Source: Flavobacteriales bacterium (lineage in GTDB: Bacteria; Bacteroidota; Bacteroidia; Flavobacteriales_D; JAHECK01). From it: 32,695 bases of DNA. A program made the position numbers and the translations under genes. How positions within the stretch are numbered: the stretch's first letter is position 1; every line of letters starts with the position of its first letter. The stretch is from the NCBI GenBank assembly GCA_024641785.1, contig JAHECK010000027.1:1-32695 (forward strand). Direction: 5' to 3'. Positions 1 through 32,695 of the stretch are shown in pieces. The notes below the pieces were generated by a model. That model saw only the letters and a program-made list of their open reading frames with translations. It was not told where the DNA came from and did not search any database.

Positions 1-313
1 CCTTTCAAATAGTCCCCACTAATCTTAGGCTCTAGTTCTTTTTCTCTTCTTTTTTGATCTTGATCATCCTGGACTTATATTTTAAAGTCTCTTAGCTATT
101 AAATCATTAGTCATAAATGATCCTTATAAAGTTAATTTAATTGCTCTTAGTTTGAAATTTAGCGTTTTCTCATTATCCTTCTTTCTACACTTAAATTTCA
201 TGTTGTTTTCGAATAATTTAAGAACAAAAATGCTTGCTCACAGTAACAAAAGTCATCCTGCTAGCAAGGCTAAAACTATAATTTTAGTCTATAAATTCTT
301 AAACTCTTTAGTG
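1..313. other. Gene-free left edge
   Basis: No gene is supported here. The frame of the next gene stays open upstream to an ATG at 152, but the stretch 152-313 encodes a Phe/Leu/Asn-rich sequence unlike the protein that follows, and the signal peptide begins only at 314. A short open minus-strand frame at about 1-72 looks protein-like but lacks a start codon before an in-frame stop. No convincing hairpin or TAnnTTTG promoter element was found. Confidence 0.5.
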
Positions 314-994
314 ATGAAAAAAATAGCATTGTTTTTAGCTTTATTGGTCATAGGAGGATATGGGCTTAACGCTCAGGATCAAGTCCAAGACCGAGATCAA
401 ACGCAGGATCAACTCCAGGATCAATTAATGCTGGTAGATGGGGATCTTTTACAGATAAGGGATCGTGACCAAATCCAACTCCAAGACAGAGTAAACCTAA
501 GTGATGGAACGGTTTTAAGTCCAAATGGAGAATATCAAAACAGAGAACAAAAACAGCTTCGTTTAAAAGATGGAGAATGCATGGATATGGACGGAAATAA
601 GTTTAAAAATGAATACCAATACCGTCTTCAAATTAAACAGCAAGATGCTACAATGAGTGAAGCTCAAGTTCAAAATGGAAATCAAAAAAGGATGATGTAC
701 ACCATGATCGATGGAAATGTATATCAAATTCAAAATCAAGAACAGATCCAGGTAAAAAAACAAATGAAACTTTCAAATGGGATTGTTGTGAATCCTGATG
801 GTTCCTATATTAATCAAGAACAAAAACAACTTAGACTTAAAGATGGGGAATGCATAAATATGAGTGGGGTCATGTATAAAAACATGTATCAACAACGAAA
901 AATGGTGATGCAGCAAAACATGAAACCCAATCAAAACATGATGAAAAATAAACAACAAGCAAAACCGGCTACTCCTAAACAAAACAATAAATAG
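314..994 (+). CDS. Secreted Gln/Asp-rich two-repeat protein, DUF6799 type
   Basis: A 226-aa exported protein of unknown function. The start at ATG 314 is chosen because it opens a normal signal peptide (MKKIALFLALLVIGGYGLNA, cut before Q). A strongly Gln/Asp-rich linker of alternating DQ/QDQ follows, then two copies of a ~65-residue unit (about 428-633 and 704-899). Each copy has the order VDG or IDG, a Gln-rich strand, LSDG/LSNG with a later NG or DG, QEQKQLRLKDGEC and a final G-x-x-[FY]KN. That pattern fits DUF6799, a Bacteroidota domain with no known role. The C-terminus is Met/Gln/Asn/Lys-rich and low in complexity. A strong terminator follows, so it is probably monocistronic. Family assignment rests on motif memory; cellular location (periplasm or outside) is inferred. 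Confidence 0.75.
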   Translation: MKKIALFLALLVIGGYGLNAQDQVQDRDQTQDQLQDQLMLVDGDLLQIRDRDQIQLQDRVNLSDGTVLSPNGEYQNREQKQLRLKDGECMDMDGNKFKNEYQYRLQIKQQDATMSEAQVQNGNQKRMMYTMIDGNVYQIQNQEQIQVKKQMKLSNGIVVNPDGSYINQEQKQLRLKDGECINMSGVMYKNMYQQRKMVMQQNMKPNQNMMKNKQQAKPATPKQNNK

Positions 995-1010
995 TCATTT
1001 TGATCTAATT

Positions 1011-1051
1011 TAAATGAGCTCTGTTTAATTACAGAGCTCATTTAATAAAAA
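1011..1051 (+). terminator. Rho-independent terminator after the DUF6799 gene
   Basis: A perfect 14-bp stem (1011-1024 with 1031-1044) closes a TTAATT loop and is followed by an A-rich tract. Because the stem is symmetric and flanked by A/T on both sides it could work in either direction. It ends 20 bases before the next start codon, so the next gene needs its own promoter or read-through. Confidence 0.8.
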
Positions 1052-1063
1052 ATCATTATTACC

Positions 1064-1972
1064 ATGAAGGTCAGATCAATACTCTCTTTTTTTATGTTTT
1101 TTTTGTTTCTATTTGATCTTCCGGCTCAAAACAGTGCAAATTCATCTACGGATGTTACCTATGTTGAGAGTTCTTATTTTTTAAGCGACCTGGGCTTTGC
1201 CAGTGATGCGGTTTTTATGGGAAGGGTAGATTCTATTCCCGCACCATACTTATTCCCCTCCTTTACTTACTTTAATAAATCAGGTTTTTTTGCCAGTACC
1301 TCTTTATCATTTTTAACAAAAAAAGAGGATCAACGTGTTGATTTGATATGGCTTAGCGCCGGTTATATGTATGATAAAAAAAAATTTAGCACTGGTATTT
1401 CGGCAACGGCCTATTTATATAGCGACTATAGTTATAATGTGCAGTCACAAATGCTTGGCGCGATTTGGGCTTTTGTTGCTTATGATTTTAAAATTGTAAA
1501 TCTTGCGCTTACAGGGAGTAGCAGTTTTACGAAGGATGGGGAAGTGGATTTTTTTACGGGCGCTATTCTAGATCACGCCTTTTTTGCACTTGATAGTTCT
1601 CTTATCATTGCACCCGGTATTTCATTGTATGGCGGAACCCAGAATTTTTATGAGCAATATTATAATAATGGGAGTTCAGGAAAACCTATGGGTAGCGGAA
1701 GTTCTCATGGTTCATCAGGGCAGGGTAGTTCAGACAGTAGTATTTATATAAATGAAGTTTCTAAGTTTAATATTCTCAATATCGAATTGAGTCTTCCTAT
1801 TCAATATTATTATAAATCCTTTATTTTTTCATTCACACCTTCTTATGCCTTTCCGCAAAATCCATCCACTTTTATAAGTGGAGAAAGTATTGTGGAAGAG
1901 GAATTAAATAATGTCTTTTATTTTTATGTAGGAGTGGGTTATTGGTTTTTTACAAATAAGAAAAAGCGTTGA
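1064..1972 (+). CDS. Predicted outer-membrane beta-barrel protein, unknown function
   Basis: A 302-aa protein with a signal peptide (residues 1-21, ending LPAQ). The rest alternates short aromatic/hydrophobic strands with polar turns, as in small outer-membrane barrels (for example FFASTSLSFL, ISATAYLYSDYSYN, FIFSFTPSYAF, FYFYVGVGYWFF near the end). Residues 202-227 form a Gly/Ser-rich low-complexity loop with one His and one Met, placed between predicted strands. I do not recognise a named family and assign no substrate. The start at ATG 1064 is supported by the signal peptide. It has the same orientation as the DUF6799 gene but a terminator lies between them, so co-function is not shown. 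It converges on mlaD, with about 105 bases between and no strong hairpin. Confidence 0.7.
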   Translation: MKVRSILSFFMFFLFLFDLPAQNSANSSTDVTYVESSYFLSDLGFASDAVFMGRVDSIPAPYLFPSFTYFNKSGFFASTSLSFLTKKEDQRVDLIWLSAGYMYDKKKFSTGISATAYLYSDYSYNVQSQMLGAIWAFVAYDFKIVNLALTGSSSFTKDGEVDFFTGAILDHAFFALDSSLIIAPGISLYGGTQNFYEQYYNNGSSGKPMGSGSSHGSSGQGSSDSSIYINEVSKFNILNIELSLPIQYYYKSFIFSFTPSYAFPQNPSTFISGESIVEEELNNVFYFYVGVGYWFFTNKKKR

Positions 1973-2077
1973 TTATTTTTTATTTTGTTTCTTTAATTAG
2001 AAAATTACTCGGGGACATTACTTTGTTTTCATTTCTATATTAAAACTCGTAATAAGATCAGAAATCCGAGATTTTAG

Positions 2078-3076
2078 CTATTTTTTTGATTTTTCAGCCT
2101 CTTTTTGAGCTTTTTTCTCTTCTTTTTCCTGTTTTTTGAAATAACTACGGAAAAGGAAATTCGACTTCATCGCTTCCATATTTTCATTCAATCGTTCTGA
2201 ACCTTGCTCAATATTCTGCATGGTGCTATCGAGTCGCTGTACAAAAATACTATCCTGAATCAAATAATTTACAGCTCCTTCTCCTTCATTCAAATTTGCG
2301 ATGAAGATATGAAGTTCAGCAAGCATGGTGTCGATCTCCAAGCTCGATGCTTCCAGATTTGAAATAAGTAGCTTTACTTTTTCACCGGATAGCGAATCTT
2401 TTAAGATCACACCGGCAGGACTATTTTCGAGGGTTTCTCCTTTAAAGAAATCATTTATCTCACCCATTGCGAGGTTGGCATTATCGCTTGCAATTTTAAG
2501 ATTAGCTACTGTTTTTTGTAAGTTTCCGGCCATTGAACTATCGAAGATCAGTTTTCCAAGAGCACCCTCTCCCTTTACCAGTGCATTTGTTAAAATAAGC
2601 AGATCTTCGGTGAGCAAAGCAGCATTTTCATTGGTTACGTTCAGCGTTTGCAGCATGTCTTCGGAGGCGATCCTGCTAAGACTTCTAATTTCATCACCGG
2701 CTTGCACCAATTCGGCACTTCCTTTTCCAGGGGTGATGTTTATGATCATACTTCCTACCAATCCATCAGAACCTATGGCAGCGATCGCATCTTTTTTGAT
2801 ATGCTTAAGCATATCTTCTTCGATGGTCATACTCACCTTGATGGTGGTGTCATTCGTCATTTCAATTCGGCCTACTGTTCCAACATTAATTCCGGAAAAA
2901 CGCACGTTGTTCCCCACCTGTAATCCATTTACATTTTTAAAAACGGCACTTATTTCAAAATTTGATCCAAACATCTGCTGTCTGCTTCCAATGATATATA
3001 TGGAAAAAATTAAAAGCATGGTTCCGACAATTACAAAAATGCCCAGCTTCATTTTTTGTATACTTGATTTATCCAT
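2078..3076 (-). CDS. mlaD: MlaD-like MCE-domain lipid-transport protein
   Basis: A 332-aa substrate-binding subunit of a Mla-type phospholipid ABC transporter. One N-terminal membrane anchor (about residues 9-29) is followed by a single MCE domain (about 38-115) containing the typical VxFSGINVGTVGRIE stretch. The remaining two thirds is predicted helical, with many Leu/Ala/Asn/Glu residues, and ends in a Lys/Glu-rich tail (about 315-332). It is much longer than the E. coli MlaD (183 aa); the extension could form a helical channel in the periplasm, which is inferred. It is the last gene of mlaE-mlaF-mlaD, four bases after mlaF. No soluble MlaC or lipoprotein MlaA is encoded nearby. Confidence 0.9.
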   Translation of the reverse strand: MDKSSIQKMKLGIFVIVGTMLLIFSIYIIGSRQQMFGSNFEISAVFKNVNGLQVGNNVRFSGINVGTVGRIEMTNDTTIKVSMTIEEDMLKHIKKDAIAAIGSDGLVGSMIINITPGKGSAELVQAGDEIRSLSRIASEDMLQTLNVTNENAALLTEDLLILTNALVKGEGALGKLIFDSSMAGNLQKTVANLKIASDNANLAMGEINDFFKGETLENSPAGVILKDSLSGEKVKLLISNLEASSLEIDTMLAELHIFIANLNEGEGAVNYLIQDSIFVQRLDSTMQNIEQGSERLNENMEAMKSNFLFRSYFKKQEKEEKKAQKEAEKSKK

Positions 3077-3080
3077 GGTA

Positions 3081-3869
3081 TTATTTTTTAAAAAACGCTT
3101 CTACTTTTGGGTCATTTGAATCATCCAGTTCAGCAAAAGAACCTTCAGCATAGTCGATACCATCGACCAGTAAGATCATTCGATCTGCAATTACTCTTGC
3201 GCAATCCACATCATGAGTGATGATCAGAGAGGAGGTCTTATACTTTTTTTGGATACTTCGCATCAATTCTATGATCTCTTTTGCAGTAATTGGGTCAAGG
3301 CCGCTGGTGGGTTCATCATATAAAATAATTTTTGGTTTTAAGATCAGGGTTCGAGCCAGCGCTACCCTTCGTTGCATTCCTCCCGAAAGTTCAGATGGCA
3401 TCAGATCGATCGCATGAGCAAGGCCAACATTTTTTAAAGCTTCCAAAACTAAAGTTTCAGTTTTACTGCCAACCCCCATTCTTTCTCGATGCCTTCTAAG
3501 TGGAAATTCTAGATTTTCACGCACGGTCATCGAATCATACAAAGCACTCCCCTGAAAAAGAAAACCAATATCCGATCTCAATTCATCGAGTTCTTCATGG
3601 TTAAGTTCTTCAATTTCTTTTCCCATGATCTCAACAGAGCCACTATCAGGATGCATTAAGCCTACCAGACATTTTATCATTACCGATTTCCCGGAACCGG
3701 ACTTGCCCATAACAACAAGATTTTCACCATTATAGAGCTTCATATTAAAGCCATTCAATACATGATTGCCTGCAAAACTTTTATAAAGGTCTTTAATGAT
3801 GATCACCGCTTCTTTTGCAGGGTTTTTTGTGGTCGATATTTCCTTTTCTGTGATCATTTTATAATTCAT
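3081..3869 (-). CDS. mlaF: MlaF-like ABC transporter ATPase
   Basis: A 262-aa ATPase that powers the MlaE permease at the inner membrane. Motifs are complete: Walker A GKSGSGKS at 55-62, Q-loop Gln106, signature LSGGM at 161-165, Walker B ILYDEP ending near residue 187 with catalytic Glu186, and H-loop His219. The long first helix segment after Walker A and the QRRVALART region are typical of the Mkl/MlaF group. ATG 3869 overlaps the end of mlaE by 11 bases, which suggests coupled translation; an internal ATG (residue 5) is an alternative start. The first ~20 residues are a poorly conserved lead. Confidence 0.93.
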   Translation of the reverse strand: MNYKMITEKEISTTKNPAKEAVIIIKDLYKSFAGNHVLNGFNMKLYNGENLVVMGKSGSGKSVMIKCLVGLMHPDSGSVEIMGKEIEELNHEELDELRSDIGFLFQGSALYDSMTVRENLEFPLRRHRERMGVGSKTETLVLEALKNVGLAHAIDLMPSELSGGMQRRVALARTLILKPKIILYDEPTSGLDPITAKEIIELMRSIQKKYKTSSLIITHDVDCARVIADRMILLVDGIDYAEGSFAELDDSNDPKVEAFFKK

Positions 3870-4641
3870 AAAAAATATCGGTAATAAATACAGCTATAAA
3901 GTCAAAAACGAAAAGGAGCATGGAAGTAAAGACTACGGCCGTATTAGCGGCAACACCTACACCTACGGTTCCTTTCTTACAATAGTAACCTTTAAAACAA
4001 CCCACCAATCCGATCGCAAATCCAAAAAAGAAGGACTTAATCGTCGCAGGTAGCAGATCTCCAAATTCGAGAGAATCAAATGCTTTGTAGAAATAAAGTT
4101 GAAAGGAAACTTCTCCTCGAAAATACTCGATGAGTGCAGAACCATACAGCGCTATAGCATCTCCAATAATAACAAGCAGGGGGAGCATTAATGTAGTGGC
4201 TACGATACGGGTAACAACTAAATATTTAAAAGGATTTGTTCCAGAGACTTCCATGGCATCAATTTGTTCAGTGACCCTCATCGAGCCCAATTCAGCCCCT
4301 ATACCTGATGCGATCCGACCGGCACAGATAAGTGCAGTGATCATCGGTCCTAATTCTCTTACAATAGAAACACTTACCATACGTGGCATCCATGAAGCAG
4401 CACCAAACTCAACGAGAGTTGGCCGTGTTTGCATAGTTAAAACGAGTCCAAGAATGAAACCGGTAACCCCAACCAGTACGAGTGAGCGATTTCCTACGTT
4501 ATAACATTGTCGGAGGAGTTCTTTAAATTCAAAAGGAGCTTTGAAGACTTCTTTAAAAAAGCGTCCTGTAAAGCGGGAAAGTTCTCCAATTTCTATAAGG
4601 AAAGAAGTAGTACTGTCGACTATGGGAAAACGAGATGCCAT
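3859..4641 (-). CDS. mlaE: MlaE-like ABC transporter permease
   Basis: A 260-aa integral inner-membrane permease that moves phospholipids between the inner membrane and the MCE protein. It has an N-terminal amphipathic helix, about five membrane segments and the MlaE family signature GAELGSMRVTEQIDAME in the middle. An in-frame TTG at 4659 would add six residues, but that codon lies inside the TATATTTG promoter element, so ATG 4641 is the better start. It is the first gene of the operon and overlaps mlaF by 11 bases. It probably works in keeping outer-membrane lipid asymmetry, by analogy to Mla/MCE systems; direction of transport cannot be read from sequence. Confidence 0.92.
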   Translation of the reverse strand: MASRFPIVDSTTSFLIEIGELSRFTGRFFKEVFKAPFEFKELLRQCYNVGNRSLVLVGVTGFILGLVLTMQTRPTLVEFGAASWMPRMVSVSIVRELGPMITALICAGRIASGIGAELGSMRVTEQIDAMEVSGTNPFKYLVVTRIVATTLMLPLLVIIGDAIALYGSALIEYFRGEVSFQLYFYKAFDSLEFGDLLPATIKSFFFGFAIGLVGCFKGYYCKKGTVGVGVAANTAVVFTSMLLFVFDFIAVFITDIFYEL

Positions 4642-4656
4642 AACATCTACTTTGAT

Positions 4657-4687
4657 CAAATATACTTTGAAACATGCTAGAAACCAA
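4657..4687 (-). promoter_or_regulatory. Promoter of the mlaEFD operon
   Basis: Read on the minus strand, TTG (4687-4685) is followed after 20 bases by TATATTTG (4664-4657), an exact match to the Bacteroidota -33/-7 pattern TTG...TAnnTTTG. It predicts transcription from about 4652 and a leader of about ten bases before ATG 4641. Confidence 0.7.
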
Positions 4688-4726
4688 TGATGAAGGTCAT
4701 TAGAAAGTCAGGAAAAACTTTAATTT

Positions 4727-5458
4727 TCAATCCTTTTCTAACTCAATATCTATTTGTTTGATCACTTCGTTCACATTTCCCTCGATTTTTTCCAAGGCCC
4801 CAAGAATATTAGTGAAATTGACTTTAGCGGTCATGACATTATTCCTGAATAAATGATCATTTATTATTTCATCATAATCGATGGGAAGATAAATTGCAGA
4901 CTGATCATCTACAAAATAAAATTTAAAATGAATTCGCATATAAGGGCGGAAAAAGGCCATTAAATTATTACTGAAGTTTTGGATGTAGTTCTGAACTTCA
5001 GGATATTCCATATTATAGATCTCTAAAATTTTGGTCTTTAATTCGGGATTTCGAATCACTTTTATCCCTTCATTTTCAAGTGCTTTATAGGCTGTTAACT
5101 CATATTTAAAGTCCTTACTGAACATTAAAGAACCGTAGATATCAGCATTTGATGAATCAAAAGCTACTTTATGATCGATCGTTTGCATGATCGTTTCTAT
5201 ATTTCCAAGGTCATTGATACAAGCTTTCAAATTTGGTTCGATCTGATTTTTTATATCCGATTCCAAAGCTTGTTTGATTCCGATAAGGACCTGTTTTTCA
5301 ACAATACGATCTTTTCTTCCTTCATTCCAGGTATTGATCTGAAGTGCGATCAAGATTCCAATCACAACCAGTGCGATCTCTCCAATGGCATAGCGAAGGT
5401 ACTGGGCTATTTTATTTTGAGCAGAGAGTTGTTGTCGTATTTTTCTAAAAACCTTCAT
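4727..5458 (-). CDS. DUF6090 single-pass membrane protein
   Basis: A 243-aa protein of unknown function. The N-terminus carries the highly characteristic DUF6090 opening: a basic stretch (FRKIRQQL), then YLRYAIGEIALVVIGILIA and LQINTWNE, giving one membrane helix at about residues 25-42. The remaining ~200 residues look like a helical soluble domain, probably outside the cytoplasm. The family is widespread and often multi-copy in Flavobacteriia, with no known role. It lies downstream of the symporter on the same strand, with about 137 bases between that hold a possible gene remnant. No clear promoter element was found directly upstream. Confidence 0.85.
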   Translation of the reverse strand: MKVFRKIRQQLSAQNKIAQYLRYAIGEIALVVIGILIALQINTWNEGRKDRIVEKQVLIGIKQALESDIKNQIEPNLKACINDLGNIETIMQTIDHKVAFDSSNADIYGSLMFSKDFKYELTAYKALENEGIKVIRNPELKTKILEIYNMEYPEVQNYIQNFSNNLMAFFRPYMRIHFKFYFVDDQSAIYLPIDYDEIINDHLFRNNVMTAKVNFTNILGALEKIEGNVNEVIKQIDIELEKD

Positions 5459-5472
5459 CAGCTATAAATATA

Positions 5473-5541
5473 TTATAAATAATGTTGGAGCCATTTTTTT
5501 GCCTCCTCATCATCTAAAAATGATTTCATTGGAATAGAAGG
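5473..5541 (-). pseudogene. Possible C-terminal remnant of a small gene
   Basis: On the minus strand a short frame encodes a sequence ending MKSFLDDEEAKKWLQHYL then TAA (ATG at 5529, stop at 5473). It is preceded in frame by APSIP and then by a stop. The pattern resembles the last helix of small STAS/SpoIIAA-like proteins (acidic turn, EEAxxWL). Only about 23 codons are open, so this is either a decayed gene end or chance. Confidence 0.25.
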
Positions 5542-5595
5542 CGCTTAGAATTCACGTATATAAACATAAGTCAAAATTTCTCATTTTGAGCACCT

Positions 5596-7044
5596 TTATA
5601 CTTCGCTTTTGATCGCGTTTAAGTTCGAATAATATTGAACAATTATAAAGCTGATCAAGGAGGAGAGTATACCGAAGAAATTAGCATCGAGGCCAAAAGG
5701 AAGTTCCAAGTTTAGAATGATGATGCTTAAGGTAAAACTTCCTCCAACGATCATCGATATCATTGCGGCTAATGAAGAGGGTTTTTTAAGGATCAGAGAA
5801 GCGGCTACCGGTACCAAAAGACCTGATACCATAAATGCATAGGAGTAAAGCATTAGCTCCAGCACATTTTGCATATTCGTAGCAAGTAATACCGCAAATA
5901 CCCCAATAAGAAGGGTGATAAACTGCGAATTTTTCACTGTATTTGCAGCACTTTCTTTTTTAAAAAATCCAAAAATATCAGTGCTAAGATTTCCTGAGGC
6001 AGCCATTAAACAGCTATCTGCCGTCGACATGATGGCTGAGAAATAGGCAGACATCATCAAGCCCATTAACCCCACCGGGAGTATACTTCTTAATAATAAT
6101 GGCAGCCCTAATTCCGCATCTATCGATCCATTCGAAGGATATCCCACTACGCTGAACATTCCCTGTTCAAATGCCACACGGGCAAACAGACCAAGTAATA
6201 TCCCCATAAAAGCCATGATAGGCCATTCAAATAATCCGGCGATATACCAGGCTTTTTTTGCGGTTTTCTCATCTCTGCTGGCGTAGATCCGCTGGTAAAG
6301 GGTCATACCCACGAACCATATGGGCACAATCGTTATGATCCAGTTAAAAAATTGAACAAATGAAATATTGCTTAGAGAAAGAAATTCGGAAGGCAGTATT
6401 TCTTTAATCGCTTGCCAGCCACCTATATGCGTATATCCCATCGGAATGCCAATCCCGATCAGCCCAAGCATCAGAATGATCCATTGGATCGTGTCGGTAT
6501 ATATTACTGCTTTTATTCCCCCTACAACGGTGTATGCTACCGCTATCACTCCCATTACGAGAACAGCATTTGAAATACTAAGCGATGGAAATGTCGCCGA
6601 AGCTAGTTTTGCTCCTGCCAAAATTTGTGAACTTGTAAAGCCGATATAACCTATCAAAGAAATGATTCCTGCAACTAAAGCTACCTTAGTGTTGTAGTTA
6701 AAAGCCAATGACTGAGGAAAGGTTAGGAATTTATATTTTCTGGCATCGGGGTATATTTTAGGAATCAATAAAACTGCGCTCAACCAAGCTCCGATCAAGC
6801 CTGTGAAAAGCATCCAGCTACCTGCCAAACCCATCGTAAATCCAAGTCCACCCAATCCAATAGAAAAACCACCCCCAACATCTGTCGCAACTACCGAAAG
6901 ACCAATGTGACCTGCCGACATATTCCTTCCACCTACATAATAGTCCTCTTCCGACTTATTTTTTCTCATAAAATAAAATCCTACTCCAAGCATAAACAGC
7001 AGATAAAAGACAAAAATGCTGAGATCAATGATGTGAATTTCCAT
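5596..7044 (-). CDS. Sodium:solute symporter (SSS/SLC5 family)
   Basis: A 482-aa inner-membrane Na+-coupled importer with about 13 predicted membrane segments, the normal size for the family. The first helix is followed by the family hallmark SEEDYYVGGR (about residues 31-40) and a Gly-rich second helix (ATDVGGGFSIGLGG). A conserved-looking STADSCLMAASG segment in the second half fits the family's Na+-binding helix. The substrate cannot be inferred: the neighbours (DUF6090 protein, divergent peroxiredoxin) give no metabolic hint. ATG 7044 opens directly into helix 1, so the start is well supported. Confidence 0.88.
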   Translation of the reverse strand: MEIHIIDLSIFVFYLLFMLGVGFYFMRKNKSEEDYYVGGRNMSAGHIGLSVVATDVGGGFSIGLGGLGFTMGLAGSWMLFTGLIGAWLSAVLLIPKIYPDARKYKFLTFPQSLAFNYNTKVALVAGIISLIGYIGFTSSQILAGAKLASATFPSLSISNAVLVMGVIAVAYTVVGGIKAVIYTDTIQWIILMLGLIGIGIPMGYTHIGGWQAIKEILPSEFLSLSNISFVQFFNWIITIVPIWFVGMTLYQRIYASRDEKTAKKAWYIAGLFEWPIMAFMGILLGLFARVAFEQGMFSVVGYPSNGSIDAELGLPLLLRSILPVGLMGLMMSAYFSAIMSTADSCLMAASGNLSTDIFGFFKKESAANTVKNSQFITLLIGVFAVLLATNMQNVLELMLYSYAFMVSGLLVPVAASLILKKPSSLAAMISMIVGGSFTLSIIILNLELPFGLDANFFGILSSLISFIIVQYYSNLNAIKSEV

Positions 7045-7170
7045 GTATAATTTTATTTGTTTAGCGACAGTTTAAAATTATAAAGGAGAAATCAAAGGAT
7101 TTAAGCTATTAATAAATTGAAATGGAATAATTCGAATGATTAATATTCAATAGGACAGTAAGCTATGTTA

Positions 7171-7201
7171 TTGTCTAAAAAGGTAGAGCTGACTAATCTT
7201 G
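7171..7201 (+). promoter_or_regulatory. Candidate promoter of the peroxiredoxin gene
   Basis: TTG (7171-7173), 20 bases, then TAATCTTG (7194-7201), one mismatch from TAnnTTTG. Transcription would start near 7206, giving a leader of about 30 bases. There is no Shine-Dalgarno sequence before ATG 7238, as usual in this phylum. No recognisable OxyR-type dyad was seen. Confidence 0.5.
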
Positions 7202-7237
7202 TGTATGAAAGTCATTAGTTAATAAAAGCCCGCAATT

Positions 7238-7972
7238 ATGGAAACCACAGTTCATGAAGAAATGATCGCCATGCCACGTATTGGTGATCGAGCACCCGAA
7301 TTTAAAGCAATAACAACGCAAGGGGAAATTAATTTCCCATCTGATTATAAAGGAAGCTGGGTAATCCTTTTTAGTCACCCTGCCGATTTTACACCCGTCT
7401 GTACTTCCGAATTTATGACCTTCGCTTCGATGGAATCAAAATTTGCAGAAGCCAATTGTAAATTAGTTGGTTTGTCTGTTGATGGATTATACAGCCATAT
7501 TGCATGGTTACGCACTATTCAAGAAAAGATCGAATATAAAGGGATGAAGAATATGGAAGTAAAATTTCCATTGATCGAAGATATCTCTATGAATGTGGCT
7601 AAAAAATATGGAATGATCCAACCAAATGAAGCTACAACCAAAGCGGTTCGTGCGGTATTTTTTATCGATCCGATAGGAGTGATAAGAGCCTTGGTATATT
7701 ACCCTCTTAGCTTAGGAAGAAACTTTGATGAACTCTATCGAGTCGTTCTTGCGCTTAAAACAGCAGACGAGTTTAGTGTAGCTACTCCTGCCGACTGGAG
7801 ACCCGGAGATAATGTGATCATGTCGCCTGCAGGTTCATGTGCTAAAGCAAAAGATCGAATGGATGGAAAAGAAGCCGATCTGGAATGTGAAGACTGGTTC
7901 TTCTGTACTAAAAAACTGGATAAAGAATTAATATTGAATAAAGTGCTGAAAAGAGATGCGATCTTAAATTAA
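7238..7972 (+). CDS. Peroxiredoxin, Prx6/archaeal-type
   Basis: A 244-aa cytosolic thiol peroxidase that reduces hydrogen peroxide and organic hydroperoxides. The active-site loop HPADFTPVCT gives the PxxxTxxC motif with peroxidatic Cys55. The long C-terminal domain and the pair Cys217-x5-Cys223 (ECEDWFFC) match the Prx6-subfamily enzymes of archaeal type (as in Aeropyrum ApTPx), which use C-terminal cysteines for resolution. A third Cys lies at 201. The start is ATG 7238; ATGs at residues 9 and 12 are alternatives, since the conserved domain begins at about residue 13. It is divergent from the symporter and probably monocistronic; a large palindrome follows. Confidence 0.93.
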   Translation: METTVHEEMIAMPRIGDRAPEFKAITTQGEINFPSDYKGSWVILFSHPADFTPVCTSEFMTFASMESKFAEANCKLVGLSVDGLYSHIAWLRTIQEKIEYKGMKNMEVKFPLIEDISMNVAKKYGMIQPNEATTKAVRAVFFIDPIGVIRALVYYPLSLGRNFDELYRVVLALKTADEFSVATPADWRPGDNVIMSPAGSCAKAKDRMDGKEADLECEDWFFCTKKLDKELILNKVLKRDAILN

Positions 7973-7993
7973 TTCGCTTCGTCTTTTATGGAT

Positions 7994-8105
7994 AGAAAAA
8001 GGGTTCATCTCGCAGTTCAACTCGGGTTTACTTAAACTATCTAAGAATTAGAAATTCTTGGATATCTATAATGCGAGATGGACTTTTTCTTTTACTTTTT
8101 TTTAA
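7994..8105 (+). terminator. Large nested palindrome after the peroxiredoxin gene
   Basis: The arms 7994-8014 and 8072-8090 pair as AGAAAAAG/CTTTTTCT and CATCTCGCA/TGCGAGATG, with a small internal bulge. Inside them a second hairpin pairs 8039-8049 with 8053-8063 (11 bp, one G-U, AGA loop). A T-rich tract follows to 8105. It lies about 20 bases past the stop codon, so termination is the simplest role, but it is far larger than a usual terminator. Confidence 0.6.
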
Positions 8106-8190
8106 GTGAAGTTGCTTCAATGGTAAGTTATTCAATATGAGGTCCCCCATCCTCGAAGGCTTCAATAACAATATAATGAGAAGTTTTAAT

Positions 8191-9357
8191 TTATTCTGTT
8201 ATCAAATTAAACGCACCTTTTACCAGAAATTCATCATCATTATTAAAATCCGAACTATTCAATATTTCTGCAAAACCATCTTTGATCTGTCCAACTCTCA
8301 CTTCTCTTTTTTCAAAAGAAAGCTGATCTCCGGTACTTCCTGTTTTTACTAATACAAAATTATTCTCGCGTAACATAACAATAGCTGATTCAGACAATGA
8401 GATCAGAGTATCACTGGAACAAAAGATCTCAGCCTCAATATACATTCCCGGAGTAAAAAATTTCGACTCTTTATCATTTGCTAAATGCCCGTGTAAGGAA
8501 GCTGTTCTGCTTTCAGGGTCAATAAAATTCCCTACTAAATGAACCTCTGCTACATAGTCTTTTGTTCCATCATTCTGCAGTTTAAAATGTATTTCCTGAC
8601 CAACCATTATTTTAGGCAGATCTTTTTCAAAAATGCTCAACTCCAGATGAATATGATCAGAATTGATAATGGTAAGGGCAATGTCATCCGGATTAAGATA
8701 CATACCTCTTGTAGCATGAATTTGAGATATATTCCCACTAATTGGAGCAGTGAGACTAATTTCGGAACGGATATTTGCTTCATTTAAATTATTAGGATCT
8801 AAATTCATGAGATCCAATTTCTTTTTTAAAGATTCGAAACGAACCAATGTTACTTTATATTCCGCTTCTGCTTTTAAATAGGTTTTTTGAGAACTTACAT
8901 TATCCTCAACTAAAATTTTCTGACGTTCATAATCTGATCGTAAATAGTTTAACTGATCTTTTGCTTCGAGAAAATTCTGCTGAATTTCAATATACTCAGG
9001 GTTTTCTAAAGTGAAAAGAACCTGTCCTTTTTCTACAAATTGCCCTTCTAAAAGACTTAATTTTTTCACATAGCCCCCAAAATAAGCACTTACTGAAGCT
9101 TTATTTTCAGGCGGAACATCAATCACACCATAACTTTTAATCGATTGATTAAAGCTGTGTTTTTCAAGTTTTCCAAGAAGCATGTTTGAACTTTCAAACT
9201 GCTTTTGAGTTAAGACTATCTCCTTTTTATTTCCTTCGGCTGAAAGATCTTCCTTAGGCTCACTTTCAGAAGAGTTGCAAGAGATCAATAGCGTTGAAAT
9301 AGTGAGTATTGAAAGGAAATATTGAACTGAAAAAGCACTTTTATTTAGAGTCAGCAT
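8191..9357 (-). CDS. czcB: RND efflux periplasmic adaptor lipoprotein (CzcB/CusB-like)
   Basis: A 388-aa membrane-fusion protein linking an inner-membrane RND pump to the outer-membrane channel. A lipoprotein signal ends in LLISC (lipid-bearing Cys27). Then come the first lipoyl half-motif around residues 85-115 (VSAYFGGYVKKL, EGQFVEKGQVLFTLENPEY), a helical hairpin (about 116-195), the second lipoyl half (SEISLTAPISGNISQIHATRGMYLNPDD) and beta-barrel and membrane-proximal domains. This is the standard CzcB/CusB order and length. It follows the pump gene by four bases in the same operon. I see no His- or Met-rich metal-binding N-terminal region, so the metal cannot be named from this subunit. 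Confidence 0.9.
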   Translation of the reverse strand: MLTLNKSAFSVQYFLSILTISTLLISCNSSESEPKEDLSAEGNKKEIVLTQKQFESSNMLLGKLEKHSFNQSIKSYGVIDVPPENKASVSAYFGGYVKKLSLLEGQFVEKGQVLFTLENPEYIEIQQNFLEAKDQLNYLRSDYERQKILVEDNVSSQKTYLKAEAEYKVTLVRFESLKKKLDLMNLDPNNLNEANIRSEISLTAPISGNISQIHATRGMYLNPDDIALTIINSDHIHLELSIFEKDLPKIMVGQEIHFKLQNDGTKDYVAEVHLVGNFIDPESRTASLHGHLANDKESKFFTPGMYIEAEIFCSSDTLISLSESAIVMLRENNFVLVKTGSTGDQLSFEKREVRVGQIKDGFAEILNSSDFNNDDEFLVKGAFNLITE

Positions 9358-9361
9358 ATTC

Positions 9362-12300
9362 TTAATTCATTAAGTAATTTAATTCTAAAACAGTTTGGTT
9401 GTAATTATATAGATTTTCCAGATAGGTCATTTCGATCCCTTTGGCATTGTCTAATAACAGTATGTATTGTACAAAATCGATCTCTCCATTTTTAAAAGCT
9501 TTGTTTGAAGTATTGATCAATTCAGATGAAAGGTTTTTTCCACTTTCTTCATAAAAAAGGATGGCTTCATTATACTTATTCAATTCAGAAAGCAATTGGT
9601 AGTAATGACTAATAAGTTGTTTTGTGTAATTATCCTCTTCGCTTTGCAAAACTTCTCTTTCGATCTGTGAAGCGCGAATTTTTGATTTTTGAGCGGAATA
9701 AAACAATGGAATTCCAACTCCCGCTTGAAAACCCTGGTAAATTTGAGGATCCGTACCATTATTACTTCCCTGGAAGTAGCTTAAATGAAGGTCGGGAAGT
9801 AATTGTTGCTTTTCAGCCTTTTGTAAATTTTCATTAAAAGTCTGTGCTTTTCTGTAATATTCTATTCCCGGATGGTTTAGGGTATCGATCATTTTCAACT
9901 CCAACTTAATTAAGCGATTCTCTTCAATCGAAAAGGCACTGTCATATTGCATCCATCTATTGAGTTCCAAATAGGATTTATTGATATTCTCATCGATCTG
10001 TTTTACTAAAAGTGAGATCTCTTTTTGCTTGGTAACAGCAGTTAGTTTTTCAAGATAATTGCTTTCTCCCATTTCAAATTTTCTGCTGGCGGCGATCGAG
10101 AATTGGAGGTATAAACTATCTAAATAGTGATAATTCAATCCCATATTTTGCCAAAATAGAATTTGATTGTAAGCTTTCGAAACTTCGCGTTTTAAAAAGA
10201 TCTCATCCAAACGATATTTTTCTTTTTCCATTTTCATTAATTGTGTATTCGCTTGTTTTTGAGCGAAATAAACACTTGGAAATTGCATAGACTGACTGAG
10301 TCCCCATACATTGAGAGGCAAGCCGTTATGAGCAATATTATTTTCGTCGTAGCTATAATATGCTTGGGTCTTATCCAGATTAAATGCGGTTCCGATAAGC
10401 TGATCGCTCTTTTCCACTTTTAATTGGGATGAATGAAGTCCGCTATTATTAGTCAATGCAATTTCTATCGCTTTTTCTAAACTTAAAGACTTGCTTTGAG
10501 CACTTAAGAAAAATGGACTGAAGATTAGAAAAAGACTTACTAAAGCATTTTTACTCATTTTTTTTCTTTTTTGTTGATCTTCTAATCGTGAAAGGATCGC
10601 ATAAATTACTGGAAGTACGATCATCGTAAGTAGGGTAGCTGATATGAGTCCACCGATTACAACCGTTGCTAATGGGCGCTGAACCTCGGCTCCGGCAGAG
10701 GTGGAGATCGCCATTGGTAAAAATCCTAATGCGGCAGCTCCGGCAGTGAGGAGTACTGGACGTAAACGTTCTTTTGTACCCCTGATAATTCGTTCATTGA
10801 TATCTTTTATTCCCCTTTCTTTTAACTCATTAAAATGTTCAATAAGGACGATCCCATTGAGCACCGCGATACCAAATAGTGCAATAAAACCAACTCCGGC
10901 AGAAATACTAAAAGGTAATCCTCTCATGAATAAAAACAAGACACCTCCGATGGCTGAAAGAGGGATCGCAGTAAAGATCATTAAAGCATCTTTTATCGAG
11001 TCGAATGCGAAGTAGAGCATAATAAAGATGAGTAATAAAGCGATTGGAACGGCTACCATAAGCCTGGCTTTCGCACTATTTAAATTTTCAAATTGCCCTC
11101 CATAACTCACCGTATAACCTATAGGTAAAGTTATTTGAGATTGAATGATCCCTTGTACATCCTTAACAACCGATTCAAGGTCACGATTCCGTACATTAAC
11201 ACCGATCACGATCCTTCTTTTTGTATTGTCGCGGGATATTTTTGCCGGTCCGAAAGTATAATCTATCGTAGCCAATTCGCTTAGTGGTAATGAAAAACCA
11301 TTGGCAAGAGAGATCGATGTGTTTTTAATGTTCTCAATATCTTTTCTGTGTTCTTTGTCGAAGCGGATCACAAGGTCAAATTGTTTTTCACCTTCAAAAA
11401 CAGTTCCTGCAGGAAGTCCTGCAAAACCGATACTTATAAGGTTATTTAATTCAGCCACATTCAGTCCGTATTTTGCGATCTTTTTCCTATCGTATTTAAC
11501 CGCCATTTGAGGAAGTCCATCAACCTTTTCAATAATAATATCGGAGGCGCCTTCAACCCCTCTGATCGCGCTTTCAATTTCCATTGCTTTCTGATGAAGC
11601 AGTTCAAGATCTTCTCCATAGATCTTAATTGCCAGATCGGCTCTAACCCCTGTGATAAGCTCATTAAACCGCATTTCGATGGGTTGGGTAAATTCATAGT
11701 CAATACCGGGAATAATAGATAAAGCTTCTTTGAATTTATCGGCTAATCCATCCTTCGAATCTGCAGTGGTCCATTCGCTTTTAGGTTTAAGTGTAATGAT
11801 CACATCACTTTCTTCCATCGACATTGGATCGGTAGGTACTTCGGCAGCACCGATCCGACTGATCACATCTTTAACTTCCGGAAAGGTCTTTAAAATGCGC
11901 TCTATTTCGCTAGTAGTTTCAATGGTTTTTTGCAATGAAGTACCCGTTTTAAGCACCGGCTGGATCACAAAATCCCCTTCATCCAGGGTTGGAACAAATT
12001 CTCCTCCCATTTGTGTAAAAAGTCCGATAGCTGCAAATAGCACACTGAAGGCTAAAATGATCACAAGTCTCTTTTTTCTTAAAGCCCATTCAATTGAAGG
12101 CGTATAAAGTTTTTGCAAAAATCCCATCAGACGTGTAGAAATATTCGCTTTCTTTTCATCTGCCGGTTTAATAAATAATGAAGAAATTACGGGGACGTAA
12201 GTAAATCCAAAGATCATTGTTCCGATCAATGCGAAACTGAATACCATGGCCATCGGTTTAAACATTTTACCCTCGATGCCTGTCAATGAAAGAATAGGAA

Positions 12301-13693
12301 TAAATACGATAATGATGATGATCTGTCCGAAAACCGCCGAACGCATCATCTTACTCGTTCCCTTAAAGGTGATATCGTCGATCAGTTTTTGTTGTTCTTC
12401 CCCTTCTTTTGCAATAATCTCGTTCCGTTCGGAATTGATTTTATAAGCGATATATTCAACGATGATCACCGCTCCATCGATGATGATCCCGAAGTCGATT
12501 GCTCCTAAACTCATTAAGTTTGCATCTACTCCGAAAATGTACATTAGGGAGATGGCAAAAAGTAAAGACAATGGAATAACAGAAGCAACAACTAATCCGG
12601 ATCGAAAATTCCCCAACAAAAGCACCACTACAAAAATCACAATGAGGAAACCTAAAACCAAGTTTTCAGTTATCGTTGAGGTCGTTTTAACGATCAATTC
12701 ATTTCGATCTAAAAACCCATTGATAAAGACTCCTTCGGGTAAATTCTTTTGAATTTCTGCGACCCTTTCCTGCACTCTGTTTATCGTGGCTTTTGAATCG
12801 GCATCCTTTAGCATCATCACTTGCCCCAGCACTTTTTCTCCTTCACCATTGGCAGTAATAGCACCAAAACGGGTGGCATGTCCGAATCCAACTTCTGCTA
12901 CATCCCGAATGTAGATGGGAATTCCTTCACGATTGCTGATCACAATGTTTCGAATGTCTTCAAGAGAACTCACTAATCCTTCTCCTCGAATGAAATAACT
13001 TTCATTCGTTTTTTCAATATAGCCTCCTCCGGCAATACTATTATTTTGTTCCAGGGCAGTGTAAATTTCCGGAAGACCTATCTTCATTGCCCGCAATCGT
13101 TCAGGATTAATTGCTACTTCATATTGTTTGAGATAACCTCCCCATGTATTCACTTCGACTACACCCTCAATCCCGGAAAGCTGTCTTTTTACGATCCAAT
13201 CCTGAATACTTCGCAGATCAACAGTAGAATATTGATCTTGATATTCGGGTTTTACGTCTAAGATGTATTGATAAATTTCACCAAGTCCCGTTGTTACCGG
13301 ACCCATAAATGGAGAGCCGAATCCTTTAGGAATATTTTCTTCGGCATTTTTGATCTTTTCAGCAATCAGTTGACGTGGGAGATAGGTTCCCATATCATCG
13401 TCGAAAACAATGGTCACTACCGATAATCCAAATTTTGAAATAGAACGAATCTCTGTTACACCAGGTAAATTAGCCATTTCTAATTCAACAGGATAGGTGA
13501 GGTATTTTTCTACATCTTCTGTAGCTAGATTTCGTGAAGTGGTAATTACCTGAACCTGATTATTGGTTACATCCGGAACGGCACCTATTGGAATATTAAG
13601 TAATGCATATACTCCATAAGCCACTATTCCTGCAGTAAATAAAAGGATGATAAGCTTATGTCGAATGCTATATCTTATTATGTTTTCAATCAT
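9362..13693 (-). CDS. czcA: CzcA-type heavy-metal RND pump fused to a TolC-like outer-membrane factor
   Basis: A 1443-aa fusion. Residues 1 to ~1040 are a complete heavy-metal RND transporter: first membrane helix at about 13-32, two large periplasmic loops and a full second half ending VLPVIYAILSRLEDQ. Helix 4 reads DFGIIIDGAVIIVE, giving Asp400, Asp406 and Glu413 at the positions of the proton-relay acids of CzcA; this form is typical of pumps for divalent metals (Zn/Co/Cd type), not the Cu/Ag CusA form. Met1046 (codon 10558-10556) starts a second signal peptide (MSKNALVSLFLIFSPFFLSA), and about 1067-1443 is an outer-membrane efflux protein (SLEKAIEIALTNN and long helices). Similar fused pumps occur in other Bacteroidota. 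The adaptor gene follows by four bases. The metal is inferred. Confidence 0.92.
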   Translation of the reverse strand: MIENIIRYSIRHKLIILLFTAGIVAYGVYALLNIPIGAVPDVTNNQVQVITTSRNLATEDVEKYLTYPVELEMANLPGVTEIRSISKFGLSVVTIVFDDDMGTYLPRQLIAEKIKNAEENIPKGFGSPFMGPVTTGLGEIYQYILDVKPEYQDQYSTVDLRSIQDWIVKRQLSGIEGVVEVNTWGGYLKQYEVAINPERLRAMKIGLPEIYTALEQNNSIAGGGYIEKTNESYFIRGEGLVSSLEDIRNIVISNREGIPIYIRDVAEVGFGHATRFGAITANGEGEKVLGQVMMLKDADSKATINRVQERVAEIQKNLPEGVFINGFLDRNELIVKTTSTITENLVLGFLIVIFVVVLLLGNFRSGLVVASVIPLSLLFAISLMYIFGVDANLMSLGAIDFGIIIDGAVIIVEYIAYKINSERNEIIAKEGEEQQKLIDDITFKGTSKMMRSAVFGQIIIIIVFIPILSLTGIEGKMFKPMAMVFSFALIGTMIFGFTYVPVISSLFIKPADEKKANISTRLMGFLQKLYTPSIEWALRKKRLVIILAFSVLFAAIGLFTQMGGEFVPTLDEGDFVIQPVLKTGTSLQKTIETTSEIERILKTFPEVKDVISRIGAAEVPTDPMSMEESDVIITLKPKSEWTTADSKDGLADKFKEALSIIPGIDYEFTQPIEMRFNELITGVRADLAIKIYGEDLELLHQKAMEIESAIRGVEGASDIIIEKVDGLPQMAVKYDRKKIAKYGLNVAELNNLISIGFAGLPAGTVFEGEKQFDLVIRFDKEHRKDIENIKNTSISLANGFSLPLSELATIDYTFGPAKISRDNTKRRIVIGVNVRNRDLESVVKDVQGIIQSQITLPIGYTVSYGGQFENLNSAKARLMVAVPIALLLIFIMLYFAFDSIKDALMIFTAIPLSAIGGVLFLFMRGLPFSISAGVGFIALFGIAVLNGIVLIEHFNELKERGIKDINERIIRGTKERLRPVLLTAGAAALGFLPMAISTSAGAEVQRPLATVVIGGLISATLLTMIVLPVIYAILSRLEDQQKRKKMSKNALVSLFLIFSPFFLSAQSKSLSLEKAIEIALTNNSGLHSSQLKVEKSDQLIGTAFNLDKTQAYYSYDENNIAHNGLPLNVWGLSQSMQFPSVYFAQKQANTQLMKMEKEKYRLDEIFLKREVSKAYNQILFWQNMGLNYHYLDSLYLQFSIAASRKFEMGESNYLEKLTAVTKQKEISLLVKQIDENINKSYLELNRWMQYDSAFSIEENRLIKLELKMIDTLNHPGIEYYRKAQTFNENLQKAEKQQLLPDLHLSYFQGSNNGTDPQIYQGFQAGVGIPLFYSAQKSKIRASQIEREVLQSEEDNYTKQLISHYYQLLSELNKYNEAILFYEESGKNLSSELINTSNKAFKNGEIDFVQYILLLDNAKGIEMTYLENLYNYNQTVLELNYLMN

Positions 13694-13715
13694 TTTTAAA
13701 GGAAAAAATTAATTT

Positions 13716-13752
13716 CAAAAATAGGGATACTTAGTCAGGAAATAACTTATTT
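13716..13752 (-). promoter_or_regulatory. Promoter and dyad in front of the metal-efflux operon
   Basis: On the minus strand TATTTTTG (13723-13716) matches TAnnTTTG exactly and predicts a start near 13711. No TTG lies at the expected -33 distance; instead that place holds a perfect dyad, AAATAA-C-TTATTT (13740-13752), a possible operator. Further upstream a 12-bp palindrome AAAGGATCCTTT (13839-13850) may belong to the promoter region or to the 3' end of the upstream gene. Confidence 0.45.
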
Positions 13753-13880
13753 AACTCTTAAAAAGCAGTGATTTTTGTCGTTATCCCGGATATTTAATTC
13801 TATTTATTCTGAATCCAAATAAAGGGGTATTAAAATTAAAAGGATCCTTTAATTATGAGCATTTGGAAAGTAAAATGGAA

Positions 13881-14945
13881 TCAGCGAATAATGAGCTTTT
13901 CGACTTTTGAAAAAGAATCCACTTTTAATTCAAGCAGATATAATCCGGGGCTGAAAATGGAAGTGGCTAATCGAATGTTTTTTTGACCCGGAAAGACTTC
14001 TTTATAGACTTCTTTTCCGCTTAGATCATAAATAATGATATTTACATTGCTTTTAGGAAGCTGATCGAAATTAATATTTACCTGATCTGAAGCAGGCTGC
14101 GGGTATAGATTGAATTGATTTTCTTCAACGATCAAATCGTTTATACCTGTAATAATTAATGAATCCTGATAAATTACAGAGGTCACGATACCGAATTCAG
14201 TTGTAATTTGAAGGATTGGGATCCCGCCATCTTCAGCCAACCATTCATAAACTAAAAGTTCTCTGGGGATGGTTATTCCGAATTCGCTCGAATCGATGTA
14301 AATAGTATCTTCATAATTATGTTCGATCTTTGTCCTTAAGACATCAAAAGTTCCAAAAGAAGTGGTTAAACTTCCCCATCCATCTACTTCATAAGAACGA
14401 TTTCCGCTTTCACCTAAATAACCCAAGCCGGGTACTGCTATGCTAAATGAATAATCATCATTCGCAGTGTTTCCATAAGCCAAAGGAAATTCATAGAGCG
14501 TTTTTTTATTATCATACTGAATAGGTAGGTCTACTCCGGCAAAACTTACTCCATATCCAAGTTCTTCAATTTTACTAGAACTGTTTTTTGTAAATAGATA
14601 GGCATCATCAATAGGAATTTGAGGAATGAGATCGATATTATTCATTTTTTTTCCTTCTGTTGCTTGATAAGCGGGGTCAAAAGGGTTGTTAAAAACAAAT
14701 TGAAGAATAAATGGCATCGAGCTAATACTTACAAATTCAACTGTATCCTGACTAAATGAAATGAGCTCACTAAAGTCCCAGCTATAATCTGCACCTGTCG
14801 CATTCGGATCAAAGGAAAGTTGTAATGAATTACTAACAATAAACTCATCATTTTCATTTGCCATATCATCAGAATTAATGATGATCTGACTGTTTAAATT
14901 GGAATAAAAAAGACTAAATGAAATGATGAGGTAAATTATTTTCAT
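13881..14945 (-). CDS. Secreted protein with T9SS type A sorting domain
   Basis: A 354-aa cargo protein of the type IX secretion system. A signal peptide covers about residues 1-19. The last ~75 residues form a type A sorting domain: NLYPQPASDQVNI, then IIIYDLSGKEVYKE, then FSPGLYLLEL and a basic end VEKLIIR. The middle region (about 20-270) begins with NSDDMANENDEF and contains many short beta strands and aromatic residues; I do not recognise its family. It would be cut and attached to, or released from, the cell surface after crossing the outer membrane. It is divergent from the gene at 15009, with overlapping promoter regions. Confidence 0.85.
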   Translation of the reverse strand: MKIIYLIISFSLFYSNLNSQIIINSDDMANENDEFIVSNSLQLSFDPNATGADYSWDFSELISFSQDTVEFVSISSMPFILQFVFNNPFDPAYQATEGKKMNNIDLIPQIPIDDAYLFTKNSSSKIEELGYGVSFAGVDLPIQYDNKKTLYEFPLAYGNTANDDYSFSIAVPGLGYLGESGNRSYEVDGWGSLTTSFGTFDVLRTKIEHNYEDTIYIDSSEFGITIPRELLVYEWLAEDGGIPILQITTEFGIVTSVIYQDSLIITGINDLIVEENQFNLYPQPASDQVNINFDQLPKSNVNIIIYDLSGKEVYKEVFPGQKNIRLATSIFSPGLYLLELKVDSFSKVEKLIIR

Positions 14946-14973
14946 ACTTTTTAATTATATGCAACGTTAGAAG

Positions 14974-14981
14974 CAAAGTTA
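14974..14981 (-). promoter_or_regulatory. -7 element of the T9SS cargo gene
   Basis: Read on the minus strand this is TAACTTTG, an exact TAnnTTTG match, predicting a start near 14970 and a ~25-base leader to ATG 14945. No good TTG was found at the -33 distance; that place is taken by the divergent promoter. Confidence 0.5.
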
Positions 14982-14995
14982 CAAAACAAAGTTTT

Positions 14996-15003
14996 TATTT
15001 TTG
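14996..15003 (+). promoter_or_regulatory. -7 element of the gene at 15009, probably leaderless
   Basis: TATTTTTG matches TAnnTTTG exactly and ends only five bases before the ATG at 15009. With the usual spacing the mRNA would begin within about two bases of the start codon. The -33 element is weak. Confidence 0.5.
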
Positions 15004-15008
15004 CACTC

Positions 15009-15635
15009 ATGAATAGAGCGGTTTATTTCCTGATTTTTATTAGTTTTTTGCAGCAGGTAAAATTGTTTGCTCAAAGGGATGAGGATAAGGTTTTGCTTAC
15101 AGGAGTAGTGCTTACAGGCGACCCTTTGCATGGTGTGCCCAGTACTAATATTATCATTAGCAATAAGAATAAAGGAACCGCTTCAGATGATAATGGATAC
15201 TTCTCTTTTTATGCCGAAAAAAATGATACCATTGTTTTTAGTGCTGTCGGATTAAAAAAGGGTGAGTATATTGTCCCAATGGAATTTAATGAGGACCATT
15301 ATTCAATTGTACAGATCTTAACAAATGATACGATCTGGTTGCAGGAGACCATTATTTTCCCATGGAGAAGCTATGAGGATTTTGGGGAACAATTACTTAC
15401 CATGAAACCCCCGATCAATGATGAGAAAAGAGCTCAAATGAATTTAGATAATGCTCAATTATATGAAAGATATACTTCGATCTATATGGACGGGTCTTCT
15501 AATTTTAAATACTTTAATCAACTAAATGTAAATGAGATTAGTTATGCCGGCCAAGCTCCTCCTTTTCAGATCATTAATCCATTTGCGTGGGCAGAATTTA
15601 TAAATTCAATTAAAAATGGTGCTTACAAAAAGTAA
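15009..15635 (+). CDS. Exported carboxypeptidase-regulatory-like domain protein
   Basis: A 208-aa protein with a signal peptide (residues 1-22, ending LFAQ). Residues about 28-105 form a carboxypeptidase D regulatory-like beta-sandwich: LTGVVLTGDPLHGVPSTNI, then NKGTASDDNGYFSF, then DTIVFSAVGLKKGEY. The same fold opens many TonB-dependent receptors, including the one just downstream, but here it stands alone followed by a ~100-residue tail rich in Tyr, Phe and Asn. ATG 15009 is required for the signal peptide. It sits five bases before the receptor gene, so the two are almost surely co-transcribed. The role is unknown; a periplasmic or outer-membrane helper of the receptor is an inference. 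Confidence 0.8.
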   Translation: MNRAVYFLIFISFLQQVKLFAQRDEDKVLLTGVVLTGDPLHGVPSTNIIISNKNKGTASDDNGYFSFYAEKNDTIVFSAVGLKKGEYIVPMEFNEDHYSIVQILTNDTIWLQETIIFPWRSYEDFGEQLLTMKPPINDEKRAQMNLDNAQLYERYTSIYMDGSSNFKYFNQLNVNEISYAGQAPPFQIINPFAWAEFINSIKNGAYKK

Positions 15636-15640
15636 AATGG

Positions 15641-18193
15641 ATGATTAAAAAATTACCATTTTTCAGGAGTTTATTTTTTGCATTTTCGATGCTGTTTTCG
15701 ATTGCAGCATTTTCTCAGAATACAGCTACTTTAAAAGGAAAAATTAGTGATTCTGATAATAAACCCATTCCACAAGCCTATATATTAACCGACGATTTAA
15801 AATATACCACTTTAAGTGATGAGGAAGGATATTATAACCTGATCATTCCATCAGATACTAGCTTGAGAATTAATTTTTCTCATATCGCTTTTAGTAAGAA
15901 GTCGATCACTGTTAAGCTCAGTCCCGGAGAAGTAAAAGAATTTGATGTGAATTTATTATTTCAGGAAATGCAGGCTGTTGATATTGTAGCCGAAGAATCT
16001 CGAAGTGAAAATCTGCAGCGTATCAATGTGAAAAGTGTGGGTATTCAGCCTTCTGTTTCGGGAGGAATAGAAGGGATGATAAAGAGTACCGGTATTGGTG
16101 TTACTGCCAGAGATGAGTTAAGCGCATCTTATTCTGTTAGAGGAGGAAGTTTCGATGAAAATTTGATTTATGTAAACGGACTTGAAATTTATCGACCGCA
16201 ATTGATCAGAGCAGGCCAGGAGGAAGGATTGAGTTTTATTAATGCGAATTTGGTCGAAAGTGTCAACTTTTCAGCGGGTGGTTATGCTGTAAATTATGGC
16301 GATAAAATGGCATCTGTTCTGGATGTAAAATATCGAAGACCCGAAGCATTAGGTGCATCGGTAACGCTTAGTTTATTGGGAGCCGATCTTAGTGTGGAAG
16401 GGATAAGTAAGAATGAAAAACTGGCAGCTATTATTGGATTTAGGTATAAAACAACACAATATGTGCTTTCTACATTTGATACTAGGGGAGAATATGCTCC
16501 TAATTTTTTAGATCTTCAAACTTACATCAGCTATCGACCAAACCAGAAAACTGAGATCACGTACTTAGGTTATTTGGCAAAAAATAAATATGTTTTTTAT
16601 CCTGAATCCCGATCAACCGAATTAGGTAACTTAAGTGAAGCACTTCGTTTGGATGTTGTACTCGATGGAAAAGAAGAATCTACCTATAATAGTTTTTATA
16701 ATGCTCTTGCCTACAATTATTATTTGCACAAAGATCTGAAGATCAATTTTCAAGGGAGTGTATCTTTAAATGAAGAAGTACAATCCTTCGATGTTTCAGG
16801 CTTTTATATATTAGGTGAGATCGATCGTGAATTTGGTTCAGAAACCTATGGAGATGTGATCGCAAATCGGGGAGTAGGAGCATTTATTGAACACAGTCGT
16901 GATCGACTAAATTCTCAATTATTTACGCTGCAGCATAATGGAACTTATGATTATGCTAACAAACAACTCACTTGGGGTTTGGAGTTTAAGAATGAACAAA
17001 TTCAGGATCATTTAGATGAATGGGTATACCAGGATTCTGCCGGGTATTCTGTTCCACGATATCCTTCCAACCAAATTATTTTAAATGATATCATCAAAGG
17101 AGATAATAACATCAATTCTAATCGTTATATCGCATTTGTAAAAAATTCGTGGGAAGTTGTTAATGGGAGGGAAGATGTAATTGATTTTAATATCGGTGTA
17201 AGAGCGCAATATTGGGATTTTAATGACCAGTTAATGATATCACCTCGCGGATCCATTTCTTATAAACCGAATATTACTCGTGTTAAAAATGATTCAACAG
17301 TGATCCATGATAATATTACTGCTCGATTTGCAGCAGGAGTTTATTATCAACCACCTTTTTACCATGCAATGCGAGATATGAGCGGAAAAATTCCTGAAAA
17401 TGCGGGAAAGATCAATCCTAATATCCGAGCACAACAATCATTACACTTTATATTAGGTCTTGATTATGTATTCTTTATGTTTAAACGACCATTTAAATGG
17501 ACTACAGAGGTCTTTTATAAACCGATGACCGATCTTATCCCTTTCCAAATTGATAACATAAGACTCGAGTATTATGCTACCAATAATTCAGATGGCTATG
17601 CTTATGGTTTGGATATGAAATTGAATGGTGAATTTATTAAGGGAATTGAATCTTTTGTTGGTTTTGGAATCTTAAATAATCAGGAAAATTTAAGGGATGA
17701 TTATTATTATGACTATTATAATGATGAAGGTCAGCAGTTATTTCCTCCAAATAATAACATCGTAGATAGTATTAGAATTGAACCCGGATTTATTCCAAGA
17801 CCCTTCGATCAACGTTTTAGTTTTAATCTGATGTTTCAAGATGAAATGCCGATGTGGCCATCATTTAAAGTGCATTTAAATCTTTCCATTATTACCGGTT
17901 TCCCATATGGACCACCGAACGGCGATCGTTATACTCAAACAGCTAGGAGTTCGCCTTATCGAAGAGTAGATATTGGTTTTTCAAAAACATTTGTAGATCC
18001 GAAAACAGGGAAAACTAAAGGGATGTTCAAGCCTTTTAAAGATGCATGGATCTCGTTAGAGATCTTTAATCTTATCGATATATCAAATACAATTTCATAT
18101 AATTGGGTCGAAGATGTTACGGGAAGAATGTATGCAGTTCCAAACTATTTGACCGGTCGAAGAGTGAATGTAAAATTGCATCTGGCTTTTTAG
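15641..18193 (+). CDS. TonB-dependent outer-membrane receptor
   Basis: An 850-aa outer-membrane receptor that imports a ligand using energy from TonB/ExbBD. It has a signal peptide (1-25), a carboxypeptidase-regulatory-like domain (about 30-108), a plug domain (about 130-230, with SYSVRGGSFDENLIYVNGLEIYRP and FSAGGYAVNYGDKMASVLDV) and a C-terminal barrel ending in LHLAF with a terminal Phe, the usual outer-membrane insertion signal. No SusD-like partner is encoded beside it, so a polysaccharide-utilisation role is not supported and the ligand is unknown. It follows a stand-alone regulatory-domain protein by five bases and precedes an OmpA-family protein by 66 bases in an apparent envelope operon. 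Confidence 0.93.
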   Translation: MIKKLPFFRSLFFAFSMLFSIAAFSQNTATLKGKISDSDNKPIPQAYILTDDLKYTTLSDEEGYYNLIIPSDTSLRINFSHIAFSKKSITVKLSPGEVKEFDVNLLFQEMQAVDIVAEESRSENLQRINVKSVGIQPSVSGGIEGMIKSTGIGVTARDELSASYSVRGGSFDENLIYVNGLEIYRPQLIRAGQEEGLSFINANLVESVNFSAGGYAVNYGDKMASVLDVKYRRPEALGASVTLSLLGADLSVEGISKNEKLAAIIGFRYKTTQYVLSTFDTRGEYAPNFLDLQTYISYRPNQKTEITYLGYLAKNKYVFYPESRSTELGNLSEALRLDVVLDGKEESTYNSFYNALAYNYYLHKDLKINFQGSVSLNEEVQSFDVSGFYILGEIDREFGSETYGDVIANRGVGAFIEHSRDRLNSQLFTLQHNGTYDYANKQLTWGLEFKNEQIQDHLDEWVYQDSAGYSVPRYPSNQIILNDIIKGDNNINSNRYIAFVKNSWEVVNGREDVIDFNIGVRAQYWDFNDQLMISPRGSISYKPNITRVKNDSTVIHDNITARFAAGVYYQPPFYHAMRDMSGKIPENAGKINPNIRAQQSLHFILGLDYVFFMFKRPFKWTTEVFYKPMTDLIPFQIDNIRLEYYATNNSDGYAYGLDMKLNGEFIKGIESFVGFGILNNQENLRDDYYYDYYNDEGQQLFPPNNNIVDSIRIEPGFIPRPFDQRFSFNLMFQDEMPMWPSFKVHLNLSIITGFPYGPPNGDRYTQTARSSPYRRVDIGFSKTFVDPKTGKTKGMFKPFKDAWISLEIFNLIDISNTISYNWVEDVTGRMYAVPNYLTGRRVNVKLHLAF

Positions 18194-18259
18194 GATCGCT
18201 TTTTGTAACTGCTGGGTTTATTGCTCGTATATCTATTTTATCAAAGAAAAATACTTTAA

Positions 18260-20203
18260 ATGAAATTCAAGTTTATCATTTTCCTTTTACTTCTCAGTCC
18301 ATTGACGAATGCTCAGGTAAGTTATCATTCAAGTGATTCTAAAGCAATAAAGTTATTTGAAAAAGGACTTGATGCCTATAATAAAAAGGAAGATGATGAA
18401 GCAATAAAATATTTAGAAAGTGCCCTGGAGAAAGACCCCAAATTTTATGAATGCTGGGATGTGCTTTCACGTTTATATTACGAAAGCGGGAATAAAAAAG
18501 ATGCCTTAATCGCCCTTTATAGAATGGTTGAGATCGAACCTGAAAAGCGACCTTCAGATTGGTATTATATCGCTATTGTAGAAAAGGATGATCAAAATTA
18601 TGAAAAGGCCTTAAACGCTTTTAATACTTACCTCAGTTTTAGAGATTATGATTTAAAGCGAATTGAACTCGCCCAAAGATTGAAAAAGGATTGTGAATTT
18701 GCTTTATGGGCAATAAACAATCCTGTCCCCTATGCGCCGCTAAACTTAGGACCAATGATAAATACAGCAGATCCGGAGTATTTACCCTGTCTTACAGCGG
18801 ATGATCAATTGATCCTGTTTACAAGAAGAATAAATGATGTTATGGCTCCCGAAGGAAAGCAGGATAATTTGTATTATACAGTAAGGGATGAAGAAAAAAA
18901 TTGGCGAATGGCTGTCCCTTTAAAAGGTATAAACAGTGAATTTAATGAAGGAGCAGCTTCGATTTCTGCTAATGGAAACACTCTGGTTTTCACAGCTTGT
19001 GCCTATTATGGTGATTATGGACTCGGAAGAAGAGGACTTGGAAGTTGTGATCTGTTTATTTCGAGTCAAGAAGGAAATGGATGGAGTGCTCCAGAAAATA
19101 TGGGAGAAGAGGTCAATACAGCAAACTGGGAGTCTCAGCCTTCTTTAAGCTCAGATGGAAATACAATCTATTTTATCCGAGCTCCAAAAAAAAGGGATAA
19201 AGATGTAAATCAAGAGATTTTTGTTTCACATCGAAATGAAAATGGAGAATGGTCGAAAGCAGAAAAATTACCTGAAGGAATTAATACACCTTACAAAGAA
19301 GAAACGGTTCTGATCCACCCTGATGGGCATACTTTATATTTTTCAAGTAATGGACATCCGGGAATGGGTGGTCTTGATATTTTTATGAGTCGGATGGATG
19401 AAAATGGAAACTGGGGAGAGGTAAAGAATTTAGGTTATCCGATCAATACACCAAACGACGAAAATTCATTGATGGTTTCAACGAATGGAGAATTGGCCTA
19501 TTTTTCTTCTAATATGGAAGGGGGTTTTGGATCATTTGATATTTATTCATTTGAGCTTTATCCTGAAGCACGTCCAATGGCAGTGACCTATATGAAAGGA
19601 AAAGTATACGATGCACAAACGGAAAAACCGATTAGTGCTAGATTTCAACTTATTGATCTGTCTACAAGTGAGATCATTTACTCTGCATTCACAGAAGCAG
19701 TAAATGGAGAATTTTTAATTCCAATCACCTATGGAAATGATTATGCATTAAATGTAGAAAAAGAAGGATATCTTTTCTTTTCAGAAAATTTTGAGCTAAC
19801 TAATAATGTAGAAGGGGAACCATTTTTTATGAATGTTCCTTTAATGAAAATTGAAGTAGGGTCTGAATTGATATTAAGAAATGTCTTTTTCGAAACAGAT
19901 ATGTATGATTTAAAACCTGAATCAAAAGTTGAATTGGATAAATTAATTGCTTTTCTAAACGGAAATCCCGCAGTGAAAATTGAGATCGACGGACATACAG
20001 ATAATCAAGGGAATGAATCTCATAATAAAAGCCTTTCAACGGAACGTGCTAAATCGGTTTATACTTACTTGGTAGATAAAGGAATTTCAGGAGACAGACT
20101 AACTTACAAAGGCTTTGCATCACAAAATCCGATTGCGGATAATGATACTGAAGAAGGGAGAGCCAGAAATAGGAGAACTTCCATTCAAATCATTGCTAAG
20201 TAA
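18260..20203 (+). CDS. TPR-PD40-CRD-OmpA protein (PorE-like architecture)
   Basis: A 647-aa exported protein anchoring outer membrane or envelope complexes to peptidoglycan. After a signal peptide (1-18, no lipobox Cys) come TPR helices (about 28-145), a PD40/WD40-like propeller (about 160-435; repeated SxDGNTIYF, HPDGHTLYFSSN and GLDIFMS-type blades), a carboxypeptidase-regulatory-like domain (about 445-520) and an OmpA C-terminal domain (about 535-647) with FFETDMYDLKP, IEIDGHTDNQGN and GRARNRRTSI. This is the domain order described for PorE, the peptidoglycan-linked T9SS component of Porphyromonas gingivalis. PorE is a lipoprotein and this protein is not, and paralogs with this layout are common in Bacteroidota, so a T9SS role is only a possibility. 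Confidence 0.88.
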   Translation: MKFKFIIFLLLLSPLTNAQVSYHSSDSKAIKLFEKGLDAYNKKEDDEAIKYLESALEKDPKFYECWDVLSRLYYESGNKKDALIALYRMVEIEPEKRPSDWYYIAIVEKDDQNYEKALNAFNTYLSFRDYDLKRIELAQRLKKDCEFALWAINNPVPYAPLNLGPMINTADPEYLPCLTADDQLILFTRRINDVMAPEGKQDNLYYTVRDEEKNWRMAVPLKGINSEFNEGAASISANGNTLVFTACAYYGDYGLGRRGLGSCDLFISSQEGNGWSAPENMGEEVNTANWESQPSLSSDGNTIYFIRAPKKRDKDVNQEIFVSHRNENGEWSKAEKLPEGINTPYKEETVLIHPDGHTLYFSSNGHPGMGGLDIFMSRMDENGNWGEVKNLGYPINTPNDENSLMVSTNGELAYFSSNMEGGFGSFDIYSFELYPEARPMAVTYMKGKVYDAQTEKPISARFQLIDLSTSEIIYSAFTEAVNGEFLIPITYGNDYALNVEKEGYLFFSENFELTNNVEGEPFFMNVPLMKIEVGSELILRNVFFETDMYDLKPESKVELDKLIAFLNGNPAVKIEIDGHTDNQGNESHNKSLSTERAKSVYTYLVDKGISGDRLTYKGFASQNPIADNDTEEGRARNRRTSIQIIAK

Positions 20204-20222
20204 AAGTTAAACTGTATTTTTG
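20193..20222 (+). promoter_or_regulatory. Promoter of the 20248-21671 gene pair
   Basis: TTG (20193-20195), 19 bases, then TATTTTTG (20215-20222), an exact match to the Bacteroidota consensus. It overlaps the last codons of the OmpA-family gene and predicts transcription from about 20226, a leader of roughly 20 bases. Confidence 0.65.
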
Positions 20223-20247
20223 GAATTGAATTTGGCTTGATTCATAA

Positions 20248-20655
20248 ATGAAAAAATTATTCTTTTCTTGGTTTTTCTCTTTGCTAAGTATGATCTCATT
20301 ATCGTACCTGTGGCATGGCGTCATTTTGAATGATCTAAGAAATGTTAACTACCCTCATTGGTATTTCTTTTTACTCCTACTTTTAGTTTATAGCATCGTT
20401 TCTTTTATAATGACCGTTGGATTTAATTATTCGAATAGTAATAAGAATGGTCCTTTTAAAGGATTTCTTGGAGGGGCAGCTTTCGGGTTTTTCCTATATC
20501 TGGTAGCTTTTACCCTAGGTGTTTCTTTCAAATCAGGAGAAACAAAACATGTAGTAGTCGATTTTATTTGGCAAATGATAGAGCAGGGAATCGGCGGATT
20601 AGTTGTTGCCTATGTATTTTCTATTGCTTATCGCATCGAAGCCGCTTTGGAATGA
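20248..20655 (+). CDS. Small four-helix membrane protein, unknown function
   Basis: A 135-aa integral membrane protein with about four predicted helices (roughly residues 4-24, 38-60, 70-95 and 106-130) and a Gly-rich third helix (FKGFLGGAAFGFFLYL). I do not recognise the family. Its stop overlaps the start of the next gene as ATGA (20652-20655), which suggests translational coupling, and its own promoter lies just upstream. Bacteroidota-like codon use and clean membrane topology make it a real gene. Function cannot be assigned. Confidence 0.75.
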   Translation: MKKLFFSWFFSLLSMISLSYLWHGVILNDLRNVNYPHWYFFLLLLLVYSIVSFIMTVGFNYSNSNKNGPFKGFLGGAAFGFFLYLVAFTLGVSFKSGETKHVVVDFIWQMIEQGIGGLVVAYVFSIAYRIEAALE

Positions 20656-21671
20656 ATGGCCGGCTTCTCATTTTCACTTTACTTTCATTTATTCTGGTTT
20701 GGAGTAGCTGTTCAACTAAAAGAATTGCGCGCGTCGCTTTAAGAAGCATTGAACCCTCCTACGATTTCACACTTGATAGCGTTCCAAATGCCCCTGATTA
20801 CTCTACCAATTCAAACTGGTTCTTATTTGAAAAGGAAGGCAAAAGCGAGATGGATGTGTTCTTTATTCATCCTACAACCTATAAGAAGGCTGCTAATTGG
20901 AATCAGCCATTGGTTGATAGTATTATTTATGAAATAACTATCAGAAAATCAATTGATGTTCAGGCTCGATTATTCGATACCATCGCTAATGTGTATGCAC
21001 CCCGTTATCGTCAGGCTACTTTTTATTCTTTTTTTGATGCGGATAGCAATGGGGTCCAAGCATTGAATATTGCTTATGGTGATGTGAAAAATGCCTTCCT
21101 GTATTATATGAACCATCAAAATAAAAATAAACCCATCGTCATTGCTGGTCATAGTCAGGGTTCATATTTAGCAATGCGCTTATTAAAGGATAAGGAAGTG
21201 CAGGAAGAAATAGGAGATAAATTGGTAGTGGCCTACCTGATCGGATGGGCTGTATTGGAAACGGATCTATCGGAAATACCCTATCCTTTTTGCCAGGATT
21301 CACTGGAATTATCCTGCTTGACCAGTTGGAATTCACAAAAAGCACATTCCATTTTTTCTATGAGAGAATATGCAAATGGAGTGAAAATGTATAGTACAAA
21401 TCCTTTGAGCTGGACAATTGATGAAAATTATTATGGTCCTTCCTATAATTTAGGTGCAATGATATTAAATGGAGATAGTCTGATCTATCGTCCGCATTAT
21501 ATTGGAGCAAGAAATTATAAAGGCATTCTGGCAATTGATCGACCAAAGGAGAAAGGCACATTGAATATTAGAAGGCATAGTGGGAATTATCATATTTATG
21601 ATGTGGCTTTCTTTTATCGAAATATCCAGCAGAATGCCTTGTTGCGGAAGCGGGTGTATTTGACTAAGTAG
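20652..21671 (+). CDS. DUF3089 lipoprotein, predicted alpha/beta hydrolase
   Basis: A 339-aa protein of the DUF3089 family (alpha/beta-hydrolase fold). The frame is open upstream to 20568, but ATG 20652 is preferred: it starts a lipoprotein signal (FTLLSFILVWSSC, lipid-bearing Cys20) and overlaps the previous stop as ATGA. DUF3089 hallmarks are DVFFIHPTTY (68-77), VYAPRYRQATFYSFFD (114-129) and the nucleophile elbow AGHSQGS with Ser168. Later features include a Trp/Asn-rich segment (TSWNSQKAHSIF) and a final HIYDVAFFYRNI in which the His or Asp may complete a triad. Activity is unknown; an esterase or lipase on the outer face of the envelope is likely. Coupled to a four-helix membrane protein. 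Confidence 0.88.
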   Translation: MNGRLLIFTLLSFILVWSSCSTKRIARVALRSIEPSYDFTLDSVPNAPDYSTNSNWFLFEKEGKSEMDVFFIHPTTYKKAANWNQPLVDSIIYEITIRKSIDVQARLFDTIANVYAPRYRQATFYSFFDADSNGVQALNIAYGDVKNAFLYYMNHQNKNKPIVIAGHSQGSYLAMRLLKDKEVQEEIGDKLVVAYLIGWAVLETDLSEIPYPFCQDSLELSCLTSWNSQKAHSIFSMREYANGVKMYSTNPLSWTIDENYYGPSYNLGAMILNGDSLIYRPHYIGARNYKGILAIDRPKEKGTLNIRRHSGNYHIYDVAFFYRNIQQNALLRKRVYLTK

Positions 21672-21790
21672 GAAGTTGGAAGTGGGGAGTAAGAAACAAA
21701 AAAAACCTGTATGTCCCTGATATAGATTGATATATTAAACCTATTAAAATGGATATTATCTAAGCTATTTTATAAATCTCTTCTTTTTAT

Positions 21791-21908
21791 AACCACAATG
21801 ATACAAAGTAGGCTCTGAGTGCACTAAGAGACTTCTATAGATGAATTTAAAACTAAAAGCTTTTATAATACTTGTGACCTCAGAGCCTACTTGGCGACCT
21901 TTGTGGTT
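21791..21908. repeat. Imperfect inverted-repeat element, about 118 bp
   Basis: Left arm 21791-21828 and right arm 21871-21908 (38 bases each) are imperfect reverse complements. They start with AACCACAA, share an uninterrupted AAGTAGGCTCTGAG core, and end in CACTAAG/CTTGTGAC-type sequence. The central 42 bases are AT-rich and contain AAAAGCTTTT. The end sequence (CCTTTGTGGTT) resembles short dispersed intergenic repeats I recall from several environmental bacteria. There is no coding potential. It could fold as a long hairpin in RNA, or be a miniature mobile element; neither is proven. Confidence 0.6.
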
Positions 21909-22040
21909 AATTTGATAAAAACCATCCATTTAAACTAGTAAACTCTATTCTGGGATTGTCTATTACTTCGTACTACTCGCTCCGTTCTTCCAACCTTATA
22001 CATTTTGGACTTTTTCTATACTCGAATGCTACAACTATAA

Positions 22041-22074
22041 AACAAAAAAAAGCCCTGACATTTCTGCCAGGGCT
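22041..22074 (-). terminator. Terminator of the three-repeat T9SS cargo gene
   Basis: On the minus strand AGCCCTG (22074-22068) pairs with CAGGGCT (22057-22051), the stem extended by two further pairs past one mismatch, with a GAAA loop. A T-rich tail follows (22050-22041). It lies 20 bases after the stop at 22095. Confidence 0.85.
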
Positions 22075-22094
22075 CTTCAAATTATTTAATAATC

Positions 22095-24251
22095 TTAGTG
22101 TTGAACTACGATTCTTTTAGTAATTACTTGAGAAGCATTTTCTAATTGAATAAGGTAGATACCTTCATTAAGATCAGAAGTATTTACTTCGATCAGTCCG
22201 CTATTAACAACGCGTTGAACATTCATTACTTCTTGTCCGGCTGCATTATACACATGAAGATTAACTTCTTCATTAATGTCGTTCATAATATAAACAACAT
22301 CGTTTGCAGGGTTAGGATAGATACTTAATTGAGTATCGAAGTTCTCAGCAACAGTTAAACCGGTTTCAGCATTTTTTGCGTAGAAATCATCTACGTAAAA
22401 ATGTGAAGCTGCATCAGGAGGATAGATATCCATTACAGCTAATTGGTTTGTACCATCAGCTCCTTGAGAAGTTAAACTCCACTGCCATTCATGTACCATT
22501 TCGCCGGCTACATAGTAAGCAGCATAGTCATTGGTCATGTCAACATAAAACATAACATCGATCCATGTATCCAAGTCATAAGTAAAAGTTGCAGCATCCG
22601 CTCCACCGGCACTTAATGTCCCTGTTCCATCGCTTAGGAAATACGTTTCTAATGCCCATTGGTAAACATTGCCAACATTATCAAACTCATGCATTAAGTT
22701 CAAATATCCATTACCGTCTGCAGGAACATACATTTTCATTCCAATTTCAACAGCACCTGAAGTTAAGTTTCCAAATGGATAAACAAGGTCAGTTCCAACG
22801 CCTCCAAATAATTCCATTGAATTCTCACCACTGAAAGACATCATATCTGTAACATAGGTATCCTCACTAGTTCCGGGAGCATCACTCCAAGTTGACCAAG
22901 CTGGGTTACCAACAGCAACATATTGTCCTGAATAGAAAGCAGCACAATCTTCTACTTCGATATCATCAGCCATCATTCCAACCAATTCTTGCATATAAAA
23001 GTTATCTATATAATATGAAGGGTTAGCAGAACCTGCAGGGTAGAGATCCATTACGGCTAGTTGATTTAAACCAGCTGAGCCATTTGCATCATTTAAACTC
23101 CATTGCCAATCACCCATTTTCATTCCATTTACATAGAATTTCACATTATCATTATCCATATCGATCACATATTTGATCGTATTCCATGCATCTTCCATAT
23201 AGTCGAATGGATAATCTGTGTTTCCACCAGATTGAACTGCAGTACCATCACCGTTGAAAACGGTTTCAAGGGCCCATTGGTAAACAGCTCCATCAAAACT
23301 ATGCATTAGGTTGTAATAAGCACCCATACCTGCATCAACATAAATATCGAAAGATAATTCATAGCGTCCTTCTGTAAGGTTTCCAAAGTGATAAACAAGA
23401 TCAGTACTGGCTTCAGAAAGGTAAATAGAGTTCAGACCAGCAGCCATAGTATTAGATATTACAGCATCTTCTGCAGATCCCGGATCTTCAGACCAAGTAG
23501 TCCAAGGTGCTCCAAGGCTTAAAGCAGCAGGTGCTCCAGGCATACCGTTTTCCATTGTAGCAGCAAGCACAGATTTAGCTTCAATTCTACTAAAGGTAAC
23601 ATCATCAACATAATACTCGCAAGCTAAGCCGGCTGGAGAATAAGCAAAGAAATCAATTCCTCCTAAAGAATTCAAACCTGCATTACCAGTCGTTCCATCG
23701 ATACTCCACTGCCAACCATGAACCAATTCATTATTGATATGTAAAACTGCAGTATCTGCATCAAGTGATATGATGTAATCAATTTTAGTCCATTCACCTG
23801 TATTATAGGCAAATGGGTAGTCAGTTCCACCTAAAGAAAGGTAACCTGTACTATCATCGCTAAAGAATACATCACCACCCCATTGAACACCAGGAGTTGC
23901 TTCTTTTTGTAAATTAAAATAGCCACCCATTCCTTGAGCAACCATGAATTTTAAAGTCACTTGAAAAGTTCCTTTTTCCCATGAACCCATATCAAGAATA
24001 AGATCGGTAGAACCACCACCATCAGGACCGGTTACAATAAAACAGTTACTTCCGCTAACTGCAGTTACGGAATCGATAACAAAAGCATCTTCACCTGTTC
24101 CTGGACTGTTTGTCCATGTTGTAAAATCATCTGCTTGAACTGCCACATAATCATTTGCGGTGTAGCTGTCGAAGTTTTCAGAGATTAAATTTTGAGCGTT
24201 TAATCCAACACCCATAGCCATAACACTGGCAAATAGTAATAATTTTTTCAT
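22095..24251 (-). CDS. T9SS type A cargo with three lectin-like repeats
   Basis: A 718-aa secreted protein. It has a signal peptide (1-19, cut before Q20), three homologous units of about 170-200 residues (about 24-222, 249-420 and 432-625) and a type A T9SS sorting domain (about 641-718; SIYPNPANDVVYI, VYNAAGQEVMN, NEGIYLIQL, KRIVVQH). Each unit carries TTW or STW followed by (S/T)xxPG(T/S)xED, a central strand with YFNL/YYNL/YLNL, WQWS, and an end (F/Y)Y(V/I)D(D/N)(V/F), the layout of a concanavalin/laminin-G-like jelly roll. The repeats are Asp/Tyr/Trp-rich and may bind carbohydrate; that is inference. No enzyme domain is visible. Surface or secreted location follows from the sorting domain. 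Own terminator; no clear promoter seen in the AT-rich upstream region. Confidence 0.87.
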   Translation of the reverse strand: MKKLLLFASVMAMGVGLNAQNLISENFDSYTANDYVAVQADDFTTWTNSPGTGEDAFVIDSVTAVSGSNCFIVTGPDGGGSTDLILDMGSWEKGTFQVTLKFMVAQGMGGYFNLQKEATPGVQWGGDVFFSDDSTGYLSLGGTDYPFAYNTGEWTKIDYIISLDADTAVLHINNELVHGWQWSIDGTTGNAGLNSLGGIDFFAYSPAGLACEYYVDDVTFSRIEAKSVLAATMENGMPGAPAALSLGAPWTTWSEDPGSAEDAVISNTMAAGLNSIYLSEASTDLVYHFGNLTEGRYELSFDIYVDAGMGAYYNLMHSFDGAVYQWALETVFNGDGTAVQSGGNTDYPFDYMEDAWNTIKYVIDMDNDNVKFYVNGMKMGDWQWSLNDANGSAGLNQLAVMDLYPAGSANPSYYIDNFYMQELVGMMADDIEVEDCAAFYSGQYVAVGNPAWSTWSDAPGTSEDTYVTDMMSFSGENSMELFGGVGTDLVYPFGNLTSGAVEIGMKMYVPADGNGYLNLMHEFDNVGNVYQWALETYFLSDGTGTLSAGGADAATFTYDLDTWIDVMFYVDMTNDYAAYYVAGEMVHEWQWSLTSQGADGTNQLAVMDIYPPDAASHFYVDDFYAKNAETGLTVAENFDTQLSIYPNPANDVVYIMNDINEEVNLHVYNAAGQEVMNVQRVVNSGLIEVNTSDLNEGIYLIQLENASQVITKRIVVQH

Positions 24252-24435
24252 ATTTATAAAAGTTTATAGTTCCGTCTAATATAAATAAAAATATATTAAT
24301 ATATAAAAGAGAAAATTTCATTTTCTAACACTATCTTACGAATAAGTTAAATTTGACCTTCTTATCTTATTATAAACATTTTAAAATCAGTAGTATATAA
24401 TATTTAAGGGTGTTTTTGGAGTTAAAATGTAATGG

Positions 24436-25356
24436 TTATTTGTGGCTTCTCTTGTCTTCAATAAGGAGGGTCATTTTCTCAAGATCTGAAGCTTCAAACC
24501 AATTCGTATCGCTTTGATTTCGTAACCAGGTTAATTGTCGTTTAGCATAACGCCGCGTGTTTTGTTTTATCATTGATATTGCGGTATCAAAATCATATTC
24601 ACCTTCAAAATATCGGAACAATTCTGAATATCCTACGGTTTTCAAAGCATTTAAATGGCGAAATGGATACATTTCTCTAGCTTCTTTTTCAAGTCCATGT
24701 TTTATCATTTCATCTACTCTGAGATTGATACGTTCGTAGAGTAATTCTCTATCCCAATCTATTCCTATTCTTAAATAAGGCCACTTAGCTATTTTTGAAC
24801 CCAACTGAAAATGAGATAGTTTTTTACCTGTTTGATATACTACTTCCAGTCCTCTTATGATTCGTTTTGGATTTTGAATGTCGATCGTTTGATACAATTC
24901 CGGATCTAAAGCAAGTAGCAATTTCTGAATATGTTCCAGTCCTCTTTTATCATATTCGGCGATCATTTTAGCCCTTACTTCCGGCAGAATAGGAGGGATA
25001 TCATCTATTCCAAATAGCAAAGCATCAATATAAAATCCTGAACCACCGACAACAATAACTAGGTCGTGTGATTTAAAAAGCTGGTTGATCTTTTCGGAAG
25101 CAATCCTTTCGTACTTTCCGGCATTAATGTCTTCTTCAATGCTTGTGAAAGCTAAAAAATGATGTTGAATCCCCTCTAATTCTTCTTCACTCGGTCGAGC
25201 CGTTCCAATTCGCATTTCTTTATAAAACTGTCGGCTATCAGCAGAGATGATTTCAGTAGAATAATGCTGTGCTAATTCAACGCCGAGCTTAGTTTTTCCG
25301 GAAGCAGTAGGGCCATCAATGATGACGAGTAATTTAGTAGTAGGAAGACATGTCAT
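24436..25356 (-). CDS. miaA: tRNA dimethylallyltransferase
   Basis: A 306-aa enzyme that adds a dimethylallyl group to A37 of tRNAs reading U-starting codons (i6A, precursor of ms2i6A). The P-loop GPTASGKT is at 15-22, and SADSRQFY holds the catalytic Asp40 and the substrate contacts Ser41-Arg42-Gln43; IGTARPS, GGSGFYIDAL, NPKRIIRGLEV and KRQLTWLRNQ are further family motifs. The frame is open to an ATG at 25398, but ATG 25356 gives the usual length and starts next to the conserved region. Either start overlaps the 3' end of the upstream gene (23 bases from 25356), so translation is probably coupled. Confidence 0.93.
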   Translation of the reverse strand: MTCLPTTKLLVIIDGPTASGKTKLGVELAQHYSTEIISADSRQFYKEMRIGTARPSEEELEGIQHHFLAFTSIEEDINAGKYERIASEKINQLFKSHDLVIVVGGSGFYIDALLFGIDDIPPILPEVRAKMIAEYDKRGLEHIQKLLLALDPELYQTIDIQNPKRIIRGLEVVYQTGKKLSHFQLGSKIAKWPYLRIGIDWDRELLYERINLRVDEMIKHGLEKEAREMYPFRHLNALKTVGYSELFRYFEGEYDFDTAISMIKQNTRRYAKRQLTWLRNQSDTNWFEASDLEKMTLLIEDKRSHK

Positions 25357-25882
25357 CTGGATCGATGTAATCGGATTCGTCGTCATCATCATCTCCACCT
25401 CCTAATAATTCTCTAAGTTCCGGATCTAATTCGTCATCTTCTCCAATATGATCGGAAGGCATTTCAAAATCGATGGATTTTTCTTCTTCATTGGGAGGAA
25501 TTCCAATGCTAGCAACAACCATAGGATAGTCCCCATGAGATTCTTTTTTATCAATTGAAATCAATTCGATATAAAAAATCCATAAACGAAGAAAGTCATA
25601 AACGAATAAGGCATTTTTCTTTTTAGCATTAAACATTTCTTCGAGAGTGGTATTTTCCATACTTCTCACCTCATCCTCTGAATCCATTTCAAATTGAACG
25701 ATCTCTTCTCCTTTCTCCCAATCTTCATTACTCATATAAAAGGAAGTCATTTGATCTCCGGAAAATTCAAATGCCTTTATGATCGCATAATTCAGGTCGA
25801 TAAAATGTTGATCAGAACGGATCAATATTTCCCGAAATACATCCTTCTCGTAATCGATCAGAACTCTTAACTTATAGAGCAT
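25334..25882 (-). CDS. Plasmid pRiA4b ORF-3-like / IS1096 TnpR-like protein
   Basis: A 182-aa protein of the pRiA4b ORF-3 family (also labelled IS1096 passenger TnpR-like). Hallmarks are the N-terminal LRVLIDYEKDVFREILIRSD strand-helix, FIDLNYAIIKAF, and FSGDQMTSFYMSNEDWEKG. The fold is small alpha/beta with unknown biochemical role; despite the name there is no transposase or recombinase signature and no insertion sequence around it, so it is a resident chromosomal gene. The last ~35 residues are very acidic (runs of Asp and Glu) and end in SSYY. The 3' end overlaps miaA. It is separated from cca by about 195 AT-rich bases. Confidence 0.82.
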   Translation of the reverse strand: MLYKLRVLIDYEKDVFREILIRSDQHFIDLNYAIIKAFEFSGDQMTSFYMSNEDWEKGEEIVQFEMDSEDEVRSMENTTLEEMFNAKKKNALFVYDFLRLWIFYIELISIDKKESHGDYPMVVASIGIPPNEEEKSIDFEMPSDHIGEDDELDPELRELLGGGDDDDDESDYIDPDDMSSYY

Positions 25883-26078
25883 TTTTAAATGAATTAATTT
25901 TATGTAAATGTAATAATTCGATCTTCTTTTAAAACTAAATCAGACGATAGATTCAAAATTTGAATTTTAAGTGGTCTTATTTTATGTCTTTAGTAGGATG
26001 ATTGATGTAGGATGATATTCTCACATTAATGAATTTAGAATATTGACCTTCTGATCCCTTTTTTTAATTCATTTGAGT

Positions 26079-27494
26079 TTACTTTGGAACAATTAGCCCT
26101 AATTCTTTTCCTTTATTAAGCATAATGCGAAATGCTTCATCATGCTTATTTTCTATCTCTCCATCCAGAATAGCATCTTTGATCGCATTTTTTATTATAC
26201 CTACTTCTTTTGAAGGACTTATTTGGAATGTTCTCATTATTTCTTCTCCACTAATTGGAGGTTGCCAATTTCTTAAATGATCTTTAGCTTCCACCTCGAT
26301 AAGCCGCTCTCTGACTCGCTCGTAATTCTTCAAATACTTCTTCACTTTCACTTCATTTTTTGAAGTGATATCCGCTTTACAAAGAAGCATAAGTTCGTCA
26401 ATATCTTCGCCTGTTTCAAAAAGTAATCTTCTTAATGCCGAATCGCTTGCTTCTTCCTTTGTTAAAGCGATAGGACGCAAATGCAAAAAGACCATTTTTT
26501 GGACGAACTTCATTTTATGATCCAATGGAAGTTTTAATTTCTTAAAGATTTGGGGAACCATTTTTGCCCCTTTATCTTCATGCCCATGAAAAGTCCATCC
26601 TACTTTATTGTCAAAACGTTTTGTAGCAGGTTTTGCAATATCATGAAGTATCGCTGACCATCGTAACCATAGATCATCACTGTTTTGAGCTAGATTATCA
26701 AGAACCTGAAGTGTATGGTAAAAATTATCCTTATGTCTAAGTCCATTTTTTTCTTCCACCCCTTTTAGATTCGTAAATTCAGGGAAAATAATTGATAGTA
26801 ATCCGCTTTCATCGAGCAATTTAAAACCAATGGAAGGTATTTTAGAAAGGATAATTTTATTTAATTCATCCGCAATTCGTTCTTTAGAAATAATATTTAT
26901 CCTGGCCGAATTTTTTTTGATCGCTTCAAAAGAATGCTTATCAATTTTAAAATTGAGTTGAGTTGCAAAACGAATCGCCCGCATCATTCTTAATGGGTCA
27001 TCACTATAGGTGATATCAGGATCCAAAGGTGTTTTTATAATTCCTTTTGATAGATCTTCCAAGCCATTAAAAAGGTCAATTAATTGGCCATAATCATTTT
27101 GATTTAAACTGATCGTAAGAGCATTGATCGTAAAATCTCTTCGATGAAGATCATCTTCAAAACTTCCGGATTGAACTGTGGGGTTTCTAGAAGATTCAGT
27201 ATAGGACTCTTTTCGAGCTCCAACAAATTCTAATTCATAGCCTTTGTATTTGATATTTGCAGTACCAAAGGTTTTAAATAAACTCACTTTTGCTCCACCC
27301 AATTTTTTACCTAGTTCTTCTGCGAATTTAAGTCCATCGCCAAGTACTAAAAAATCAATATCTTTTGATGTTCTATTTAATAATTGATCTCGAACCCACC
27401 CTCCAACGATATAAACAGGACAATTGATTTCGATCGAAAGCATTCCTATTTTCTTGAATAAGGTATTTTCTTTAGATTTTAAAATGTCCATCAT
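26079..27494 (-). CDS. cca: CCA-adding tRNA nucleotidyltransferase with HD domain
   Basis: A 471-aa class II nucleotidyltransferase that builds or repairs the CCA end of tRNAs. The head has VGGWVRD (30-36) with the metal-binding Asp45-x-Asp47 (KDIDF), the RRD motif at 118-120 (RRDFTINAL) and DPLRMMRAIRF (166-176), which form the nucleotide-selecting site. A C-terminal HD domain holds His260 and His284-Asp285 (LHDIAKP). Total length and domain order are normal for Bacteroidota. The start ATG follows the tsaC stop directly, so the pair is co-transcribed; ATG 27491 is one codon later. Both tRNA genes in this window lack an encoded CCA and depend on such an enzyme. Confidence 0.93.
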   Translation of the reverse strand: MMDILKSKENTLFKKIGMLSIEINCPVYIVGGWVRDQLLNRTSKDIDFLVLGDGLKFAEELGKKLGGAKVSLFKTFGTANIKYKGYELEFVGARKESYTESSRNPTVQSGSFEDDLHRRDFTINALTISLNQNDYGQLIDLFNGLEDLSKGIIKTPLDPDITYSDDPLRMMRAIRFATQLNFKIDKHSFEAIKKNSARINIISKERIADELNKIILSKIPSIGFKLLDESGLLSIIFPEFTNLKGVEEKNGLRHKDNFYHTLQVLDNLAQNSDDLWLRWSAILHDIAKPATKRFDNKVGWTFHGHEDKGAKMVPQIFKKLKLPLDHKMKFVQKMVFLHLRPIALTKEEASDSALRRLLFETGEDIDELMLLCKADITSKNEVKVKKYLKNYERVRERLIEVEAKDHLRNWQPPISGEEIMRTFQISPSKEVGIIKNAIKDAILDGEIENKHDEAFRIMLNKGKELGLIVPK

Positions 27495-28055
27495 CTAATT
27501 TCGAATAATTGATATTTTTCCATTATTTGATAAACGGATAATTTGAGAGGGGTTCTTTTTATTTAAAATAAGATCTTTCTTATAGATGCCATCTACATTA
27601 TTAATGATATCAGGATCCATTTCTTCAATGGAATTTGCTACGGGCATTCCACTAATATTAACGGATGTTGAAATAAGTGGCTTCTTGAATTTTCGAAGTA
27701 ATTCTTTGCATGAATCGTCAGAGCATATGCGAATAGCGATCGATCCATCTGCTGCGAGTACATTTTTCGGAAGATTAAAACCCTTATCAAAAATGATCGT
27801 CAATGGTTTTGTACTCAATTCAAAAAGGTCAAATGCAATATCAGGTACTTCACTAACATAATCGTAAAGTTGATTTTCGTTGTGAAGTAATATTATAAGA
27901 GGAAGATCCTCTTTTCTTTTTTTTAAGGAGTAGATCTTATTAACCGCTAATTCATTGCTCGCATCACATCCTAAACCCCATAAAGTATCTGTGGGATAGA
28001 TGATTGTGCCTCCATTAGAAAGAATTGTTATTATATCAGATATTTCAGTTTGCAC
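27495..28055 (-). CDS. tsaC: L-threonylcarbamoyladenylate synthase
   Basis: A 186-aa YrdC-domain enzyme that makes threonylcarbamoyl-AMP from Thr, bicarbonate and ATP for the t6A37 modification of tRNAs reading ANN codons. Motifs are IIYPTDTLWGLGCDA (18-32), KKRKEDLPL (45-53, the KxRxxxxPL pattern), a central GSIAIRICSD and PLISTSVNISG in the C-terminal third. It is the short form without a Sua5 C-terminal domain. Translation starts at GTG 28055: no ATG lies near, and the sequence downstream matches the family from the first helix. An exact -7 element lies 15 bases before the GTG. It is followed without a gap by cca. Confidence 0.92.
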   Translation of the reverse strand: MQTEISDIITILSNGGTIIYPTDTLWGLGCDASNELAVNKIYSLKKRKEDLPLIILLHNENQLYDYVSEVPDIAFDLFELSTKPLTIIFDKGFNLPKNVLAADGSIAIRICSDDSCKELLRKFKKPLISTSVNISGMPVANSIEEMDPDIINNVDGIYKKDLILNKKNPSQIIRLSNNGKISIIRN

Positions 28056-28069
28056 GCTAGGATTTTGAG

Positions 28070-28077
28070 CAAAGATA
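28070..28077 (-). promoter_or_regulatory. -7 element of tsaC-cca
   Basis: On the minus strand this is TATCTTTG, an exact TAnnTTTG match. It predicts a start near 28066, about ten bases before the GTG start of tsaC. It directly follows the terminator of the upstream small gene, which supports a separate transcription unit. The -33 spacing is not ideal (a TTTG lies 15 bases upstream). Confidence 0.55.
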
Positions 28078-28090
28078 AATTGATTTTAAA

Positions 28091-28124
28091 GACAAAAAAA
28101 AACCCTGCCAAATAGACAAGGTTT
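28091..28124 (-). terminator. Terminator of the 65-aa gene
   Basis: On the minus strand a 10-bp stem (28124-28115 with 28109-28100, including G-U pairs) with a TATTT loop is followed by a run of nine T bases. It ends the small gene 20 bases after its stop and insulates tsaC. Confidence 0.85.
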
Positions 28125-28144
28125 TCATTATAATATTTTAAAAC

Positions 28145-28342
28145 TTATTCAGAAACGAATTTTCCGTTTTTTACTTTACCTAAATAAATAACTTCTTTCG
28201 TTTTTTGATAGTCTTTAATTGCAAAGTCAACTTGTTCTTTTGTATCTCGTTGTATTCTAATCCCGCTCGATGCTCCTTTATTTCTGAGTTCTAAATAGTA
28301 TCCATCTTTAAGTTTCGCAGGTTTTGTTGCTGGTCTTCCCAT
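28145..28342 (-). CDS. Small basic protein, probably conserved in Bacteroidota
   Basis: A 65-aa protein starting MGRPATKPAKLKDGYYLE. The first 15 residues are basic; the middle (YYLELRNKGASSGIRIQRD) looks like two beta strands with a Gly/Ser turn, followed by a helix (KEQVDFAIKDYQKTKEV) and a last strand. Basic charge (many Lys/Arg) and a MGRP opening would fit a nucleic-acid-binding protein, but that is a guess. I recall very similar short proteins in other Flavobacteriia without a named family. It has its own terminator, so it is a separate unit. The start ATG 28342 is the only one available. Confidence 0.7.
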   Translation of the reverse strand: MGRPATKPAKLKDGYYLELRNKGASSGIRIQRDTKEQVDFAIKDYQKTKEVIYLGKVKNGKFVSE

Positions 28343-28502
28343 GTTTTATTTATTTCTATTATTCGATTTGTCTAATACCTTTATTAACACTAACGTAACA
28401 AAAAGCGTGCAAATTGTTACCAAATGTGCTAATCTAGGCAAATAACGATTATTTTTTTTAAAACCTGCCAAAAACTTCTCTTAAAAAAAGCTAAATGACA
28501 GT

Positions 28503-29426
28503 TTATGACAGTTTTATGATATCACCATCCTGGGTTAGATGTGAATTTTCAAAAACACTTTTGCATTCTTCTAACATGCTTTCCTCATTCAAATAGCGCG
28601 AGCTATAATGACCCATCAAAAGCATTTTCGCATTTGCCTTTTTTGCAATAAGCGCCGCTTCAATGCAGGTTGAATGAAAAGTTTTTTTTGCCAGAGCTTC
28701 ATCTTTTTGCATAAAAGTAGTTTCATGATATAAGATATCGACCTCTTTTATTTGTTCACTTAATCCCGGTAAATAAGCGGTATCGCTGCAATAGGCATAA
28801 CTATAGGAAGGGTCCTCAGGAAAGGTTAATTTTTCAAAAGAATAAACTTCATCATTTTCTTTATTAATATAATCTTCGCCTTTTTTTAATTGTTCAAATG
28901 CGTAATAGGGAATTTTTAATTCTTTTACTAAAGGTCCATTTATATGACGCGCTTTCTTTTTTTCCTTAAATAAAAATCCGAAAGTGGGAATCCGATGCTT
29001 CAAAGTGAGAGCGAATACTTTCAAATGATCATTTTCAAGAAGAAGAGAATCATTCATTTTATCTATTTCATGAAAATGGATTGGGAAATTAGATTGGGAT
29101 TGTGAAATACTGAAATGCATATCTATTATTTCCTTCAATCCTCTTGGAGAATAAATATGAAGTTCCTTAGATCTGCCTAATAAACTAAAAGTTGAAAGTA
29201 ATCCTTGTAAACCGAGATAGTGATCTCCATGAAGATGTGAAATAAACACATGCTCGATTTGTTGAAATTTGATTTTGTTTTTACGAAGAGCGATTTGAGT
29301 TCCTTCTGCGCAGTCGATAAGATATAAGTGATTTCTTACATTTAAGACTTGTGCACTTGGATTTCGACGTAATGTAGGTGATGCTGAACCTGTACCAAGA
29401 ACTGTGAGTTCAAAGCCTTGACTCAT
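28503..29426 (-). CDS. rnz: Ribonuclease Z
   Basis: A 307-aa metallo-beta-lactamase-fold endonuclease that trims the 3' trailer of tRNA precursors. The zinc site HLHGDH is at 64-69 (after TVLGTGSASPT and LIDCAEGTQIAL), His144 is in TLKHRIPTFGF, a later CSDTAY provides the bridging Asp, and LLMGHYSSRY the last His. Length and the RNase Z exosite region (around KEKKKARHINGP) match the short bacterial form. The start ATG immediately follows the TAA of the STAS gene (TAAATG), so both are translated from one message. Because the tRNAs here lack an encoded CCA, RNase Z would expose the end on which Cca acts. Confidence 0.93.
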   Translation of the reverse strand: MSQGFELTVLGTGSASPTLRRNPSAQVLNVRNHLYLIDCAEGTQIALRKNKIKFQQIEHVFISHLHGDHYLGLQGLLSTFSLLGRSKELHIYSPRGLKEIIDMHFSISQSQSNFPIHFHEIDKMNDSLLLENDHLKVFALTLKHRIPTFGFLFKEKKKARHINGPLVKELKIPYYAFEQLKKGEDYINKENDEVYSFEKLTFPEDPSYSYAYCSDTAYLPGLSEQIKEVDILYHETTFMQKDEALAKKTFHSTCIEAALIAKKANAKMLLMGHYSSRYLNEESMLEECKSVFENSHLTQDGDIIKLS

Positions 29427-29801
29427 TTATTCAGGATCTTCTAAATTTCTTTCGATTTCTTCCATAAAAACAAGATCAACCGCTTCGCCAAGTGTCGGAG
29501 TAATATTTAATACTCTGTCTAATTGAGAAATTTCTATTAATTTTAAGATATGTTCATTCAAACCGGTAAGAACAAAAGTCCCTCCGGAGTCACGACATAG
29601 TCGATTCGCTAATAAAACAGCACTTAATCCGGAAGAATCAGCATATTTAGCTTTAGACAGATCGAGTACGATATTCTTATTTCCTCCTTTACTAATAACA
29701 AGAAGTTCTGATTTTAATTCAGGAGAAACTACTGAATTTAAATTCTCAATATTACATGTCACCAGGTAATGTTTTTCTTTATTATCGACTGTAAAATTCA
29801 T
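29427..29801 (-). CDS. STAS-domain protein (anti-sigma-factor antagonist type)
   Basis: A 124-aa stand-alone STAS domain. The central strand and helix IVLDLSKAKYADSSGLSAVL carries DSSG at 55-58, the loop with the phosphorylatable Ser of SpoIIAA-type antagonists. The C-terminal part (FVLTGLNEHILKLIEIS, LDRVLNI) completes the fold. Partner kinases or sigma factors are not in the window, so the target is unknown. As I recall, a STAS gene beside rnz recurs in Flavobacteriales. An exact TAnnTTTG element (29844-29837) lies about 36 bases upstream, so STAS-rnz may have its own promoter besides read-through from pyrB, 51 bases upstream. Confidence 0.88.
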   Translation of the reverse strand: MNFTVDNKEKHYLVTCNIENLNSVVSPELKSELLVISKGGNKNIVLDLSKAKYADSSGLSAVLLANRLCRDSGGTFVLTGLNEHILKLIEISQLDRVLNITPTLGEAVDLVFMEEIERNLEDPE

Positions 29802-29836
29802 AATGTTCTATAAATTGAAGGTAATGCTAATAAAAA

Positions 29837-29844
29837 CAAAAATA
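29837..29844 (-). promoter_or_regulatory. Candidate internal promoter of STAS-rnz
   Basis: TATTTTTG on the minus strand matches TAnnTTTG exactly, in the 51-base gap between pyrB and the STAS gene. No TTG at -33 was found, and the local sequence is T-rich, so a chance match is possible. Confidence 0.35.
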
Positions 29845-29852
29845 ATAAAAAA

Positions 29853-30785
29853 TCAGGCTCTTTCTATTTTACTTGCAAGAAGGTACAATATAGCCATTCT
29901 TATTGCAACTCCATTTTCGACTTGATCCAGTATAATAGCGTGTTTACTATCCGCTACATCGCTTGTGATTTCAACACCTCTGTTAATTGGACCTGGATGC
30001 ATAACAATAATTTCTTTCTTCAAAGAATCGAGTAAATTTTTATTTAAACCATAGAGCATGGCATATTCACGAAGCGATGGGAAGAGCTTCTCATTTTGTC
30101 TTTCGAGCTGAATTCTGAGCATCATGGCCACATCGCACCATGCAAGTCCTTTTTTCAGGTCATACTCAACTCTTACACCTAATTCCTTTATGTATTTAGG
30201 TATAAGAGTAGGAGGTCCGCAAACACATACTTCGGCACCTTGCATATTCAAAGCATAAATATTTGAAAGCGCAACTCTTGAATGGATAATATCACCTACT
30301 ATTAAAACTTTCTTACCTTTTATGCTTCCTAATTTTTCTCTTATAGAATAAGAGTCGAGTAAAGCTTGCGTTGGATGTTCATGGGTGCCATCACCCGCAT
30401 TGATAATTCTACTGTTAACATGTTTTGCAAGAAATATAGCTGCTCCAGGTTCCGGGTGCCTCATTACGATCATATCCACCTTCATCGAAAGGATATTATT
30501 GACCGTGTCGATGAGAGTTTCTCCTTTCTTAACAGAGCTTGAGGAAGCTGAAAAATTGATGGTATCCGCTGAAAGTCTTTTTTCGGCAAGTTCGAATGAG
30601 ATGCGCGTTCGGGTACTATTTTCAAAGAAAAGATTTGCAATAGTAATATCACGAAGAGAAGGAACTTTTTTGATCGGACGATTGATCACATCTTTAAAAT
30701 GATCGGTAGTATCGAAAATAAGTTGAATATCTTCTTTTGTGATTTGCTTAATTCCTAGCAGATGATTTACACTAAGTTCACTCAT
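29853..30785 (-). CDS. pyrB: Aspartate carbamoyltransferase catalytic subunit
   Basis: A 310-aa enzyme joining carbamoyl phosphate and aspartate to form carbamoyl aspartate, the committed step of pyrimidine synthesis. Carbamoyl-phosphate site ENSTRTR at 55-61; SSVKKGET holds the catalytic Lys; MRHPEPGA, GDGTHEHPTQALLD and MHPGPINRGVEI are family motifs. Length is normal for the catalytic chain. No pyrI regulatory subunit is encoded beside it, which fits the unregulated or PyrR-associated type. It starts one base after the pyrR stop, so the two are co-transcribed and probably translationally coupled. Confidence 0.95.
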   Translation of the reverse strand: MSELSVNHLLGIKQITKEDIQLIFDTTDHFKDVINRPIKKVPSLRDITIANLFFENSTRTRISFELAEKRLSADTINFSASSSSVKKGETLIDTVNNILSMKVDMIVMRHPEPGAAIFLAKHVNSRIINAGDGTHEHPTQALLDSYSIREKLGSIKGKKVLIVGDIIHSRVALSNIYALNMQGAEVCVCGPPTLIPKYIKELGVRVEYDLKKGLAWCDVAMMLRIQLERQNEKLFPSLREYAMLYGLNKNLLDSLKKEIIVMHPGPINRGVEITSDVADSKHAIILDQVENGVAIRMAILYLLASKIERA

Positions 30786-30786
30786 T

Positions 30787-31332
30787 TTACTCGTCGATTG
30801 TATAAAGTTTCACCAAATCTTTTCCGTTTATTTCTTCCCATTCTACTTCGACACGTTGCGAAGTGAGCGAATCGACCGACTTACCAATATAATCGGGTTG
30901 CAAAGGAAATTGCCGACTGTATTTGCGTTCAATTAATGTGAGCATCTCCACTTGTTTTGGTCTACCAAAAGCAAGCATCGCATCAAGTCCGGCTCGGATA
31001 CTTCTTCCGGTATAAAAAACATCATCAACAAGGATCACATTTTTACCTTCAATGATAAAATCAATTTCTGTCTTATTAGCTGCTATTGGCGTTTCTCTTC
31101 TTCTAAAATCATCACGGTAGAATGTAATATCAAGGGTTCCAACTGGAATTTTAACATCCCCGAGTATGCTAAGAAGTTCTTTTTTCAATCTTTTTACGAG
31201 ATAGATGCCTCTAGGCTGAAGTCCTATAATAGCGGAGTTGCTGAAATCATCATGATTTTCGATCAACTCATAGCATAGGCGGGTAACCGTTAGATGAAAT
31301 TGGATGGGATTGAGTATGGTATTCGAATTCAT
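30787..31332 (-). CDS. pyrR: PyrR, pyrimidine operon regulator / uracil phosphoribosyltransferase
   Basis: A 181-aa phosphoribosyltransferase-fold protein. The PRPP-binding loop VDDVFYTGRS is at 102-111; GLQPRGIYLVKRL, FYRDDFRRRE and a C-terminal VEVEWEE agree with PyrR. PyrR can bind pyr mRNA and also has uracil phosphoribosyltransferase activity; in this phylum the RNA-binding role is not well established. The frame is open to a TTG at 31335, but ATG 31332, one codon later, is the natural start. I see no antiterminator/terminator pair in the ~105-base upstream region, so classic attenuation is not supported. Confidence 0.93.
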   Translation of the reverse strand: MNSNTILNPIQFHLTVTRLCYELIENHDDFSNSAIIGLQPRGIYLVKRLKKELLSILGDVKIPVGTLDITFYRDDFRRRETPIAANKTEIDFIIEGKNVILVDDVFYTGRSIRAGLDAMLAFGRPKQVEMLTLIERKYSRQFPLQPDYIGKSVDSLTSQRVEVEWEEINGKDLVKLYTIDE

Positions 31333-31349
31333 CAATTTCTTTAGTTTAA

Positions 31350-31357
31350 CAAATATA
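31350..31357 (-). promoter_or_regulatory. -7 element of pyrR-pyrB
   Basis: On the minus strand this is TATATTTG, an exact TAnnTTTG match, giving a start near 31346 and a leader of only about 14 bases before ATG 31332. That leaves no room for a PyrR attenuator in the message. The -33 element is not obvious. Confidence 0.55.
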
Positions 31358-31437
31358 GCTTATGAACATTTAATATTTGTAAAAAAAAATTAGGAATCGA
31401 TAAATAAAATGAAACTTAATTTATTTTAGCGTGTAAA

Positions 31438-32271
31438 ATGACAAGTATGATGAAAAACACACTATTTACCGTTTTAATTGGAGCTGCTTTATTAATGAGC
31501 TCTTGTGGCGAAGAACAAGTCACGAATGAATATGATTATGATCGATCCGATTCATTATCTGTAGACTATACAAGGCAGTCTTTAACAATTCGAGGTAATA
31601 TCAAAGAAACCAGCGGTTTTTACCTTTTGTTAAAATCAAAAGGTTCAGAATTTAATAGCTCATTGGCTAATGCTAGTGGAAATGCATCCAAGTATTCCTC
31701 TAATTTTGATCGAAGTGTTAATATGGGGATCTATGGAGCAGACTTAAATTACTTAACTGTATTTGAACAAAATGAAGCTGCGAAATCCACTGTTGAAGCT
31801 ATTTCAAAGTTAGCTTCCTCATTAGGGATCGAGAACGCTTTTGATAATAAGAGTTTTGATAAGATTGTTGCAGATGGTGATTCCTTAGATTTAAGAGAGA
31901 AATCTAATTTAGTTTCTAAAGCTTTCCGAAACGCCGAAGATCAAATGTATAGTGAAGAAAGGGCATTGATGGGAACATTAATGATCTCAGGAGGTTGGAT
32001 TGAAAGTGTTTATCTAACGAGTAGCATCATTATTGATAATGAATTGGATGCAAATGGACTTTCAGATTTCTGGGTATTGGTTTATAATCACGAATCGGTG
32101 ATGAAAATGTTGAATGTATTTGGAGATGATGCTGATGCAAAAAAGATGTATGATAACTATAATTCTTTAGTGCCTGTGGTAAAAATGATCACAAATAAAG
32201 GCAAATTGACCAACGAAGATGTGAAGGCGATCAATGTCGAAGTTGCAAAGATTCGGGCAAGCTTGATTTAA
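31438..32271 (+). CDS. Lipoprotein of unknown function
   Basis: A 277-aa exported lipoprotein. The signal ends in ALLMSSC with lipid-bearing Cys23 (counting from ATG 31438; ATGs at 31447 and 31450 are alternatives). The mature part is mostly helical and acidic, with no Cys and no known catalytic motif. It contains ALMGTLMISGGWIESVYLTSSII in the middle, a stretch hydrophobic enough to be a buried helix. I have seen similar lipoproteins in other Flavobacteriales, always hypothetical, but give no function. It is divergent from pyrR (about 105 bases between) and ends before a strong terminator. No exact TAnnTTTG element lies upstream. Confidence 0.75.
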   Translation: MTSMMKNTLFTVLIGAALLMSSCGEEQVTNEYDYDRSDSLSVDYTRQSLTIRGNIKETSGFYLLLKSKGSEFNSSLANASGNASKYSSNFDRSVNMGIYGADLNYLTVFEQNEAAKSTVEAISKLASSLGIENAFDNKSFDKIVADGDSLDLREKSNLVSKAFRNAEDQMYSEERALMGTLMISGGWIESVYLTSSIIIDNELDANGLSDFWVLVYNHESVMKMLNVFGDDADAKKMYDNYNSLVPVVKMITNKGKLTNEDVKAINVEVAKIRASLI

Positions 32272-32282
32272 TGTGAAAATTG

Positions 32283-32313
32283 TTTGGCAAAAAAGATTTA
32301 AATGATACTTTTG
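32283..32313 (+). promoter_or_regulatory. Consensus promoter upstream of the tRNA genes
   Basis: TTTG (32283-32286), 19 bases, then TACTTTTG (32306-32313), the best consensus match in the window. Transcription would begin near 32317, about 115 bases before tRNA-Pro and inside the hairpin at 32315-32336. Confidence 0.7.
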
Positions 32314-32314
32314 C

Positions 32315-32342
32315 ACCGCTCTTTTAAAGGAGCGGTTTTTTT
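32315..32342 (+). terminator. Terminator of the lipoprotein gene
   Basis: ACCGCTC (32315-32321) pairs with GAGCGGT (32330-32336) and is followed by seven T bases (32336-32342). It ends the lipoprotein transcript 44 bases after the stop codon, and at the same time sits at the predicted first base of the tRNA transcript. Confidence 0.85.
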
Positions 32343-32373
32343 GTTCTTTTAGTATTTTAAAATTGGAGTTGAC

Positions 32374-32396
32374 GGAATAGAATTTATTCCTTTTTT
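32374..32396 (+). terminator. Weak hairpin with T run in the tRNA leader
   Basis: GGAATA (32374-32379) pairs with TATTCC (32385-32390) and is followed by six T bases; TTGGA (32363-32367) and TCCAA (32396-32400) could add an outer stem. The stem has only two G-C pairs, so termination would be inefficient; it may instead be a processing structure. Confidence 0.35.
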
Positions 32397-32430
32397 CCAA
32401 GATGAATAGGGCTTTTAAAAGAACTATCAT

Positions 32431-32505
32431 CGGGGTGTAGCGTAGCCCGGTTATCGCGCCTGCTTTGGGAGCAGGAGGTCGCAGGTTCGAATCCTGCCAC
32501 CCCGA
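32431..32505 (+). tRNA. tRNA-Pro (anticodon UGG)
   Basis: A full cloverleaf. The acceptor CGGGGTG pairs with CACCCCG, the anticodon stem CCTGC/GCAGG encloses the loop TTTGGGA (U34 G35 G36, with G37), and the T arm GCAGG-TTCGAAT-CCTGC is canonical. Discriminator base A at 32505. The 3' CCA is not encoded (CAAAA follows), so it must be added by the nucleotidyltransferase. A terminator follows directly. Confidence 0.96.
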
Positions 32506-32511
32506 CAAAAG

Positions 32512-32536
32512 AGTCAACATTAGTTGACTTTTTTTG
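32512..32536 (+). terminator. Terminator between the two tRNA genes
   Basis: AGTCAAC (32512-32518) and GTTGACT (32523-32529) form a perfect 7-bp stem with an ATTA loop, followed by a T run. It separates tRNA-Pro from tRNA-Arg by only 44 bases, so tRNA-Arg is transcribed by read-through or from a promoter within that gap; no exact TAnnTTTG fits there. Confidence 0.75.
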
Positions 32537-32549
32537 TTTTAAATATTTT

Positions 32550-32623
32550 GGTCGCGTAGCTCAGCTGGATAGAGCATCTGCCTTCTAAGCAGACGGTCAC
32601 AGGTTCGAATCCTGTCGCGATCA
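32550..32623 (+). tRNA. tRNA-Arg (anticodon UCU)
   Basis: A full cloverleaf. The acceptor GGTCGCG pairs with CGCGATC (one G-U), the D arm reads GCTCAGCTGGATAGAGC, the anticodon loop is CTTCTAA (U34 C35 U36, A37) and the T arm is ACAGG-TTCGAAT-CCTGT. Discriminator base A at 32623, CCA not encoded. U36 followed by A37 makes it a predicted target of the t6A pathway that uses TsaC. Confidence 0.96.
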
Positions 32624-32633
32624 CTTGATGATG

Positions 32634-32664
32634 AAAACCTATCGCAGAGCGGTAGGTTTTTTTT
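32634..32664 (+). terminator. Terminator after tRNA-Arg
   Basis: AAAACCTATCGC (32634-32645) pairs with GCGGTAGGTTTT (32649-32660) through a 12-bp stem with one G-U pair and an AGA loop, running into T bases. It could also serve a gene arriving from the right edge on the minus strand, as both flanks are A/T-rich. Confidence 0.8.
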
Positions 32665-32695
32665 ATTTGAAAAATGTCCAAGCTTGCTTGAGCAT

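Follow-up and report, generated by a model that had tools for sequence, protein, structure and literature searches.

An inverted-array element between two convergent genes

The window, by which we denote the whole stretch of 32,695 nucleotides that was analysed, harbours an imperfect inverted repeat of 120 bp at positions 21790-21909, located between two convergent open reading frames (ORFs). The element starts 119 bases past the end of the plus-strand ORF at 21671 and stops 186 bases before the end of the minus-strand ORF at 22095. Direct reading of the sequence together with folding confirmed the imperfect inverted-repeat element between convergent genes described in an initial annotation; the arms, for which the outer limits 21791 and 21908 had been given, are real, but the true ends at 21790 and 21909 lie one base further out on each side.

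The left arm (21790-21828, plus strand) consists of the degenerate units TAACCACAATG / ATACAAAG / TAGGCTCTGAG / TGCACTAAG, which end at positions 21800, 21808, 21819, and 21828, respectively, and the right arm (21871-21909, minus strand) is the inverted copy of this array, reading TAACCACAAAG / GTCGCCAAG / TAGGCTCTGAG / GTCACAAG. Both arms, about 39 bases long each and in inverted order, are thus arrays of degenerate CRCARAG units, with outer TAACCAC ends and CRCARAG-like units spaced approximately 8-11 bp apart. The 42-base AT-rich centre reported in the initial annotation is present at 21829-21870; this segment is not conserved among 17 aligned copies of the element.

Between the outermost parts of the arms, TAACCACAA (21790-21798) and TTGTGGTTA (21901-21909), 9 of 9 bases pair. 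Further inwards, the perfect 14-bp stem AAGTAGGCTCTGAG is formed by 21806-21819 on the plus strand and 21879-21892 on the minus strand (14/14 paired) and can be extended to 19 bases at 89% pairing, the outer and inner stems being split by an unpaired internal loop with 7 bases on one side and 8 on the other. The RNA fold predicted for positions 21785-21914 has a free energy of -42.4 kcal/mol compared to a shuffle mean of -20.5 (z -6.74), and none of 200 shuffles folded as low.

As stated in the initial annotation, which held that the element is not a normal terminator, no T run follows it, and a reading as an intrinsic terminator, with a stem and a T run at the gene end, was therefore rejected. 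The single terminator-like site found between 21500 and 22200 is located at 22047-22078 on the minus strand; it is an intrinsic-terminator-like site of the neighbouring minus-strand gene, is separate from the element, and is retained in the sister species G001, where the orthologous locus has no element.

The element belongs to a dispersed family of intergenic repeats

Bacterial intergenic regions often contain short palindromic repeats, many of which have not been traced to a source. A BLAST search of the element's own draft genome (3.31 Mb, 96% complete, 6% contamination) revealed relatives on many contigs, the closest full-length copy being 81% identical to the window element. Altogether 19 two-armed copies of 88-148 bp as cut, including that of the window, were extracted. 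The check for further genome copies that had been proposed initially thus gave a positive answer and, by copy number, the element is not the single copy lacking relatives that the proposal had allowed for. Besides these 19, further copies were read on contigs C128 and C192, a decayed one on C38, and two half copies on C194 and C183. None of the 19 copies lies within an ORF of more than approximately 80 codons; one (L010) overlaps with the beginning of a mechanical 91-codon ORF. For 18 copies an ORF was called on either side; these neighbouring ORFs are tandem in 9, divergent in 5, and convergent in 4 cases, and the copies are not tied to convergent genes.

Conservation in the alignment of 17 copies extends over the arms but not over the centre. 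The arm consensus TAACCACAAAGACACAAAGTAGGCTCAAAGNTCACAAAGA, common to both arms, is a row of CRCARAG-like units. The arm model R2 is based on sequence only and was built from 35 arms of the gene-less copies in the own genome; the underlying alignment A2 omits both arms of L023, one of which is damaged, as well as the damaged arm of L039. It yielded 44 arm matches at E <= 0.05 in the own genome, with a best score of 45.8 bits. In the window, R2 matches positions 21790-21831 (plus strand, 43.0 bits) and 21867-21909 (minus strand, 40.2 bits), scores that are not independent since R2 was built from an alignment containing both arms. In the sister species G001 at least 31 arm matches were obtained from 32 candidates scored and, among 199 genomes searched with the arm model, 19 besides the own genome and G001 carry one to four matches each. 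The remark in the initial annotation that similar ends are dispersed in other bacteria is borne out. Near a GIY-YIG gene on contig C58, a lone weak arm was read and judged to be a chance match.

In two copies, L023 on contig C82 and L073 on contig C152 of G001, one arm is apparently broken by approximately 30 bases of unrelated sequence. Inspection of the flanks of L021-L040 by eye indicates that subsets of copies share 25-55 bases beyond the arms, for example ATCCAGGAAAGTG...TTTTCTT before the left arm. The boundaries of the mobile unit may therefore differ from those of the arms, and there may be subfamilies as well as a longer mobile unit.

The orthologous site in a sister species is devoid of the element

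The comparison with G001 covers the window's own site. G001 retains both neighbours of the window element, and the spacing between the matched flanks is 147 bp as opposed to 402 bp in the own genome. The orthologous stretch lacks the element, and the same terminator sequence adjoins. No target-site duplication was evident by eye in the flanks of the copies, and the G001 site is too diverged to fix one or to set the exact insertion point of the window copy. The elements at orthologous sites shared with G001 (L008/L299 and L010/L296) resemble each other no more than randomly chosen pairs do and consequently give no information on age. The G001 site carries a fragment reading TTCGACAGGCTCA..., which by our reading resembles another repeat family.

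The stable RNA hairpin considered in the initial annotation was not borne out as a conserved structure. Over 17 copies, the stem positions were paired in 84.9% of cells compared to 85.3% in shuffles, the covariation score was 0.082 as compared to 0.083, and pairs changed on both sides were found six times against a shuffle mean of 5.5. A search of the window against Rfam at the gathering threshold returned two tRNAs only and no family for the element. A conserved structured RNA was thus rejected, as neither compensatory changes nor a match to a known family were found. The conservation of the arms to one consensus together with the lack of covariation points to recognition of the DNA sequence rather than of an RNA fold.

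Arms of this type flank GxxExxY genes in other genomes

A pattern search with TTAACCACAAAG plus a second unit across 199 genomes of the order matched seven genomes, the own genome included, and in two of the others a GxxExxY gene was read beside the array. GxxExxY (TIGR04256 / PF13366, PDDEXK_3) is a small PD-(D/E)XK nuclease-like protein. For the order, the test set comprised 30 GxxExxY genes, namely 29 top Pfam matches and L062, which had first been met via the DNA pattern; 31 of 31 loci were located and 30 were kept (L095 was dropped owing to a short flank). An inverted-repeat flank score of at least 12 was reached at 25 of the 30 genes compared to 2 of 56 shifted control intervals. Correctly oriented CRCARAG motifs were present on both sides of 18 of the 30 GxxExxY genes, as opposed to none of 31 IVP genes and 1 of 19 GIY-YIG genes. 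In total, 125 motifs at the GxxExxY genes of the order were correctly and 41 oppositely oriented, and the reversed motif occurred 21 times in all.

A second set consisted of 80 named GxxExxY loci, the best 80 of 584 confirmed; being nearest to a query alignment headed by two proteins found next to such arms, it is biased towards this spelling. The loci are mainly from Bacteroidota; the rest include records labelled Treponema, Planctomycetota, Acidobacteria, Chloroherpeton, Melioribacter, and Rhizobium, although such draft labels may be wrong. Among the 77 loci kept for their usable flanks, the inverted-repeat score was reached at 57 genes compared to 8 of 138 shifted intervals, and oriented CRCARAG motifs were found on at least one side of 74 and on both sides of 55 genes. 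The 77 genes have 345 correctly and 106 oppositely oriented CRCARAG motifs, compared to 43 correctly oriented ones at the 138 shifted intervals, and 15 reversed motifs in all orientations. As the shifted controls are largely coding DNA, they serve only as an approximate baseline for inverted repeats; comparing gene families provides the stronger control. When flanks from different loci were mispaired, the median score was 10.0 as compared to 15.5, and a score of 12 was still reached in 28% of the pairs, because the arms share the motif.

Applied to the 80 named loci, R2 gave 36 matches at 21 loci; by reading, 27 of these are situated no more than 300 bp from the gene and have the expected orientation, 8 are oriented oppositely, and 1 is located farther away. 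Six of the eight opposite matches fall in L172 and L176, and in L172 the paired matches represent whole, separate hairpins beside the gene. Clear matches on both sides of the gene were observed in L189, L192, L201, L202, L209, and L215; L172 would qualify as well, were its matches not parts of separate hairpins. In contrast, 30 IVP and 30 GIY-YIG loci (181,578 bp) yielded no R2 match. The 30 PF13366 loci of the order gave seven weaker matches in three loci; most of the units there have arrays spelled in other ways, many of them with CGCAGAG. Arm loci fetched outside the genus numbered 26, of which 4, representing three elements, have a GxxExxY gene in the fetched stretch and 22 do not.

One example, L189 from a Bacteroidetes draft, is a 457-bp unit in which the arms abut the GxxExxY ORF. 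Its left arm scores 42.5 bits with R2, which is within the range of the own-genome arms, and runs into the ATG of the ORF; the right arm comes after the stop codon, so that the ORF takes the position of the AT-rich centre. The arms of the window element align with those of L189, L163, L200, L201, L202, L205, L209, and L062. The window element is thus of the same design as a GxxExxY unit, with 42 bases replacing the gene. The window copy, with its centre of only 42 bp, contains no GxxExxY gene and is accordingly a gene-less relative rather than a complete unit. A search of the literature, which covered few subscription journals and no bioRxiv preprints and in which absence therefore counts for little, returned no published link between GxxExxY and such repeats. 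At L077 (contig C10 of G072, 165220 and 165919) two GxxExxY genes with equal scores are separated by about 700 bp and surrounded by repeated hairpins, so that a unit seems to have been duplicated in tandem.

The spacing of the motif was determined for 480 exact CRCARAG motifs in 222 GxxExxY flanks. Neighbouring motifs are 9, 10, or 11 bases apart in 119 cases, with a second peak at 19-23 bases (60 cases) and a small rise at 30-31 bases (9 cases), these distances corresponding approximately to one, two, and three helical turns. We infer from this helical spacing that a protein binds the units on one face of the DNA.

The GxxExxY protein and its remnants in the own genome

All 15 aligned GxxExxY sequences share the residues D69, E79, and K81, in agreement with the PD-(D/E)XK pattern. 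An AlphaFold2 model with a pLDDT of 92.9 has SSO0001, a Cas4, as its nearest fold (Foldseek E 1.3e-3; Z 9.8, rmsd 3.4 over 100 residues), and many other restriction-type nucleases rank below it in the fold search. The predicted structure thus suggests a nuclease-like protein, this fold being common among nucleases and in itself no proof of function or target. A profile search against the PDB returned no solved chain matching GxxExxY, PADLOC gave no match for the GxxExxY protein P0001, and PHROGs one marginal match.

No intact GxxExxY gene was detected in the drafts of the own genome and of G001, which are 96% and 91% complete; the gene missing from the own genome could sit in its unassembled part. 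Two decayed GxxExxY genes are present in the own genome, L047 on contig C154 and L048 on contig C131, each between inverted arms. These arms are spelled TTCACGCAAAG and AAACCGCAAAAAG, respectively, and R2 does not match the arms of either pseudogene. Since no intact gene was detected and the arms of the pseudogenes are unlike R2, the mover of the own-genome copies is not at hand. In addition, as the copies are diverged, the family is probably now immobile in the own genome, and we take it to be old and to have no mover resident there.

Arms and gene come or go together at the L078 site

The flanks of one gene-bearing unit, L078 of genome G126, were sought in 14 genomes from the same genus. Ten of these, comprising G126 itself and nine relatives, have a collinear site; in each of the remaining four, the flanks lie apart or one of them is missing. 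Among the ten collinear congeners, solely G126 carries the GxxExxY unit at this site. Its arms run from 1320 to 1917, whereas in the closer relatives the homology of the left flank breaks off at 1310-1318; that of the right flank resumes at 1917-1919 in three of these and at 1963-1995 in others. This coincidence of the unit boundaries with the breaks in homology indicates that arms and gene come or go together and that the site is reused.

As read from the translation, the relatives L287 and L288 have a GIY-YIG-like ORF between differently spelled arms at this position, and the other relatives contain gene-less hairpins or other sequence, the interior of L290 having been read in part. Across the nine congeners (L283-L291) a different repeat element or ORF thus occupies the L078 site in different species, which is possibly a hot spot for such units. 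Transposition was not observed.

A probable gene-less member of a family of GxxExxY units

The window element is, in our judgement, probably a gene-less (non-autonomous, MITE-like) and most likely now immobile member of a mobile family that includes GxxExxY units. Its kinship with these units appears highly probable, and the GxxExxY protein is a tentative candidate for their mover, a role to which we would give somewhat less than an even chance. A complete unit would comprise a GxxExxY gene between two inverted arrays of degenerate CRCARAG units, the outer ends of which often read TTAACCRC...GYGGTTAA. A protein, most simply an oligomer of GxxExxY, may recognise the repeats along one face of the DNA helix, and the same protein may join the two arms and cut. 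Host repair or replication could then copy the unit, whether the gene is present or absent, to another intergenic site. Of the three guesses made initially, the miniature element fares best in light of the dispersed copies, the empty orthologous site, and the arms common to gene-bearing units; a protein-binding dyad is a possible part of the model, because the CRCARAG units are approximately one helical turn apart. Tying the repeat family to the widespread GxxExxY gene renders both testable: the protein family gains a candidate DNA target and the repeats gain a candidate maker.

The solo inverted arrays could also spread alone, with a homing-like GxxExxY nuclease cutting an array and being copied in during repair, so that the window copy would be an unoccupied landing site. 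We consider this unlikely. The nuclease-like fold, the occurrence of an identical arm type with and without the gene, the 22 of 26 arm loci outside the genus without GxxExxY in the fetched stretch, and the presence of different elements at one intergenic site in different congeners would all fit. However, the spread of the solo copies is left unexplained, no gene-less copy of the same arms is seen in the nine relatives at the L078 site (with L290 read partly in its interior), and the L078 site leans towards a joint gain of arms and gene where no arms had been.

Far less probable is a host regulatory element, that is, a terminator, an mRNA-stabilising hairpin, or a nucleoid-protein site kept for a local function. 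Although the strong fold, the intergenic position of the examined copies, and helically spaced units suited to protein binding could be accommodated, the orthologous site is devoid of the element while the terminator-like site is conserved there, the copies are independent of convergent genes, covariation is absent, and elsewhere the same arms flank a nuclease-like gene. Slightly weaker still is the case for a miniature element derived from an ordinary insertion sequence of the DDE type, with which the short terminal inverted repeats, the dispersed copies, and the empty site would agree. Among the arm matches of the own genome no arm pair was seen around a larger gene, the enclosed gene at the six named loci, which were chosen for that gene, is GxxExxY, and internal arrays of degenerate units are, to our knowledge, not usual in DDE-type terminal repeats. 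We regard it as hardly credible that the window element is a REP-type element moved by a RAYT, a Y1/HUH tyrosine transposase, via recognition of a single-stranded hairpin: the element is indeed a small dispersed intergenic palindrome, its arms hold GTAG inside AAGTAGGC, and one Y1_Tnp gene is located on contig C193 of the own genome, but this sole Y1_Tnp locus (L049) has no arm match and bears other repeats, CGACCCCGGCGGGGTCG, the GTAG lies within the paired stem and not unpaired at the hairpin foot, relatives have GAAG or GGAG in its place, and covariation is absent, so that this explanation was already disfavoured. The Y1_Tnp gene at L049 is surrounded by CGACCCCGGCGGGGTCG and AATCCTCCGGATTC repeats, which are probably the RAYT's own REPs. 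An integron attC-like site was also considered and set aside since the copies are dispersed.

Comparison with known systems

The window element has dispersed copies, common terminal inverted repeats, and no gene, as is typical of a MITE. Like a MITE, it is short, gene-less, and intergenic, and its inverted ends are common to gene-bearing relatives; these ends match those of GxxExxY units, the enzyme being a putative mover. In contrast to a MITE, the gene of the larger relatives encodes the nuclease-like GxxExxY protein and not a known transposase, the arms are arrays of degenerate repeats, and no target-site duplication was seen. In other genomes, arms of this family enclose the gene itself, TIGR04256 / PF13366, which is lacking from the window copy.

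REPs and REPtrons, as well as TIRtrons, with their RAYT or TIRYT enzymes, are small intergenic palindromes that occur solo or flanking the enzyme gene (PMC3733652). The window family likewise consists of small intergenic palindromes with solo and gene-flanking copies but is associated with another enzyme family and lacks a tag at the hairpin foot. Moreover, its arms are approximately 40 bp of CRCARAG-like units, and the RAYT of its own genome has other repeats.

The intervening sequences of 23S rRNA with an S23p/IVP four-helix-bundle gene are located in rRNA and excised by RNase III; they resemble the present units in that a small gene is placed between complementary ends, and they have been called selfish (PMC4990558). 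Unlike them, the window family resides in intergenic DNA, and the dispersed IVP genes studied here have inverted arrays that are spelled differently.

Similar arrays surround IVP and GIY-YIG genes

Of 35 IVP (four-helix-bundle, PF05635) loci, 34 were located and 31 kept. Inverted arrays flank 24 of these 31, as compared to 3 of 60 controls, and consist of degenerate units with a period of 6-8 bp, the spelling of which varies by locus (L041-L045 on contigs C76, C183, C161, C194, and C192 of the own genome; L104-L133). An IVP gene as the partner of the window family was rejected, as the IVP arrays of the own genome are differently spelled and R2 found none of its arms at the 30 IVP loci; the R2 matches inside L044 belong to a solo copy (C194:1247-1336) about 1.4 kb away from the IVP gene. 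For small GIY-YIG genes (L312-L341), 22 of 30 loci were located and 19 kept, those with long ORFs or short flanks being dropped; the inverted-arm score was reached at 10 of the 19 compared to 2 of 34 controls. Several of the GIY-YIG arms, which are also seen in L287 and L288, are TGTCATTTCGA-like, and a few are terminator-like hairpins on each side.

In this sample of top-scoring loci, gene type and array spelling go together, and the similar plan around IVP and GIY-YIG genes may suggest a general link. With due reservation, we propose a distinct class of mobile DNA, the existence of which seems to us not far short of an even matter: one short gene between inverted arrays of degenerate 6-11-bp units, the gene type setting the spelling. 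Its spellings would be CRCARAG for GxxExxY, 6-8-bp units for IVP, and TGTCATTTCGA-like arms for GIY-YIG. If this holds true, gene-less arrays would be the trail of such units, which would account for many hairpin repeats in Bacteroidota and elsewhere among bacteria that have so far lacked an explanation and provide a source of REP-like repeats separate from RAYTs.

Within the window, a short GGAAGTTGGAAGTGGGG array is located at the stop codon of the plus-strand ORF (21671-21690) and CTTCCAACC is found inverted near 21990; this stretch looks like the remnant of an IVP-type array around the window element.
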